A DNA stretch of 64,000 nucleotides from the NCBI RefSeq assembly GCF_020141465.1, contig NZ_JAHSPD010000001.1, positions 1,718,374 to 1,782,373 of the forward strand, in the 5' to 3' direction. The translations under genes and the position numbers were made by a program. A model generated the notes under the pieces. The model searched no databases, was not told the origin of the DNA, and saw only the letters and a program-made list of their open reading frames with translations. How positions within the stretch are numbered: position 1 is the first letter of the stretch; each line of letters begins with the position of its first letter. This document shows positions 1 through 64,000 of the stretch, one piece after another. This stretch comes from Roseovarius carneus. GTDB taxonomy: Bacteria; Pseudomonadota; Alphaproteobacteria; Rhodobacterales; Rhodobacteraceae.

Positions 1-1
1 C

Positions 2-1212
<1,211 letters not shown>

Positions 1213-1310
1213 GGGCGGTTGTGTAGCGCGGGCGCGGGCGCTGGGCCAGCCCCATTGCGGGGGGAAATGGGGGGCGCTAATCTATCCGCGCAATGAGGGG
1301 TGAGGATGCG

Positions 1311-1682
1311 ATGAGCCCGGCGGGCTATGCGGAGATGGCAGGCGGCTTGCGCGATGCGATGCGCGCAAAGCTCGGGGTGCGGGCCAAGTCTTTGCGCGTG
1401 GCCCTGCGGCGTGCGGGCCGCACAGTGCCTGCGCCCGCGCGCGCGGCGGGGCAGAGGATCGTGCAGGCCGAAGGCATGGTCGGGCATCCGAAGCTCAGGC
1501 GGCTGGTGGATGGGGATGCCTTGCGGGCGGATGCGGCAGCGATGCGGGCCGCACTTGGGCAGATTGACCCCAAGGACCGGCGGCGCGGCGCGATTTTGGG
1601 CATGGCCGGGGGGCTGGTGTTCAACCTTCTGCTGGCCTTGGCCGGTTTGGTCGTGTTCCTGATCTGGCGCGGGTATCTCTAG
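1311..1682 (+). CDS. Small hypothetical protein with C-terminal membrane anchor
   Basis: Not recognised. Basic, Ala/Arg-rich protein of about 123 aa ending in a hydrophobic segment (GGLVFNLLLALAGLVVFLIW) that looks like a single membrane anchor, so most of the chain should face the cytosol. I chose ATG 1311 because a GAGGGGTGAGG stretch lies just upstream; an in-frame ATG at 1293 would add six residues but has no good ribosome-binding site. It stands alone between the divergent esterase and the convergent glyA. The coding call rests on an uninterrupted high-GC frame, the ribosome-binding site and the plausible anchor. Confidence 0.6.
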   Translation: MSPAGYAEMAGGLRDAMRAKLGVRAKSLRVALRRAGRTVPAPARAAGQRIVQAEGMVGHPKLRRLVDGDALRADAAAMRAALGQIDPKDRRRGAILGMAGGLVFNLLLALAGLVVFLIWRGYL

Positions 1683-1690
1683 CCGCCAAA

Positions 1691-1729
1691 CGGCGCCCCG
1701 TTAGGAGCGCCGCCTGTAAGATCTTACAG
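1691..1729. terminator. Two adjacent hairpins between convergent genes
   Basis: CGGCGCCCC at 1691-1699 pairs with GGAGCGCCG at 1704-1712 (one mismatch, four-base loop). It is followed at once by the perfect 16-base palindrome CTGTAAGATCTTACAG at 1714-1729. They sit between the stop of the small membrane protein gene and the stop of glyA, so they probably end transcription from both sides. There is no long T-run. Confidence 0.5.
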
Positions 1730-1735
1730 CTTAAA

Positions 1736-3040
1736 TCAGAGGTTTGGATAGAGCGGGAAGCGCGCGCACATCTCGGCGACTTCGCCGCGCACTTTGGCCT
1801 CAACGGCCTCGTTGCCGTCCGCGCCATTGGCGGCCAGACCGTCAACAACTTCCACGATCCATTTGCCAATCTGCTCGAACTCTGCCGCGCCGAAGCCGCG
1901 TGTTGTCCCGGCGGGTGTGCCAAGACGCAGGCCGCTGGTCACGGTGGGCTTTTCGGGATCAAACGGCACGCCGTTTTTGTTGCAGGTGATATGCGCGCGG
2001 CCAAGGGCGGCATCGGCGATGTTGCCGGTCACCTTCTTGGGGCGCAGGTCTACGAGCATCACATGCGTGTCGGTGCCGCCAGTCACGATGTCCAGACCGC
2101 CCGCAATCAGCGTATCGGCCAGAACAACGGCGTTTGAGCGCACGTTCTTCATGTAAGTCTTGAACTCAGGGCGGAGCGCCTCGCCAAACGCCACTGCCTT
2201 GCCTGCGATGACATGCATCAGGGGACCACCTTGGATGCCGGGGAAGATGGCCGAGTTGAATTTCTTCGACAGCGCCTCGTCATCGGTGAGGATCATGCCA
2301 CCGCGGGGGCCGCGCAGGGTTTTGTGCGTAGTTGTGGTGGCCGCGTGGGCGTGGGGGAAGGGCGAGGGATATTCGCCCGCCGCAATAAGCCCTGCGAAAT
2401 GCGCCACATCGGCCAGAACCCATGCGCCGACCTTGTCTGCAATCTCGCGGATGCGGGCGAAATCAAGCTGGCGCGGGATGGCCGAGCCACCTGCGATGAT
2501 CATCTGGGGCTTATGCTCAAGCGCCAGAGCCTCCATCTGATCGTAGTCCACGTCCAGCGTGTCGCGCTTCACGCCGTATTGCACCGCGTTGAACCATTTG
2601 CCGGACTGGTTGGGGGCCGCACCGTGGGTGAGGTGGCCGCCTGCATCAAGGCTCATGCCGAGGATGGTGTCGCCGGGCTTCAGCAGCGCGAGGAAAACGG
2701 CCTGGTTCGCTTGGCTGCCCGAGTTGGGCTGCACATTGGCGAAACCACAGCTGAAAAGTTCCTTCGCGCGCTCAATTGCCAGCGTCTCGGCCACGTCCAC
2801 ATACTGGCACCCGCCATAGTAGCGGCGTCCGGGGTATCCTTCGGCGTATTTGTTGGTCATGACGGAGCCTTGGGCCTCCATCACGGCGGCCGAGACGATG
2901 TTTTCAGACGCGATCAACTCAATCTCGTCGCGCTGGCGGCCCAGCTCGGAGGTGATCGAGGCGAAAATCTCAGGGTCGCGCGTTGCCAGCGATTCGGTGA
3001 AAAAATCTGTATCGGGCTTCAGAGTGTTCTGCTTGTTCAT
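1736..3040 (-). CDS. glyA: Serine hydroxymethyltransferase
   Basis: PLP enzyme that interconverts serine and glycine with transfer of a one-carbon unit to tetrahydrofolate; cytosolic, a main source of methylene-THF, metabolically linked to folA nearby. The protein is 434 aa, the usual length. Visible landmarks are [11 protein letters not shown] near residue 40, [11 protein letters not shown] near 68, [10 protein letters not shown] near 210 and the PLP-binding lysine in [14 protein letters not shown] near residue 240. The open frame extends far upstream, but the true start is ATG 3040, preceded by a GGAG ribosome-binding site nine bases away. It is transcribed divergently from nadK across a 174-base region with two dyads. 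Confidence 0.97.
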
Positions 3041-3214
3041 GAGGATCATCTCCATGTTGGCGGTAACAGTTGCGAATTTCCTATCGGAAACATTATCGAA
3101 ATGGAACCCAGTAAATCGACAATTCCATGCCTGTATGCGGCGACACTGGTACATAGCGCGAAACTGTGTTTCGATCAGCGTGAAATTGCTTGAATCCAAG
3201 ACAGGCGGCACGGC
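3041..3214. promoter_or_regulatory. Divergent glyA/nadK promoter region with two dyads
   Basis: This 174-base region separates divergently transcribed glyA and nadK. It holds a perfect inverted repeat CGAAAC-TGT-GTTTCG at 3159-3173 and a second dyad TTTCC-GATA-GGAAA (minus-strand reading, within 3073-3090). On the glyA strand a GATAAT element lies downstream of TTGTCG, which could be a -10/-35 pair with a long spacer of about 19. The region is AT-richer than its flanks. The regulator is unknown; I see no riboswitch fold that I can support. Confidence 0.45.
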
Positions 3215-3976
3215 ATGACACAAAAGATCGCCTTCGTGGCCAGCGATGCACCGACCGCGCAGATCGCACGGGCTGCCCTTGCCACGCGGTTTGGCGCGGT
3301 GCCAGAGGCGCAGGCAGATGTTGTCGTGGCCTTGGGCGGCGACGGATTTATGCTGCACACGTTGCATGCGACGCAAGACCTCGATGTGCCGGTCTACGGG
3401 ATGAACCGGGGCACGGTCGGGTTCTTGATGAATGAGTATAGCGAGAGTGACTTGCTGGAGCGGTTGGCGGCGGCGGAGGAAGAGGTGCTGAACCCTCTGG
3501 TGATGCGCGCGGAATGTGTGAATGGCGAAACGCACCGTGCGCTGGCGATCAACGAGGTGTCGCTGCTGCGGGCGGGGCCTCAGGCGGCGCAGCTCAAGAT
3601 CAGTGTCGACGGCCATTTGCGGCTTGAGGAGTTGGTCTGCGATGGCGCGCTTCTGGCCACACCTGCGGGCTCCACCGCATATAACTATAGCGCGCATGGG
3701 CCGATCCTGCCGATTGGTTCGGACGTTCTGGCGCTGACGGCGGTGGCGGCATTTCGGCCCCGGCGCTGGCGCGGGGCCTTGTTGCCAAAATCGGCGACGG
3801 TGCGGTTCGACACGGTTGATCCGGGTAAACGGCCAGTCAATGCGGTGGCCGACAGTCTCTGGGTTGAGAATGTGCTCTGGGTTGAGGTCGCATCGGAGCC
3901 CAGCATCGCGCACCGCATTCTCTTCGATCCCGGCCATGGGCTGGAAGAGCGGCTGTTGCGCGAGCAGTTCGTCTAA
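3215..3976 (+). CDS. nadK: NAD kinase
   Basis: Phosphorylates NAD to NADP in the cytosol using ATP or polyphosphate. The GGDG nucleotide-binding motif is at residues 41-44, the NE motif follows in LAINEVSLL, and the conserved [20 protein letters not shown] region follows around residues 148-167. Length of 253 aa fits the short alphaproteobacterial form. It is divergent from glyA and is followed after about 100 bases by the CsbD-like gene. No unusual residues were seen in the motifs. Confidence 0.94.
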
Positions 3977-4073
3977 CGAGGGCTTGGGGCGGAACCACCC
4001 CGCGCTTGGTGCGTTGAGTTGCCAGAGGGGCCCGCTAGGCCCGCAACCAAACGCAACCGATAGGAGGCCCGAT

Positions 4074-4271
4074 ATGAACTGGGACCGCATTCAAGGGAAC
4101 TGGACACAATTCAAAGGCAAGGTGCGCGAGCATTTTGGCGAGTTGACCTATGACGATCTGGCGGAGGCTGAGGGCAACCGTGAGCAGCTTATCGGCAAGG
4201 TGCAGGAACGCTATGGCATCGCCAAGCAAGAGGCCGAGGCGAAGGTCGACGAACTGGCCGCACAGCTTTGA
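4074..4271 (+). CDS. CsbD-family small protein
   Basis: A 65-residue acidic helical protein of the CsbD family. In other bacteria such genes are often induced by general stress; the biochemical function is unknown. The family signature is clear: [17 protein letters not shown] at the start, then [16 protein letters not shown] and [18 protein letters not shown] 4074 follows a strong TAGGAGG ribosome-binding site. Its own leader and the strong downstream hairpin suggest a monocistronic transcript. Confidence 0.88.
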
Positions 4272-4280
4272 ATAGCGCGA

Positions 4281-4311
4281 AAAGCGGCCCCTGATTTCCG
4301 GGGGCCGCTTT
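4281..4311. terminator. Bidirectional rho-independent terminator
   Basis: AAAGCGGCCCC at 4281-4291 pairs perfectly with GGGGCCGCTTT at 4301-4311, followed by TTTCTATTTT. The A-run on the left makes it work for the opposite strand as well. It lies between the convergent csbD-like gene and prpE. Confidence 0.85.
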
Positions 4312-4313
4312 TT

Positions 4314-6203
4314 CTATTTTGCGTAACCGATGGCTTGCAATGCGCTGCGGATTTCGTCCAGGATCGCTGGGTCATCAATCGTCGCGGGCATTTTGAACGC
4401 CTCGCTATCGGCGATCTTCACCATCGTCGCGCGCAGGATTTTGCCTGAGCGTGTCTTGGGCAAACGGTCTACCACCAATGCGAGTTTGAAGGCGGCTACG
4501 GGGCCGATCTTCTCGCGGACAAGCGTCACGCATTCCTTGGTGATGTCATCATGCGCGCGCTCTACGCCCTTGCTCAGGCACACAAACCCAACCGGCATCT
4601 GGCCCTTGAGTTGATCGGTCACGCCGATCACGGCGCATTCCGCCACATCCGGGTGGGCCGCAAGGACCTCCTCCATCGCGCCGGTGCTGAGGCGGTGACC
4701 TGCCACGTTGATCACATCATCCGTGCGCGCCATGATGTAGAGATACCCATCCTCGTCGATCATGCCCGCATCGCCCGTCTCGTAATATCCCGGAAAGGTG
4801 GTCAGATAGGATTTGAGATAGCGCGCCTCAGCGTTCCACAGGGTTGGTAATGTGCCGGGGGGCAGGGGAAGCTTGATCGCAATCGCGCCAAGCGTGCCCG
4901 GCGCTACCTGGAACCCTGCCTCATCGAGGATTTGAACGTCATAGCCGGGCATCGGCATGGCGGGGGAGCCTACCTTCACGGGCAGCGTCTCAATCCCCGT
5001 GGGGTATCCTGCGATGGTGAAGCCTGTCTCGGTCTGCCACCAATGGTCGTAGACGGGGACTTTCATCACGTCCTGTGCCCAGACAATCGTATCGGGGTCC
5101 GCCCGTTCGCCCGCGAGATAGAGCGCACGCAGGCAGGAAATGTCGTAATCCTTGATCGCCTCGCCCTTGGGGTCTTCGCGCTTGATCGCGCGCAAGGCGG
5201 TGGGGGCGGTGAAAAAGCTGCGCACATTATGCTCGGATATGACGCGCCAGAATGTGCCTGCATCGGGCGTGCCGATGGGCTTGCCCTCGAACACCACAGT
5301 GGTGTTGCCGTGGATCAGAGGGCCGTAGCAGATATAGCTGTGCCCCACGACCCAGCCCACGTCTGAGGCGGCCCAGAACACATCGCCGGGATCAACATTA
5401 TAGACGTTTTTCATGGTCCAGTTGAGCGCGACCATGTGCCCGCCCGTATGCCGGATCACACCCTTGGGCGCGCCCGTGGTGCCAGAGGTGTAGAGGATAT
5501 AGGCAGGATGATTGCCCTCGACGGGCACGCAGTCTGCTGGTGTTGCACCGGCCTGAAACCCGTGCCAATCGACATCGCGGCCCGGCTCAAGATGGGCAAC
5601 CTCCTGCTCGCGCTGGAAGATCACGCAGAACTCGGGTTTGTGGGCGGCCTCATCAATCGCGCCGTCAACGAGGGGTTTGTAATGGACCACGCGGCCCGGC
5701 TCCAACCCGCAGGAGGCGGCGATGATGGCTTTGGGGGTGCAATCGTTGATACGCACGGCAAGCTCGGAGGCCGCAAACCCGCCGAAGACCACGGAATGGA
5801 CCGCGCCGAGCCGCGCACAGGCCAGCATCGCCTCAAGCGCTTCGGGCACCATTGGCATGTAGATGATAACGCGGTCGCCTTTCTCAATGCCCTTGGCGCG
5901 CAAAGCCCCGGCGAGCGAGGCCACGCGGGTCTGAAGCTCGGCGTAGGTGATCTCGTGTTTGGTTTTCGTGATCGGGCTGTCATGGATGATTGCGATCTGG
6001 TCGCCGCGCCCGGCCTCAACATGGCGGTCCACAGCGTTGAAGCATGTGTTGGTCATACCATCGCTGAACCACTCGTAAATCGGCGAACCCTCGTCAAAGA
6101 GCGCCTTGGAAGGTTTGCGGGTCCAGTCGATCGCCTCTGCGGCCTGCATCCAGAAGCCTTCGGGGTCGGCCTTCCAGCCGTCATAGATGTCTTTGTAACC
6201 CAT
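4314..6203 (-). CDS. prpE: Propionyl-CoA synthetase
   Basis: AMP-forming ligase that activates propionate to propionyl-CoA. The 629-aa protein has the ACAS N-terminal region (YKDIYDGWKADPEGFW), the phosphate loop YTSGTTGAPKGVIR near the middle, the YDHWWQTETG motif, the TGDAG hinge region and the C-terminal lysine in [14 protein letters not shown] that is the usual acetylation target. It differs from the acetyl-CoA synthetase at 60.9 kb and matches the PrpE branch in layout. ATG 6203 is chosen because GGAGGA lies seven bases upstream; ATG 6218 would sit on the ribosome-binding site itself. It follows maeB by 86 bases and may share its transcript. Confidence 0.9.
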   Translation of the reverse strand: MGYKDIYDGWKADPEGFWMQAAEAIDWTRKPSKALFDEGSPIYEWFSDGMTNTCFNAVDRHVEAGRGDQIAIIHDSPITKTKHEITYAELQTRVASLAGALRAKGIEKGDRVIIYMPMVPEALEAMLACARLGAVHSVVFGGFAASELAVRINDCTPKAIIAASCGLEPGRVVHYKPLVDGAIDEAAHKPEFCVIFQREQEVAHLEPGRDVDWHGFQAGATPADCVPVEGNHPAYILYTSGTTGAPKGVIRHTGGHMVALNWTMKNVYNVDPGDVFWAASDVGWVVGHSYICYGPLIHGNTTVVFEGKPIGTPDAGTFWRVISEHNVRSFFTAPTALRAIKREDPKGEAIKDYDISCLRALYLAGERADPDTIVWAQDVMKVPVYDHWWQTETGFTIAGYPTGIETLPVKVGSPAMPMPGYDVQILDEAGFQVAPGTLGAIAIKLPLPPGTLPTLWNAEARYLKSYLTTFPGYYETGDAGMIDEDGYLYIMARTDDVINVAGHRLSTGAMEEVLAAHPDVAECAVIGVTDQLKGQMPVGFVCLSKGVERAHDDITKECVTLVREKIGPVAAFKLALVVDRLPKTRSGKILRATMVKIADSEAFKMPATIDDPAILDEIRSALQAIGYAK

Positions 6204-6289
6204 GCTCTTATCCTCCATTCGCTGGCCTTGTGTGTTAAGCGGCAGCGGTCTTTGCGTCCAGTGTCCCGCGCAGAATTGCGCGGCTTTGT

Positions 6290-8569
6290 TCAGCCGTAAT
6301 TGGCCACCGGGGTGCCTGCGATTGCGGCCATGTTCAACAGCCCCCGTGCGGTGACGCCCGGTGTCACGATATGCGCGCGGTTGCCCATGCCCATCAGGAT
6401 AGGACCCACTTCAAGCCCGCCACCCTTCATTTTCAGGATGTTGCGCACGCCCGAGGCCGCATCGGCGTTGGAGAAGATCAGCACATTTGCTGCGCCTTCC
6501 ATCCGGTTGTCGGGCAAGAGCCGCGCGCGCAACTCCGCGTCGAGGGCTGCGTCCACGTTCATCTCGCCCTCATAGGAAAAATCGCGCGGGGCCGCGTCCA
6601 GTATGTCGAGTGCGGCGCGCAGACGCTTGCCGGAATCGCTGCCTTGATTGCCAAATTGCGATTGCGAGCAGAGCGAGATCTTGGGCTCGATCCCGAAACG
6701 GCGGACATGGCGCGCGGCACCGATGGCGCTCTGGGCCAGCTCTTCGGGGGTGGGATAGACGCGCACATGCGTGTCGGCGATGAAGAGCGGACCATCCTCT
6801 AGGATCATCATCGACAGTGCACCATGCGGCGTATATCCCGGCCCACCAAGCACCTGCGTGACATAGTTGAGGTGCCAGCGATATTCGCCAAACGCACCGC
6901 AGATCAGGCTATCGGCCTCGCCGCGATGCACCATGACCGCGCCGATGGCGGTGGTGTTGGTGCGCATCACGGCCTTGGCTAGGTCCGGGGTGACCCCGCG
7001 CCGTTTCATGATCTCGTGGTAGCTGCCCCAGTAATCGCGGTAGCGCGGGTCATCCTCGGGGTTGACGATGTGCACGTCGCGTCCGGGGCGGATATCGAGG
7101 CCCAGCCGCTCGCAGCGTGCCTCGATGACCTGTGGGCGGCCAATGAGGATGGGCTGCTCTGATGTTTCCTCCAACACGGCCTGTGCGGCGCGCAACACGC
7201 GCTCATCCTCGCCCTCGGCAAAGACGATGCGGCGTGCGTCTTTGCGGGCCGCATCGAAGACCGGGCGCATCAACAGCGAGGATTTGAACACCGATGCGTC
7301 CAGATCAGCCTTGTATGCTTCAAGATCCGCGAGGGGTCGCGTCGCCACACCGGATTCCATCGCGGCACGCGCCACGGCGGTGCTGACGATGCCCGACAGG
7401 CGCGGATCAAAAGGCTTGGGGATCAGGTAGTCCGGCCCAAATGTCATCTCCTCGCCCTGATAGGCCGCCGCGGCCTCGGCCGAGGTGGAGGCGCGGGCAA
7501 GCTCCGCGATCCCGTCCACGCAAGCGACCTGCATGGCGTCGTTGATCTCCGTGGCACCCACATCGAGCGCGCCGCGAAAGATAAACGGGAAACAGAGCAC
7601 ATTATTGACCTGATTGGGAAAATCCGAGCGTCCCGTGGCGATAATGGCATCGGGCGCCACGGCCCGTGCGGCGTCTGGCATGATCTCGGGGTTGGGATTG
7701 GCCAGTGCGAAGACAATGGGCTTGCGCGTCATCTTTGCGACCATCTCAGCCGTCAGGACATTGGGGCCGGAGAGGCCAAGGAACATATCCGCGCCGCTGA
7801 TGACATCGTCGAGGGTCCGCAGATCCGTAGCCTGCGCGAAGGCGGATTTTTGCGGGTTCATATCCTCAACGCGCCCCTCATAGACCAGACCGTGAATGTC
7901 GCAGAGCCAGATATTCTCGCGCTTCACCCCCAGCTTCAGCAGCATGTTGAGGCAAGCAATCCCCGCCGCACCGCCGCCGGTGGAGACGATCTTGATATCG
8001 GCAAACCGCTTTCCCGCGACGTGCAGCGCGTTTGTGGCCGCGGCCCCCACAACAATGGCCGTGCCGTGCTGATCATCATGGAAAACGGGGATATTCATCC
8101 GCTCGCGGCAGATCTGCTCCACGATGAAGCAGTCGGGGGCCTTGATATCTTCGAGGTTGATCGCGCCGAATGTGGGCTCCAGCGCGCAGACGATATCGGC
8201 GAGGCGCTCAGGGTCTGCCTCGTTCAGCTCAATATCAAAACAATCAATATTGGCGAATTTCTTGAAGAGAACCGCCTTGCCCTCCATCACCGGCTTCGAT
8301 GCCAGCGCCCCGATATTGCCCAGCCCCAGCACCGCCGTGCCGTTGGTCACCACAGCGACCAGATTACCGCGCGCAGTATAGCGGCTTGCCGTGGTGGGGT
8401 CGGCCTTGATCTCCAGACAGGCCTCGGCCACGCCGGGCGAATAGGCGCGGGCCAGATCGCGGCCATTGGCGAGGGGTTTGGTCGCGCGAACCTCAAGCTT
8501 TCCGGGTTTTGGAAATTCGTGATAGGCCAAAGCGGCCTGTCGCAGGTTCTCTTTTTGCGTATCGCTCAT
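6290..8569 (-). CDS. maeB: NADP-dependent malic enzyme with phosphotransacetylase-like domain
   Basis: Oxidatively decarboxylates malate to pyruvate with NADP. The protein is 759 aa. Residues about 15-160 form the malic N domain ([31 protein letters not shown]), about 165-400 the NAD(P)-binding domain ([28 protein letters not shown]), and about 430-755 a phosphate acetyltransferase-like domain ([17 protein letters not shown]) that in this family is regulatory rather than catalytic. The frame stays open far upstream, but ATG 8569 gives the normal N-terminus. It is divergent from upp; prpE lies downstream on the same strand. Confidence 0.93.
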
Positions 8570-8617
8570 TGGGGCTGCGCGTCCTTTTGATGGGGTCCCT
8601 GTGGGGTCCGGGGCTGG

Positions 8618-8632
8618 GGTGCAAACTGCACC
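8618..8632. promoter_or_regulatory. Dyad in the maeB/upp divergent region
   Basis: GGTGCA-AAC-TGCACC is a perfect 15-base inverted repeat in the 168 bases between the divergent maeB and upp starts. It could be an operator or a short hairpin in the leader of either gene. No regulator gene is adjacent. Confidence 0.35.
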
Positions 8633-8737
8633 TTTGAGGCGCGGGGCGCAATATGGACGTTGCGCGGTCGGGACCCGGGCCATTGCCCTTGGCCGCGCCA
8701 TCTGGAATGAAGGGGCGCGCAAATCAGGAGAGCCGCC

Positions 8738-9370
8738 ATGCAAGAGCATCTGACCGTCGTCAAACACCCGCTGGTTCAGCACAAGCTGACCCTTATGCGC
8801 GAAAAGGGCACGCCCACGGCGGTCTTCCGGCAACTTCTGCGCGAGATCAGCCAGCTTTTGGCCTATGAAGTCACACGCAGCCTGCCGATGACCATGCGCA
8901 CCATCGACACGCCGATGCAGGAGATGGAAGCGCCCGTTCTGGCAGGGCGCAAGCTTGCGCTGATCTCGATCCTGCGGGCTGGCAATGGGTTGCTGGACGG
9001 GATGCTGGAGCTGATTCCGTCGGCGCGGGTCGGGTTTGTCGGGCTCTACCGTGATGAAGAAACGCTGAAACCTGTGCAGTATTATTTCAAAGTGCCTGAC
9101 CAATTGGGCAAGCGGATGGTGATCGTGGTCGATCCGATGCTGGCCACCGGCAACAGCTCTGCCGCCGCGGTGGACCTTTTGAAGGGCGCAGGCGCCAAGG
9201 ATATCCGGTTTTTGTGCCTTTTGGCGGCGCCCGAAGGGGTCGCGCGGATGAAAGAGGCGCATCCCGATGTGCCCATTGTCACCGCATCGCTGGACGAGCG
9301 CCTCAATGATATTGGCTATATACTGCCCGGTCTGGGCGATGCGGGTGACCGTATGTTCGGCACGAAATAA
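8738..9370 (+). CDS. upp: Uracil phosphoribosyltransferase
   Basis: Salvages uracil to UMP with PRPP in the cytosol. The 210-aa protein shows the family features [13 protein letters not shown], the PRPP loop [14 protein letters not shown] near residue 130 and the C-terminal uracil-binding [16 protein letters not shown]. An AGGAG ribosome-binding site precedes ATG 8738. It appears monocistronic: the next gene starts after 66 bases and encodes an unrelated exported protein. Confidence 0.96.
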
Positions 9371-9436
9371 GGCGCAAGAGCGCTTTACTCGCCTAGTGAT
9401 TTGAGGCAAGATTCCCCTACATCTTGTGGGGGCAAT

Positions 9437-10747
9437 ATGAAGCTATTCAAAGCAATTGCGATTGTGGCTTGTGCTGCATCGCTTATCCCGGTCGATGCAG
9501 GGGCTCAGGCACTGCGCAACGCCGGAGAACCAGCAGAGTTTCCGCCATCATCCTTCACGGGTCGGCAATATGTCGACAGCAATGGCTGCGCGTTTATCCG
9601 CGCCGGGATCGACGGTAATGTGACTTGGGTGCCGCGCGTGACCCGCAGCCGCGAGCTGTCTTGTGGGTTCCAGCCAACCTTGGTGGCCCGTGCGCCTGTA
9701 TCAGAGCCTGTGCCAGAGCCCCGTGCGACAGTGGCCGCCGCTCCGCAAGCCGCGCAGCCCAGTGTGCGCGTGGTGCAGGCCCAACCCACACCCGAGACAG
9801 TGCGCGTCGTGCGCACACAGCCCTCAGCGCAAACCGCAGCGCAAACCGTGGTGCCTGTGCGCCGCGTAGCCACCCCAACCGTCACCGCGCCGCGCAGCAC
9901 GCCCGTACTGGCGGCACCCGTGCCGGTGCGGCCCACCGTTCAGACCACCACCCGCCGCGCGCCTTCCCAACTGGCCAGTGCCAATTGCGGTGCCAATGCG
10001 TTGTCGCGGCAATACCTGCACTCCTCGACACATAGTGTCCGTTGCGGGCCGCAGCGCGAGGATCACGTGACACGCGTGCCATATTCCGCCGCGCCCTCCT
10101 CTTATGTGCCGCGCACCGCACCTGCGCCGAATTACGCGCAGACGGCCCAAGTGGTGACGCCCGACACAAGGATCGCGCCGCGCCATGTGGTGCGTGACCA
10201 GCGGCTGAGCACCCAAGGGGTGAGCATCCCCGAAGGCTATAAACGTGTGTGGATGGATGGCCGTCTCAACCCGCAGCGCGCGCATCAGACCTTCGCCGGC
10301 AAGGCGCAGATGGATTTGATGTGGACCCGCACCACGCCGCGCCGCCTGATTGAGCGGCAAACAGGCCGCGAGGTGACGGCGCTGCATCCTGGTTTGAAAT
10401 ACCCTTATACCAGCTATGCGGCGCAGCCTGAGCATGTGACGAACAAACATCTGGCCTCCCAAGTGAACATGTCGAGCCGGACATTGCCTGTGGCGGTGGC
10501 GGAGCCTGCACGCGCGGCGAGCCACCGTTTCGTTCAGGCGGGCATCTACCGGACGCGCGCGCAGGCGCAGGTCGAGGCACGACGTGTCGCCAGCATGGGT
10601 CTGCCCACGCGGCTTGGCACAATACGGCGCAATGGCGAGGATCTGAGCATCGTTCTGGCCGGACCGTTCAACAGCCAGAGCGCGCTGACCTCCGCCATGA
10701 CCCGCGTGCGCGGGGCCGGATTTGGCAATGCGGTGCTGCGGAAGTAA
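9437..10747 (+). CDS. Secreted SPOR-domain protein
   Basis: Predicted exported peptidoglycan-binding protein of 436 aa. The N-terminus is a signal peptide (MKLFKAIAIVACAASLIPV) with a likely cut after DAGAQA. Residues about 95-190 are low-complexity, rich in Pro, Val, Thr, Ala and Arg, probably a flexible spacer. The last 75 residues (SHRFVQAGIYRTRAQAQVEA to the end) look like a SPOR domain, which binds denuded glycans at division sites. ATG 9437 follows GGGGG; a start at 9401 would put 12 residues before the signal peptide and is less likely. It ends just before a strong terminator. Confidence 0.8.
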   Translation: MKLFKAIAIVACAASLIPVDAGAQALRNAGEPAEFPPSSFTGRQYVDSNGCAFIRAGIDGNVTWVPRVTRSRELSCGFQPTLVARAPVSEPVPEPRATVAAAPQAAQPSVRVVQAQPTPETVRVVRTQPSAQTAAQTVVPVRRVATPTVTAPRSTPVLAAPVPVRPTVQTTTRRAPSQLASANCGANALSRQYLHSSTHSVRCGPQREDHVTRVPYSAAPSSYVPRTAPAPNYAQTAQVVTPDTRIAPRHVVRDQRLSTQGVSIPEGYKRVWMDGRLNPQRAHQTFAGKAQMDLMWTRTTPRRLIERQTGREVTALHPGLKYPYTSYAAQPEHVTNKHLASQVNMSSRTLPVAVAEPARAASHRFVQAGIYRTRAQAQVEARRVASMGLPTRLGTIRRNGEDLSIVLAGPFNSQSALTSAMTRVRGAGFGNAVLRK

Positions 10748-10773
10748 GCGGCCTCATAGCCCAGAAACGAGAG

Positions 10774-10803
10774 AGCCGGGTCCTGAGAGGGGCTCGGCTT
10801 TTT
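10774..10803 (+). terminator. Rho-independent terminator
   Basis: AGCCGGGTCC at 10774-10783 pairs over ten positions (with G-U pairs) with GGGCTCGGCT at 10790-10799 around a six-base loop, then a run of T. It ends the SPOR gene transcript. Confidence 0.8.
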
Positions 10804-10816
10804 GCATTTCTGGGGT

Positions 10817-11839
10817 CTATCCGCCGCAGATACCTTGCAGGCGCAGCCAGTCGGCATCGCGTAAAAGCGGCTCTGGCACCTCGGCGGCAAAAGGGTCGGC
10901 TTCGATCAAGGCGAGCGTGCTTTCGCCGGAAATATCGTGGGCATAGGCATAAGGTGTGCTGCGCAGCCCGGCCTCCTCAAATGCTTGCAGCAGCACCTCA
11001 TCGGGCACAGGTGCGGTGGGACGGGTCAGCATCGCCTCACCATATCGTTGCAGAGCGGCATCGCCGGGATTGCCCGTGGTCAACAGGCGCAAGGACGCCA
11101 TGATCCCGCCGGTGCGCAGCAGATCATCAAGCGGGTCCGTGGATCTTGCGCGCAGGGATTGCGCGAGGGCAAAGCCTGCGACGACATCGGGTTCGTCGTA
11201 ATCCTCAACCAGCGTGTGGTTGATCAAGATCGCGCCCCCCGGAAGGCTGGCCGTGCTGGCCACACCGCCCCGCAGGATGGTGAGCTGACCTGGGTTGATA
11301 CCGGGCAGGCGTTCGGCAAGCAGGGCCAGTGCGGCGCGTCCACCGGGGGCGCGGCAAGGCGGGCCGGTCACGACCGATATCTGCTGCATCAGCGCCTCAC
11401 CAATCGCCGCGCGTTTGACCTCGGGCACCACGCGCAGCGCATGTTCGCGCACAGCGCCGGGCAACCAGAATACCACAAGCGCGCCCACCGTGGCGACAGA
11501 GCCTGCTAGCATCGCCAACCGGAGCCGTCCGGGATGCGGGCGACGGCGCTCCACGGCGGTGCGCAATTGCTCAATCGCGTCGATCATCGCGGCTTCGTCC
11601 GCTGCAATCTCAAGCGTTTCGCCAGAATCGCCATCGGGGTGAAAGATTGCTGGGCGGTGGCCGGGATTGGCGCGGCTCACAGCCGGGATGGACCAATGGG
11701 CGAGGGGGCGGTCCCGCATGTCGGTGATCACGAGCGTGGCTTCGCCCACCGAAATTACGACTTCGGTGCGCTGGTCATCCGGGCTTGCGCGCCACAGGCC
11801 CGAGGCCTCAAGGCGGTCATAATTCTGGAGTGCTGTCAT
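10817..11839 (-). CDS. Membrane protein resembling an inactive M48 peptidase
   Basis: Predicted inner-membrane protein of 340 aa with one central transmembrane segment (AMLAGSVATVGALVVFWLPG, about residues 109-128). The N-terminal half looks like a cytosolic beta-rich domain. Past the membrane segment, ASLPGGAILINHTLVEDYD followed by EPDVVAGFALAQSLRA resembles the part of M48 metallopeptidases where LPGG-x-I is followed by a helix with HExxH. Here no HExxH is present, so zinc catalysis is not expected. I infer a pseudo-peptidase; that fold relation is from motif resemblance only. It stands alone between two convergent or divergent neighbours. Confidence 0.6.
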   Translation of the reverse strand: MTALQNYDRLEASGLWRASPDDQRTEVVISVGEATLVITDMRDRPLAHWSIPAVSRANPGHRPAIFHPDGDSGETLEIAADEAAMIDAIEQLRTAVERRRPHPGRLRLAMLAGSVATVGALVVFWLPGAVREHALRVVPEVKRAAIGEALMQQISVVTGPPCRAPGGRAALALLAERLPGINPGQLTILRGGVASTASLPGGAILINHTLVEDYDEPDVVAGFALAQSLRARSTDPLDDLLRTGGIMASLRLLTTGNPGDAALQRYGEAMLTRPTAPVPDEVLLQAFEEAGLRSTPYAYAHDISGESTLALIEADPFAAEVPEPLLRDADWLRLQGICGG

Positions 11840-11936
11840 CTGCTCATGGGTTTGATATGCGGCCTTTTTTATCTGGCCTGATTTACCTCAACGGCCCAAG
11901 CCTAGCACGGGGGCCGGGGCCGCTCAATCGCCACGA

Positions 11937-13565
11937 TCAAAGGTCTTTGGCAATGATGCGCAGCTCAAATTTCTGGATTTTGCCTGTGGAGGTTTTTGGC
12001 AGCTCTTGAAAGACCACTTTCTTGGGTGTTTTGAACCCCGCAAGCTTGGTGCGGACATGGGCGATGATCTCGGCCTCGTTACCCACCTCGCCCTCTTTCA
12101 GTTCTACAAAGGCACACGGCACCTCGCCCCATTTGTCGTCAGGCTTGGCCACCACGGCGCACAAAAGGACGGACGGATGCGTCATCAGCGCACCCTCCAC
12201 CTCGATGGAGCTGATGTTTTCGCCGCCCGAGATGATGATATCCTTGGCGCGGTCGCAGATCTGCAAATAGTGATCGGGGTGCTGAAGGGCGATATCTCCC
12301 GAGTGGAAATAGCCGCCCCTGAAAGCCTCTTCTGTCGCCTCGGGGTTCTTGAGATAGCCTTTCATCACGGTGTTGCCGCGGATCATGATTTCGCCTTGGG
12401 TGGTTGCGTCCTTTGGGGTTTGGGCCATGGTCAGGCCGTCCATCGCGGTGATGTCCTCGGCCATCGGCATAGGCATGCCCGTGCGCGCCTTGATCGCGTA
12501 ACGCTCCTCGGCGGGTTTTTCGTCCCATGCGCTGTGCCATGTGCATTCGGTGACGTGGCCATAGGTCTCGGTCAGCCCGTAGACCTGCATCACGTTAAAG
12601 CCCAACGGCTCAATCGCGGCGAGGGTGGCAGCAGGGGGTGGCGCGCCCGCGGTAAAGACCTCGACCGTGTGATCGAAATCACGACGGTCCTCTGGCTTGG
12701 CGTTGACGATGGTGTTGAGCACGATGGGCGCGCCACCGAAATGTGTGGCCCCTTCATCGGCAATGGCGTCATAGATGGCCCCCGCCGTGATATCGCGGCA
12801 GCAGATCAGCGTGCCGCCCAAAAGCGGTAGCATCCATGTGTGGTTCCAGCCGTTGCAATGAAAGAGCGGCACGATTGTGAGGTAGCGCGGATGGCGCGCC
12901 ATTTGCCAGCTGATCGCGGTGCCCATCGTCATCAGATACGCGCCGCGGTGATGGTAGACGACGCCCTTGGGCCGCCCCGTGGTGCCGGACGTATAGTTGA
13001 GCGCGAGGCTCTCCCACTCATCTTCGGGCATGATCCATTGAAAATCCGGATCGCCCGAGGCCAGAAGATGCTCGTATTCCGCGTGCCGTCCTGAGCTGAT
13101 TTGGCCCGCTTGCAGGTCTTCCACTTCGATCAGCAGGGGGGCGTGCCCTTCCATATGCGCGATCGCACTCTCAGCAAGGCTCAGGAATTGCGGGTCAACC
13201 AACACGACCTTGGCGTCGCCATGCTCAAGGATATAGGCAACTGTATCCACCTCCAGCCGCGTGTTGATCGTGTTGAGCACCGCCCCAGCGGCGGGCACAC
13301 CGAAATGCGCCTCGGCCTGTGGGGGTAGGTTGGGGATCAGGGTCGCTACCACATCGCCGGGATTCACCCCCAGCTTGGCGAGGCCCGAGGCAAGACGCGT
13401 GCAGCGCTCGTAATATTCGGCGTAGGTGCGGCGGATAGTGCCATAAACCACCGCCTCATACTCGGGATAGAGCAAGGCCGCGCGGCGCAGATGTGACAGG
13501 GGCGTCAAGGGGACAAAATTGGCTTGGCGTCTCTCCAGCCCTGTTTCGTCTTTCATCCAACCCAT
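11937..13565 (-). CDS. AMP-forming acyl-CoA synthetase
   Basis: Activates a carboxylic acid, probably a medium or long-chain fatty acid, to its CoA thioester. The 542-aa protein has the ATP/AMP loop LNYTSGTTGRPKGVVYHHRG near residue 185, YGLTETYG near 325, HSGD near 420, and the C-terminal lysine in LPKTSTGKIQKFELR. ATG 13565 follows GGGGAGG at eight bases; the frame is open upstream but lacks other signals. It is separate from the fad operon downstream but fits the same pathway by supplying acyl-CoA. A DmdB-type role on methylmercaptopropionate cannot be excluded but is not specifically supported. Confidence 0.85.
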   Translation of the reverse strand: MGWMKDETGLERRQANFVPLTPLSHLRRAALLYPEYEAVVYGTIRRTYAEYYERCTRLASGLAKLGVNPGDVVATLIPNLPPQAEAHFGVPAAGAVLNTINTRLEVDTVAYILEHGDAKVVLVDPQFLSLAESAIAHMEGHAPLLIEVEDLQAGQISSGRHAEYEHLLASGDPDFQWIMPEDEWESLALNYTSGTTGRPKGVVYHHRGAYLMTMGTAISWQMARHPRYLTIVPLFHCNGWNHTWMLPLLGGTLICCRDITAGAIYDAIADEGATHFGGAPIVLNTIVNAKPEDRRDFDHTVEVFTAGAPPPAATLAAIEPLGFNVMQVYGLTETYGHVTECTWHSAWDEKPAEERYAIKARTGMPMPMAEDITAMDGLTMAQTPKDATTQGEIMIRGNTVMKGYLKNPEATEEAFRGGYFHSGDIALQHPDHYLQICDRAKDIIISGGENISSIEVEGALMTHPSVLLCAVVAKPDDKWGEVPCAFVELKEGEVGNEAEIIAHVRTKLAGFKTPKKVVFQELPKTSTGKIQKFELRIIAKDL

Positions 13566-13684
13566 GACGGCATCCTCCCCAGGTGATTCTGTCTTTGTAT
13601 AGCCGGGTGAGGATATGGGCTTTGGCCGGGTGTTCAATTGTTAATGCGTTTCGCGCGGCATGTGGGGGCGTTAGGGTGGCGTTC

Positions 13685-14329
13685 ATGATCCTATCACCTG
13701 GCCGCAATTACATCTTTGTGCACATCCCCAAAACGGGGGGAACGGCGCTCAGCGTTGCGTTGGAAAGCCGTGCGATGAAGGATGATATCCTGATCGGTGA
13801 TACGCCGAAAGCGCGGCGGCGGCGCGGGCGGCTCAAGGGCGCGCAGGCGGCGGGGCGGATTTGGAAGCATTCAAGCCTTGCTGATATTGACGGGCTGGTG
13901 GCCCGTGATTTCGTTGAGGGCGCGTTTCGCTTTGCCTTGGTGCGCAATCCGTGGGACCGGGTGGTGAGCTACTACCACTGGCTGCGCGATCAGAGCTTTG
14001 ATCACCCGGCGGTGCATCTGGCTGCCCGCGTGGGTTTTGCAGAGTTTGTGCAGAATGACGTGACGCAGGAGGCCTTGCGAGGTTTGCCTTATGGCTCATA
14101 CTTGCGCGGCTGGGACGGGCTGGAACGCTCCGCGCATTTCATCCGGCTGGAGCATTTCGCGCAGGATGCGGCCCCGCTTTGGGCACATTTGGGTTTTTCT
14201 CTGGAGCTGCCGCATCTCAATGCGTCACGCCGTGAGGCTGGTTATCGCCACTATTACACCACCGCCACGGCACAAGTGGTCGAAGCGATCTGCGCCGAAG
14301 ATATCGCGCGATTCGGCTATTCCTTCTGA
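13685..14329 (+). CDS. Sulfotransferase family protein
   Basis: Predicted PAPS-dependent sulfotransferase of 214 aa, substrate unknown, related to carbohydrate-type sulfotransferases. The 5'-phosphosulfate loop is IFVHIPKTGGTAL (residues 10-22) and the 3'-phosphate motif is FALVRNPWDRVVSYYHW (83-99). ATG 13685 has AGGGTGG a few bases upstream. It is divergent from the acyl-CoA synthetase and stands alone, with no glycosyltransferase or polysaccharide genes around it to suggest an acceptor. Confidence 0.82.
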   Translation: MILSPGRNYIFVHIPKTGGTALSVALESRAMKDDILIGDTPKARRRRGRLKGAQAAGRIWKHSSLADIDGLVARDFVEGAFRFALVRNPWDRVVSYYHWLRDQSFDHPAVHLAARVGFAEFVQNDVTQEALRGLPYGSYLRGWDGLERSAHFIRLEHFAQDAAPLWAHLGFSLELPHLNASRREAGYRHYYTTATAQVVEAICAEDIARFGYSF

Positions 14330-14405
14330 GTGGGATCGATTGTGGCGCTATTGTTTCCGGGCTTTGCCTAACGCGTTTCGAGAAAAACCTGATGCGCTAT
14401 TTTTC

Positions 14406-14445
14406 TTGAAACGCGCGCAATTTATAAGGTCTGCGCGCGTTTCAA
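14406..14445. terminator. Perfect 13-base hairpin between sulfotransferase and fadJ
   Basis: TTGAAACGCGCGC at 14406-14418 is exactly repeated in inverse orientation as GCGCGCGTTTCAA at 14433-14445, with a 14-base loop. A further GCGTTTCGAG lies at about 14373. It sits between two convergent genes, which suggests a bidirectional terminator, although there is no classical T-run. Confidence 0.6.
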
Positions 14446-14480
14446 ATTATCTTCGTGCCTCAAGCATAATTTGAGACGTC

Positions 14481-16676
14481 TCAGGCCGCTTCTGAGGCAT
14501 TGCCAAAACGGGCGTAGAAGCTTTGAGCCTTGCCCGCCATTTCGATTAGCAGTGCGGGTGGGGCAAAGCGCGCGCCATGCGCCTCAGAGAGTTCATTGCA
14601 GCGGGCGGCTGCATAGGGCGTGCCGATCATGTCGAGCCACGCAAACGGCCCGCCCGACCATGGCGCGAAGCCCCAGCCGAGGATCGCGCCCACATCACCT
14701 TCGCGGATATCCTCCAACACACCTTCTTCCAACGCGCGCACGGCCTCCAGAACTTGGGCGAACATCAGGCGGTGTTTTACCAGGGTCAGGTCCGGTTGCG
14801 CCCCATGCACGGGGTATTTCGCGCCAAGGCCGGGCCAGTATCCCAGCCGCTTGCCCTTGTCGTCATAGTCGTAAAACCCCGCGCCGGATTTGCGGCCCAA
14901 GCGGCCCTCGCCCTCCATCCAGAAGATCACCTCATCGACCGCCGCGTCCGGATAGGCGTCGCCCATCGCGGTCTTGGTGGCGCGGGCGATTTTCGCGCCC
15001 AGATCAATGGAGGTCTCATCGACCAGTTGCAGCGGCCCGACGGGGAACCCAAGCTGGCGCGCGGCATTGTCGATGAGCGCAGGTGTCACCCCTTCGGCCA
15101 CCATGCGCAGGCCCTCGTTGATGTAGGGGATGATGCAGCGATTGGCATAAAAGAACCGCGCATCATTCACCACGATGGGCGTCTTGCGGATTTGGCGCAC
15201 ATAATCCAGCGCCTTGGCCGTGGCCCGCGGGCCGGTCTGGCTGCCCTTGATGATCTCGACCAGCATCATTTTCTCGACCGGGCTGAAGAAATGGAGGCCG
15301 ATGAAGTTCTCCGGCCGCACGCTTGCCTTGGCCAGATCACTGATCGGCAGGGTGGAGGTGTTGGTGGCGAAGATACACTCCTCGCCCACCACGGCCTCGA
15401 CCGCCTTCGTCACCTCAGCCTTGATTTCCGGGTCCTCGAACACCGCTTCAATGATCAGATCGCAGCCCTTGAGAGCTGCGTAATCCGTGGTGGCAGTGAT
15501 CATGGCGAGGGCCGCGTCCTTCTTGGCCTCAGTCGCTTTGCCGCGTTTGATGCCTTGGTCCATGTAACTTGCGGTATAGGCTTTGCCCTTGTCCGCCGCG
15601 TCTTGCTTTTGGTCGATAAGGACAACTTCCATCCCGGCCATGGCCGACACAAGCGTGATGCCTGCGCCCATCATGCCCGCGCCCATGACACCGATCTTTT
15701 TGACAGTCGCATCGGGCACATCGGGGCGGTTAGCACCTTTCTCCAGCGCTTCTTTGTTGATGAAGAGGCTGCGGATCATGGCGCTTGAGGAGGGATCGAG
15801 CAGAATATGCGTGAACCAGCGCGCCTCGATCTTGAGTGCTGTGTCGAATGGCACGAGCGCGCCTTCATAGACGGCGCTCAGCAGGGCCTTGGCGGCGGGA
15901 AACGCGCCTTGGGTCTTGCCATTTACCATGGCTGAGGCACCAACGAAGGTCATGAACCCCGCCGGATGGTACGGCGCGCCACCGGGCATTTTGTAGCCCT
16001 TCTCGTCCCACGGCTTAACGATATTGGGCTCCGACAGCACCCATGCGCGGGCGGCGTCCATCAACTCATCGGCGGGCACCACCTCATCCACCACTCCGGC
16101 GGATTTGGCCTTTTTGGGATCGTTGAGTTTGCCTTCCAAAAGAAGCGGTGAGGCGCCCATCGCGCCCAGCTTGCGCACAAGCCGCGTGGTGCCGCCCGCG
16201 CCGGGAAAGATGCCGACCATGATCTCGGGCAGGCCAATCTTGGCCTTTGGGTTGTCGGCGGCAAAGATGCGGTGGCACGCGAGCGGAATTTCCAAGCCAA
16301 TGCCAAGCGCTGTGCCGGGCAGGGCGGCGGCGATCGGCTTGCCGCCTTTGTTCTTGTCGTCCATGCCGCCGCGCTCGATCTTGCGCAGGATGGCGTGCAT
16401 GCCCATTACGCCGTCGAAAAGGCCGCGTGCCGGGTCGTCGCCCGCATCCTCTTTCATCTTGGCGATGATGTTGAGATCCATGCCGCCTGCAAAGCTGCCC
16501 GGCTTGCCTGAGGTCAGAACGATGCCTTTCACGGCATCATCGGCCAATGCGTCATCAATCAGCGCCTCAAGGTCCAGAAACCCTTGGCCGTTCATCACAT
16601 TCATGGATTTGCCAACCGTGTCCCAAGTGATGATCGCAACGCCATCGGCGTATTTTTCCAGTGTAAAGTCAGTCAT
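14481..16676 (-). CDS. fadJ: Multifunctional beta-oxidation enzyme: enoyl-CoA hydratase / 3-hydroxyacyl-CoA dehydrogenase
   Basis: Carries out the hydration and NAD-dependent oxidation steps of beta-oxidation. Residues about 1-290 are the crotonase part, with the catalytic acids in GLEIPLACHR and IGLPEIMVGIFPGAGG; about 310-490 hold the Rossmann domain (IGVMGAGMMGAGI) and the catalytic His in GLHFFSPVEKM; the rest is the dimerisation region. At 731 aa it is the FadB/FadJ alpha-subunit length. The start overlaps the stop of the upstream orphan gene in an ATGA, with GAGGTGCAGGA as ribosome-binding site inside that gene. It is the last gene of the fad operon. FadB and FadJ cannot be told apart with certainty. 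Confidence 0.93.
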   Translation of the reverse strand: MTDFTLEKYADGVAIITWDTVGKSMNVMNGQGFLDLEALIDDALADDAVKGIVLTSGKPGSFAGGMDLNIIAKMKEDAGDDPARGLFDGVMGMHAILRKIERGGMDDKNKGGKPIAAALPGTALGIGLEIPLACHRIFAADNPKAKIGLPEIMVGIFPGAGGTTRLVRKLGAMGASPLLLEGKLNDPKKAKSAGVVDEVVPADELMDAARAWVLSEPNIVKPWDEKGYKMPGGAPYHPAGFMTFVGASAMVNGKTQGAFPAAKALLSAVYEGALVPFDTALKIEARWFTHILLDPSSSAMIRSLFINKEALEKGANRPDVPDATVKKIGVMGAGMMGAGITLVSAMAGMEVVLIDQKQDAADKGKAYTASYMDQGIKRGKATEAKKDAALAMITATTDYAALKGCDLIIEAVFEDPEIKAEVTKAVEAVVGEECIFATNTSTLPISDLAKASVRPENFIGLHFFSPVEKMMLVEIIKGSQTGPRATAKALDYVRQIRKTPIVVNDARFFYANRCIIPYINEGLRMVAEGVTPALIDNAARQLGFPVGPLQLVDETSIDLGAKIARATKTAMGDAYPDAAVDEVIFWMEGEGRLGRKSGAGFYDYDDKGKRLGYWPGLGAKYPVHGAQPDLTLVKHRLMFAQVLEAVRALEEGVLEDIREGDVGAILGWGFAPWSGGPFAWLDMIGTPYAAARCNELSEAHGARFAPPALLIEMAGKAQSFYARFGNASEAA

Positions 16677-17053
16677 TCCTGCACCTCAATCCCAACTTCT
16701 TGCAAGAATTTAAAAAGTTCTGGCGTCATTCTGTCTGCTTTCTGTGTGGATTTGAGAAGGCTTCTAAGGTCGATCAATTCGAAGTTTGACCAAACGTGAT
16801 CCAGCTTCCCTGGCCCTTTAAATTGGTCAGCTGTTTTCCAAAGGGCCCGCATGCATGAACGCATTTCTGCAACCGTACAGTTGTTGCTTATCCAGACACC
16901 AGTGCCATGCGCACCGGGATCATTGATAAAACCGTTAGGTTCAAAAGCATTTTTTTTAAGAAGCCCCCGCAATGCACTGTATGTGTCGCCGTTCAGTGAA
17001 ATGCGTATTGATGCCCTATAAATGTTGACGCTGTGTTTTGGTTTTTTCGTCAT
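16673..17053 (-). CDS. Unknown 126-aa protein inserted in the beta-oxidation operon
   Basis: Not recognised. A basic, mixed alpha/beta-looking 126-aa protein without signal peptide or membrane segment. It starts four bases after the thiolase stop and its TGA overlaps the fadJ ATG, so it is translationally coupled to both. Base composition is clearly different: 16741-16800 has 25 G+C of 60 and 16921-16980 has 23 of 60, while fadJ line 14641-14700 has 43 of 60. The ribosome-binding site of fadJ lies in its last codons. It is probably a foreign gene added without breaking the operon; a role in fatty acid oxidation is not shown. Confidence 0.72.
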   Translation of the reverse strand: MTKKPKHSVNIYRASIRISLNGDTYSALRGLLKKNAFEPNGFINDPGAHGTGVWISNNCTVAEMRSCMRALWKTADQFKGPGKLDHVWSNFELIDLRSLLKSTQKADRMTPELFKFLQEVGIEVQE

Positions 17054-17057
17054 AATG

Positions 17058-18269
17058 TCACACCCGCTCGATGATGGTGGCCGCACCCATGCCGGATGCG
17101 ATGCATAGCGTGGCGAGACCGACCTCCTTGTCGGTGCGCTCAAGTTCGTCCAGCAGCGTGCCGATGATGATCGCACCCGTGGCCCCAAGGGGGTGACCCA
17201 TCGCGATGGAGCCGCCATTGGGATTGACGAGAGCCGGGTCCACATCGAAGGCCTGCATGAAGCGCAGCACGACCGAAGCGAAGGCCTCGTTCACCTCGAA
17301 AAGGTCGATATCATCGATATTCATGCCCGCATCGGTCAGGATTTTATGCGTGGCAGGCACAGGGCCGGTCAGCATGATCGTGGGGTCCGTCCCGATCTTG
17401 CAGGTCTGACGGATGCGGGCGCGGGGCTTGAGCCCGTAGGCGCGGCCAAACTCCGCATCGCCGATCAGAACGCCCGCCGCCCCGTCCACAATCCCCGACG
17501 AATTGCCCGCGTGGTGGATGTGGTTGATCCGCTCCAGATGGGGGTATTTCATCTTGGCCACCGCATCAAAGCCCGGCATCACCTCGCCCATTGCCTGAAA
17601 GCTGGCGTTCAGCGCGCCCAGCGTTTGCATATCGGTGCCGGGGCGCATGTATTCGTCGTGGTCCAGAATGGTCAGGCCGTTCTGGTCGATCACGGGCACG
17701 ATGGATTTGGCAAACCGTTTGTCATCCCACGCGGCCTTCGCGCGCTTCTGGGATGTGACGGCGAGTGCGTCGGCCTGATCGCGGGTAAAGCCATATTCGG
17801 TGGCGATGATATCGGCGCTGATCCCTTGGGGGACAAAATAGGTGTCCATCGCCACGCTTGGGTCCACGGCAATCGCCGCCCCGTCGCTGCCCATGGCCAC
17901 CCGGCCCATCATCTCGACCCCGCCCGCGATATAGGCGCGGCCCGCGCCGCCCTTCACCTGATTGGCGGCGATGTTCACGGCCTCCATACCGCTTGCGCAG
18001 AACCGGTTGATCGCAAGGCCCGGAATGCTCTCATCAAGGTCCGAGGCGAGGACCGCAGTGCGCGCAAGACAGCCGCCTTGCTCCATCACTTGGGTGACGT
18101 TGCCCCAGATCACATCCTCGACCGCGTGGCCCTCAAGCCCGCTGCGCTCTTTCAGCGCGTTGAGCACCTGAGCCGAGAGGCGCACGGCCGTGACCTCATG
18201 CAGGCTGCCATCTTTGCGGCCCTTGCCACGCGGCGTGCGCACGGCGTCATAGATATAGGCTTCGGTCAT
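17058..18269 (-). CDS. fadA: Acetyl-CoA C-acyltransferase (3-ketoacyl-CoA thiolase)
   Basis: Thiolytic cleavage of 3-ketoacyl-CoA, the last beta-oxidation step. The 403-aa protein has the acyl-accepting cysteine in [13 protein letters not shown] (Cys91), the catalytic His in [15 protein letters not shown] and the second cysteine in [10 protein letters not shown], where IASG replaces the more usual IGGG. An AGGAG ribosome-binding site precedes ATG 18269. It lies between the glutathione transferase gene and the orphan gene that leads into fadJ. The pairing with fadJ supports a degradative thiolase rather than a biosynthetic PhaA. Confidence 0.92.
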
Positions 18270-18308
18270 TGGGGTCTCCTGTTCAGGCGGGTGTCAGGCA
18301 GGGTAGTA

Positions 18309-18944
18309 TCAAGCACGGTCAGCGGGGCTGCCGGGCATCAAATTGTAAGGGTGCGCCCAGCCGGGCAGGGCCTCGATATGGCCAAGCCAACGGTCGATAT
18401 TGGGCCAGTCGGCGCGGGAAAAGCCGAAGGGCTCGGGGTAGAAAAGATATCCGCAACAGCTGAGGTCGGCATTGGTCACGGCACTGCCCACGATCCAGTC
18501 GCGGCCCGTCAGATGCGCGTCAAGCACGGCATAGGCGGCTTTAAGACGGCCTTGGGTGAAGGTGATCACCTCGGCGGGGCGTTTGTCCTCTGGCAGGAAA
18601 TTCATCAAGAACCGGGCCATCCCGGCTTGTGAGCTGAGCTTGTGATTGTCCCAGAACACCCAGCGCATCACCTCGCGCGCCTCCTCGGGGGTCTGGCCGC
18701 CGAATTTGCCGGTCTTTTCGGTGACATACATCTGGATGACGCCCGATTGGGTGATCGTGGTGTCGCCATCGACCAACACAGGCACTTCGCCCATCGTGTT
18801 AATCTTGCGAAACGCGTCTGTGCGGCCCTCACCGCCAAAGAAATCGACGTAGACAGGCTCCCACGCGGCGCCCGAAAGCTCCAGCGCCAGCGCGGCTTTA
18901 TAGGCATTGCCGCTCTCGCCCATACAGTAGAGTTTCATTGTCAT
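18309..18944 (-). CDS. Glutathione S-transferase family protein
   Basis: A 211-aa two-domain GST. Residues 1-80 form the thioredoxin-like domain with the glutathione-site pattern INTMGEVPVLVDGDTTITQS (cis-Pro after EV, ITQS for the gamma-glutamyl group); the rest is the helical domain, ending near ADWPNIDRWLGHIEALPGW. An S-G-N-A-Y stretch at residues 11-15 may hold the activating residue. GGAGAG lies seven bases upstream of the start. Its place in a fatty acid degradation operon suggests detoxification of reactive acyl or carbonyl products; that is inference. Confidence 0.86.
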   Translation of the reverse strand: MTMKLYCMGESGNAYKAALALELSGAAWEPVYVDFFGGEGRTDAFRKINTMGEVPVLVDGDTTITQSGVIQMYVTEKTGKFGGQTPEEAREVMRWVFWDNHKLSSQAGMARFLMNFLPEDKRPAEVITFTQGRLKAAYAVLDAHLTGRDWIVGSAVTNADLSCCGYLFYPEPFGFSRADWPNIDRWLGHIEALPGWAHPYNLMPGSPADRA

Positions 18945-19008
18945 CGCGTGTCTCTCCGGTTCTGTGGTGCTGGCCGTCGCGCTGTCTGTGGTGCTGGGCT
19001 GCGTGTAT

Positions 19009-19221
19009 TCATTTCTTGCGCGCCTCTAGATCGGTATTGAATATCCTCAGGCGGTGCTCGAACGTGTCTTCGTTGATCACACTGTCGAAATTCTCAAAGA
19101 GAAACGACAGCGCCTCGCCCTCGTCCAGCCCCGCCTCCTGACTGAATTTGCGCAGCCGGCGGTAGCCATCTTCGGTCATGGCCGCGTTGAAGCGGCGGGT
19201 GAGGCGAAAGCGTTTGGGCAT
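19009..19221 (-). CDS. Small conserved-looking hypothetical protein
   Basis: Not recognised. A 70-residue, highly charged, probably all-helical protein (MPKRFRLTRRFNAAMTEDG...) with no membrane segment. It lies 16 bases after the acyl-CoA dehydrogenase stop and 64 bases before the GST start on the same strand, with an AAGGGA ribosome-binding site, so it should be co-transcribed with the fad genes. Codon use resembles its neighbours, unlike the orphan gene further down. It could be a small accessory or regulatory factor, but nothing in the sequence proves it. Confidence 0.62.
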   Translation of the reverse strand: MPKRFRLTRRFNAAMTEDGYRRLRKFSQEAGLDEGEALSFLFENFDSVINEDTFEHRLRIFNTDLEARKK

Positions 19222-19237
19222 GGGTTTCCCTTCGGGG

Positions 19238-21013
19238 TCAGAACTGGCTGGCCTCTAGCGACATGACGGTCTCCGCGCCGGTCTCAATCCGGGCGAGGCG
19301 CAGCGCTGTGGCGGGCAGGCGGCGCGCCATATAGTAACGCCCGGTGGCCAGCTTTGTCTCGTAAAATGCTCGGTCCCCGGTGCCCTCGTCCAGCTTTGCA
19401 AGGGCGGCTTTCGCCATGCGCGCCCACATCAGGCCAAGGCAGACATGGCCAAAGAGATGCATGAAATCATAGCTGCCCGCGAGGGCGGCGTTTGGATTTT
19501 TCATGCCGTTCTGCATGAAGAACATGCCCGCCGCCTGAAGATCCTTGGAGGCCTTTTTCAAAGGCTCGGTGAAAGGCTCCATGCCGGGCGTGTCGGCGTT
19601 TTCCTTGCAGAAGGTTTTGACCATATCAAAGAAGGCCATTACATGCTTGCCGCTGTCCTGGGCCAGCTTGCGGCCCACCAGATCAAGCGCCTGTACGCCG
19701 TTTGCTCCCTCGTAGATCATCGCGATCCGGGCGTCGCGCGTATATTGCGACATGCCCCATTCTTCGATGTAGCCATGCCCGCCGTAAACCTGTTGTGCCA
19801 GCACGGTCATGTCGTAGCCCTCGTCGGTGAGGAACCCCTTGATCACGGGTGTCATCAGCGAGATCAGGCCTTCGGCAGCGGCATCATCGCTGCGCATCGA
19901 CCGGTCGATCAGGTGCGAGCCCCAAAGAAGAAATGCACGGCCCCCTTCGATGAAGCTCTTTTGATCCATAAGGCTGCGGCGGATATCGGGGTGCACGATC
20001 AGCGGATCAGCGGGGCCGTCCGCATTTTCCGCGCCCGTCACGGCGCGGCCCTGAAGGCGGTCCTTGGCGTAGATCACGGCGTTTTGGTAAGCCGCCTCGG
20101 CCTGAGCGAGGCCCTGCATGCCCACACCGATCCGCGCCTCGTTCATCATGGTGAACATCGCGCGCATACCTTTGTGCATATCGCCCAAGAGATATCCCTT
20201 GGCCCCGTCATAATTCATCACGCAGGTGGAGTTGCCGTGGATGCCCATCTTGTGCTCGATCGCCCCACAGGACACGCCGTTGCGGCCCCCAAGGGTGCCA
20301 TCAGCGTTCACGTGGAATTTGGGTACGATAAAGAGCGACACACCCTTGATGCCCTCTGGCCCGCCGGGGATCTTAGCCAGCACCAGATGGATGATATTCT
20401 CGGCCATGTCATGCTCGCCCGAGGAGATGAAGATCTTTTGCCCTGTCAGGGCATAGGAGCCATCGACCTGCGGTTCTGCCTTGGTGCGCATGAGGCCAAG
20501 ATCGGTGCCGCAATGGGGTTCGGTCAGGTTCATCGTGCCGGTCCATTCACACGACGTCATCTTGGGCAGATAGGTATCTTTTTGTGCTTGAGTGCCATGC
20601 GCAAGGATCGCGGAGGCCGCACCATGGGTGAGGCCCTGATACATGGTGAAGGACATGTTCGCGGCCGAGGAAATCTCGCCTACAGCCGTGTACATCACAT
20701 ATGGCATGTTCTGCCCGCCATATTCCTCGGGTAGGTCTACGGCCGTCCAGCCGCCCTCTTTCACCTGCTCAAACGCCTCTTTGAAGCCGGTGGGCGTGCG
20801 CACCACGCCGTTTTCCAATGTGCAGCCTTCGGTGTCGCCCACGAGGTTTAGGGGGGCCAGAACACCCGATGCGATCTTGCCCGCCTCCTCAAAAATGGCG
20901 GCGGTGAAATCGGCGTCCAGATCGGCGTAGCCGGGTGTCTCTTGGTGCGAGGCTTCGAGCACATCGTGGAGAATGAATTGCATGTCTTGGATGGGGGCGG
21001 TGTAGCTGGGCAT
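19238..21013 (-). CDS. Long-form acyl-CoA dehydrogenase (DmdC-type)
   Basis: FAD-dependent enzyme that introduces the 2,3 double bond in acyl-CoA. At 591 aa it belongs to the long form: an N-terminal extension ([18 protein letters not shown]), the middle beta domain ([32 protein letters not shown]), and a C-terminal domain with the base region [18 protein letters not shown]. The same long architecture is found in methylmercaptopropionyl-CoA dehydrogenase DmdC; the operon with thiolase and fadJ argues for ordinary fatty acids. ATG 21013 is chosen because it follows CAGGGA and starts the family domain. It lies 67 bases after a MerR gene. Confidence 0.9.
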
Positions 21014-21080
21014 CGTCGGCTTTCCCTGTCTTAGGCGTGTCGGTGTTGCGGGCACGCATGTGTGCCGCGACGGCTGCGCT

Positions 21081-21482
21081 TTATTCGGCGGCCTTGTCGG
21101 ATTTGGAGCGCGCGACCAGGGTCTGCTCCACCCATGTCATCTGCTCGCGCAGCTCATTGATGGCGCCACTTAGCTCGTCGCGTTGAACCTCCATGTCACG
21201 CAGGCGCTCGGCGGCAAGCTCGTGCGTGCGCAGCATTTGGGTGTGTTGCTGATCGCCCGTGTCGTAGAGGTCCAGGAGTTGCCGGATCTCCTCAAGGGTG
21301 AAGCCAAAGCGCTTTCCGCGCAGGATCAGCTTGAGCCGGGCGCGGTCGCGTTTGGTGAAGAGGCGCTTTTGACCCTCGCGGATTGGCGCGAGCAATTCCT
21401 TGGCCTCGTAAAAGCGCAAGGTGCGCGGTGTTACCTCGAACGTGTCGCACATTTCGCGGATTGTCAGTGTGTTGTTTGCCAT
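21081..21482 (-). CDS. MerR-family regulator, LiuR-like, of the fad operon
   Basis: A 133-aa DNA-binding protein. Residues 5-75 form the MerR winged helix ([55 protein letters not shown]) and residues 80-125 a dimerising coiled coil. It lacks the cysteine pattern of metal sensors and resembles LiuR-type regulators of branched-chain and fatty acyl-CoA breakdown. It sits directly upstream of the acyl-CoA dehydrogenase gene and downstream of a cluster of ACGT dyads at 21556-21585, which suggests autoregulation and control of the operon. Confidence 0.87.
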
Positions 21483-21555
21483 GGGTCATGGGCCCCTGTC
21501 TTGTGTCTCGGTTACCCTTGATCTGGGGCGGTGAGGGGGCGGATGCAACAGCACA

Positions 21556-21585
21556 TGACGTTGACGTAAACAAGACGTTACGTCA
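21556..21585. promoter_or_regulatory. ACGT-type operator cluster
   Basis: TGACGTTGACGTAAAC at 21556-21571 and GACGT-T-ACGTC at 21574-21584 lie in the 123 bases between the two MerR genes. ACGT-containing dyads of this kind are typical for LiuR-like MerR regulators, so this is the likely site of the 21081-21482 product. The match to a published consensus was judged by eye only. Confidence 0.55.
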
Positions 21586-21605
21586 CTTTGGGTGCTCGTT
21601 TGGGC

Positions 21606-21977
21606 TTAGCCCTTCAAATTCCCCGCCGTGACGTCGCGCAACGCCTGAAGCTCGGCTGTGGCCGTGTCAATTTGGGTGCGTTGCTCGGCCAATTCGGCGA
21701 GTTGCTTGTCCGCGAGGGCGATCCAGCTGCGCATCTGCGCTTCGGTGCCTTCGTTCTCATAGATCAACAGCCATTGCCGGATATCCTCCAGCGAGAATCC
21801 GAATTTGCGCCCCCGCAGGATCAGCGTCATTCTGGCTTTTTCGCGTGGCCCGTAGAGCCGCGAGCGCCCTTGCCGCTCGGGGTGCAGGAGCTCGATATAC
21901 TCGTAATATCTCAGGGTGCGCGGGGTCACATCGAAATGCGCGCACATCTGTTTGAGCGTGAGGAGCGTTTCGGGCAT
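21606..21977 (-). CDS. Second MerR-family regulator
   Basis: A 123-aa MerR protein closely similar in layout to the one at 21081: TLKQMCAHFDVTPRTLRYYE, then RLYGPREKARMTLILRGRKFGFSLEDIRQWLLIYE, then a coiled coil. No metal-binding cysteines are seen. The two genes are tandem and are probably an old duplication; this copy carries its own dyad (21983-22000) immediately upstream. It may act on the fad operon or on the divergent thioesterase genes. Confidence 0.85.
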   Translation of the reverse strand: MPETLLTLKQMCAHFDVTPRTLRYYEYIELLHPERQGRSRLYGPREKARMTLILRGRKFGFSLEDIRQWLLIYENEGTEAQMRSWIALADKQLAELAEQRTQIDTATAELQALRDVTAGNLKG

Positions 21978-21982
21978 TGGCG

Positions 21983-22000
21983 ATCCTGACCTGTCAGGAT
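21983..22000. promoter_or_regulatory. Dyad upstream of the second MerR gene
   Basis: ATCCTGAC-CT-GTCAGGAT is a perfect inverted repeat with 8-base arms, ending six bases upstream of the MerR start codon on the minus strand. It is distinct in sequence from the ACGT sites near the first MerR gene, so the two regulators probably recognise different sites. It may be an autoregulatory operator or a leader hairpin over the ribosome-binding site. Confidence 0.45.
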
Positions 22001-22146
22001 GATGAGTGGGCTTACAAGACTGCCTGAAAATGTGGCATAAATAAAGCCCTGCGAGAGGAAGACATGATCACAAGTTAGTGCTTGCGCCCCTGCGACCAAC
22101 GGCAAATAAAGAGGCCACTCCGAGCTTGAGGCCCTATTGCCGCGCC

Positions 22147-22569
22147 ATGCCAGACACACCCAACCATCCCGCCATGGCCTTTTTTCAGGCGCTGCCCCAT
22201 GCCCAAGCGCTGGGCGTGATCGCGCAGAAGATGGCCCAAGGTCATGCCGAGATGTCGATGCCATGGTCCGAAGATCTGGTGGGCGATCCTGAAACGGGTG
22301 TGATCCATGGCGGTGCGGTCAGCGCGCTTATGGACACCTGTTGCGGTGCCGCCGCGATGAGCCATCCCAGCGCCAAGGGGGCTACGGCCACGATTGGTCT
22401 GCGCATTGATTACATGCGTCCCGCCACGCCTGGACAGACTGTGCGCGCTGTGGCCGAGTGTTTTCACGTCACCCGCTCGGTCGCGTTTGTGCGGGCGATG
22501 GCGCTTGATGACGATACGACGCGCCCGGTGGCCACGGCGACCGGCACGTTCACGATTGCGGAGGCCTGA
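22147..22569 (+). CDS. PaaI-type hotdog thioesterase
   Basis: A 140-aa single hotdog domain predicted to hydrolyse an acyl- or aryl-CoA thioester. The signature GVIHGGAVSALMDTCCGAAA (about residues 53-72) is the PaaI/YdiI helix with the catalytic Asp, followed by TIGLRIDYMRPA and the strand pair at the end. I chose ATG 22147; the frame is open back to 22078 but the extra residues look random. It is followed three bases later by a related gene, and both precede a MATE exporter. Confidence 0.82.
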   Translation: MPDTPNHPAMAFFQALPHAQALGVIAQKMAQGHAEMSMPWSEDLVGDPETGVIHGGAVSALMDTCCGAAAMSHPSAKGATATIGLRIDYMRPATPGQTVRAVAECFHVTRSVAFVRAMALDDDTTRPVATATGTFTIAEA

Positions 22570-22572
22570 GCG

Positions 22573-23082
22573 ATGGCGCGCACCCGGCCCGAGCCTGTGC
22601 AGGTGATCAAGCAGCGCCGCGACGAGGCGCTGACCGCCCTTGTGACGGGCGTGGCCTATATTCGCTTTCTGGGAATTGAGTTTGACAGGCGCGGGGATGA
22701 ACTGACCGCACTCATGCCGTTTCGCGAGGCATTGATCGGCAACCCGCAACTGCCTGCACTGCACGGCGGGGCCACAGCCGCGTTTCTGGAGGTGACGGCC
22801 ATCATCGGCCTCAGCTGGGCCATGCTCTGGCCCGAGATCGAAAGCGGTGCGTTTGACGCAGGACGCCTTGCTGCCGGGCAAATGCCGCGCCTGCCCAAGA
22901 CGATTGATTTCACCGTGGATTACCTGCGCTCGGGCTTGCCGCGTGATGCCTATGCGCGCGCCGAGATTTCGCGGGCCGGACGGCGCTATGCCTCTGTGCG
23001 CGTGGAGGCGTGGCAGGACAACCGCGCGCGGGCCTTTGCACAAGGTGCGGGCCACTTCCTGATGCCGCGCCGCGATGTCTGA
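22573..23082 (+). CDS. Second hotdog thioesterase-like protein
   Basis: A 169-aa hotdog protein, a diverged paralogue of its neighbour. LHGGATAAFLEVTAI corresponds to the catalytic helix, but Glu replaces the usual Asp/Asn position; TIDFTVDYLRSG matches the RxDYLRP strand. An insertion of about 15 residues lies between these. The start is three bases after the previous stop and the end overlaps the MATE gene by eight bases, so the three are co-translated. The tandem pair could form a heteromeric enzyme. Confidence 0.8.
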   Translation: MARTRPEPVQVIKQRRDEALTALVTGVAYIRFLGIEFDRRGDELTALMPFREALIGNPQLPALHGGATAAFLEVTAIIGLSWAMLWPEIESGAFDAGRLAAGQMPRLPKTIDFTVDYLRSGLPRDAYARAEISRAGRRYASVRVEAWQDNRARAFAQGAGHFLMPRRDV

Positions 23083-24394
23083 CCCCGCCGCACCCCGCGA
23101 GATCACGCATAAACGTGTTCTCAATGTCGCGGTGCCCATCGTCATATCCAACGCGACCATACCGCTTCTGGGCCTTGTCGATACGGGTGTGGTCGGACAG
23201 TTGGGGGAGGCGGCACCGATTGGGGCTGTGGGCATAGGCGCGATTGTTCTGACCTCGATTTACTGGCTCTTCGGCTTTCTGCGTATGGGCACGAGCGGGC
23301 TTGCAGCCCAAGCGCATGGCGCGGGCGAGACAGGCGAGGTGGCCGCTTTGCTGACCCGCGCCTTGATGATCGGGGTGGTGTCTGGCGTGGTGCTGATCCT
23401 CGTACAGGTGCCGCTATTCTGGGGCGCGTTTCAGATTGCCCCCGCCAGTGATGAGGTCGAGACCCTCGCGCAGGGCTATATGGAGATCCGCATCTGGAGC
23501 GGACCTGCACTGATCGCGATGTATGGCGTCACCGGCTGGCTGATTGCGCTGGAGCGGACGCGGGCCGTTTTGCTCATTCAACTGGTGATGAACGGGTTAA
23601 ACATTGCGCTGAACTTTTGGTTCGTGCTGGGCCTTGATCTGGGGGTAAACGGCGTGGCTTGGGCCACGTTCATTGCGGAATGGTGCGGGCTGATACTGGG
23701 CCTGTGGCTCTGCCGCGAGGCGTTTCGGGTGCCTGCGTGGTGCGACTGGCCCCGCGTGTTTGACCGGGTGCGGCTCAAACGAATGGCGGTGGTGAACTCC
23801 GACATCTTGATGCGGGCGCTGATGATCCAGATGATTTTCGTCTCGTTTCTTTTTCTCGCGGCTGATTTTGGCGACACGACCCTCGCGGCCAATCAGGTGT
23901 TGGTGCAGCTTCTCTATGTCACCTCCTACACGATGGACGGGTTCGCCATCGCGGCGGAATCTCTGGTGGGCCAAGCGGTGGGGGCCAAAGCGCGCGCAAG
24001 GCTGCGCCGGGCGGCGATCGTGACCAGCCAATGGGGGCTTGGGGCCTGCGTTTTGATGGCCGCCGGGTTTGCGCTCGGCGGACCTGCGCTGATCGCGCTT
24101 ATGGCCAAGGCGGAGGATGTGCGTGCGGCCGCCGTGATCTTCCTGCCCTATATGGTGGCAGCCCCAATCCTTGGTTGGGCCGCATGGATGCTGGATGGGA
24201 TTTTCATCGGTGCGACCCGCACCCGCGACATGCGCAATATGATGGCGGTGAGCCTTGCGGTCTATGTCGCCGCCGTTCTGATCCTCGTGCCGGTGATGGG
24301 CAATCACGGGCTCTGGACGGCCCTTTTGATTTCCTTCGCGGTGCGTGGGGTGACGCTGGCGCTGCGCTATCCGGCGCTTGAGCGTGCGGTCTAG
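23075..24394 (+). CDS. MATE-family efflux transporter
   Basis: Inner-membrane Na+/H+-coupled exporter of 439 aa with about twelve membrane segments, in the DinF-like branch. Typical segments are NVAVPIVISNATIPLLGLVDTGVVGQLGEA near the N-terminus and MDGFAIAAESLVGQAVGA in the second half. It is co-translated with the two thioesterases, which suggests export of a released acid or aromatic compound, though the substrate is unknown. Its stop shares a CTAG with the convergent BT1 transporter gene. Confidence 0.9.
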   Translation: MSDPAAPREITHKRVLNVAVPIVISNATIPLLGLVDTGVVGQLGEAAPIGAVGIGAIVLTSIYWLFGFLRMGTSGLAAQAHGAGETGEVAALLTRALMIGVVSGVVLILVQVPLFWGAFQIAPASDEVETLAQGYMEIRIWSGPALIAMYGVTGWLIALERTRAVLLIQLVMNGLNIALNFWFVLGLDLGVNGVAWATFIAEWCGLILGLWLCREAFRVPAWCDWPRVFDRVRLKRMAVVNSDILMRALMIQMIFVSFLFLAADFGDTTLAANQVLVQLLYVTSYTMDGFAIAAESLVGQAVGAKARARLRRAAIVTSQWGLGACVLMAAGFALGGPALIALMAKAEDVRAAAVIFLPYMVAAPILGWAAWMLDGIFIGATRTRDMRNMMAVSLAVYVAAVLILVPVMGNHGLWTALLISFAVRGVTLALRYPALERAV

Positions 24395-26013
24395 GCTGTC
24401 GTCCTGATCCTTGAGCGTTGGACGACCCATATGGTGATGAGCGGAGCGAGAAGGCCTATCAAGGCGGCAATGATCAGCACGGTGCCAAGTTGGCTGTAAT
24501 CTGCCTGAATCGTAATCTCGCCTGTGCTGCGGTCGGTCACCTCGCGCGACACCACGAAGATCTGGTTGAGGTATTTCGTCAAAAGTGCGCTGGCCGAGAG
24601 GGCCAGATTGGTAAAAGACGCCATGACGGCAAAGAACGTGGCCTTGAGATTGTCGGGCGCATTACGCGCGATCCATGCCAGCATCGGGATGAGGGCGATC
24701 TGGCTGAGCGGACTTTCGGCGGCGGTATCGAGCACAGCGATGAAACGCGCATCGACCACACCCCCGGTCAGCGGTGCTGTGATATCCTGCACGCCATAGT
24801 AAAGCCCGATATTGGGCAGCGCCAGAACCCCGCCCAGCACGGTCAGCATCAGGTAGACCCAAACCAGCTTGTGCCCCGCAATCAGCGGCCTCAGCGCGAT
24901 CATCGCGGCCAGTGTCAGGATGGCGGCCACCAGTTGCAGCACCGACAGGAACTGCTGATCAAAGCCCAGCACGTCGATGGAGAACCACGTGGCCCCCTGA
25001 CCGGGCAGGGGCACGGCGCGGAAGACGAAGACGATAAGGGCGGTGCCGACGAGCATCCGCGCCTGCTCGGGCGTGAGCACACGGACCAGTTGGCGCATCA
25101 ACGCGATGATGATGGTCATGGAGCCCGCAAAGACGATTTCCTGACTATAGGGCACATCCAAAAGCCCCACGATGAGCGAGAGGGCCACAAACGCGCCGCC
25201 GCCGATGAAATACCACGGGTTTGCCTTGGTGGGTGGGCCGGGCCGCTCCTCGAAGGGGCTGGGGTCCTGGCCTTGGGCGCGGGCACGTGCGGCGGCGCGG
25301 CGGCGTTGCAGCCCGGCCAGAACAACGCCGGAGACAGAGATCAGCGGCACGCAAAGGGCGATGGCGTAGATTTGGGCATAGACCTCGGATTTGGCCGCGT
25401 CCTCCAGCAGCTCAACCCCGGCAAAGCCCACGATATTGACGCCTGCCACAATCAGCGTGCCACCGATGAGGGCCACCCGGCCCAGCGTCTGCATCGTCGT
25501 GTGCAGCCCGCGCAGCGTGTCCTCATCAAGCGGCATGCCAGAGGCATCCACACTCGGCACCGCCTCCACCGACATGGCGTCGGCCACGGCGTCCTGAAGC
25601 ACCAAACCGCAAGGCGCGAGCAATGTAGAGGTGACAAACCACGCCTCGGCGGGCATCACCATCTCCATCATCGCAGGCGCGGAGACCAGCAGATACATGA
25701 TGCTGAGGCTTGCGCCCACAAGCGCCGCCCCGATCCAGATCAAAAGCCATTTCCAACGCCAGATAATATCCACCAGATGGCCCAGCGGCATTTTCAGCGC
25801 CCAAGGCAGCCCGGCCCAGAAAGCCAGCCCAGCAAGGAACGCGGCGCTCAGGTCAAGGTATTCCTTTACGAAAAACGTGCCCACGATGGCGGTCAGCGTG
25901 GATATCCCAAAGGCCAGATAGACCATGAGCGGGGGCAAGAAAGACCAGCGCATCTGGCGCGCAAGATCAAAGATTACGGCGTCGATCCACGTGGCGGCGC
26001 GGCTCACAGCCAC
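24391..26013 (-). CDS. BT1-like (folate-biopterin family) MFS transporter
   Basis: Membrane protein of about 540 aa with roughly twelve transmembrane segments. [16 protein letters not shown], about residue 137, matches the DxxADxxVE motif of BT1 folate/biopterin transporters, and the large MFS fold agrees. A cytosolic loop (residues about 235-265, [18 protein letters not shown]) splits the halves. The start is GTG: either 26013, or 26007, which forms a GTGA overlap with the pyrD stop and is perhaps the better choice. It is translationally coupled to pyrD. A role in pterin, folate or nucleobase transport is inferred. Confidence 0.72.
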
Positions 26014-27062
26014 GCCTCTCGTTTGGTGCCGACGGCGCTTGCGACGCTCGCGTGCCCGTCCGTCTCCAAGAGCCGCTCAAGCCCGTGGCAAATCTCTGGG
26101 ATGAGCGAGAGCCCGCGATAGACCAGAGCGGAGTAAAGCTGCACCGCGCTCGCGCCTGCGCAAATCTTGGCATAGGCATCCTCGGCGCTCGCGATCCCGC
26201 CCACCCCGATAAGGGGCACGCGGCCTTTGCTGAGATGGCTGAGCTGCGCCAGAACCCGCGTCGACTTCTCCATAAGCGGCGCACCCGAAAGCCCGCCCGC
26301 CTCGGATTTATGCGCCGAGCGTAGGCCACCCCGGTCCAGCGTCGTGTTGGTCGCGATAATGCCGTGCAGGCCCGCGCTTTGCACCACGTCCACGATCTCG
26401 CCAAGGGCTGCATCATCCAAATCAGGGGCGATCTTGAGGAAGATCGGAATAGGTTTTTCCAGCCAATTGCGCGCCTCCATCACCCCTGCCAGAAGCGCGC
26501 TCAGCGCCGCACCGCCTTGCAGGTCCCGCAGCTTTTCGGTGTTTGGCGAGGAGACATTCACCGTCGCAAAATCAAGGTGCCGCCCGCAATGGGCCAGCAC
26601 ACGGGCAAAATCCTCAGCCCTGTCATCGCTGTCTTTATTGGCCCCAAGGTTGAGGCCGATAACCGCGTCTTTCGGTCGGGCGCAGAGCCGCTTGGCCGCC
26701 GCCTCCATCCCCTCGTTGTTAAAACCGAAGCGGTTGATCACCGCGCCATCCTCGGACAGACGGAAAAGCCGGGGCCTCGGGTTGCCCTCCTGCGCGCGCG
26801 GTGTGATCGCGCCTACCTCCAAAAAGCCAAAACCGGCCCGCGCCAAGGGCGCCAGTGCCTCAGCGTTTTTATCAAACCCAGCCGCCAGCCCCACAGGGTT
26901 CGCAAGCTGCAACCCCGCCACCTCGCACCGTAAACGCGCGCTTGTGATCTGCCCGGGCAATCGCACCGCGCCCAAGCGGAGCCCTTTGAGCGCCAGCCCA
27001 TGCGCGCGCTCGGGATCGAACTGCCGCAACGCCGTCAGCCCTGCGCGTTCCCAAAGGCTCAT
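26004..27062 (-). CDS. pyrD: Dihydroorotate dehydrogenase (quinone), class 2
   Basis: Membrane-associated FMN enzyme that oxidises dihydroorotate to orotate in pyrimidine synthesis with quinone as acceptor. The 352-aa protein has the class 2 N-terminal helix ([19 protein letters not shown]), the FMN region [31 protein letters not shown] with the catalytic serine, LKIAPDLDD and [17 protein letters not shown] 27062 overlaps the stop of the DUF952 gene in an ATGA, and its own stop overlaps the BT1 gene. Note that upp elsewhere in the window supplies the salvage route. Confidence 0.95.
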
Positions 27063-27397
27063 TCCACCCCCGCCGGAAACTGATGCACGCCGCCGACCAA
27101 GGGCAAAGGCTGCGCCCATGCCACATCCGACAGGCGCAACGCGCGGTAAAGATGCGGAAACTCCGCCCCCCCGCGCGACACTTCCCATCTCAGGTTATCG
27201 CCCAGCCGCTCGGTCTCGACCCCCAAAAGCATGAGCCCCTCGGCCCCGGCAAAATGCTTGGCTGCCGTCTCCGCCGCCTGCGCGGGTGTCGAGAAATGCA
27301 CGAACCCATCGGCCAGATCCACTGGTGCGCCCATGGTCTCGCCCTTGGCCCGCAGATCAGCCCATTCCGGGCCACGCAATATCTTATAAATCACCAT
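27059..27397 (-). CDS. DUF952 protein
   Basis: A 112-aa protein of family DUF952, function unknown. The signature is [27 protein letters not shown] (split around residues 28-54), where the H-F-S segment is conserved, followed by [18 protein letters not shown] and [13 protein letters not shown] 27397 follows GGGAG. It is the first gene of a coupled DUF952-pyrD-BT1 operon. DUF952 genes are often found beside pyrD in alphaproteobacteria, which fits a housekeeping role. Confidence 0.85.
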
Positions 27398-27474
27398 GGC
27401 TCCCGTGATGCCCGGCAGGTCCAAAGCCGTCAAGGCCCGTGCTTCTTCTTGCCTCAAATATCCCGGGGGACGTG

Positions 27475-27512
27475 GAATTTCCGGTGGAAATTCAACGTGG
27501 GGCAGAGCCCCA
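27475..27512. promoter_or_regulatory. Dyad and GC hairpin between DUF952 and methyltransferase genes
   Basis: GAATTTCC-GGT-GGAAATTC at 27475-27493 is a perfect 19-base inverted repeat, followed by the hairpin TGGGGC-AGA-GCCCCA at 27498-27512. Just upstream is TTGCCTCAAATATCCCGGGGG. They lie in the 190-base divergent region between the DUF952 and methyltransferase starts. The function is unknown: operator, leader hairpin, or part of a dispersed repeat. Confidence 0.4.
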
Positions 27513-27587
27513 ATCCCCCTTAACAATCACGTGTGCACGGGGCATAGTTTGCAGGCCCCGATTTGCAGGTCCAGAGAAGGACGCCCG

Positions 27588-28781
27588 ATGAACACCGTTA
27601 AAGATCAGTATGAGGCCTATCCCTATCCTGCCCGCGATCCGGCGGATGAGGCGAAGCGCCTCATTCAAGGCTCACCCTCGCATCCGTTGGAGTTTGACCA
27701 TTTCCTTTATGGCGGCGCGCGGGACTGGTCACGGCCGCTGCGCGCGCTCTTTGCCGGGGGTGGCACCGGCGATGGTTTGATCCAGTTGGCGCAGATTATG
27801 GAACAGGTCGGCCGAAAGGCCGAGATCACCTATATTGACCTCAGCACGGCCTCGCGCCGCATCGCCGAGGCGCGGGCCAAGGCGCGCGGCTTGACCTCGA
27901 TCCGCTTCCTGACCGGGTCACTTCTGGATGCGCCCGATCTCGGCCAGTTTGACTACATTGATTGCTGCGGTGTGCTGCATCACTTGGCCGATCCGGCGGC
28001 GGGATTTGAGGCTTTGCGCGCGGCGCTGGCGCCCGGCGGGGGTATGGGGTTCATGGTTTATGCTCCTTATGGCCGGGCCGGGGTCTACCCGCTTCAGGCC
28101 GCATTCGGCGCGCTCTATGCAGGGCAGCCGCCCGAGGCGCGGCTCAAGACGGCGCAGGCGATTGTGGCCAATCTGCCTGAGGGGCATGCCTTCCGAGCCA
28201 ACACCAATCTGGGCGATCACAAGGACAGCGACGCAGGCTTCTATGACCTGCTGTTGCACTCACAAGACCGGGCGTTTGATGTGCCGGAGCTTTTGGAGAT
28301 ACTGGAGCAAACCGGCTGGGCGCTCAGCGGCTTCACGATGCCAGCGCTCTACGATCTGGCGCGGATCGCGCCTGTGCCGGAACACATGAGTGCTGCGGAG
28401 CAAATGGCCGTGGCCGAACAGCTGCGCGGGACGATCAAGACCCATGTGGGCTATCTCGTGGCCGCAGATGAGGCCCGCGGGCCTGCGCGCGGCACGGACC
28501 GGCGCCTTGTGCCACATCTCAAAGGCGTGGCGGCCCCGGCCTTGGCTCAGGCGATTGCCAAAGGGCAGGCCCCTAAGCTGACCTTTCCGGGCATTGAGGC
28601 CACGCTGCGCCTGCCAAAACCCTCGGCACCGCTCATTGCGGGGATCGACGGCAAACGCAGCCTTGCGGACCTTGCCGCAGGCGCGAAGATCGACCCGGTG
28701 GCGTTCGGCGCGCTTTGGCCCAAGGTGGAGGCGGAACTGACCTCTTGGGGGATGCTTCTCTACTCATCCATTCTGCGCTGA
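27588..28781 (+). CDS. SAM-dependent methyltransferase with C-terminal regulatory-type domains
   Basis: A 397-aa two-part protein. Residues about 40-170 form a class I methyltransferase domain: LFAGGGTGDGLIQLA is the SAM-binding loop, ITYIDLSTASRRIA carries the acidic ribose-binding residue, and FDYIDCCGVLHHLADPAAG is motif post I/II. The last 80 residues (LIAGIDGKRSLADLA) look like the winged-helix module seen after protein or small-molecule methyltransferases of the regulatory-domain type. The N-terminus DQYEAYPYP is typical of that group. ATG 27588 follows AGAAGG. Substrate unknown. Confidence 0.8.
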   Translation: MNTVKDQYEAYPYPARDPADEAKRLIQGSPSHPLEFDHFLYGGARDWSRPLRALFAGGGTGDGLIQLAQIMEQVGRKAEITYIDLSTASRRIAEARAKARGLTSIRFLTGSLLDAPDLGQFDYIDCCGVLHHLADPAAGFEALRAALAPGGGMGFMVYAPYGRAGVYPLQAAFGALYAGQPPEARLKTAQAIVANLPEGHAFRANTNLGDHKDSDAGFYDLLLHSQDRAFDVPELLEILEQTGWALSGFTMPALYDLARIAPVPEHMSAAEQMAVAEQLRGTIKTHVGYLVAADEARGPARGTDRRLVPHLKGVAAPALAQAIAKGQAPKLTFPGIEATLRLPKPSAPLIAGIDGKRSLADLAAGAKIDPVAFGALWPKVEAELTSWGMLLYSSILR

Positions 28782-28785
28782 GCCG

Positions 28786-29388
28786 ATGTGCGGACGATTC
28801 GCCCTCACCCTACCGGATGATGCGATGGCGCAGCTCTTTGCGGCGCGTCCCGGCAATGATCTGCCGCGCGTGCCAAACCGCAATGTTTGCCCGACGGATT
28901 CTGTGCATGTGGTGACGGCGGAGGGTGGGCGGAGCCTCTCGGCGATGCGCTGGGGCTTCTTGCCCGCGTGGTACAAAGCGCCGAACGCTGGCCCGCTTTT
29001 GATCAATGCGCGGGCCGAGACGGTTGCAACCAAGCCAGCCTTTCGGGAGGCGTGCCGGGCACGGCGCTGCCTGATTCCGGCCACGGCGTTTTATGAGTGG
29101 ACTGGGGAGAAGGGTGCCAAACAGCCGTGGCGGATCGCGCGGAGCGATGGTGCGCCACTGGCTTTTGCGGGGATATGGCAACGCTGGGGGCCTGAGGGCT
29201 TGCCCACTTGTGCGATTGTCACTTGCGGGGCGAATGAGGTGATGGCGCGGCTGCATCATAGGATGCCGGTGATTGTGGAGCCCGGTGACTGGCCGCTCTG
29301 GCTGGGTGAGGCGGGGCATGGGGCGGCCACGCTGATGCAGGCTGCGGCGGAGGATGCTCTGGTGTTTGAGGATGGCGGGCCGGTTTAA
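28786..29388 (+). CDS. SRAP-domain protein (YedK/HMCES-like)
   Basis: Binds abasic sites in single-stranded DNA and forms a thiazolidine crosslink through Cys2, protecting replication forks. The 200-aa protein starts MCGRFAL, so Cys2 is present, and the other active-site elements follow: LINARAET near residue 71, FYEW near 102 and RLHHRMPVI near 157. The start lies four bases after the methyltransferase stop, so the two are co-transcribed, although no functional link is known. Length is close to that of YedK. Confidence 0.92.
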   Translation: MCGRFALTLPDDAMAQLFAARPGNDLPRVPNRNVCPTDSVHVVTAEGGRSLSAMRWGFLPAWYKAPNAGPLLINARAETVATKPAFREACRARRCLIPATAFYEWTGEKGAKQPWRIARSDGAPLAFAGIWQRWGPEGLPTCAIVTCGANEVMARLHHRMPVIVEPGDWPLWLGEAGHGAATLMQAAAEDALVFEDGGPV

Positions 29389-29397
29389 GCTCTGGTC

Positions 29398-29937
29398 TCA
29401 GGCGCCGTCGAATGCGCAGATCGTTTGGACGTCCATACCGAGCGCTTCAAGCCGCTTTCGCCCGCCAAGCTCGGGCAGGTCCACTACAAACGCACAGCTC
29501 AGGATCTTGCCGCCCAAACGCTCGATCAGACGGATGCCTGCCTCAGCCGTTCCGCCTGTGGCCAGAAGATCATCAACCAGAAGGATCACCTCGCCCGCCT
29601 CGATCGCGTCCTCATGCAGTTCCACCGTGGCTGCGCCGTATTCCAGCGTATAGTCTTGGCTGATTACCGCACCGGGCAGCTTGCCCGCCTTGCGCACGGG
29701 CACAAACCCTGTGCCAAGCTGATGCGCCACCGCACCGCCCAGGATGAAGCCGCGCGCTTCAAGCCCGACCACTTTGTCAATCCGCTGTCCCGCGTAAGGA
29801 TGCAGCATCTGATCGACGGCCATGCGCAGCCCTCGCGGATCGGCGAAAAGCGTGGTCACATCGCGGAACATGATGCCGGCATGGGGGAAATCGGGGATGG
29901 TGCGGATGTAATCGCGGACAGTTTTGGTGGGCTGCAT
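29398..29937 (-). CDS. apt: Adenine phosphoribosyltransferase
   Basis: Converts adenine and PRPP to AMP. The 179-aa protein has [18 protein letters not shown] at the N-terminus, [15 protein letters not shown] near residue 57 and the PRPP loop [17 protein letters not shown] near residue 120. ATG 29937 gives the standard N-terminus; the ribosome-binding site is weak. It is the last gene of the mtnP-lysE-apt operon, so adenine released from methylthioadenosine by MtnP is recycled by Apt. Confidence 0.95.
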
Positions 29938-29959
29938 TAATAAGGCTTTCGTAAATATA

Positions 29960-30592
29960 TCAAGGATTTGCGGCACGGCGCAGGAAGGCTGTGGCGATGC
30001 CCATCGCAATCAGGGCCGTGCCGCCGCCACGGGTGAGCCATGTGATCACCGACGGCCGCCCGATCGTATGGCGCAGACGATCCGCAAGCAGCGCAAAGAT
30101 CAGCGCGTTGAGCGCGGCGAGGGTGACGAATGTCGCGATGAGGATGGCGAATTGCGGCCCGAGCGGCGCATTCAGCGTCAGAAACTGGGGCACGAAGGCG
30201 ACGAAGAAGGCGATGGATTTGGGGTTCAGCGCCGTGACGGCGGTGGCGTTCCAGAAGACGCCGCGCGAGGAGATTTCCGCGCCTTTGGGCAAGGCAAATC
30301 CTTGGGACGGGGCGCTTCGGATCAGCCTGACCCCCAGCCAGATCAGATAGATCGCACCGGCCCATTTGAGCACGGTAAAGAGCGTGGCCGAGGCCATGAC
30401 CAGCGCACCGAGGCCCAGAAGTGAGGCGGTGATCGCGACGAAATCACCCAAGGCCACGCCCGCCGCACAGGAGACGGCAACGCTGCGGCCTTTGGAGAGC
30501 GCATAACTGAGCACCATAAGGACGGTCGGTCCGGGGATCAACAAGAGCGCGGTGGACGCGGCGACATAGGCCAGCCATATCTCGAAGGTCAT
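29960..30592 (-). CDS. LysE/RhtB-family exporter
   Basis: Inner-membrane exporter of 210 aa with about six membrane segments. The family signature is [20 protein letters not shown] at the N-terminus, followed by [19 protein letters not shown] and [20 protein letters not shown]. Such proteins export amino acids, homoserine or its lactone. It sits between mtnP (12-base gap) and apt (22-base gap) on the same strand, so it is part of a methylthioadenosine salvage operon. Export of a product linked to SAM use is a reasonable inference, not a proof. Confidence 0.9.
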
Positions 30593-30604
30593 TTTTGAGG
30601 CTCC

Positions 30605-31486
30605 TTATGAGCGGGTCAGAACGCGGCCCGCGACCGCATCAAGCCGCGCCAGAATGGCCGGATCACGCGCCTCGGGCGCTGTGATGATGGCGTATTCCAG
30701 CGCGCGGTCACAGCCATGGGGGCAGGGCGCGCGGTCCTTGCCCAGAAGTGTCGGGAGGGCCGCGATGGTGCTGCGTGCGTTGCCTGCATTGCCCATCAGC
30801 GTCTCGATGATCTGGGTCACATCCACCTCGCCATGATCTGGGTGCCAGCTGTCGTAATCGGTGATCATCGCTATGGATGCATAGCAAAGTTCCGCCTCGC
30901 GGGCGAGCTTCGCCTCGGGCATGCCCGTCATGCCAATCACGTCACAGCCCCAGGCCTCGCGGTAGAGTTTGCTTTCAGCCAGCGTTGAGAATTGCGGGCC
31001 TTCCATGGCCAGATACGTGCCGCCCTCGTGCACCGTCACGCCCGCATCGCGCGCGGCCTCAGCACATGCCGCACCGAGACGGGGGCAGGTCGGGTGCGCA
31101 ACGCTCACATGCGCCACGCAGCCAGGGCCGAAGAAGGATTTCTCGCGTGCAAACGTCCGGTCAATATACTGGTCCACAATAACAAAATCGCCGGGTGCCA
31201 TCGCCTCCCGAAACGAGCCACAAGCGCTGACCGAGATCACATCCGTGACGCCGAGCCGTTTGAGCGCGTCGATATTGGCACGGTAGGGAACATCGCTGGG
31301 GCTGAGCACGTGGCCACGCCCATGGCGCGGCAGGAAGGCCATAGCGACGCCATCAAGTGTGCCTGTCAGGATCTCATCCGAGGGCGTCCCCCAAGGGGTC
31401 TCGACCGCCTGCCAGCGCGCGTCCTTGAGCCCATCAAGATCATAGAGGCCCGATCCACCGATTACGCCGATCATTGTGTCTGCCAT
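30605..31486 (-). CDS. mtnP: S-methyl-5'-thioadenosine phosphorylase
   Basis: Cleaves methylthioadenosine with phosphate to adenine and methylthioribose-1-phosphate. The 293-aa protein has GVIGGSGLYDLDGL at the N-terminus, the phosphate-site FLPRHGRGHVLSPSDVPYRAN, VSACGSFREAMAPGDFV, and TYLAMEGPQFSTLAES with GMTGMPEAKLAREAEL. ATG 31486 and ATG 31495 are both possible; I prefer 31486 with the GGGATGAGG upstream. It leads an operon with a LysE-type exporter and apt. MtnP rather than purine nucleoside phosphorylase is supported by the MTAP-type motifs and by apt. Confidence 0.92.
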   Translation of the reverse strand: MADTMIGVIGGSGLYDLDGLKDARWQAVETPWGTPSDEILTGTLDGVAMAFLPRHGRGHVLSPSDVPYRANIDALKRLGVTDVISVSACGSFREAMAPGDFVIVDQYIDRTFAREKSFFGPGCVAHVSVAHPTCPRLGAACAEAARDAGVTVHEGGTYLAMEGPQFSTLAESKLYREAWGCDVIGMTGMPEAKLAREAELCYASIAMITDYDSWHPDHGEVDVTQIIETLMGNAGNARSTIAALPTLLGKDRAPCPHGCDRALEYAIITAPEARDPAILARLDAVAGRVLTRS

Positions 31487-31677
31487 GTGCCTCATCCCTT
31501 TCATCGTCTCACCGATAACCTCTAGGGGGAGGGGGCGGAAAAAGGAACCTCTTTTGCGGCCCTATTGCATCGGTATCGCCGCGTTGCAGGGCGGGCATGC
31601 AGGCGCGGGGGCTGGCCATTGGGGCGCGCAGGGTCTATGCGCGCAGCAGACACCGGCGCGGGTGCGCCAGATAACAG

Positions 31678-33351
31678 ATGAGGATCTGCCCTTTGAAAAC
31701 CTCCCTCGCCAGCTTTGCCAAAAACCTGACCATGCCAGATTTGCGCGTGATGCAGGACGAGCCCTTCTCTGTGTCTCGCGTGCGGATCGAGCTTCTTGCG
31801 GGTCTCACCGTGGCGCTCGCCCTTGTGCCCGAGGCTGTGGCCTTTGCGTTTGTCGCGGGCGTGCATCCGCTGGTCGGGCTTTATGCGGCCTTCCTTGTGG
31901 GGCTGGTGACGGCCCTTATCGGTGGGCGGCCCGGAATGATCTCGGGCGCTACGGGTGCGCTGGCGGTGGTGATGGTGGCGCTTGTGGCGCAGCACGGGGT
32001 TGAATACCTCTTTGCCACCGTGGTTTTGATGGGGATCATTCAGGTCACGGCGGGCGCGCTTCGCTGGGGCAAGTTCATCCGGCTGGTGCCGCATCCGGTG
32101 ATGCTCGGCTTCGTGAACGGGCTGGCCATTGTTATTTTTCTTGCGCAGATGGGGCAGTTCAAAGTGCCCGGCACGATGGAAAATACTGGGCACGGCATGA
32201 GCGGGGGCGAATGGCTCAGCGGCTCTGCGCTTTACATGATGCTGGCGCTCGTGGCGCTGACCATGGCGATTATCTGGCTCATGCCGCGCATCACCAAGAT
32301 TGTGCCTGCGCCGCTTGCGGGCATCGGGATCGTGGCTGCCATCGTGATTCTCTTTGGCCTTGATGTGCCGCGCGTGGGTGATCTTGCTTCGATCCAAGGC
32401 GGATTGCCCAGCTTTCATAACCCGTTTGGCGAAGGCCTTGGCCTCTACGGCACGCCGCTCGCTCCGCTCAATTGGGAGACGTTTCAGATCATCCTGCCTT
32501 ATGCGGTGATCCTCGCTGCAATCGGTTTGATCGAGAGCCTTCTGACGCTGAACCTTGTGGGCGAGATGACAAACAACCGGGGCGGCGCGAGCCAGGAATG
32601 TATTGCGCAGGGGCTGGCCAATACGCTGACCGGGTTTTTTGGTGGCATGGGCGGCTGCGCCATGATTGGACAGTCGATGATCAACGTGAAATCCGGCGGG
32701 CGCACGCGGATCGCGGGGATCACGGCGGCGCTGTGTTTGCTGATCTTTATCCTTTTTGCTGCCCCCGCGATTGAGCAGATACCGCTGGCCGCCCTTGTGG
32801 GGGTGATGTTCATGGTGGTGATCGGCACATTCGCGTGGAACTCACTGACGATCATGACCAAAGTGCCGCTGACGGATGCGTTGGTGATCATCCTCGTGAC
32901 GGCTGTAACGGTGAAATACGACCTCGCGATTGCGGTGGTCGTAGGGGTGATTGTCTCCGCGTTGGCTTATGCGTGGAACAACGCCAAGCGCATCCACGCC
33001 AAGACCTACACCACGCCCGAGGGCGCGCGGGTCTACCAGATCGACGGCCCCTTGTTCTTCGGGTCCGCCGAAGGGTTTGGCGAGATTTTCGACGTGGCTG
33101 GGGATCCGGACCTCGTGATCGTGGATTTCGACCAAAGCCGGGTGGTGGACCAATCAGCACTTCAGGCGATCGAGGCTTTGGCGGGCAAGTATCAGGCCGC
33201 GGGCAAGGTGCTGCAACTGCGCCATCTCAGCCGCGATTGTCATAAGCTTCTGGCCAAGGCGGGGCATCTGATGATCGACAGCGATGATGACCCCGATTAC
33301 ATGGTCGCGGTGGATTATGATGTGCGGACGGGCATTCTGGGTGCGCATTGA
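31678..33351 (+). CDS. SulP-family anion transporter with STAS domain
   Basis: Inner-membrane anion transporter of up to 557 aa, probably for sulfate or bicarbonate. About ten to twelve membrane segments are followed by a C-terminal cytosolic STAS domain (about residues 445-545, YQIDGPLFFGSAEGF and VVDQSALQAIEAL). The SulP region LTVALALVPEAVAFAFVAGV and SGATGALAVVM are clear. Several starts are possible (31678, 31732, 31750) with no strong ribosome-binding site. It is divergent from mtnP and followed after 30 bases by an AEC-type carrier. Confidence 0.9.
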   Translation: MRICPLKTSLASFAKNLTMPDLRVMQDEPFSVSRVRIELLAGLTVALALVPEAVAFAFVAGVHPLVGLYAAFLVGLVTALIGGRPGMISGATGALAVVMVALVAQHGVEYLFATVVLMGIIQVTAGALRWGKFIRLVPHPVMLGFVNGLAIVIFLAQMGQFKVPGTMENTGHGMSGGEWLSGSALYMMLALVALTMAIIWLMPRITKIVPAPLAGIGIVAAIVILFGLDVPRVGDLASIQGGLPSFHNPFGEGLGLYGTPLAPLNWETFQIILPYAVILAAIGLIESLLTLNLVGEMTNNRGGASQECIAQGLANTLTGFFGGMGGCAMIGQSMINVKSGGRTRIAGITAALCLLIFILFAAPAIEQIPLAALVGVMFMVVIGTFAWNSLTIMTKVPLTDALVIILVTAVTVKYDLAIAVVVGVIVSALAYAWNNAKRIHAKTYTTPEGARVYQIDGPLFFGSAEGFGEIFDVAGDPDLVIVDFDQSRVVDQSALQAIEALAGKYQAAGKVLQLRHLSRDCHKLLAKAGHLMIDSDDDPDYMVAVDYDVRTGILGAH

Positions 33352-33381
33352 CGGTAAAGGGCTAAAGGTAATGCCGGCGAT

Positions 33382-34299
33382 ATGACATTCTGGGTGATCC
33401 TTGCTGGGCTGATGCCATCCTTCGCGCTTGTGGGCCTTGGGGGGGTGGTGCGCACGCGGCTAAGCGAGACGGCGTGGCAGGGGCTTGATCGCCTCAATTT
33501 CGAGATATTCTTTCCGGCGCTTTTATTCGTTGCAGCCTCCAGCCGCCCGATTGAGCTGAGCGCGGTCGTCACCATGGCTCCTGCGATCTGGTCGCTTTTG
33601 GCGGCGGGCCTTGTTGCGGGTTATGGCGCTCGGCGGTTTGGGCCTGCGCGGTTTCTGGATTTCGCGGGCGGCTGGCAGACCGCTTGGCGGTTCAATTCGG
33701 CGCTGGCTATCGTAGCGGTAGGCGCGCTTAGCGGAGCGGACCCGGCGCTGATGGCGGTGGCGATTGGTATGGCGGTGCCGCTTGCCAATGTCTTTGCCGT
33801 CTCGGCGCTGTCGCGCGGCAGCGCGCTTGGGGGGTGGGGCACGCTACGGCGGATAGCGCTCAACCCTTTTTTGCTCGCTTCGCTCTCGGGGGTTGCGGTG
33901 GGCGTGTCGGGATACGCTGTGCCGGGTTTGGTTCTCGCACCGCTTGAACTTTTGGCGGTGGCGGCGATCCCGATTGCGTTGATTTCCGTGGGGGCGACGA
34001 TGAACTGGGGCGCGCTTGCACGGCTCGACCGTTTCAGTGCGATCTTGTCTGGGGTGAAGCTGCTGCTGTTGCCGGGATTGGCGGTGGGCGGGGCGCTTTT
34101 GTTGGGCGTATCTGGGCCGCATGTCGCGGTGGTGGTGGTCTTTGCCGCATTGCCCACGGCGTCGGCGGCGCATGTGCTGGCCTCAGGCTTTGGCGCGAAC
34201 CGCGAGGTTGTGGCTACGTTGGTCGCACAATCCACCTTGCTGAGCGCGCTGACATTGCCGATCTGGATGCTTGTGGCGCAGACGGTGTTTTTGCCGTGA
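33382..34299 (+). CDS. AEC-family (auxin efflux carrier-like) transporter
   Basis: Membrane protein of 305 aa with about ten segments. The fold is recognised by LPSFALVGLGGVVRTRL-like N-terminus (LMPSFALVGLGG), LDRLNFEIFFPALLF near residue 36, and the second repeat LLAVAAIPIALISVGATMNWG near 190. Bacterial members transport carboxylates such as malate or malonate. It lies 30 bases after the SulP gene on the same strand, so they may be co-transcribed. Its substrate cannot be read from the sequence. Confidence 0.85.
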   Translation: MTFWVILAGLMPSFALVGLGGVVRTRLSETAWQGLDRLNFEIFFPALLFVAASSRPIELSAVVTMAPAIWSLLAAGLVAGYGARRFGPARFLDFAGGWQTAWRFNSALAIVAVGALSGADPALMAVAIGMAVPLANVFAVSALSRGSALGGWGTLRRIALNPFLLASLSGVAVGVSGYAVPGLVLAPLELLAVAAIPIALISVGATMNWGALARLDRFSAILSGVKLLLLPGLAVGGALLLGVSGPHVAVVVVFAALPTASAAHVLASGFGANREVVATLVAQSTLLSALTLPIWMLVAQTVFLP

Positions 34300-34315
34300 G
34301 CGCTCTGCCGGGTGC

Positions 34316-34900
34316 TTAGTCGTCTGGACGGTCCAACGTAAACACCCGCTCCACCACCGCATAATCGCGATACCCCAGCCGCGCGAGGGGCTGGAATGTT
34401 GTCACGTCGAAACGGCCACCTTTGAGACAATCCTCGCGGATATGCACGCCCGTCACCGTGCCGAAGATGACGAAATTATCCTCGCCCTCCAGCTCCAGTA
34501 TTTGCGTCATCCGGCATTCAAATGAGGCGGGCACACCAAGGATGCGGGGGCAGTCAATCGTTTCGCACTCCGCCACGTCAAGCCCGGCATGGGCGAACTC
34601 ATCGACATGGCGCGGCAGGGCGGTGGAGGATTTATTCATAGGCCCGCGCATGTCGTGGGCCACGACATTGGTGCAAAACACGCCCGTCTCGCGGATGTTG
34701 TGGAGCGAATCCTTGGCCCCGTTGGAGGCGAACATGACCTGCGGTGGCGTGTAGGCCACCGCGTTGAAAAAGCTGTAGGGGGCCACGTTGCGCACGCCAT
34801 CCGCGCCGATGGTGGATATCCAGCCGATGGGGCGTGGGGCCACTATGGCATTGAATGGATTATGCGGCAGGCCGTGGCCATCCTTGGGGCGGTAGAACAT
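34316..34900 (-). CDS. Flavin reductase-like FMN-binding protein
   Basis: Cytosolic 194-aa protein with a split beta-barrel flavin fold. NAIVAPRPIGWISTIGADGVRNVAPYSFFN (split; residues 18-47) is the conserved FMN-binding strand region, and FVVNDARF-like spacing is replaced here by VFCTNVVAHDMRGPMN. ATG 34900 follows AAAGGAG, a strong ribosome-binding site. It converges on the AEC gene and is divergent from the GNAT gene. The partner oxygenase, if any, is not in the window. Confidence 0.85.
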   Translation of the reverse strand: MFYRPKDGHGLPHNPFNAIVAPRPIGWISTIGADGVRNVAPYSFFNAVAYTPPQVMFASNGAKDSLHNIRETGVFCTNVVAHDMRGPMNKSSTALPRHVDEFAHAGLDVAECETIDCPRILGVPASFECRMTQILELEGEDNFVIFGTVTGVHIREDCLKGGRFDVTTFQPLARLGYRDYAVVERVFTLDRPDD

Positions 34901-34997
34901 TTTTCGAGGCTCCTTTGCGCGCGGCATCAGTTGCGACAGGCCTAACGCCGTGCTACGCGACATGCCACTTGATTTTAGCCGCTGAAAGGCCCCGCCC

Positions 34998-35483
34998 GTG
35001 CTTGAGCTGCGCCCTGAGACAGAGGAGGATTGGTGGGAAGTGGAGGCGCTTTATGACCTCTGCTTTGCGCCGGGCCGTGAGGCGCTCAGCTCCTACCGTT
35101 TGCGCGATGGCGTGCCGCCTGTGGCGGGGTTGAGCATGGTTGCGCGCGATAGTGACGGGATTTTGGCGGGCGCGATCCGGTATTGGCCGGTGCGGATCGG
35201 CGCGCATGAGGCGATGCTTCTGGGCCCCATCGCGGTTCACCCGACGCGGCAGGGCGAGGGGCTGGGCGGGTTCTTGATGCGCTCCAGCCTTGAGGCAGCG
35301 CGCGATGGGGGCTGTCCGCGCGTGATGCTGGTGGGAGATGCGCCCTATTACGGCCGGTTCGGGTTCCGGCGGCTTGACGGGGTTGAGATGCCACCGCCGA
35401 CCAACCCTGAGCGGGTTCTCGGCCTCGGCTTTGCGCCCGCCGCGTGGGACGGCGTGACCGGGAAAGTGACGCGGGCCGCTTGA
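34998..35483 (+). CDS. GNAT-family N-acetyltransferase (YhbS-like)
   Basis: A 161-aa acyltransferase of the YhbS group; substrate unknown. Motif A, IAVHPTRQGEGLGGFLM near residue 78, binds acetyl-CoA, and DAPYYGRFGFRRLDGVEM near residue 114 is the typical YhbS segment. The start is GTG at 34998, preceded by GAAAGG; no in-frame ATG lies close by. The next gene follows after 31 bases on the same strand. Confidence 0.85.
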   Translation: MLELRPETEEDWWEVEALYDLCFAPGREALSSYRLRDGVPPVAGLSMVARDSDGILAGAIRYWPVRIGAHEAMLLGPIAVHPTRQGEGLGGFLMRSSLEAARDGGCPRVMLVGDAPYYGRFGFRRLDGVEMPPPTNPERVLGLGFAPAAWDGVTGKVTRAA

Positions 35484-35514
35484 AACCGCGCCTTGATGCG
35501 CCGATGTTACGTGC

Positions 35515-36279
35515 ATGGATTTGCTTGGCCCCCCGATAGATAAAACTGCCGTCGATGCGCAGCTTGATGCGCTTGTGCTGCGCCATGCGCAGGCGGGCTC
35601 TGTCGGTATCCAAGTGCTCAACATGATCGGGAGCCGCGCTGAAAGCTTGCTGGACCGATTACCTGCGGACGTGCGCGGGCGGCTTGGTGACGGCACGCAG
35701 GAGGCGTTGCGGCTGGCAATGCGTGCGGCGGACCGCTCGCGCAGTGTTGTGGGCGGACAGCCGCAGTGGCTGACCCGTGCCGTGACCACGGCGATGGGGG
35801 CCGCGGGCGGTATGGGCGGATTGCCAAGCGCGCTGGCCGAGCTTCCGGTGACCACGACGATTTTGTTGCGCGCGATACAGGATGTGGCCGCCGAGCATGG
35901 GTTTGATCCGGCGGAAAAGGGCGTGCAGTTTGATTGCATCCATGTCTTTGCTGCGGCGGGGCCACTGGACCATGATGACGGCTCTGATCTGGCCTTTCTG
36001 AGCACGCGGATGGCTGTGTCGGGCAAGGGGGTGCAGGCGTTGATCGCGAAAGTTGCGCCGCGCCTCAGCACGGTTCTGGGCCAGAAGCTTGCGGCGCAGA
36101 CGGTGCCGATTTTGGGCTCGGCGGCAGGGGCCGCGACGAATTACGCCTATACCAGCTATTATCAACAGATGGCGCATGTTCATTTCGGGCTGCGGCGATT
36201 GGCGATTGAAGCGGATATGGATCATGGCGCGGTGCTGGACGCGTTTTGCGCGCGCGTGGCGGTGCCTAAACGCCCCTGA
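35515..36279 (+). CDS. EcsC-family protein
   Basis: A 254-aa protein of the EcsC family, whose role is unknown apart from a link to an ABC transporter in Bacillus. The family region runs from about residue 85 (TRAVTTAMGAAGGMGGLPSALAELPVTTT) with Gly/Ala-rich helices that may insert into the membrane, to YAYTSYYQQMAHVHFGLRRLA near the C-terminus. ATG 35515 has no strong ribosome-binding site. Its end overlaps the convergent dehydrogenase gene by 14 bases. No ecsA or ecsB partner is present. Confidence 0.78.
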   Translation: MDLLGPPIDKTAVDAQLDALVLRHAQAGSVGIQVLNMIGSRAESLLDRLPADVRGRLGDGTQEALRLAMRAADRSRSVVGGQPQWLTRAVTTAMGAAGGMGGLPSALAELPVTTTILLRAIQDVAAEHGFDPAEKGVQFDCIHVFAAAGPLDHDDGSDLAFLSTRMAVSGKGVQALIAKVAPRLSTVLGQKLAAQTVPILGSAAGAATNYAYTSYYQQMAHVHFGLRRLAIEADMDHGAVLDAFCARVAVPKRP

Positions 36280-37573
36280 GCACATCCAGCACATTGCTAA
36301 GAAACGGCAAATGCAAGCCACCGCTGAGCGTGTCAATGCCGGGCAGATGCGCCGCATCAGGGTCATAGCCGCCGATATTTTCGATCATCCAATTGGTGCC
36401 CACGCTCCAGACGATCATTTCCTCGATCACGGCGCGGTCAAGCCCCACGCTTTGGCCCAGCAGGATCGCCTCTGCGTTCAAGGCGTGATTTGCGGCGGCC
36501 ATGATGCGAATCAGTGTGTCGATCAGATCTGATTGGTGCGCGGTTGGCGTAAACTCCGGGGCGCGGTAGTGCGCGGGCAGTTTGGGGGTCATGCGACCCA
36601 ATGCGTCGGTGTCCATCTGCTCGCTGATGACAAAACTTGGGTCGATGCCGTATTTTGAAGGCGCGATGAAGCCGGGGATGCGGATGGCCATGTCGTTTGC
36701 ATCTTCGGTCAGTTTCAGCACCTTGAGGTGGTTTTGGCTTGGGTCATAGACCTGTCCGGCGAGGGCATAGCGGTCACACACAAGGCGGCTGAGCGGGAGG
36801 GTGACACCGCGCTCTTCCGCAAAAGCGAGGGTGAGCGCCATGTCCTTGACGCCGATTGCGAGCGAGCATGAGGTGTCGTAGCTGCCATCGAACAGCATGG
36901 GGATGAATTGTGTCACGGTGACGGACGCCGCAGGGCTGCCCGCGATTTTCTCCCACATCCAATGGGTCGGTATGCCGGCATGCTGAGAGATGGCGAGGCA
37001 ATCGCCGCTGATTGAGGCCGCGCCATAAAAGATAAGGTTTGTCAGCAGTTTGACCGCTTGGGCCGAGCCGATATCGCCGGTGAAGAACGAGATTTGGGCA
37101 ACGGCCTCAAGGATGCCCTTGGCACTGTCATAGCCCGCTTTTTCGCCCGCGCAATAGACGCTGGAATTGCCGAAATCGACACCCATATGCGACAGGTTGC
37201 TGACCGGGGCCTCAAGGCAGAAGGCGCCGTTGGATTTGAGCACGTCCCTGATGCGGATTGTGCTGTGGTAGTCGGTCGTCGACAGGTTGATCCATATGGC
37301 CTCGGCCTGCATCGCGTGGGCGGCCCCATTATCCCCGAGCATCGCCTCGTTCACATGGCTGGGTTGCGCAAGGCAGGTGATGAGGCTGTCGGTACCTTTG
37401 GCGACATCTCGGGGCGTTTCGGCCCAAGTGGCGCCTGCAGCGATCACATCGGTTGCGGCGCTGCGGTATTTGTCGTGGACCTTCACGGTATAGCCTGCGG
37501 ACAGGAGCGACCGGATAACTGGGGGTCCGATGCGGCCTGTGCCGATGAAGCCGATGATTTTATCTTGTGACAT
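36266..37573 (-). CDS. Long beta-hydroxyacid dehydrogenase-like protein
   Basis: A 435-aa member of the 6-phosphogluconate/3-hydroxyisobutyrate dehydrogenase superfamily. GFIGTGRIGPPVIRSLLSAGY (split) is the Rossmann motif at residues 8-28; AVKLLTNLIFYG near residue 183 carries the catalytic Lys and Asn. The substrate-site motif that normally ends in SGG is altered to EAPVSNLSHMG. Ordinary family members have about 300 residues; the extra 130 here end in a helix set (ANHALNAEAILLGQSVGLD) that resembles a second copy of the C-terminal helical domain. GGAGGG precedes ATG 37573. A cupin gene lies upstream on the same strand. Confidence 0.78.
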   Translation of the reverse strand: MSQDKIIGFIGTGRIGPPVIRSLLSAGYTVKVHDKYRSAATDVIAAGATWAETPRDVAKGTDSLITCLAQPSHVNEAMLGDNGAAHAMQAEAIWINLSTTDYHSTIRIRDVLKSNGAFCLEAPVSNLSHMGVDFGNSSVYCAGEKAGYDSAKGILEAVAQISFFTGDIGSAQAVKLLTNLIFYGAASISGDCLAISQHAGIPTHWMWEKIAGSPAASVTVTQFIPMLFDGSYDTSCSLAIGVKDMALTLAFAEERGVTLPLSRLVCDRYALAGQVYDPSQNHLKVLKLTEDANDMAIRIPGFIAPSKYGIDPSFVISEQMDTDALGRMTPKLPAHYRAPEFTPTAHQSDLIDTLIRIMAAANHALNAEAILLGQSVGLDRAVIEEMIVWSVGTNWMIENIGGYDPDAAHLPGIDTLSGGLHLPFLSNVLDVLRGV

Positions 37574-37690
37574 ATGCCCTCCAGTGCTGAGGAGGAGCGT
37601 AGATGGGCAATGGACGGTTGGATACTGCATCTGCGACATTGGGTTTGTCGCCGTGGACCTCCTCCAGCCCTTGCGGGCTGTCTTCGGCTG

Positions 37691-38026
37691 TTATCCCTTG
37701 AGCGGATAGCGGTCGGTTTCCTCAAACACGTCGATCACGCGGCTTCCGGCGGCGATACGGGCGCTGTGCGTGACGCCTTCGGGGATGAAATAGCTGTCGC
37801 CGGGGCCGTAGATCTTGGTCTCGTCGCCGATCGTCATCTCGATCTCGCCTTCGATCACGCTACCCCACTGCGCCCTGTGGGCGTGGGGCGGCAGGTCCAT
37901 GTCCTTGTGGAAGGTGAAGAACACGACAAGCCCCGCCTCGGAGAGGACCGCGTTGGATTGCACGATATCCTCGGGGAAGGGCAGGTTGAGGCTGGGCAAG
38001 GTCTGCATGAAATCGGGAAAGGGCAT
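37691..38026 (-). CDS. Cupin-domain protein
   Basis: A 111-aa single cupin barrel. DLPPHAHRAQWGSVIEGEIEM near residue 44 is the first cupin motif with two metal-binding His, and GDSYFIPEGVTHSARI near 75 is the second with one more His. It is probably a metal-dependent isomerase, a dioxygenase or a ligand sensor; the sequence does not say which. It lies 19 bases before the ptsP end and about 118 bases upstream of the dehydrogenase gene on the same strand, so both could process one substrate. Confidence 0.82.
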   Translation of the reverse strand: MPFPDFMQTLPSLNLPFPEDIVQSNAVLSEAGLVVFFTFHKDMDLPPHAHRAQWGSVIEGEIEMTIGDETKIYGPGDSYFIPEGVTHSARIAAGSRVIDVFEETDRYPLKG

Positions 38027-38045
38027 AGGGTACGGGGGCCTTTGG

Positions 38046-40289
38046 TCAGAGTTTCTCGCGCAGGTAATCCATCACATCTGCGCGCACCGATTGGTTGCCC
38101 GAGGCGCTGGCCTTGGCGATGACGCCGGCCAACTCATCAAGGTTCGTGCGGCGCAGGATGGATTTCACCGGACCGATGGAGGCGGGGCGCATCGACAGGT
38201 TGCGCAGGCCGATGGCTGCGAGGCACGCGGCCTCGACCGGGCGGCCTGCATCCTCACCGCAAAAGCTGAGCGGGGTGTTTGAGGCTGCACAGCGCGCGAC
38301 GATCTGCTCGATGAAGGTCAGAAAGCTCACGTTGAGCGTGTCATAGCGGCGGCGCACGCGCTCGTTCTCGCGGTCGGCGGCGAAGAAGAACTGCTTGAGA
38401 TCATTGCCCCCGATGGAGAGGAAATCGACCTCGCGGTAGAACTGCTCGGGCGAGAAGGCGAGGCTGGGTGTTTCCAGCATGGCACCCACCTTGAGCGCGC
38501 TGGGGATGGGGTGACCCAACACGCGCTCACGCTCCAGCGCCTTGTCCATCTCAGTACGGGCCATGGTGAACTCATCGCGCTGCGCCACGAAGGGGAACAT
38601 GATCGAGAGGGGGCGCCCGGCGGCGGCACGGATCAGCGCCTGAAGCTGCATCCGCATCACGCCTGGCTTATCAAGCCCCACGCGGATCGCGCGCCAACCC
38701 ATGGCGGGGTTGGGCTCATCCGTGGGCTTCATATAGGGCAGCACCTTGTCCGAGCCGATATCGAGGGTGCGGAAGATCACCGGCTTGTCGGCGGCGGCGT
38801 CCATCACGCGGGCGTAAAGCTCGCTCAGCTCGCCCCGGCGGGGCATTTGGGAGCGGATGAGAAATTGCAGCTCTGTCCGGAAAAGGCCCACGCCATCGGC
38901 GCCGGAGCCTTGCAGGCTAGGCAAGTCGGCCATCAGCCCCGCATTCATGTTGAGCGAGAGCGTCTTGCCACAAAGCGTCTCGGCGGGCTTGTCGCGGATC
39001 GAGGCGTAGCGTTCCTGCGCCTTGGCCTGCATCGCCATTTTGTCCTTGAAGGCAGCAAAGACGGTGTCGTCGGGGCGCAGATGTGCGATGCCCTGATCGC
39101 CATCGACGAGGATCGGATCGCCGTTGAGCGCCTCTGTCGTGATGCCGCGCGCGTTGATCACCAGCGGGATGGCGAGCGCGCGCGCGACGATTGTTGCATG
39201 GCTGCCGACCGCGCCTTCCTCCAGCACGATGCCCTTGAGGCTACGGCCATAATCCAAAAGCTCCGCCGGGCCGATATTGCGCGCAATGAGAATGGGATCG
39301 GGCGGCATTTCCGCCCCGGTCTGTCCGCCTTGGCCGGTGAGGATACGCAGCAGGCGATTGCTGAGATCATCGAGATCGTGCAAACGGTCGCGCAGATAGG
39401 CATCGGCCACCTGACCCATGCGGCTGCGGGCGGTCGATTGTTCTTTCTCGACGGCGGCCTCGGCGCTGAGGCCCCGGCCGATATCCGCCTCGATCCGCCG
39501 CATCCATCCCTTGGAATTGGCGAACATCCGGTAGGTTTCCAGCACTTCGAGCTGTTCTTTGTCGCCGGTGCGCACATGGTTGAGCATACGGTCCACGCCG
39601 ACGCGCAGCTCGTCCACAGCCTCGTTCAGGCGTTCAAGCTCGCGGGTGGGATCTTCGGCGAACGGGTTGGTGACGACCACGCGCGGCTCGTGCAGCCACA
39701 CATGACCGCGCGCGGCCCCCTCCTGTGCGGTGGCACCACGAAAGAGCACCGGTTGCTGGTGGCGGGCGGACATGGCAGCCCCCTCGCCGATAAAGGCGCC
39801 AAGCTCGGCCATTTCGGCCAGAACCATGGCGACCACCTCGACCGCGTAGACCTCATCATCGGAATATTTGCGCGCCTCGCGCGATTGCACCACAAGCACG
39901 CCCAGTTTCTCGCCCAGCCGCTGAATGGGCACACCAAGGAAGGACGAATACGCCTCCTCGCCCGTCTCGGGCATGTAGCGAAACCCCTTGGTGGAGGGCG
40001 CGTCGTCGGTGTTGATCACATGACCCTTGCGCGCGACACGCCCGACAAGACCCTCGCCCATCCGCATGCGTGTCTGGTGCACGGCCTCTTTGTTGAGGCC
40101 CTCGGTCGAGCAAAGTTCAAGCGTGTCCGCATCGCGGAACAGATAGATTGAGCAGACCTCGATCAGCATCTCTTCGGCAATCAGCCCGGTGATCTGGTCA
40201 AGCCGGGTCTGGCCACCCGCCTCGACCGCCATGATGTCGCGCAGCCGGCCCAGCAGCTTGCGGCTGTCGGTTTTCCTGTCGCGTGTCAT
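38046..40289 (-). CDS. ptsP: Phosphoenolpyruvate-protein phosphotransferase, nitrogen PTS enzyme I
   Basis: Takes phosphate from PEP and passes it to NPr, starting a regulatory phosphorelay rather than sugar uptake. The 747-aa protein has an N-terminal GAF domain (about residues 15-170), the EI phosphohistidine domain with His364 in EEGAVGSHATIVARAL, and the C-terminal PEP-binding TIM barrel (GVGLFRTELQFL; FFAADRENERV; SFCGEDAGRP). The GAF domain marks it as PtsP (EI-Ntr). The start may be ATG 40289 or 40316. Its place downstream of lysC is a conserved alphaproteobacterial arrangement. Confidence 0.95.
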   Translation of the reverse strand: MTRDRKTDSRKLLGRLRDIMAVEAGGQTRLDQITGLIAEEMLIEVCSIYLFRDADTLELCSTEGLNKEAVHQTRMRMGEGLVGRVARKGHVINTDDAPSTKGFRYMPETGEEAYSSFLGVPIQRLGEKLGVLVVQSREARKYSDDEVYAVEVVAMVLAEMAELGAFIGEGAAMSARHQQPVLFRGATAQEGAARGHVWLHEPRVVVTNPFAEDPTRELERLNEAVDELRVGVDRMLNHVRTGDKEQLEVLETYRMFANSKGWMRRIEADIGRGLSAEAAVEKEQSTARSRMGQVADAYLRDRLHDLDDLSNRLLRILTGQGGQTGAEMPPDPILIARNIGPAELLDYGRSLKGIVLEEGAVGSHATIVARALAIPLVINARGITTEALNGDPILVDGDQGIAHLRPDDTVFAAFKDKMAMQAKAQERYASIRDKPAETLCGKTLSLNMNAGLMADLPSLQGSGADGVGLFRTELQFLIRSQMPRRGELSELYARVMDAAADKPVIFRTLDIGSDKVLPYMKPTDEPNPAMGWRAIRVGLDKPGVMRMQLQALIRAAAGRPLSIMFPFVAQRDEFTMARTEMDKALERERVLGHPIPSALKVGAMLETPSLAFSPEQFYREVDFLSIGGNDLKQFFFAADRENERVRRRYDTLNVSFLTFIEQIVARCAASNTPLSFCGEDAGRPVEAACLAAIGLRNLSMRPASIGPVKSILRRTNLDELAGVIAKASASGNQSVRADVMDYLREKL

Positions 40290-40438
40290 AATGTCTGCGG
40301 CCCCCGGTCGGATCACCGGGACACGGCCCGGCGCACCAGTTTAAAGCATATCGGCGGGTGAAGCGAAACGGAAATATCGCGCGGGGCGGGAATTGCCACG
40401 CGCGCCGCAACCGTGCGCGCCGCATAAATGGGCAGCGG

Positions 40439-41677
40439 TCAGGCGGCCTTGTGCAGCTCAAACGCGTCATGCAGGGCCTGAACGGCCAGTTCCATGTACT
40501 TGCGGTCAATCAGCACCGAAATCTTGATCTCTGAGGTTGCGATAACCTTGATATTCACACCTTCGTCGCTGAGCGTTTTGAACATCAGCGCGGCCACGCC
40601 CGACTGGCTCCGCATCCCGATGCCCACCGCCGAGACCTTGGCCACATCCGTGTCGGCCACCAGATCATGGTAGTTGATCTCGCCACGATCCTGCGCGCCT
40701 TGCAGCGCTTTTGTCGCGCGCGCCACCTGATCGGTGGGGCACGAGAAGGTCATATCGGTGCGCCCTTCTTCGGCGATGTTTTGAATGATCATATCAACAT
40801 TCACGCCCGCCTCGGAGAGCGGCCCGAAGATGGCGGCGGCGATGCCGGGGCGGTCGGCGACGGAGATAAGGGTCATTTTCGCCTCATCGCGGCTATAGGC
40901 GATGCCGGAGACAACATTGGATTCCATGATTTCCTCCTCGGCGCAGACCAGCGTGCCTGCGTCATCTGATTGTTCCTCAAAGCTGCTGAGCACGCGCAGT
41001 TTGACATTATAGCGCATCGCCAGCTCAACCGAGCGGGTTTGCAGCACCTTGGCCCCGAGCGAGGCCAGCTCCAGCATTTCCTCAAACGCGATCTTGTCCA
41101 GCTTGCGGGCCTTGGACGCTATGCGCGGGTCGGTGGTGTAGACGCCGTCCACATCCGTGTAGATATCGCAGCGCTCGGCGTTGAACGCGGCGGCAAAGCC
41201 CACGGCGGTGGTGTCGGACCCGCCACGGCCCAGTGTGGTGATGCGGCCCTCGGGGCTGACCCCTTGGAAGCCCGCGACGACGGCGACTTTCATACCCTCG
41301 GCGAACTTGGCGGTGATGTTCTCGGACGGGATCTCTTCAATGCGGGCGGCACTGTGCGCGGAGGTTGTCTTAACCGGCACTTGCCAGCCCTGCCAGCTGC
41401 GCGCGGGTACGTCCATTTCCTGCAAGGTGAGCGCCATGAGGCCTGCGGTGACGTTTTCGCCGCTGCTGACCACAGCGTCATATTCACGCGCATCATAAAG
41501 CGGCGATGTCTCATTCACCCAGCCGACAAGTTCGTTGGTCTTGCCCGACATGGCGCTGACGATGACGATCACATCATAGCCCTTGGCCACCTCGACGCCC
41601 ACGCGTTTTGCAGCGCGGCGGATGCGGTCAAGATTGGCCACGGATGTGCCGCCGAATTTCATCACGAGAACGGGCAT
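40439..41677 (-). CDS. lysC: Aspartokinase
   Basis: Phosphorylates aspartate, the first step to lysine, threonine and methionine. The 412-aa protein has VMKFGGTSVANLDRI at the N-terminus, the amino acid kinase core with TTLGRGGSDTTAVGFA and CDIYTDVDGVYTTDPR, and two C-terminal ACT domains (from about residue 265; KMTLISVADRPGIAAAIF and KVSAVGIGMRSQSGVA) that mediate feedback control by end products. It is divergent from nothing; the next upstream gene on the same strand encodes a stand-alone ACT protein. Confidence 0.97.
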   Translation of the reverse strand: MPVLVMKFGGTSVANLDRIRRAAKRVGVEVAKGYDVIVIVSAMSGKTNELVGWVNETSPLYDAREYDAVVSSGENVTAGLMALTLQEMDVPARSWQGWQVPVKTTSAHSAARIEEIPSENITAKFAEGMKVAVVAGFQGVSPEGRITTLGRGGSDTTAVGFAAAFNAERCDIYTDVDGVYTTDPRIASKARKLDKIAFEEMLELASLGAKVLQTRSVELAMRYNVKLRVLSSFEEQSDDAGTLVCAEEEIMESNVVSGIAYSRDEAKMTLISVADRPGIAAAIFGPLSEAGVNVDMIIQNIAEEGRTDMTFSCPTDQVARATKALQGAQDRGEINYHDLVADTDVAKVSAVGIGMRSQSGVAALMFKTLSDEGVNIKVIATSEIKISVLIDRKYMELAVQALHDAFELHKAA

Positions 41678-41751
41678 GGGTGCGGTCCTTGGAAGTCATG
41701 CATGATAGTGCTCGGCGTCCGTTTACGCGGGGGGCGCACGGCGTGCAAGGG

Positions 41752-42156
41752 TCAGGGGGTATCGGCCTCTGCTGCCATCTGGTGCAGGGCGTCTATAGCC
41801 GCCTCCGCGCGGGCCTCGGGGATGAAGAGGTGGTCGTGGTAAAACCCCGCGACCGGGTTCACGCCCATGTTGAGCGCTGCAAGCCGTATGGAGACGCGCG
41901 CAAGAAATCCCACCGCCTCCAGCGCCGAGTGGATATTGAGCGTGATCATGCGGCACGGAAACTCATACGGGATATGCGCGGCCTCAGCCTCGGCCTGCGT
42001 CAGGATCAGCGTGGTGCCCTCGGCCTCCTGAAACACCATTTGCGGGGTGAGACCCGCCGGGACGGGGCCCTTCACCGTGGCAAAAACAAAGGTGTTAGCG
42101 TCCAGAACCGGGTTCATGCCGCGCAGCAGCGTCGTTAGGTCATGCCCGCCGCTCAT
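41752..42156 (-). CDS. Stand-alone ACT-domain protein
   Basis: A 134-aa small-molecule-binding protein built from two ACT-like halves: LRGMNPVLDANTFVFATV at the start and CRMITLNIHSALEAVGFLARVSIRLAALN in the second half. Such proteins often bind amino acids; the ligand is unknown. It lies 75 bases upstream of lysC and three bases downstream of an SDR gene on the same strand. Whether it tunes aspartokinase is speculation from position only. Confidence 0.8.
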   Translation of the reverse strand: MSGGHDLTTLLRGMNPVLDANTFVFATVKGPVPAGLTPQMVFQEAEGTTLILTQAEAEAAHIPYEFPCRMITLNIHSALEAVGFLARVSIRLAALNMGVNPVAGFYHDHLFIPEARAEAAIDALHQMAAEADTP

Positions 42157-42159
42157 ATG

Positions 42160-42798
42160 TCACCAGACATGGGTGCTGCCATCATAATTGAGAAAGCTGC
42201 CCGTGCTCTCAAGGCTCAGGCGATCAAAGCACGCGGTGAGGCCTGCCGCACTTTCTTCCACACTGATCTCGGCGTCATCTGTGCCCATATCGGTGCGGAC
42301 CCAGCCGGGGTGATAGATGCCGATGGCGATCCCGTCGGGTTTCAGATCAACGCTGAGGTTGCGCCCAAGGTTCAGGGCAGCGGCCTTGGACGAACGGTAG
42401 ATATAGCTGCCGCCGGGCGCGCGCTCCTGGCTGGCCATGGTGCTTGAAATTATGGCGATTTTCGGCGTTTGGGCCGCGCGCAGATGAGGCAGCAATGCCT
42501 CTATCGTCAGAAAGACCCCTGCCACGTTGACGGCGAATGTCTCGGCCCACTTATGCGGCTGATACCCCGCGCCAAGCGTATCCTCGCGGTCGAGATACAC
42601 GCCCGCATTGCAAATCAGAAGATCGACGGGCGCTTTGAGATTGGCCGCGAAAGCCGCAATCTGCGCTGGGTCCGTGACATCGAGCTGTGTGGCCCCCGGC
42701 GCGCGGGTGGTGCCGGTGACAGTATCGCCGCGCGCGGTGTAATCCGCAGCGAGGGTGGCGCCGATGCCGCGATTGGCGCCAGTGATGACAACATGCAT
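42160..42798 (-). CDS. Short-chain dehydrogenase/reductase
   Basis: A 212-aa classical-type SDR. HVVITGANRGIGATLA is the cofactor motif, LLICNAGVY the second motif, and the active site is S in IISSTMAS with YIYRSSKAA supplying Tyr and Lys. It is shorter than the usual 250 aa. The layout resembles the group related to C-factor and short aldehyde reductases. It is likely co-transcribed with the ACT gene. Substrate unknown. Confidence 0.87.
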   Translation of the reverse strand: MHVVITGANRGIGATLAADYTARGDTVTGTTRAPGATQLDVTDPAQIAAFAANLKAPVDLLICNAGVYLDREDTLGAGYQPHKWAETFAVNVAGVFLTIEALLPHLRAAQTPKIAIISSTMASQERAPGGSYIYRSSKAAALNLGRNLSVDLKPDGIAIGIYHPGWVRTDMGTDDAEISVEESAAGLTACFDRLSLESTGSFLNYDGSTHVW

Positions 42799-42818
42799 AG
42801 AGAGGCTCCTTCAGGGGC

Positions 42819-43232
42819 TCAGTTGGATTTGCGCGCAGGGCGGAAGGGCAGCGGCATGACCGGCACGCCGTCCTCTATGAGGGCTTTGGCCTCCTCCGGC
42901 TTGGCCTCGCCATAGATTGCGCGCGCGGGCGCTTCGCCGTCATGGATTTGGCGTGCTTCGGTGGCAAAGTTGAGGCCTACATAGTCGGAGTTTTCCTCCA
43001 CCTCGCGGCGTATTTGGGCCAGGGCGCGTTCCTTGTCTGAGGTTGGGGCGCTCAGTGCGCCTTTGCGGCTGGCGCGAACTTTTGGCGCCATCAGCGACTT
43101 GCTGACCTCAGTCGTGCCGCAGATTGCACACGACACCATCCCGGCGGCGGCCAGCTTGTCATAGGCGTCCGCCGATTGAAACCAGCTGTCAAAGCTGTGA
43201 TCGGCGCTGCATTTGAGAGAGAATTTTATCAT
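42819..43232 (-). CDS. DUF1178 protein
   Basis: A 137-aa cytosolic protein of family DUF1178, function unknown. The N-terminal region IKFSLKCSADHSFDSWFQSAD and the paired cysteines in VSCAICGTTEVSKSLMAP (about residues 34-37), with an upstream Cys8, suggest metal binding. The C-terminal part AYGEAKPEEAKALIEDGVPV-like (IYGEAKPEEAKALIEDG) is conserved in the family. The frame is open upstream to 43364, but ATG 43232 gives the usual N-terminus. Confidence 0.85.
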   Translation of the reverse strand: MIKFSLKCSADHSFDSWFQSADAYDKLAAAGMVSCAICGTTEVSKSLMAPKVRASRKGALSAPTSDKERALAQIRREVEENSDYVGLNFATEARQIHDGEAPARAIYGEAKPEEAKALIEDGVPVMPLPFRPARKSN

Positions 43233-43302
43233 TCCGCACCCCGAGCCTGATTGCTCTCCTCTACATCTACTGGCGGGGCGCGTGAAATCAAGCGTGCAGA
43301 GG

Positions 43303-43788
43303 TCAACCAGTGACGAAGCGGGGGTGGAAATTGTGGATGATCTCGGCCAACTCAGGTTCGGCAATGCGCGCGGCGGCCTTTTTGGGGCTCAGCCATTTGC
43401 GGCGTCTTTGGTCCATTTCGGGGTAGGTGGCGGAGATGGTTTTGACCTTCATCGCATAGATCATCGCCACGCAAGGCAGCTCTCTTTTGGGCTCCAGCAG
43501 CTTGTGATAAGAAAACAGTCCAAGGCAGCGATCATACATCTTACCGCGCACGCCGGCCTCTTCCCATGCTTCGATCGCGGCACATTCCGCAGGGGTTTTG
43601 CCGTCCATGGGCCAGCCCTTTGGCACGATCCAGCGTTTGGTGCCTCGGCTGGTAACCAGCAGGATTTCGGGCTTGTCGCGGACCATGCGAAAGCACAACG
43701 TGGCAAACTGAGTGCGCACGTCGCTCTTATGTGCCGACATCAAATCAATCGGTTCTTGTTTACCCGTTAAAAGGGACATTCTGCCCAT
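43303..43788 (-). CDS. Nudix hydrolase (DIPP-like)
   Basis: Predicted pyrophosphohydrolase of up to 161 aa. The Nudix box is GWPMDGKTPAECAAIEAWEE (then AGV), residues about 58-80: the EAWEEAGV metal-binding glutamates are kept, but the usual Arg before the first E is Ile and the first acidic position is Lys. SRGTKRWIVPKGWPM matches the DIPP-like branch that acts on diadenosine or inositol polyphosphates. The start may be ATG 43788, 43779 or 43740. It is divergent from modA. Confidence 0.82.
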   Translation of the reverse strand: MGRMSLLTGKQEPIDLMSAHKSDVRTQFATLCFRMVRDKPEILLVTSRGTKRWIVPKGWPMDGKTPAECAAIEAWEEAGVRGKMYDRCLGLFSYHKLLEPKRELPCVAMIYAMKVKTISATYPEMDQRRRKWLSPKKAAARIAEPELAEIIHNFHPRFVTG

Positions 43789-43863
43789 ACCGCTCTTCGG
43801 ACCACTTTAGCCTTCTTCTTTTCTATCATATAAAGCTAAAACCAATGAAAACACTAGTTTGAA

Positions 43864-44649
43864 ATGAATTCTTCGCACCAAACCCCTTCTGATATAGTTA
43901 ATTTACGCCGCTTTTGGGGGGTGATGATGGGCTGTGTGTTGGGTTTTGTGGCCTGTTTTGGTGCTGGTCCTGCCCGCGCGGAGGCGCCGGTGGTTTTTGC
44001 GGCTGCCTCTTTGCGTGGCGCGCTTGATGCGGTGGCGGAGGCCTATGGTGGCGCTGTTTTGTCCTATGGCGGCAGCGGGTCAATGGCGCGGCAGGTGGCG
44101 CAGGGTGCGCCTGCGGATGTTGTGATCCTCGCATCGGATGAGTGGATGGAGTGGCTTGTGGCGCAGGGCGCTGTGCCTGAGGCGCAGGTGCTTTTGGGCA
44201 ATTCCCTTGTGCTCATTGGGCCAGCCGGCGCTGAGGCTATGGCTGAGATTTCGGCGGAGACGATCCTTGCGCGGCTGGGCGGCGGACGTTTGGCGATGGG
44301 GCATGCGCAAAGCGTGCCCGCAGGGATCTACGCACGTGATTGGCTTGAGGGTGCGGGGCTTTGGGAGGCTCTTTCTCCGCATCTGGCAGAGACAGAAAAT
44401 GTGCGCGTGGCGCTTGCGTTTGTGGCGCGTGGGGAGGCCCCTTTGGGGATCGTTTACGGTACCGACGCGCTGGCCGATCCGGGGGTGCAGGTGCTTTACG
44501 AGGTGCCGGAGGAACGCCATGCGCAGATCGTCTATCCGGCGGCGGCTTTGACCCCGAAGGGTAACAGCTTCCTCACGTTTCTAGAAGGTTCAGAGGCTAA
44601 AGAGATCTTTGAAGCTTACGGGTTTCGTCCCATGGCGGAGGACCCATAA
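43864..44649 (+). CDS. modA: Molybdate ABC transporter, substrate-binding protein
   Basis: Periplasmic molybdate-binding protein. After a signal peptide (GVLGFVACFGAGPARAEA-like; actual CVLGFVACFGAGPARA) the mature protein begins near PVVFAAASLRGALDAV; YGGSGSMARQVAQGAPADVVILA and the HAQSVPAGIYARDWLE segment bind the oxyanion. The full frame gives 261 aa from ATG 43864. ATG 43924, preceded by GGGGGGTG, would trim the long N-region and may be the real start. The stop shares a base with the modB start. An AT-rich promoter stretch lies at 43800-43860. Confidence 0.9.
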   Translation: MNSSHQTPSDIVNLRRFWGVMMGCVLGFVACFGAGPARAEAPVVFAAASLRGALDAVAEAYGGAVLSYGGSGSMARQVAQGAPADVVILASDEWMEWLVAQGAVPEAQVLLGNSLVLIGPAGAEAMAEISAETILARLGGGRLAMGHAQSVPAGIYARDWLEGAGLWEALSPHLAETENVRVALAFVARGEAPLGIVYGTDALADPGVQVLYEVPEERHAQIVYPAAALTPKGNSFLTFLEGSEAKEIFEAYGFRPMAEDP

Positions 44650-45332
44650 TGCTGGAACCTGCGGAATGGGCGGCGCTCATGCTCTCGCTCAGGGTGTCGT
44701 TTGTCGCGGTGATCGTGAGCCTGCCCTTGGCGGTCTATGTCGCGTGGCTTTTGGCGCGCGGGCAGTTTCGCGGCCACGCATTGCTCAGCGCATTGGTGCA
44801 TTTGCCGCTCGTGTTGCCGCCTGTCGTGACCGGGTATCTGCTGCTGCTGACGTTTGGGCGCAATGGCGCAATCGGCGGGATGCTGGAAAGCGTGGGGATC
44901 GTCTTGGCCTTTCGCTGGACCGGGGCTGCTCTGGCCGCGGCTATCATGGGGTTTCCGTTGATGGTCAGGGCGATACGCCTCTCAATTGAAGCGGTCGACC
45001 CCAAGCTGGAGGAGGCGGCGGCCACGTTGGGCGCGCCGCGCTGGGCAGTATTTATGCGGGTGACATTGCCTCTGATCGCGCCGGGAATTTTGGCGGGCAC
45101 AGTGCTGGGCTTTGCCAAGGCGATGGGCGAGTTTGGTGCGACGATCACCTTCGTGGCCAACATACCCGGCGAGACGCAGACATTGCCCTCGGCCATCTAT
45201 GCGTTCTTGCAGGTGCCGGGAGGCGAGGGAGGTGCGATGCGGCTTCTGGTGCTGTCGCTTGTCGTAGCGGTCGGCGCAGTTCTTGTGTCCGAGTGGCTGG
45301 CCCGGCGCATGGCGGCGAGGGCACGGGCATGA
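44649..45332 (+). CDS. modB: Molybdate ABC transporter, permease
   Basis: Inner-membrane permease of 227 aa with about five or six membrane segments. The BPD domain is clear: LVLPPVVTGYLLLLTFGRNG, and the EAA loop DPKLEEAAATLGAPRWAVFMRVTLP that docks to ModC. GFAKAMGEFGATITFVANIPGETQTLP is the typical ModB segment. Its start overlaps the modA stop by one base, and its stop overlaps the modC ATG in an ATGA, so the three are translated together. Confidence 0.95.
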   Translation: MLEPAEWAALMLSLRVSFVAVIVSLPLAVYVAWLLARGQFRGHALLSALVHLPLVLPPVVTGYLLLLTFGRNGAIGGMLESVGIVLAFRWTGAALAAAIMGFPLMVRAIRLSIEAVDPKLEEAAATLGAPRWAVFMRVTLPLIAPGILAGTVLGFAKAMGEFGATITFVANIPGETQTLPSAIYAFLQVPGGEGGAMRLLVLSLVVAVGAVLVSEWLARRMAARARA

Positions 45333-46414
45333 GCCTCAATGTCGCCTTGCGCCACCGGTTCGCGGAGTTTGCGCTCGATGTGGCGTTCGAAGCGGGTGCG
45401 GGCGTGACGGCGCTTTTTGGCCCTTCGGGAGCAGGAAAGACCAGCGTTGCCAATGCGGTGGCGGGGCTTTTCCAACCGGACGAGGGGCGTATCACGCTGC
45501 GGGATAATGTGCTTTTTGACCGGGCGGCGGGGGTAAATGTGCCCACGGCGCGGCGGCGGATTGGTGTTGTGTTTCAGGACGGGCGGCTCTTCCCACATCT
45601 TGATGTGGCGGGCAATCTGGCCTTTGGCGCGCGCTATGCGCCGCAGGAGGCCGGGGGAGTTGAGGTCGGAGCGATCTGCGATCTGTTGGGGATCGGGCAT
45701 CTCACGGCGCGCCTGCCCGGTGCGCTTTCCGGCGGTGAAAAACAGCGCGTGGCCTTGGCGCGCGCCTTGCTTATGCAGCCGCAGCTTTTGGTTATGGACG
45801 AGCCTTTGGCAGCGCTTGATGGGCCGCGCAAGGATGAGATCTTGCCCTATCTGGAACGGTTGCGCGACGCAGATGGCGCGCCGATCATCTATGTCAGCCA
45901 CTCGGTCGCGGAGATTGCGCGTCTGGCGGACCGTATCGTTGTTCTGGACCAAGGCCGTGTGGTGCGGACGGGTCCGGTGGGGGATGTCCTGAGTGATCCT
46001 GTGATGATGCCTTTTGTGGGGGTGCGAGAAGCGGGCTCGGTGCTGGCGGCGGTTGTGCTTGAACGCCATGCGGACGGGTTGACGCGCCTTGGTCTGAGCG
46101 GGGGTGAAATGGTGCTTCCGGGTGTCGGTGCAGATGTGGGTAAGTCCTTGCGGATCAGAGTGTTGGCGCAAGATGTTATTGTGGCGCTTGAAAAGCCGAA
46201 AGGGCTGTCATCACGCAATATTCTACGCGCAGCGGTGGAGGAATTACACCCCGGCTCGGGCCCGGGCATGGCGGTGTCGCTGCGCCTTGGGGCGGATCGG
46301 CTTTTGGTGCGGATCACACGGCGCGCGGCGGAAGAGCTTTCCCTTGCGCCGGGTCTTGAGGTCTACGCGATCTTGAAGGCAACCGCGATTGCGCGGGGCG
46401 ATATCGGGACGTGA
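45329..46414 (+). CDS. modC: Molybdate ABC transporter, ATP-binding protein
   Basis: Cytosolic ATPase of 361 aa that powers ModAB. Walker A is GPSGAGKTS at residues 31-39, the Q-loop VVFQDGRLFPHL follows, the signature is LSGGEKQRVALARAL and Walker B is LLVMDEPLAALD. The C-terminal third (from about residue 285, GLSSRNILRAAVEE) is the mop/TOBE domain that binds molybdate and can shut the transporter. ATG 45329 is inside an ATGA with the modB stop. A 249-base gap follows before an iron-type permease. Confidence 0.95.
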   Translation: MSLNVALRHRFAEFALDVAFEAGAGVTALFGPSGAGKTSVANAVAGLFQPDEGRITLRDNVLFDRAAGVNVPTARRRIGVVFQDGRLFPHLDVAGNLAFGARYAPQEAGGVEVGAICDLLGIGHLTARLPGALSGGEKQRVALARALLMQPQLLVMDEPLAALDGPRKDEILPYLERLRDADGAPIIYVSHSVAEIARLADRIVVLDQGRVVRTGPVGDVLSDPVMMPFVGVREAGSVLAAVVLERHADGLTRLGLSGGEMVLPGVGADVGKSLRIRVLAQDVIVALEKPKGLSSRNILRAAVEELHPGSGPGMAVSLRLGADRLLVRITRRAAEELSLAPGLEVYAILKATAIARGDIGT

Positions 46415-46663
46415 GGTATGAATCCATGCGTTCAATCCCTCACTTATACACAGATATTGAACTTTGAATTTTGATATTCAGACTTTGAGGTGAAATTCGA
46501 TCGTGGCGCGTGGGGCACGCTCGATTCAAAGCGAATTTCAACATGTTTCCAAGGCGCTCCCAAGCTGTTCTGAGCCTTTGCCAAACCCGGCTCTGGCCTT
46601 GACCCTCTGTGGCGCGGGGATTACGGATCAAAACACTCAGGTATCAGGGAGGCCCTACGCATA
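46415..46663. promoter_or_regulatory. Intergenic region with dyads upstream of the iron-type permease
   Basis: AT-rich 249 bases with two dyads: TGAAT-N6-ATTCA at 46465-46480, and TGAAATTCG at 46491-46499 repeated inversely as CGAATTTCA at 46532-46540 around a GC-rich loop. The second may end the mod transcript or form a leader structure; the first could be an operator for a metal regulator. The spacing is one base longer than the TGA-N9-TCA iron-rhodo box, so that match is not claimed. Confidence 0.35.
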
Positions 46664-48295
46664 ATGACTGAAACGCTGATGCACAGGCTGGCATGGGGCG
46701 TCGCTGCGCTTTGCGTGGCACCGATCATTGCGGCCGCGTTGGCGGCGCTTGGCGGCGATCTGAGCACGTGGCGCGATGTTTTGTCATCGGTCCTGCCGCG
46801 CTACACGATCACCACGCTGATATTGGTCTCCATTGTTGCTCTGGGCACGGCGTTGATCGGCACGGGGGCGGCTTGGCTGGTCACAGTCTACAAGTTTCCC
46901 GGCGTGCGATGGCTGGAGGTGGCGCTGGCGCTGCCCTTGGCATTCCCTGCCTATGTCATGGCCTATGCCTATACGGATTTGTTGGATCATCCCGGCGCGG
47001 TCCAGAGCCTCTTGCGCGATCTGACCGGTTGGGGCCCGCGCGACTACTGGTTCCCTGAAATCCGGAGCCTTGGCGGGGCGGCGATGATGCTGACCTTTGT
47101 TTTATATCCATATGTTTACCTGCTGGCGCGTGCGTCTTTCCGGCAGCAAAGCTCAAACGCTTTTTTGGTCGCGCGCACCTTGGGCCGCGCGCCGATGCGG
47201 GCGTTTTGGCGGGTGGCCTTGCCGATGGCGCGGCCTGCGATCATGGGGGGTGTGTTGCTGGCTGTGATGGAGACGATTGCGGATTATGGCACGGTTGCGT
47301 TTTTCAACGTGCAGACGTTTTCCACCGGGATTTATCAGGCGTGGTTCAGCGTGGGCGATCGGGCGGCGGCGGCGCAATTGGCGCTATGCCTCTTGTTCTT
47401 CGCGCTGCTCTTGGCGGGGCTGGAGCGGGCACAACGCGGGAAAGCCCAACGTGCGGGCCGGGGTGGTGCGCGGTTTGAGGTCTTGGCCAAGCCTGAGTTG
47501 ACCGGCTGGAAAGGGTGGGGCGCATTTGCGCTCTGCATGGTGCCGGTGATGTTCGGTTTCGTGATCCCTGCGGTGATGCTCAGCGTGATGGCCGCAGGGT
47601 CGGGCCATAACATCAGCCAAGAGGTCTATTTGGGGCTGATGGTGAATTCGGTCACTTTGGCCAGTATCGCGGCGGTTCTGACCGTGCTCGGCGCAATATT
47701 GATCGGATTTCGGGCGCGCACTCGGCCCGGGCGCACCTCACGTGGCCTCGTGGTGGGCGCGGGGCTTGGCTATGCCGTGCCGGGGGGGGTGATTGCGGTG
47801 GGGCTGATGGTGCCGCTTGCGGGGCTCGACAATGCGATTGATGCGTTCATGGAGGCGCAGTTTGGCATTGATACCGGGCTTTTGATCACTGGGTCGATCT
47901 GGCTCATGGTGCTGGCCTATATGGCGCGGTTCATGGCGGCGGCTTTGAATGCCTATGACAGCGGAATGGCCACGGTGCCTGCGCATTACGACGCGATTGC
48001 GCGGTCCTTGGGGCAGGGGGCGGGGCGGCTTTTGTGGCGTGTCCATTTGCCCGTGGCGCGGACGTCCGTTTTGACGGCGCTGCTCATCGTGTTTGTCGAT
48101 GTGATGAAGGAATTGCCTGCCACGCTGATCCTGCATCCGTTTAATTTTCAGACACTTGCGGTGCGCGCCCATAGGCTTGCCTCGGACGAGCGGCTGGCGG
48201 AGGCGGCGGTGCCGTCGCTCGCGCTGGTGGCGTTTGGGCTTGTTCCTGTGCTGATCCTGTGCCGCGCGTTGGGGCGGGAGAGCGCGCGGGGGTGA
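46664..48295 (+). CDS. Ferric-type ABC transporter, fused permease (FbpB-like)
   Basis: Inner-membrane permease of 543 aa with two BPD halves in one chain, about twelve segments, as in iron(III) permeases FbpB/FutB. Each half has an EAA loop: LVARTLGRAPMRAFWRVALP near residue 170 and HYDAIARSLGQGAGRLLWRVHLP near 450, and the motif ELPATLILHPFNFQTLAV near the end is typical of ferric permeases. AGGGAGG precedes the start. No binding protein or ATPase gene of this type is adjacent; the upstream genes are modABC. Its partners must lie outside the window. Confidence 0.88.
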   Translation: MTETLMHRLAWGVAALCVAPIIAAALAALGGDLSTWRDVLSSVLPRYTITTLILVSIVALGTALIGTGAAWLVTVYKFPGVRWLEVALALPLAFPAYVMAYAYTDLLDHPGAVQSLLRDLTGWGPRDYWFPEIRSLGGAAMMLTFVLYPYVYLLARASFRQQSSNAFLVARTLGRAPMRAFWRVALPMARPAIMGGVLLAVMETIADYGTVAFFNVQTFSTGIYQAWFSVGDRAAAAQLALCLLFFALLLAGLERAQRGKAQRAGRGGARFEVLAKPELTGWKGWGAFALCMVPVMFGFVIPAVMLSVMAAGSGHNISQEVYLGLMVNSVTLASIAAVLTVLGAILIGFRARTRPGRTSRGLVVGAGLGYAVPGGVIAVGLMVPLAGLDNAIDAFMEAQFGIDTGLLITGSIWLMVLAYMARFMAAALNAYDSGMATVPAHYDAIARSLGQGAGRLLWRVHLPVARTSVLTALLIVFVDVMKELPATLILHPFNFQTLAVRAHRLASDERLAEAAVPSLALVAFGLVPVLILCRALGRESARG

Positions 48296-48438
48296 GGTGA
48301 TATGCAGGGGCAGGTTTGAAGGGCTGTTTTGCTGGGTGAATGGGTGGTTTGAGCCTTACCAAGACCTTCGATTTTCAAATAATATCGATGTCCATGGCCC
48401 AATGTGGACCATGGAGGCGTTCATCTGAAGCGACCGAT

Positions 48439-48849
48439 TTACGGGATGTGGCTCCAAATTTTCTGCGCAACCCTTGCGTTATCCGCAAGCTGCTGGGCTG
48501 GAATTTTGGACGATTGCGTCTGAATGCGATGAACAGTCAAACTAGGATTGGCAGCGATGTAGGCATTAATAGTGTCCACCGTGATGCCGCGCGACTTTGT
48601 TGCGCAGACCATGAGATCGCAGTTGTGTGTCTTAAAGCACTGAATGGCGTCTAATATCATAGCCCCTGTATCTCCAGCACTGCGAACACCAATCGTATAT
48701 TGATTAGAATTCTTGGTCAGCGGGCCAGCATACTTGATGTCACCACGTCTCGGGACCGAAAAGTTTGGTAAATTGGCCCGTGCAAAATCCTTAATTGACG
48801 TGGACTTACCGCTGTTCCCGACGCCCTCTACTACAATTAAAATCGCCAT
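48439..48849 (-). CDS. Orphan P-loop protein of unknown function
   Basis: A 136-aa protein with a Walker A motif right at the N-terminus, VEGVGNSGKSTS (P-loop GVGNSGKST, residues 9-17), then a region ending in CDLMVCATKSRG near residue 80 that could hold a Walker B-like strand (D-L-M-V-C). No other domain is seen. A strong TAGGAG site precedes ATG 48849. Composition is lower in GC than the neighbours: 48601-48660 and 48661-48720 each have 27 G+C of 60. It stands alone between the permease and clpP, and its function is not known to me. Confidence 0.65.
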   Translation of the reverse strand: MAILIVVEGVGNSGKSTSIKDFARANLPNFSVPRRGDIKYAGPLTKNSNQYTIGVRSAGDTGAMILDAIQCFKTHNCDLMVCATKSRGITVDTINAYIAANPSLTVHRIQTQSSKIPAQQLADNARVAQKIWSHIP

Positions 48850-49313
48850 TTTACTCTCCTATTTATAACGACAAACTAACGGCTGGAAGCACGGTTTGCT
48901 AGTGTTTTCAGCATTACCGCATTCGGTAGCCGATAATTCGACGAGCAAGCGTTTGGGCAGTGATAGGCGCTAAATAGCTGCGGGTATTCTAGGCATTATG
49001 GGTGTTCATTTCCTGCTATCGCTCGAGAATCCACACGTGACGGCACCCCGTTACTCACATGGCAGCGAAAATCCACTTTCCGCCAAATTTGCGATGTTGG
49101 CTGCAAATCGCGCCATAGTCGGTTTGTCCGCTTAGCCGCCATTGGCCGTTAAACCTGCACTATCATCATCGATATGATGAGATTTGAAAGATGGCGCGAG
49201 GTCGGGAGTGGGACAAAATACCCACCCGCCCTTGCAGGCCCTAGGGCGCAATACTAAGACTCCCTTAGGACCTGATCCGATAAGGATCGCACATAACCAG
49301 CAGGCAGGTGCAT
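48850..49313. other. AT-richer intergenic region upstream of clpP
   Basis: 464 bases without a gene I can support. It contains the P-loop gene promoter on the left, the dyad TCATCAT-CGAT-ATGATGA at 49163-49180, and GATCC-GATAA-GGATC at 49274-49288 near clpP. CTTGCA followed about 14 bases later by an AT-rich element at about 49228-49256 might be a heat-shock-type clpP promoter. No tRNA, insertion sequence or gene remnant was recognised. Confidence 0.45.
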
Positions 49314-49949
49314 ATGAACGACCCGATTGACACATACATGAATACACTCGTGCCGATGGTGGTCGAGCAGACCAGCCGGGGCGAGCGGGCCTATGACATT
49401 TTCTCGCGCCTCTTGAAGGAACGGATTATTTTCCTCAGTGGCCCTGTGCATGACGGTATGTCGTCGCTGATCGTGGCGCAGCTTTTGCATCTGGAGGCGG
49501 AGAACCCGTCCAAAGAAATCTCCATGTATATCAACAGCCCCGGCGGTGTCGTGACCTCTGGTTTGTCGATTTATGATACGATGCAGTATATCCGGCCTGC
49601 GGTCTCGACGCTTGTGGTCGGTCAAGCGGCCTCGATGGGCTCGCTCTTGCTGACTGCGGGCGAGAAGGGGATGCGTTTCTCGCTGCCCAACAGCCGCGTG
49701 ATGGTTCACCAGCCTTCGGGTGGCTACCAAGGTCAGGCCACGGATATCATGATCCACGCCCAAGAAACCCAAAAACTGAAGACGCGTCTCAACCAGATTT
49801 ATGTCAAGCATACGGGCCAGACATTGAAAAAGGTCGAGGATGCTCTGGAACGCGACAACTTCATGTCGGCGGAAGATGCGAAGAACTGGGGTTTGATCGA
49901 CGAGATTGTCGAGAACCGCAGCAAGGTGGAAGACGATAAAAAGGCCTAG
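49314..49949 (+). CDS. clpP: ATP-dependent Clp protease, proteolytic subunit
   Basis: Serine protease subunit that forms the 14-mer chamber for ClpX or ClpA. The 211-aa protein has the catalytic Ser107 in [13 protein letters not shown], His132 in [11 protein letters not shown] and the Asp in [14 protein letters not shown] 49314 follows AGGCAGG; a GTG at 49308 would add two residues. clpX follows after 126 bases, as usual in alphaproteobacteria. No unusual features. Confidence 0.97.
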
Positions 49950-50075
49950 GTCACAGCTCTGTGCGGGCGGCCATTTTCAGATTGTGGCCGCTCCGCCCCT
50001 GTCCTAAGCTGGATTACAAATGCGCTCCGGGATTGTGTCAATGCGAGCCTGCGCGCTGCGCTCGAAAGGTAGATC

Positions 50076-51341
50076 ATGTCGAATAACTCTGGCAGCGACA
50101 GCAAGAACACCCTCTATTGTAGCTTTTGCGGCAAGAGCCAGCATGAGGTGCGCAAGCTTATTGCGGGCCCCACGGTCTTCATATGCGACGAATGTGTCGA
50201 GCTTTGCATGGACATTATCCGCGAAGAAACACGCTCGGCGGGGCTGAAATCCTCAGACGGGGTGCCGACACCGCGCGAGATTTGTGACGTGCTGGATGAC
50301 TACGTGATCGGGCAGGCCACGGCGAAACGGGTTTTGTCCGTCGCGGTGCATAACCATTACAAACGGCTTAACCATTCCGGGAAATCCGGAGAAATTGAAT
50401 TGTCGAAATCCAATATCCTGCTGATTGGCCCTACGGGCTGCGGCAAGACGTTGCTGGCGCAGACGCTGGCGCGGATTCTCGATGTGCCGTTCACAATGGC
50501 GGACGCCACCACCCTGACCGAGGCGGGCTATGTCGGTGAGGATGTGGAGAATATCATCCTCAAATTGCTGCAAGCGTCCGAGTATAACGTCGAGCGCGCG
50601 CAGCGCGGCATCGTCTATATTGATGAGGTCGACAAGATCACGCGCAAGTCCGAGAATCCCTCGATCACCCGCGATGTGTCGGGTGAGGGCGTGCAACAGG
50701 CGCTCTTGAAGCTGATGGAGGGCACGGTTGCCGCGGTTCCGCCACAAGGTGGTCGTAAACATCCTCAGCAGGAATTCCTGCAAGTGGATACCACCAACAT
50801 ACTTTTCATCTGTGGCGGGGCCTTTGCAGGTCTCGACAAGATTATCGCGCAGCGCGGCAAGGGCAGCGCCATGGGCTTTGGTGCGGATGTGCGTGACGAG
50901 AGCAAGAAGGGCATCGGCGAGTATTTCAAGGATCTGGAGCCTGAGGATCTGTTGAAATTCGGCCTGATCCCAGAGTTTGTCGGGCGTCTTCCGGTGATCG
51001 CTACGCTGGAGGATCTGGACGAGGATGCGCTTGTGACGATCCTGACACAGCCCAAGAACGCTCTGATCAAGCAATACCAGCGTCTCTTTGAGCTTGAGGA
51101 TGCGCAGCTGAGCTTCACCGATGATGCGCTGACCTCGATCGCCAAGCGCGCGATTGAGCGCAAAACCGGCGCGCGTGGCCTGCGGTCAATCCTTGAGGAT
51201 ATCTTGCTCGACACGATGTTTGAGCTGCCGGGTCTGGCGAATGTGGGTGAGGTCGTCGTCAATGATGAGGCGGTGAACTCGGACGCGGAGCCCTTGCTGA
51301 TCTATGCCGATCCCAAGAAGGAAGAGGCCAGCGCGGGCTGA
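50076..51341 (+). CDS. clpX: ATP-dependent Clp protease, unfoldase subunit
   Basis: AAA+ unfoldase that recognises tagged or damaged proteins and feeds them to ClpP. Residues about 10-45 form the C4 zinc finger ([16 protein letters not shown] and [13 protein letters not shown]). Walker A is GPTGCGKT near residue 125, Walker [11 protein letters not shown] near 185, and sensor motifs follow ([13 protein letters not shown]; the pore loop GYVGEDVE). The 421-aa length is standard. It is transcribed in the clpP direction and ends in a terminator. Confidence 0.98.
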
Positions 51342-51406
51342 TTTTTTGCCCGCCGCAAGCCCCGAGCGGAGCGTGCGGAAGGCCATTGCGGATATGACAG
51401 TTTTAT

Positions 51407-51434
51407 AAGGCGCGTCCTTGCCGGCGCGCCTTTT
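51407..51434 (+). terminator. Rho-independent terminator after clpX
   Basis: AAGGCGCG at 51407-51414 pairs with CGCGCCTT at 51425-51432, with a ten-base loop, followed by TTTTCCTT. It lies 66 bases after the clpX stop. Confidence 0.75.
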
Positions 51435-51505
51435 CCTTGTGACGCGCCACTGGACCTTTGAGTGGTGATACGCCATATCTGAGGGGATGAAATCCGGAGG
51501 TCCTG

Positions 51506-51889
51506 ATGGGCATTCTTAAGACTTTGCTGCGCTCGGTCACATGGTGGCATGGGCAGACATTGAACACGCAACTTTGGACGTGGCGCAAAGGCGTCAAGGT
51601 CGGTGAGGATGCGCAAGGCAACAGCTTTTACCACACGCGCGACGGCAAGCGGCGCTGGGTGATTTTCAACGGTGAGGCTGAGGCGAGCCGCGTCGGCCCC
51701 GAGTGGCACGGCTGGCTGCACCACACCTATCAAGAGCCGCCCACGCAGAGTCCCTTGCCCCGCAAGGTATGGGAAAAGCCGCATCAGGAGAATCTGACAG
51801 GCACGGCGCTGGCTTATGCGCCTGCGGGATCACTCCGGCGGGCTGAGCCGAAGGAGCGCCGCGATTACGAGGCGTGGAGCCCGGAATAG
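51506..51889 (+). CDS. NDUFA12-type complex I accessory subunit
   Basis: Homologue of the mitochondrial B17.2/NDUFA12 subunit, found as an accessory subunit in alphaproteobacterial complex I. The 127-aa protein shows [45 protein letters not shown] (in parts: [28 protein letters not shown]). GGAGG precedes the start. It is followed after four bases by an MlaD-like gene. The rest of nuo is not in the window. Confidence 0.93.
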
Positions 51890-51893
51890 GGAT

Positions 51894-52352
51894 ATGTCGG
51901 AAAACAAAACAGAGATTATCGTGGGTGGCGCCGTCTTAGCGGCTGCTATCGGGTTTTTGGTCTATGCGGGGCAGGTCACCGGGTTTTCCACGGGCGGTGA
52001 GGGCTATGAGCTGAACGCCAGCTTCCGCTCTGCGGATGGGATCGACGTGGGCACGGATGTGCGCCTTGCGGGTGTCAAGGTGGGCCGGGTGACGGCCATG
52101 AACCTCGACCCCGAGACATACCGCGCAGGCACGACCTTTACCGTCACTCAAGGCATCAGCGTGCCGGATGACAGCGCGGTTGCGATCTCGTCTGAGGGCC
52201 TTTTGGGTGGGAATTACGTCGAGATTTTGCCCGGTGGCTCGCCCTTCGTCTTTGAGGCGGGTGATACGATTGAATTCACCCAAGGATCAGTCAGCCTTGT
52301 GTCGCTTTTGATGAAATTCGTTGGCGGGGATGACGGCGGTAGCGCGGAATGA
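51894..52352 (+). CDS. mlaD: MlaD-like phospholipid-transport protein
   Basis: Periplasm-facing, membrane-anchored MCE protein of the Mla system that moves phospholipids between the membranes. The 152-aa protein has one N-terminal membrane segment (IIVGGAVLAAAIGFLVYAGQ, residues about 8-27) and a single MCE domain (ELNASFRSADGIDVGTDVRLAGVKVGRVTAM in parts, and ISSEGLLGGNYVEI). ATG 51894 is four bases after the NDUFA12 stop. The other mla genes are not adjacent. Confidence 0.9.
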   Translation: MSENKTEIIVGGAVLAAAIGFLVYAGQVTGFSTGGEGYELNASFRSADGIDVGTDVRLAGVKVGRVTAMNLDPETYRAGTTFTVTQGISVPDDSAVAISSEGLLGGNYVEILPGGSPFVFEAGDTIEFTQGSVSLVSLLMKFVGGDDGGSAE

Positions 52353-52705
52353 TGCGGAGTGTCGCGGTTGCATGTCTCCTCGCGGCGCCCGCTTTTGCGC
52401 AGCAGGAAGTGATGGCTGGCACTGGCGCTGTTTTGCGCGCGCTCGACAAGGTGAATGGGGATGTCACGGATATCACCATCGCGCCCGGTGAGCAGGCCGG
52501 GTTTGGCCGACTTGTTGTGCGCATGGCGCAGTGCCGCTATCCGGCCGGGAACCCTGCGGGGGATGCGTTTGCATTTCTCACGATGCGCGATATCGACGCG
52601 GATGAGGACATGTTTTCGGGCTGGATGGTTGCCTCATCTCCGGCTCTGAACGGGCTTGATCATCCGCGCTACGATGTCTGGGTCATGCGCTGCAAGACTG
52701 AGTGA
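52349..52705 (+). CDS. DUF2155 exported protein
   Basis: A 118-aa exported protein of family DUF2155, function unknown. The signal peptide is MMRSVAVACLLAAPAFAQ; the mature part has LRALDKVNGDVTDITIAPGE and FSGWMVASSPALNGLDHPRYDVWVM, the conserved end of the family. Its start overlaps the mlaD stop (ATGA) and its last 37 bases overlap the convergent aat gene. In this order it is typical of Rhodobacterales. Confidence 0.85.
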   Translation: MMRSVAVACLLAAPAFAQQEVMAGTGAVLRALDKVNGDVTDITIAPGEQAGFGRLVVRMAQCRYPAGNPAGDAFAFLTMRDIDADEDMFSGWMVASSPALNGLDHPRYDVWVMRCKTE

Positions 52706-53319
52706 GTGTCTGCGTCGAGCGGGACTGCATGAATATCTGCGCGTGTGGCGAGGGCCAATTCGAGCCGCAGGTGGTACGTGCTGCGTGATATCTCTTTCGC
52801 ACCAAGGCTTTCGAGATGCGATGTGATAAATTGCGTATCAAACAGAGTGAAGCCGCAGCGGCGTAGGTGATCTACCAGATGCGCAAGCGCGCGTTTTGAG
52901 CCGTCAACCCGCGCCGAAAACATGCTCTCTCCGAAGAACGCCGATTGCAGCGCCACACCGTAGACGCCCCCTGTAAGCGCGCCGCCCTCCCAAACCTCAA
53001 GTGAATGGGCGTGGCCCATGTGGTGCAACGCGCTGTAAAGGCTTCTAATTTCTGCGCTGATCCATGTCTCATCGCGCGCGGCACAGCCGTCAACCACGCC
53101 CTCGAAATCCGCATTCAGGCTGACCGTGTAGCCGCCGCGCCGCATCCGCCGCGCAAGGCTTCGGGAGATATGAAACCCATCCAGCGGAAGGATGCCGCGC
53201 CGCTTGGGATCGACCCAGTAAATCTCTGGGTCCTCGCGGCTTTCGGCCATGGGGAATATGCCCGCGGCATATGCGTTGAGCAAAAGGGCGGGCGTGAGGG
53301 TGAAATTATCATCCTTCAT
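52669..53319 (-). CDS. aat: Leucyl/phenylalanyl-tRNA-protein transferase
   Basis: Adds Leu or Phe to the N-terminal Lys/Arg of proteins, marking them for the ClpA-type N-end rule pathway. The 216-aa protein has YAAGIFPMAESREDPEIYWVDPKRRGILPLD in the first third (shown here in parts), VEGVVDGCAARDETWI-like as FEGVVDGCAARDETWI, and GVYGVALQSAFFGESMFS. It lies 18 bases after accC on the same strand and is convergent with the DUF2155 gene. Confidence 0.95.
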   Translation of the reverse strand: MKDDNFTLTPALLLNAYAAGIFPMAESREDPEIYWVDPKRRGILPLDGFHISRSLARRMRRGGYTVSLNADFEGVVDGCAARDETWISAEIRSLYSALHHMGHAHSLEVWEGGALTGGVYGVALQSAFFGESMFSARVDGSKRALAHLVDHLRRCGFTLFDTQFITSHLESLGAKEISRSTYHLRLELALATRADIHAVPLDADTHSVLQRMTQTS

Positions 53320-53337
53320 CTGTGCCCTTTCCCGTCG

Positions 53338-54687
53338 TCATCCCCGCAGGTTCGTCTCCAGCCACTTTTCAAGCCAGTGGATGTTGTAGCTGCCCGCCTG
53401 AATATCGGGCTCTTGCAGCAGCGCATGGAATAGCGGGACAGTCGTGTCCACTCCGTCCACGATCAACTCCCCCAGAGCGCGGTTCAGCCGGGCCAGTGCG
53501 GCAGGGCGGTCGGGCCCATGCACGATCAATTTGCCAATCAGCGAATCGTAATAGGGCGGGATCGTGTAGCCATCATAAAGCGCACTATCCATCCGCACGC
53601 CCAGCCCACCGGGGGCGTGGAACTGTGTGATCTTGCCGGGGCGTGGTGCGAATTCGGGCAGTTTCTCGGCGTTGATGCGCACTTCAATGGCGTGGCCGTT
53701 GATCTTCAGATCATCCTGGCCAAACGACATGGGCAGGCCTTCGGCGACGCGGATCTGCTCGCGCACAAGGTCCACACCGAAGATGGCTTCGGTCACTGGG
53801 TGTTCGACCTGAAGCCGGGTGTTCATCTCGATGAAATAGAACGCGCCGTTTTCATAAAGAAATTCAATCGTGCCCGCGCCCGTGTAGTTGATCCGGGCAA
53901 TGGCATCGGCGCAAATCTTGCCGATCGATGCGCGCTCTTCGGGGGTGATCGTGGGGCCGGGGGCCTCCTCAAACACTTTTTGGTGACGGCGTTGGAGCGA
54001 GCAATCGCGCTCGCCCAGATGCACAGCACCGCCTTTGCCATCGCCGAAGACCTGAATTTCGATATGGCGCGGGGTGGTGAGATATTTCTCGATATAGACT
54101 TCGGGGTTGCCGAACGCTGCTTTGCCCTCGGCGCGCGCGGTTTGAAATGCGCTTTCCATATCGGCAGCTGTCTGCGCCACTTTCATGCCGCGCCCACCGC
54201 CGCCCGCCGTGGCCTTGACGATCACGGGGTATCCTACTTCCTCACCAATCCGCTTGGCCTCTGCCAGATCCGCCACGCCGCCTTCGGAGCCGGGCACGCA
54301 GGGCACGCCAAGCTCCTTCATCGTGTCCTTGGCGGTGATCTTGTCACCCATGACGCGGATATGCTGCGCCGTGGGGCCGATAAAGGTCAGGCCGTGATCT
54401 TCGACGATTTGCACAAAATTGGCGTTTTCCGACAGGAACCCATAGCCGGGATGGATCGCCTGCGCACCGGTGATTTCGCATGCGGCGATGATCGCGGGGA
54501 TCGACAGGTAGCTTTCGGTGCTGGAGGGCGGGCCGATGCAGACCGATTCGTCGGCCATGCGCACATGCATCGCATCGGCGTCGGCTGTGGAGTGTACCGC
54601 GACCGAGGCGATGCCCATCTCGCGCGCGGCGCGGATCACCCGGAGGGCGATCTCGCCGCGATTTGCCACTAGGATTTTATCGAACAT
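53338..54687 (-). CDS. accC: Acetyl-CoA carboxylase, biotin carboxylase subunit
   Basis: ATP-grasp enzyme that carboxylates biotin on AccB, the first step of fatty acid synthesis. The 449-aa protein shows [20 protein letters not shown] at the N-terminus, the Gly-rich loop [13 protein letters not shown] near residue 162, [20 protein letters not shown] near 232 and [16 protein letters not shown] near 286. It starts ten bases after accB on the same strand, so the pair forms the usual accBC operon. Confidence 0.97.
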
Positions 54688-54697
54688 TGCGCGTGCC

Positions 54698-55192
54698 TTA
54701 TTCGATGATCATCAAGGGAGAACCATATTCCACGGCGGCACCATCTTCCACCATGATCCGCTTGACCGTGCCGCCACGCGGGGCGGGGATGTGGTTCATG
54801 GTCTTCATCGCCTCAATAATCAAAAGCGTGTCGCCCTCGTTCACTTGATCCCCTACGGAGGCAAAGGACGGCGCACCGGGTTCGGCCTGCATATAGACTG
54901 TGCCGACCATGGGCGACGTGACCGCGCCGGGATGGCTTGCGGGATCGTCGACCGATGCGGCAGGGGCTGTTGCTGTGGCCGCAGGGGCCGCCAATGCGGC
55001 GGCAGGAGCGGGGGCTTGGGCCAGCATCTGCACCGCCGGGGCGGCCTCGATCTTGCGGCTCACGCGGACATTCAGGCTGTCGTCGGGGCCATAGTCGCGT
55101 TTGACCTGAAGCTCTGTCAGGTCATTGTCGTTGAGAAGTTCAGCCAGCGCTTTGATGAAGGCCACGTCGTCGGAATTGGGTGATTTGGGCAT
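54698..55192 (-). CDS. accB: Acetyl-CoA carboxylase, biotin carboxyl carrier protein
   Basis: Carries the biotin arm between the carboxylase and transferase sites. The 164-aa protein has an N-terminal part ([24 protein letters not shown] in parts), a flexible Ala/Pro-rich linker (about residues 50-85) and the C-terminal biotinyl domain with the target Lys130 in IIEAMKTMN. The linker is typical in length. It leads the accBC operon; a 233-base divergent region separates it from an SDR gene. Confidence 0.97.
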
Positions 55193-55425
55193 TGAGTTCC
55201 TCGAACCGGTGCCGCCCTTTTGTGCATGGCGGCTTGCTTGTTTGGGTCGTTATAGGCCATGCGCTGCTGTGAGAAAAGCAGGCAGTTGCCCCATGAGGTG
55301 GGGTATGACGGCTGTGATTGCGGGGCGCTAGGGGAAATTACTGTAAATTCGATCACGTGGCGCACAAAAATTCTCTTGTTTTGCGTCGAGACTGCTGGCT
55401 GCGATAAAATGAAGAGGCTTTGGGA

Positions 55426-56226
55426 ATGGTTGATTTGACGGGGCGCACGGCGCTTGTGACGGGCGGGATGCAGGGCGTGGGGCGCGGCGTGGCGCGGGCG
55501 TTTGCACGGGCGGGTGCGCGGATCGCGCTGAATGATCTGCCGGGGCGGGATGCGAGCGCGGTGCTGGCCGAGCTTGCGGAGCTGGGCGCGGGCGGTGTGC
55601 AGTATTTTGGCGCTGATCTGGAGCAGCCTGCGCAGATTGACGCAATGTTGGCGCAGGTTGCCGCATGGGGCGCGGTCGATATCTTGGTGAACAATGCGGG
55701 GATCGGGCAGACGGGGCCGCTGGCTGATTTGCCGCGCGCGGTATGGGACCGGGTGCTGGCCATCAATCTCAGCGCGCCCTTCGCTTTGATGCAGGGGCTT
55801 TTGCCGGGCATGTCCGCGCGCGGGTATGGTCGTGTGATCAACGTGGCCTCTATTCACGGGCTGGTCGGCAATCCAGGCAAGGCGGCCTATGCAACCGCAA
55901 AACACGGTCTGGTGGGCCTCAGCCGCGTGGCTGCGATGGAATATGCCGAGGCCGGAAGCCGCATGTCGGGCGGGGTGACGGTGAACGCAATCTGCCCCGG
56001 TTGGGTCGACACGCCTTTAGTGCAGAGCATGGTGGCCGCGCGTCAAGACGCGCTGGGCACCACGCGGGAGGAGGCAATTGCGAACCTTCTGGGCACCAAG
56101 CAACCCACAAGGCGTGGCATCGACCCTGAGGAGATTGGCGCGATGGCACTATGGCTGACCGACCCGCTGTCGCATAACGTGACCGGCGCGGCCCTGCCCC
56201 TGGATGGGGGCTGGACGGCACATTAG
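55426..56226 (+). CDS. SDR, 3-hydroxybutyrate dehydrogenase-like
   Basis: A 266-aa classical SDR. TALVTGGMQGVGRGVARAF is the cofactor motif, DILVNNAGIG the second, NVASIHGLVGNPGKAAYATAKHG (in parts) gives Ser, Tyr and Lys of the active site. VTVNAICPGWVDTPLV is the segment found in 3-hydroxybutyrate dehydrogenases, so that activity is likely but other sugar or acid substrates are possible. ATG 55426 follows AAGAGG; a TTG at 55420 is less likely. Divergent from accB. Confidence 0.85.
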   Translation: MVDLTGRTALVTGGMQGVGRGVARAFARAGARIALNDLPGRDASAVLAELAELGAGGVQYFGADLEQPAQIDAMLAQVAAWGAVDILVNNAGIGQTGPLADLPRAVWDRVLAINLSAPFALMQGLLPGMSARGYGRVINVASIHGLVGNPGKAAYATAKHGLVGLSRVAAMEYAEAGSRMSGGVTVNAICPGWVDTPLVQSMVAARQDALGTTREEAIANLLGTKQPTRRGIDPEEIGAMALWLTDPLSHNVTGAALPLDGGWTAH

Positions 56227-56327
56227 GACGCGCCAGACAACCCCTGCCTTGCCAAACTGTTCCAAACAGCCTAGCTAGCGCCTCAATACGCGGTCGCAGC
56301 CTACCCGCTCAAAACAAGGACGAGATA

Positions 56328-57038
56328 GTGAAGACAATGGTCATCTGCTCCGGCGGGATGGACAGCGTTGCCTTGGCGCACAAGGTCGCGGCTGAACAGA
56401 CCCTCGCGGGCCTTATCACCTTCGATTACGGACAGCGGCACGCCAAGGAAATCACCTTTGCCGCTGCTGCCGCCACGCGTCTTGGTGTGGCGCATCACGT
56501 GATAGATATCCGCACAATTGGCGCGGCGCTTACGGGCTCGGCCCTTACCGATGATATCGACGTGCCCGACGGGCATTATGCGGAAGACACGATGAAGCTG
56601 ACCATTGTGCCCAATCGCAATGCGATCATGCTGACAATCGCCTTCGGCCTTGCCGCCGCGCAAAAGGCCGATGCCGTGGCCACAGCGGTGCATGGGGGCG
56701 ATCACTTCATCTATCCCGATTGCCGCCCCGGCTTCATCGACGCGTTTGCAAAGATGCAGGCCGAGGCGCTGGACGGCTATGCCGATATCACGCTCTACAC
56801 GCCCTATGTTCACGGCTCCAAGGCCGATATTGCCTTGGATGGCGCGGCCCATGGCGCGCCCTTTGCCGAGACATGGTCCTGCTACAAGGGGGGCGACGTG
56901 CATTGCGGGCGCTGCGGCACATGTGTGGAGCGGCGCGAGGCGTTTCATATCGCGGGCCTGCCTGATCCAACCATTTACGCTGACCCGGACTTCTGGAAAG
57001 CAGCCATCGCCACCGCCGACAAAAAGGGGGCATCTTGA
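56328..57038 (+). CDS. queC: 7-cyano-7-deazaguanine synthase
   Basis: ATP-dependent enzyme that makes preQ0 from 7-carboxy-7-deazaguanine. The 236-aa protein has the PP-loop VICSGGMDSVALAHK at the N-terminus, AVHGGDHFIYPDCRPGF, and the zinc site CYKGGDVHCGRCGTC near the C-terminus. The start is GTG 56328, with AAGGA upstream. It leads a queCDEF operon; the TGA overlaps the queD start. I see no convincing preQ1 riboswitch in the 101 bases upstream. Confidence 0.97.
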   Translation: MKTMVICSGGMDSVALAHKVAAEQTLAGLITFDYGQRHAKEITFAAAAATRLGVAHHVIDIRTIGAALTGSALTDDIDVPDGHYAEDTMKLTIVPNRNAIMLTIAFGLAAAQKADAVATAVHGGDHFIYPDCRPGFIDAFAKMQAEALDGYADITLYTPYVHGSKADIALDGAAHGAPFAETWSCYKGGDVHCGRCGTCVERREAFHIAGLPDPTIYADPDFWKAAIATADKKGAS

Positions 57039-57394
57039 TGTACCGCATAACCAAGGAATTTCATTTCTCCGCCTCGCATCAGCTCTTCGGCCTCCCCGAG
57101 GAGCATCAATGCGCGCGCCTGCACGGGCATAACTATATCGTGGTGATCGAGCTGGCGTCGCCCGAGTTGAACGATCACGGGTTCATCCGGGACTACCTCG
57201 ATCTGGCGCCGCTCAAGCGGTATATCGACGACACGTTTGATCACCGGCATCTCAATGATGTGCTGGGCGATGATGGGGTGACGGCCGAGCGTATGGCCAA
57301 GCATTTCTATGATTGGTGCGCCGCCCAGTGGCCCGAAACTGCGGCGGTTAAAATAAGCGAGACACCCAAGACCTGGGCCGAATACCGGCCATGA
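57038..57394 (+). CDS. queD: 6-carboxy-5,6,7,8-tetrahydropterin synthase
   Basis: Zinc enzyme that converts dihydroneopterin triphosphate to carboxytetrahydropterin in queuosine precursor synthesis. The 118-aa protein has the zinc ligands His14, His29 and His31 ([18 protein letters not shown]) and the catalytic Cys25 in HQCARLHG, in the same spacing as E. coli QueD. ATG 57038 shares a base with the queC stop, and its stop overlaps the queE ATG. Confidence 0.96.
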
Positions 57395-58110
57395 GCGAGG
57401 CGATCCGCGTCTCCGAGATTTTCGGCCCCACGATACAGGGCGAGGGGGCTTTGATCGGTCTGCCTACAGTATTCGTGCGCACGGGGGGCTGCGATTTTCG
57501 CTGCCTGTGGTGCGATAGCCTTCATGCGGTGGATAGTGAGTATCGCCACACATGGGCCGCGATGAGCGCAAGTGCGGTGATGGGCGAGGTGCGCCGCCTT
57601 GCGGGTGGGCCGCTGATGGTGACGCTCTCGGGCGGGAACCCCGCGATCCAGCCCTTGGGCGATTTGATCACGCTGGGCCAGGCCGAGGGCTATGGGTTTG
57701 CGATGGAAACGCAAGGATCTGTCGCGAAGGACTGGTTCGCGAATCTTGATATGCTGGTGCTCAGCCCCAAGCCGCCATCGTCGGGGATGCAGACGGATTG
57801 GGAGGCGTTTGCCGCCTGTGTGGCCGCCGCCAAGAGCGCGCAAACCGTGCTGAAAATCGTGGTGTTCGATGAGGCCGATTATGGCTATGCGCGGGACGCG
57901 GCGGCGCGGTTCCCTGATCTGGCAGTCTATTTGCAACCGGGCAACCACACACCGCCCCCGCCCGAGGATGATGACGCGGAGGTAGATCTCGCGGGGATCG
58001 AGGCGCGGATGAATTGGCTGATTGAGCGGGCGGCGCAGGATCATTGGCACAACGCGCGCATCCTGCCGCAGCTGCATGTGATGCTTTGGGGAAACAAGCG
58101 GGGCGTGTGA
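57391..58110 (+). CDS. queE: 7-carboxy-7-deazaguanine synthase (radical SAM)
   Basis: Radical SAM enzyme that contracts the pterin ring to make CDG. The 239-aa protein has a CxxxCxxC cluster motif at Cys34, Cys38 and Cys41 ([13 protein letters not shown]), preceded by [15 protein letters not shown], and [14 protein letters not shown], with the GGNP motif of the family. A loop of Pro and Asp ([12 protein letters not shown]) near residue 190 is an insertion also seen in this type. It overlaps queD by four bases; queF follows after 21. Confidence 0.95.
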
Positions 58111-58131
58111 CGCCCTGACAAGGAGACGGAT

Positions 58132-58596
58132 ATGAGCGACAGTATTTACAGCGATCTCAAGCAATTGGGCACTATGACGGGCCTGCCGGATGATCCGGCA
58201 AAGGCCGAGCTGGAGCGGGTGCAAAACCCCCAAGCCGATGTGATGTATAACGTGCGGTTTGTGGCGCCTGAGTTTACCTCGCTCTGCCCCATGACGGGCC
58301 AGCCGGATTTCGCCCATCTGGTGATTGATTACGTGCCTGGCGCGTGGCTCGTGGAGAGCAAATCACTCAAGCTTTTCCTTGGGTCGTTCCGCAATCATGG
58401 CGCGTTCCACGAGGATTGCACGATCACCATCGCGCGCCGCATTGCTGATTTTACCGAGGCCAAGTGGCTGCGTATCGGCGGCTATTGGTATCCGCGCGGG
58501 GGTATTCCCATTGACGTGCATTACCAGACGGGGCCGATGCCAGAGGGCTTGTGGATTCCTGATCAGGGCGTGCCGCCTTACCGCGGGCGCGGTTAA
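58132..58596 (+). CDS. queF: NADPH-dependent preQ0 reductase
   Basis: Reduces the nitrile of preQ0 to the aminomethyl group of preQ1, which is inserted into tRNA. The 154-aa protein is the short, single-domain QueF: Cys52 in [14 protein letters not shown] forms the thioimide with the substrate, and [22 protein letters not shown] (in parts) binds NADPH. An AAGGAG site precedes the start. Its TAA is the first base pairs of the palindrome at 58594-58642. Confidence 0.97.
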
Positions 58597-58642
58597 AGCG
58601 TTTTGAATTTTCCCTGGCGCGGGAAAGGCGCAAAACGCTTTA
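58594..58642. terminator. Nested palindrome carrying both stop codons of convergent genes
   Basis: TAAAGCGTTTTG at 58594-58605 is repeated inversely as CAAAACGCTTTA at 58631-58642; inside, TTTCCC at 58609-58614 pairs with GGGAAA at 58621-58626 around TGGCGC. The outermost TAA is the queF stop and its mirror TTA is the TAA stop of the DMT gene. It should fold on both strands and end both transcripts. Confidence 0.75.
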
Positions 58643-59665
58643 GCGCGCCTCTCGCTCGGGCGCTTCTTCCAGCGGTTCAAGCACCAGTCCGGGGGTGAAG
58701 GCCGCCTCGGCGATGACTGTGTCATCGTCATTGCGCCGCGCCGCGCGTAGCTCCCGCAGACCGACATAAAGGCCTGAGCCGATGATCAGCGTCATGCCAA
58801 TCCCTGTCTCCAGCGGCGGCACCTCGTCAAACAAAAGCCACGCGATGAGAACTGCGATGGGCAGGTAGGTATAGTCAAACGGCGCGATCAGCGAGGCGTT
58901 TGCGACCTGATAGGCGCGGCTGAGAAGCATCCAGCCCACCATGCCAGCCCCGCCCAGAAGCAGGAGCTTGGGCCAGTCCTGCGCCGTCTCTGGCGGGACG
59001 TCCATGCGCAGGTGGTGAAACTCGGGGCCCAGCGGCACAAACGAACTGACCAGCCAGCCCAACGGCAGGATCATCAACCCCATGAAGGTGATGGTTTGAA
59101 AGCCGGTGGTAAGAGTCGTATCCCGCTCGCCGATCTGGCGGGCGATGATCTGGCTGATCGCGTAGGTCAGCGCGCAGATCAGCGGCAGCACCGCGATCCA
59201 TTCAAACTGCGCGGGGTTCATGGCGATGATCACCCCGATAAAGCCGACGATCAGCGCGATGATCCGGTGGATGCCGATCGTCTCACGTAGGACCAATGCG
59301 GCGAGAAGGGCGGTCATGAGGGGCGCGGAGAAAAAGATCGTCGTGACCTCAGCCAGCCCCATAAATGGAAACGCCGCATAGAACAGCGCGAACCCCACGG
59401 CAAGCAGGGCCGCACGGGCCAGATGCAGTGGCCAGAATGGGGTGAGAAGGCGGTGCGGACCGCCCAAGTAGAGCATGATGGGCATCAAAAGCGCAATCGT
59501 CACGATCGTGCGCACGAAGATCAGGTTCCAGACCGGGTGCACATCGACGAGGGTTTTGACCAACACGTCTTGGATCACAAACAGGGCCATACCCGCTTCG
59601 GCGCACAAGATGCCATGCACGGCGCGCGACTGCGGGGCGACGGTATGGGGGGAGGTCGTGGTCAT
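58640..59665 (-). CDS. DMT-superfamily (EamA) transporter
   Basis: Inner-membrane protein of 341 aa with about ten membrane segments in two EamA repeats: from FVIQDVLVKTLVDVHPVWNL and RTIVTIALLMPIML in the first, and the second ending in LPIAVLIAWLLFDEVPPLE with the typical GxxLI-GS segment. Such carriers export metabolites, but the substrate is not known. It faces queF with shared palindromic stop codons. Composition is like the bulk of the window. Confidence 0.88.
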   Translation of the reverse strand: MTTTSPHTVAPQSRAVHGILCAEAGMALFVIQDVLVKTLVDVHPVWNLIFVRTIVTIALLMPIMLYLGGPHRLLTPFWPLHLARAALLAVGFALFYAAFPFMGLAEVTTIFFSAPLMTALLAALVLRETIGIHRIIALIVGFIGVIIAMNPAQFEWIAVLPLICALTYAISQIIARQIGERDTTLTTGFQTITFMGLMILPLGWLVSSFVPLGPEFHHLRMDVPPETAQDWPKLLLLGGAGMVGWMLLSRAYQVANASLIAPFDYTYLPIAVLIAWLLFDEVPPLETGIGMTLIIGSGLYVGLRELRAARRNDDDTVIAEAAFTPGLVLEPLEEAPEREAR

Positions 59666-59787
59666 GCCCTAAGGCTTGGCATCCGGGCCGTGGGCGGGTC
59701 GCGCTTGTTTGCGACGCGGTGTCGTTTTTGGGGGGTGGGGGGTAAGAAATAGCAGCGGCGAGGCCAAATTGACGCCCAGCACTTCGA

Positions 59788-60630
59788 TCAAATGCCGAAG
59801 GGAACACCGCCTGTTACAGGGAGATTCATACCAGTGACGTAATTTGCTTGCGGCCCAGCAAGATAAGCCACTGCGTTGGCAACATCTTCCGGTAGTCCCG
59901 CATCTCTCAACGCCACATTCGCATATCGCTCTTTTTTTATCTTGGCGATTGATATTCTCCGCTCATTTGCCAATCGCTTGTTTGCAGCGGTATGCATGTC
60001 CGTAGCAATGTAGCCGGGGCAGACGGTGTTGCACAAAATACCGTCGGGGCCAAACTCTGCGGCAAGTGTTTTGGAAAATCCGACCAACCCATGCTTCATG
60101 GTCGTGTATGCTCCAAAGCCCGGCTCGGCTCCAAGGCTGCCCGTCGATCCAATATTGATAATCCGCCCACCACCAATCTCACGCATCTGCGGTATCACCG
60201 CTTGCGAGAGCATCATGGGCCCCAAAAGGTTCACATTAAAGCTCGTGCTCCACTGTTCAGGTGTTGTTGACAAAAAGTTGTCCGAACCGGCCAGCGAGCC
60301 CGCATTATTGACGAGAATATCTATCCGCCCAAATTGCGAGAGCGTTTGCTCTATCCCTGTCTCAATGTCTCTGGCGTTCGTCACATCCAAAATCAAAGAT
60401 TTCGCCGTTCCGTTAGCGCCTTCAATCTCGGCAACGATGCTGTCTAACAGTTCGGCACGCGGCATTAAGTTACCGTCAACATCCATATGACCGTCAATGT
60501 CCGTGACAACGACGGCTGCACCGTCTTGCGCAAGCCGTCGAGCAATTGCGCGCCCAATACCATGTGGTGCCGATGCCCCAGTGACTAACGCGACTTTACC
60601 TTCAAGTGGATACATAGCCGTGTCTCTCAT
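59788..60630 (-). CDS. SDR family oxidoreductase, low-GC, probably acquired
   Basis: A classical SDR of 275-280 aa. The cofactor motif is TGASAPHGIGRA, with an insertion compared with the usual TGxxxGIG; DILVNNAGS follows, then the active site Ser, Tyr and Lys in GSTGSLGAEPGFGAYTTMKHG (in parts). Start is ATG 60630 or 60615, with no strong ribosome-binding site. GC content is low: 59881-59940 has 27 of 60 and 60301-60360 has 28 of 60. It stands between the DMT gene and acs with an AT-rich upstream region, so recent transfer is likely. Substrate unknown. Confidence 0.82.
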   Translation of the reverse strand: MRDTAMYPLEGKVALVTGASAPHGIGRAIARRLAQDGAAVVVTDIDGHMDVDGNLMPRAELLDSIVAEIEGANGTAKSLILDVTNARDIETGIEQTLSQFGRIDILVNNAGSLAGSDNFLSTTPEQWSTSFNVNLLGPMMLSQAVIPQMREIGGGRIINIGSTGSLGAEPGFGAYTTMKHGLVGFSKTLAAEFGPDGILCNTVCPGYIATDMHTAANKRLANERRISIAKIKKERYANVALRDAGLPEDVANAVAYLAGPQANYVTGMNLPVTGGVPFGI

Positions 60631-60931
60631 AAGGAAATCTATTCAAGCAAGAGCTACATGAATTCCCAAAGGTATCAAGGTGGCTAGGGTCTCATTACGA
60701 AATAGTAAAATGCCGCAAGCTAAAATTTTATAGCCGCGCAACAAGAGTTTTTTGGACATCTGTCTTCAGCGACTTTCTCCACCACCAAAAACTCCTTACA
60801 AAGACCCAGCGATTGTCGAAGGGTTTCGCCTCTCTTCAGGTAGTGAGCGTCCATGCCTTACCGTGCATCCGTCAAAAAGGCCCCGCACTACAGGGCCTTT
60901 TCGCAATCACCTTAGACTCGAAAGCCTCCTA
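60631..60931. other. AT-rich intergenic region between acs and the SDR gene
   Basis: 301 bases with no gene I can support. It has the likely promoter of the SDR gene and, near acs, the terminator at 60874-60901. Composition is as AT-rich as the SDR gene, consistent with one acquired block. No insertion sequence ends or direct repeats were found by eye. Confidence 0.45.
60874..60901 (-). terminator. Rho-independent terminator of acs
   Basis: AAAAGGCCC at 60875-60883 pairs with GGGCCTTTT at 60893-60901. In the minus-strand direction the stem is followed by a run of five T, 31 bases past the acs stop. Confidence 0.8.
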
Positions 60932-62878
60932 TCAACCCCGGTTCATCCGGTTCTCAATGAGATCCTCCACAACTGCAGGCTCGGCCAGCGTTGAGATATC
61001 GCCCAATGCGCCGAAGTCATCCTCGGCGATTTTGCGCAGGATGCGGCGCATGATTTTGCCGGAGCGTGTTTTCGGCAGGCCCGGCGCCCATTGGATGAGG
61101 TCGGGCTTGGCGATGGGGCCGATCTCGGTGCGGACCCATTTCTCAAGCTCTTTGCGCAGCTCGTCTGTGGCCTCCACCCCGTTCATCAAGGTGACATAGG
61201 CGTAGATGCCTTGGCCCTTTATATCGTGCGGATAGCCGACCACGGCGGCCTCGGCTACGTTTGCGTGGGCCACCAGGGCGGATTCCACCTCCGCCGTGCC
61301 CATGCGGTGGCCGGAGACGTTGATCACGTCATCGACGCGGCCCGTGATCCAGTAATAGCCATCCGCATCGCGGCGGCAGCCATCACCGGTGAAGTAATAG
61401 CCTTTGTAATCCGAGAAATATGTCTTTTCGAAGCGCTCATGGTCGCCGTAGACGGTGCGCATCTGGCCGGGCCAGCTGCCCTTCATGCACAGAACGCCTT
61501 CGGCCACGGTCTCGTGGATTTCTTCGCCCGAGGTAGGGTCAAGGATCACAGGCTCCACCCCGAAGAAGGGCCGTGTGCAGGAGCCAGGCTTGGTCGCTGT
61601 GGCGCCGGGCAGGGGGGTCATCAGGTGCCCGCCTGTTTCGGTTTGCCACCACGTGTCGACGATGGGGCATTTGCCCTTGCCCACGACGTCGTTGTACCAG
61701 CTCCACGCCTCGGGGTTGATCGGCTCGCCCACGGTGCCCAGCAGTTTGAGCGCGCTGAGATCACAGCTCTCGACGAAGCTGTTGCCCTGACCCATCAGCG
61801 CGCGCAGGGCGGTGGGGGCGGTGTAGAACTGATTGACGCTGTGCTTTTCGCAGACTTGCCAGAAGCGCGAGGCATCGGGATAGGTCGGCACGCCCTCGAA
61901 CATGACCGTGGTCGCGCCATTGGCCAAGGGTCCGTAGACAATATAGCTGTGGCCGGTGACCCAGCCGACATCGGCGGTGCACCAGTAGACATCGCCCTCG
62001 TGGTAGTCGAACACCAGCTCATGGGTCATTGACGCATAGACAAGATAGCCGCCGGAGGTGTGGACGACGCCTTTGGGTTGGCCCGTGCTGCCGGAAGTAT
62101 AGAGGATGAAGAGCGGGTCTTCGGCGTTCATCTCCTCGGGGGGGCATTCGGGGCTGGCCGCCGCCATAAGGGCGGTGCAATCGTGATCATGCTCGGTCCA
62201 TGTGATCTGACCGCCTGTGCGTTTGACGACTAGGCATTGCACCCGGTCGTCGGTATGCAAAAGCGCCTGATCGGTATTGGATTTGAGCGCCGTCTTGCGC
62301 CCGCCGCGTGGGGCCTCATCGGCGGTGATCACCACCTTGGCGCCGCACCCGTTGATCCGCGCGCCCAGAGCATCGGGCGAGAAGCCTGCAAAGACGATGG
62401 AGTGGATCGCGCCGATCCGCGCGCAGGCGAGCATGGCATAGGCCGCTTCAGGGATCATGGGCAGGTAGAGGACAACGCGGTCACCCTTGCCCACGCCCAG
62501 ATCCTTGAGGACATTGGCCATGCGACAGGTCTGATCGTGCAATTCCTGATAGGTGATGTGCTGGGCGGGCGTTTCTGGATCGTCTGCCTCCCAGATGATC
62601 GCGGTCTGACCCGCGCGCGTGGCAAGGTGGCGGTCGATGCAATTGGCCGAGACATTCAGCGTGCCATCCGCAAACCAGTTGATGCCGACAGTGCCCAAAT
62701 CAAACGATACATCGCGGACCTTGGTGAAGGGCGTCATCCAGTCGATGCGCTTGCCATGCTCGGCCCAGAACGTATCGGGGTCTTTGATGGAGGCTGCATA
62801 CATTGCGTCATATCTGGCGGCGTCGATATGGGCCTTGGCGGCGAAATCGGCGGATGGCGGATAGGTTGTATCGGACAT
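60932..62878 (-). CDS. acs: Acetyl-CoA synthetase
   Basis: AMP-forming ligase that activates acetate to acetyl-CoA. The 648-aa protein has the ACAS N region ([20 protein letters not shown]), the phosphate loop [18 protein letters not shown] near residue 260, [19 protein letters not shown] near 415, [19 protein letters not shown] near 500 and the acetylatable Lys in [14 protein letters not shown] near 605. AAGGTCCG precedes ATG 62878. It differs from PrpE in the active-site tunnel segment (VVGWVTGH-type). It is downstream of the liv ABC genes on the same strand, separated by 132 bases. Confidence 0.95.
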
Positions 62879-63010
62879 ATCGGACCTTTGTCTTTTAGAG
62901 CACATGTCTTTTAAATCGCGGTGTCCGGGCGGGGTCACGCGTTGGCGGTGGGTCCCGGCCCAGATGGAAGGGGCCCACCCGAAGGCAGGCCGTTATACGT
63001 GATGTCGAGC

Positions 63011-63766
63011 TTAGATCGCCAAGTATTCGGCGCGCAGCTCTTCGTTTTCGAGCACCTCTGTGGCGGTGCCGTCAAACACGATCCCGCCCGTGTCGAGGAT
63101 GATTGCGCGATCGGCCAGTTGCAAGGCGCGCACTGCGTTTTGCTCCACGAGGATTGTCGTGATGCCTTGTTCCTTGATCACCCGGAGGGTCTTTTCGATC
63201 TCGTCCACGATCACGGGCGCAAGGCCCTCGTAAGGCTCGTCCAGCAGCAGCACCTTGATATCGCGGGCCAGCGCGCGGGCCAGTGCGAGCATCTGTTGCT
63301 CACCGCCCGACAGGGTGACGCCATCTTGCTTGCGGCGCTCCTTGAGGCGGGGAAAGAGGTCGTAGATGCGGTCCAGCGACCAGCCGATGGGCGGCGCGAT
63401 CTGGGCCAATTGCAGATTCTCCTCGACGGTGAGGCCGGGGATGATGCGGCGATCTTCTGGCACGAGGCCGATCCCGGCGGTCGAGGCCTCGTGGCTTTTC
63501 ATCTTGTGAAGCGGCTGGTGATCCAGCCAGATTTCGCCATGGTTCAGCTGTGGGTCATCCATCCGCGCGATGGCACGCAGGGTGGTTGTCTTGCCGGCGC
63601 CGTTGCGGCCCAGAAGGGCGAGGATCTCGCCCTCATGCACATTAAAGCTGATGCCTTGAACGATGTAGCTTTCGCCGTAATAGGCCTGCATGTCCCAGAC
63701 CGACAGGAAGGCGGGGGCTGTGGCGGCCTGATTGGCGTTCTTCGAGAAGTCGGGTTTGACGTTCAT
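63011..63766 (-). CDS. livF: Branched-chain amino acid ABC transporter, ATPase LivF
   Basis: Cytosolic ATPase of a Liv/HAAT-type importer. The 251-aa protein has Walker A LLGRNGAGKTTTLRAI near residue 52, the Q-loop GLVPEDRRIIPGLTVEENL, the signature LSGGEQQMLALARAL near 150 and Walker B VLLLDEPYEGLAP near 172. The order LivG-LivF and the PEDRRIIPGLTVEENL segment mark it as LivF. An N-terminal extension of about 20 residues precedes the ABC core. The livG end lies 90 bases upstream. Confidence 0.93.
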   Translation of the reverse strand: MNVKPDFSKNANQAATAPAFLSVWDMQAYYGESYIVQGISFNVHEGEILALLGRNGAGKTTTLRAIARMDDPQLNHGEIWLDHQPLHKMKSHEASTAGIGLVPEDRRIIPGLTVEENLQLAQIAPPIGWSLDRIYDLFPRLKERRKQDGVTLSGGEQQMLALARALARDIKVLLLDEPYEGLAPVIVDEIEKTLRVIKEQGITTILVEQNAVRALQLADRAIILDTGGIVFDGTATEVLENEELRAEYLAI

Positions 63767-63856
63767 TTTATGTGTCTCCCGGTCCGGGCTTGATCCGGAC
63801 CCTCATGGTTGGCCGCGAGGCCCCGGCGCATTGGCCGGGGCGCGGGTATATCTGGA

Positions 63857-64000
63857 TCAGACGCTTTCGCCCAAATAGGCTTCGCGCACTTTGGGGTGGC
63901 CTTTGATGTTCTCCGGCGTGTCCTCGACCAATGGGCTGCCTTGGGCCAGCACGGTGATCCGCTCGGCCAAGGAGAACACAACATGCATGTCATGCTCAAT
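63857..64000 (-). CDS. livG: ABC transporter ATPase LivG, 3' part only
   Basis: Last 47 residues of the second Liv ATPase; the rest lies beyond the window. The visible sequence IEHDMHVVFSLAERITVLAQG and the ending NIKGHPKVREAYLGES are the conserved H-loop and C-terminus of LivG. The frame is read directly from the sequence on the minus strand, and the stop is TGA at 63857-63859. Confidence 0.88.
   Translation of the reverse strand: MEHDMHVVFSLAERITVLAQGSPLVEDTPENIKGHPKVREAYLGESV

Follow-up and report, generated by a model that had tools for sequence, protein, structure and literature searches.

The operon that holds thiolase and fadJ in the window (the 64,000-nucleotide stretch of DNA analysed) contains, exactly between these two genes, a small AT-rich gene termed P0001. 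We consider it probable, with odds of roughly two in three, that P0001 came recently from a foreign source and rides along as a passenger, with borders that would let thiolase, P0001 and FadJ be produced from one message by termination and reinitiation of translation. The relevant features of the window are:

16673..17053, minus strand: P0001 gene (126 aa; stop codon included), recognised by frame translation, composition and its probable homologue P0002
17058..18269, minus strand: thiolase gene (403 aa), the upstream neighbour of P0001, with Pfam Thiolase_N and Thiolase_C
14481..16676, minus strand: fadJ, downstream of P0001, encoding a FadJ-type enoyl-CoA hydratase / 3-hydroxyacyl-CoA dehydrogenase (731 aa; Pfam ECH_1, 3HCDH_N and 3HCDH)
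16673..16676, minus strand: ATGA overlap of the P0001 stop and the fadJ start
16682..16687, minus strand: GAGGTG within the last P0001 codons, the likely fadJ ribosome-binding site
17054..17057, minus strand: four-base spacer CATT between the thiolase stop (TGA) and the P0001 ATG

The sequence-only reading had described a 126-aa gene starting four bases past the thiolase stop, sharing ATGA with the fadJ start and carrying the fadJ ribosome-binding site in its last codons. The minus-strand frame and the CATT spacer agree with the first statement, the overlap is present in the sequence, and the GAGGTG hexamer has a calculated anti-Shine-Dalgarno (anti-SD) pairing energy of -6.9 kcal/mol. Thiolase and fadJ are both full length and lie on the same strand as P0001. 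The P0001 frame has no internal stop over its 126 residues, and only 2 of 5000 composition-preserving shuffles were stop-free in frame over 375 nt, so the open frame is not a product of chance. A run of eight A residues on the coding strand (window positions 16951-16958) is a possible slippage site. Neither a repeat search nor the window's list of open reading frames revealed direct or inverted repeats or a recombinase marking the insertion, and no tRNA, integrase, internal promoter or Rfam RNA was found at P0001 or its borders; one weak terminator-like site lies on the opposite strand. The absence of border repeats and of a recombinase counts against recent gain, although unmarked borders are what is expected if the surviving insertions are the precise events that spared both neighbours.

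The composition of P0001 sets it apart from its surroundings. Its G+C content is 44.6%, as compared to 61.4% for the window, and is the lowest among all sampled 381-base stretches. Third codon positions are 0.46 G+C in P0001 and 0.67-0.80 in ten other genes of the window, and a codon-adaptation-like value is 0.43 as compared to 0.54-0.74 in the same ten genes. Counted per 60-base line, P0001 contains 25 (line 16681), 25 (16741), 32, 32, 23 (16921) and 26 (16981) G+C, whereas fadJ lines mostly contain 31-45; the earlier remark on stretches with 25 and 23 G+C therefore stands, with the value of 25 occurring in two lines. Two more stretches of the window fall below 50% G+C (48301-49181 and 60301-60981) and may hold further foreign genes.

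To establish how P0001 is distributed, we searched genome sets of the genus, family, class and phylum, which overlap, taking the genus as Roseovarius in the broad GTDB sense (84 genomes, the window's own genome being G000; its species is represented by this one genome). P0001 is present in a single copy in G000. It was not found in the other 83 genus genomes, where the remaining matches have E values of 0.0036 or worse, nor in the other 393 family genomes, where two matches at E 0.005-0.009 look like chance. A search for a donor lineage recovered one distant homologue among 385 class genomes and none among the other 397 phylum genomes. Weak matches in G306, G371, G001, G020, G035, G115 and other genomes (E 0.004 to 0.9 per genome) were rejected as chance: 11 of the weak-match genomes, together with G529, share no motif on inspection and several of the matches contain stops. 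The best such chance matches reach 34 bits. Homologues of native composition in the same place, which would have spoken against the sequence-only reading, were also looked for and not found. In a fadJ protein tree (82 rows, built by a quick method), G000 groups with its nearest relative, G017, at full SH-aLRT support; the FadJ and thiolase of G017 are 95% and 98% identical to those of G000, and where G000 has P0001 this relative holds a 175-aa gene of 63% G+C. The difference between the two genomes is confined to the span from the thiolase stop to the fadJ start. The lowest G+C, together with the failure to find P0001 in this sister genome or in any other genome of the genus, supports the earlier proposal that P0001 is a gained, foreign gene. 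Taken by itself, the tree of FadJ sequences fits either direction, gain in G000 or loss everywhere else.

The one distant homologue, P0002, is encoded in genome G811, which belongs to another alphaproteobacterial family:

L164:1435-1725, minus strand: P0002 (96 aa), an intact frame

P0001 and P0002 are 35% identical across 79 aligned positions and have in common the motif W-[KR]-T-A-D-x3-G-P-G-[KR]-L-D-H-x-W. The match has an E value of 3.8e-6 for one genome, or about 1.5e-3 over the 385 class genomes searched, and the pair scores 41.2 bits as compared to 22.7 for the best of 5000 P0001 shuffles. We regard the two proteins as very probably homologous, stopping short of certainty because many genomes were searched and chance matches reach 34 bits. 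Both genes are AT-rich against their neighbours, P0002 having 50.9% G+C and the adjacent hutG 62.6% (so named for its resemblance to genes annotated as hutG). They differ in that P0002 is shorter and lies 97 bp past hutG, outside any beta-oxidation operon. P0002 was not found in the other 16 genomes of its family, and it has no matches in Pfam, PHROGs, NCBIfam, PADLOC, PDB, phages or plasmids. Since P0002 is also low in G+C and absent from its family's other genomes, P0001 looks like a member of a small, sporadic, AT-rich family; its earlier description as an orphan is not supported as worded.

The existence of P0002 also bears on the idea that P0001 is a non-functional frame which arose in place, out of DNA that was non-coding or had decayed, such as the remains of an earlier slot occupant. 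Poor agreement with host codon use is consistent with such an origin, as is a single-sequence AlphaFold2 model with a mean pLDDT of only 44. However, an intact frame in a probable homologue far away, a frame that stays open so rarely in shuffles, a G+C content far below that of the host, and the lack of resemblance to any other slot occupant in DNA or protein all argue otherwise, and we consider this origin improbable. The AlphaFold2 model gives the low-confidence impression of a small alpha/beta protein. A Foldseek search with it against the PDB gave no hit with an E value of 0.001 or below, and a PDB profile search with a two-row alignment returned two designed proteins (E 0.0048 and 0.019) and two fiber proteins (E 0.76 and 0.77), all judged to be chance. 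P0001 matches no Pfam family at E up to 1 and nothing significant in NCBIfam, PADLOC, PHROGs or PDB, where the best PHROG and PDB hits have E values of 0.3 and 1.3.

An AT-rich, sporadic gene whose homologue also looks foreign in its own genome could be a phage or mobile-element fragment that still moves or did so recently. At the sensitivities used, no relative of P0001 was found in 50,697 phage records (two matches, E 0.4), 72,556 plasmid records or 2.9 million viral contigs, and a named genome collection had none either. With its single copy and with borders that lack repeats, tRNA and integrase, P0001 is very unlikely to be such a fragment. The absence of a donor among the phages, plasmids and viral contigs counts against the preferred reading, a recently gained passenger, as well.

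We compared the thiolase-fadJ junction in 120 loci (70 from the genus and 50 from outside it), all picked by a high-scoring fadJ and thus not a random sample of the family. Within the genus, 43 of the 70 junctions are tight (15-30 bp) and 27 are filled (322-1758 bp). The sequence-only reading had held that thiolase and fadJ are normally direct neighbours, which is correct for the tight loci but fails for the 27 filled ones and for 27 of the 50 named loci outside the genus (L103, L106-L154), where genes also occupy the junction. Cupin_2 alone fills 16 of the 27 genus junctions, a 95-aa family plus cupin two and NADAR two, while P0001, a 175-aa family, the 95-aa family alone, another cupin, cupin with the 175-aa family, DUF559 and a four-gene array account for one each. 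Cupin_2, NADAR (PF08719) and DUF559 (PF04480) are Pfam names; the 95-aa family (L004, L047, L050, L060) and the family of about 175 aa (L003, L051, L060), the latter with a signal-peptide-like start, are each conserved and have no Pfam match. The array belongs to EL129 (Rhodobacteraceae bacterium; L060, identical to L099), in which a gap of 1758 bp holds four co-directional genes, with overlaps of a few bases from one gene to the next, for a cupin, the 95-aa protein, a cupin and a secreted-looking protein of about 175 aa. On the fadJ tree, the tight or filled state changes at least 13 times and the class of content at least 17 times. Many of the occupants outside the genus are SnoaL-like by weak match (a weak Pfam match in one of three tested), and a 929-bp gap in L103 and L145 encodes a 307-aa protein that looks like two tandem-fused SnoaL-like domains.

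The other occupants resemble P0001 in their position between thiolase and fadJ and often in ending with an ATGA overlap, but they have no sequence similarity to it, and the gaps that they fill in the genus have 54-68% G+C. Two possible connections were tried and rejected. A cryptic relationship through frameshifts, sought with tblastn and blastn against the other filled genus gaps, gave chance matches only. The sequence 'NIYR' near the start of P0001 resembles 'AIYQ' of the SnoaL-like junction proteins and suggested a relationship to NTF2/SnoaL genes; a profile of 20 such proteins scored P0001 at 0.7 bits, and 25 of 1000 P0001 shuffles scored higher.

Insertion at this junction appears to leave translation of fadJ coupled to the gene before it. 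In the 27 filled loci, the last inserted gene overlaps the fadJ start by four bases in 12 and by eight bases in four, lies directly before it in one, three bases before it in six, and 12, 12, 34 and 80 bases before it in the others; it thus overlaps the start in 16 loci, and overlaps it or ends at most three bases before it in 23. The fadJ start reads ATGACTGA in 47 of the 70 genus loci, and every one of the 70 begins with (A or G)TGAC, so that a TGA is available in the next frame throughout. Calculated anti-SD pairing upstream of fadJ has a median of -7.0 kcal/mol in the filled loci and -8.2 in the tight ones, so that GAGGTG in P0001 is ordinary for a filled locus and weaker than the tight-locus median; the value upstream of P0001 itself is -6.0. 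The overlaps with fadJ, the TGA at its start and these pairing energies make it plausible that P0001 is translated by reinitiation between thiolase and fadJ. The earlier proposal that P0001 was gained without breaking coupling is supported, as coupling is kept at both of its borders.

These observations suggest the following course of events. A small gene of a rare, patchily distributed family would have arrived by horizontal transfer and lodged exactly in the gap that separates the thiolase stop from the fadJ start. It would survive in this slot because it is co-directional with the operon, begins right after the thiolase stop and carries within its final codons a Shine-Dalgarno-like GAGGTG of its own, where ribosomes terminating on P0001 could restart on fadJ at the ATGA overlap. 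P0001 is most likely a passenger or a niche-specific accessory gene, which would be co-made with the beta-oxidation enzymes and stand outside their chemistry.

P0001 lies within the operon, is coupled at its two ends and occupies a junction where small genes recur, which might instead mean that it has been drawn into beta-oxidation, perhaps as a small protein that regulates or partners the thiolase/FadJ pair, and was kept for that reason. P0001, however, occupies one of the 70 genus junctions and the enzymes are in all 70; the junction proteins come from unrelated families, which argues against one shared partner role; and its sole homologue adjoins hutG, not beta-oxidation genes. The sucC-sucD junction of the same genus, used as a control, shows the same kind of insertion: 30 loci were taken, and inserts longer than 300 bp are present in 11 of the 28 that were measurable (L170, L171, L176, L182, L183, L184, L185, L188, L189, L192 and L193). 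These inserts are varied, three are AT-rich (48-51% G+C), and none was matched with seven fadJ-slot proteins as queries. One junction upstream of thiolase-fadJ, between GST and thiolase, is quieter, with more than 200 bp in two of 30 measurable loci (31 loci, L075-L105). Gain of small genes inside operons is thus common in the genus. The frequency of the sucC-sucD inserts shows that the thiolase-fadJ slot is not a unique hotspot and supports a passenger; recruitment seems a poor explanation to us. Of the two fates that had been proposed for P0001, the hitchhiker is accordingly favoured, and evidence for recruitment into beta-oxidation was not found.

A broader idea, which we think rather unlikely as it stands, is that the junction is a reusable landing slot, in which a 'stop-and-restart adaptor' at fadJ lets unrelated genes be captured, swapped and stacked, P0001 being the newest. 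The fadJ start, ATGAC(T)GA, would supply stops in one or both of the other frames as well as an immediate restart, and therefore an incoming frame that runs into fadJ would tend to end in a coupled overlap of four or eight bases. Captures, up to four of them stacked in EL129, would spare fadJ, and the small family of P0001 would spread by such events. The wider turnover at the junction is worth following, as is the possibility that fadJ begins with a stop-and-restart site already in place, and the comparison of 70 junctions makes the rule testable: an insert ends in ATGA or just before the start. P0001 itself provides a clean case, as species 95% identical in FadJ have different genes in the same few-base slot, and it shows how operons gain genes while downstream translation is kept. 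The case further draws attention to a small protein family covered by none of the family libraries searched.

Our literature search showed nothing on the thiolase-fadJ junction among the matches listed, which included one proteomics paper (PMC4103551). The insertion of a foreign gene into an operon is an already known kind of event, and the thiolase-fadJ junction often takes genes. P0001 has the marks of such a gene, being absent from close relatives, unlike its host in composition and flanked by intact co-directional neighbours. In the 'life-cycle of operons' picture of Price, Arkin and Alm (2006), existing operons reportedly take up foreign or ORFan genes. Like the inserts of that picture, P0001 is an atypical, small, co-directional gene in a conserved operon, with intact neighbours and with near relatives that lack it. 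The present case differs in that unrelated genes turn over repeatedly at one junction within a genus, and in that the classes of overlap were measured.
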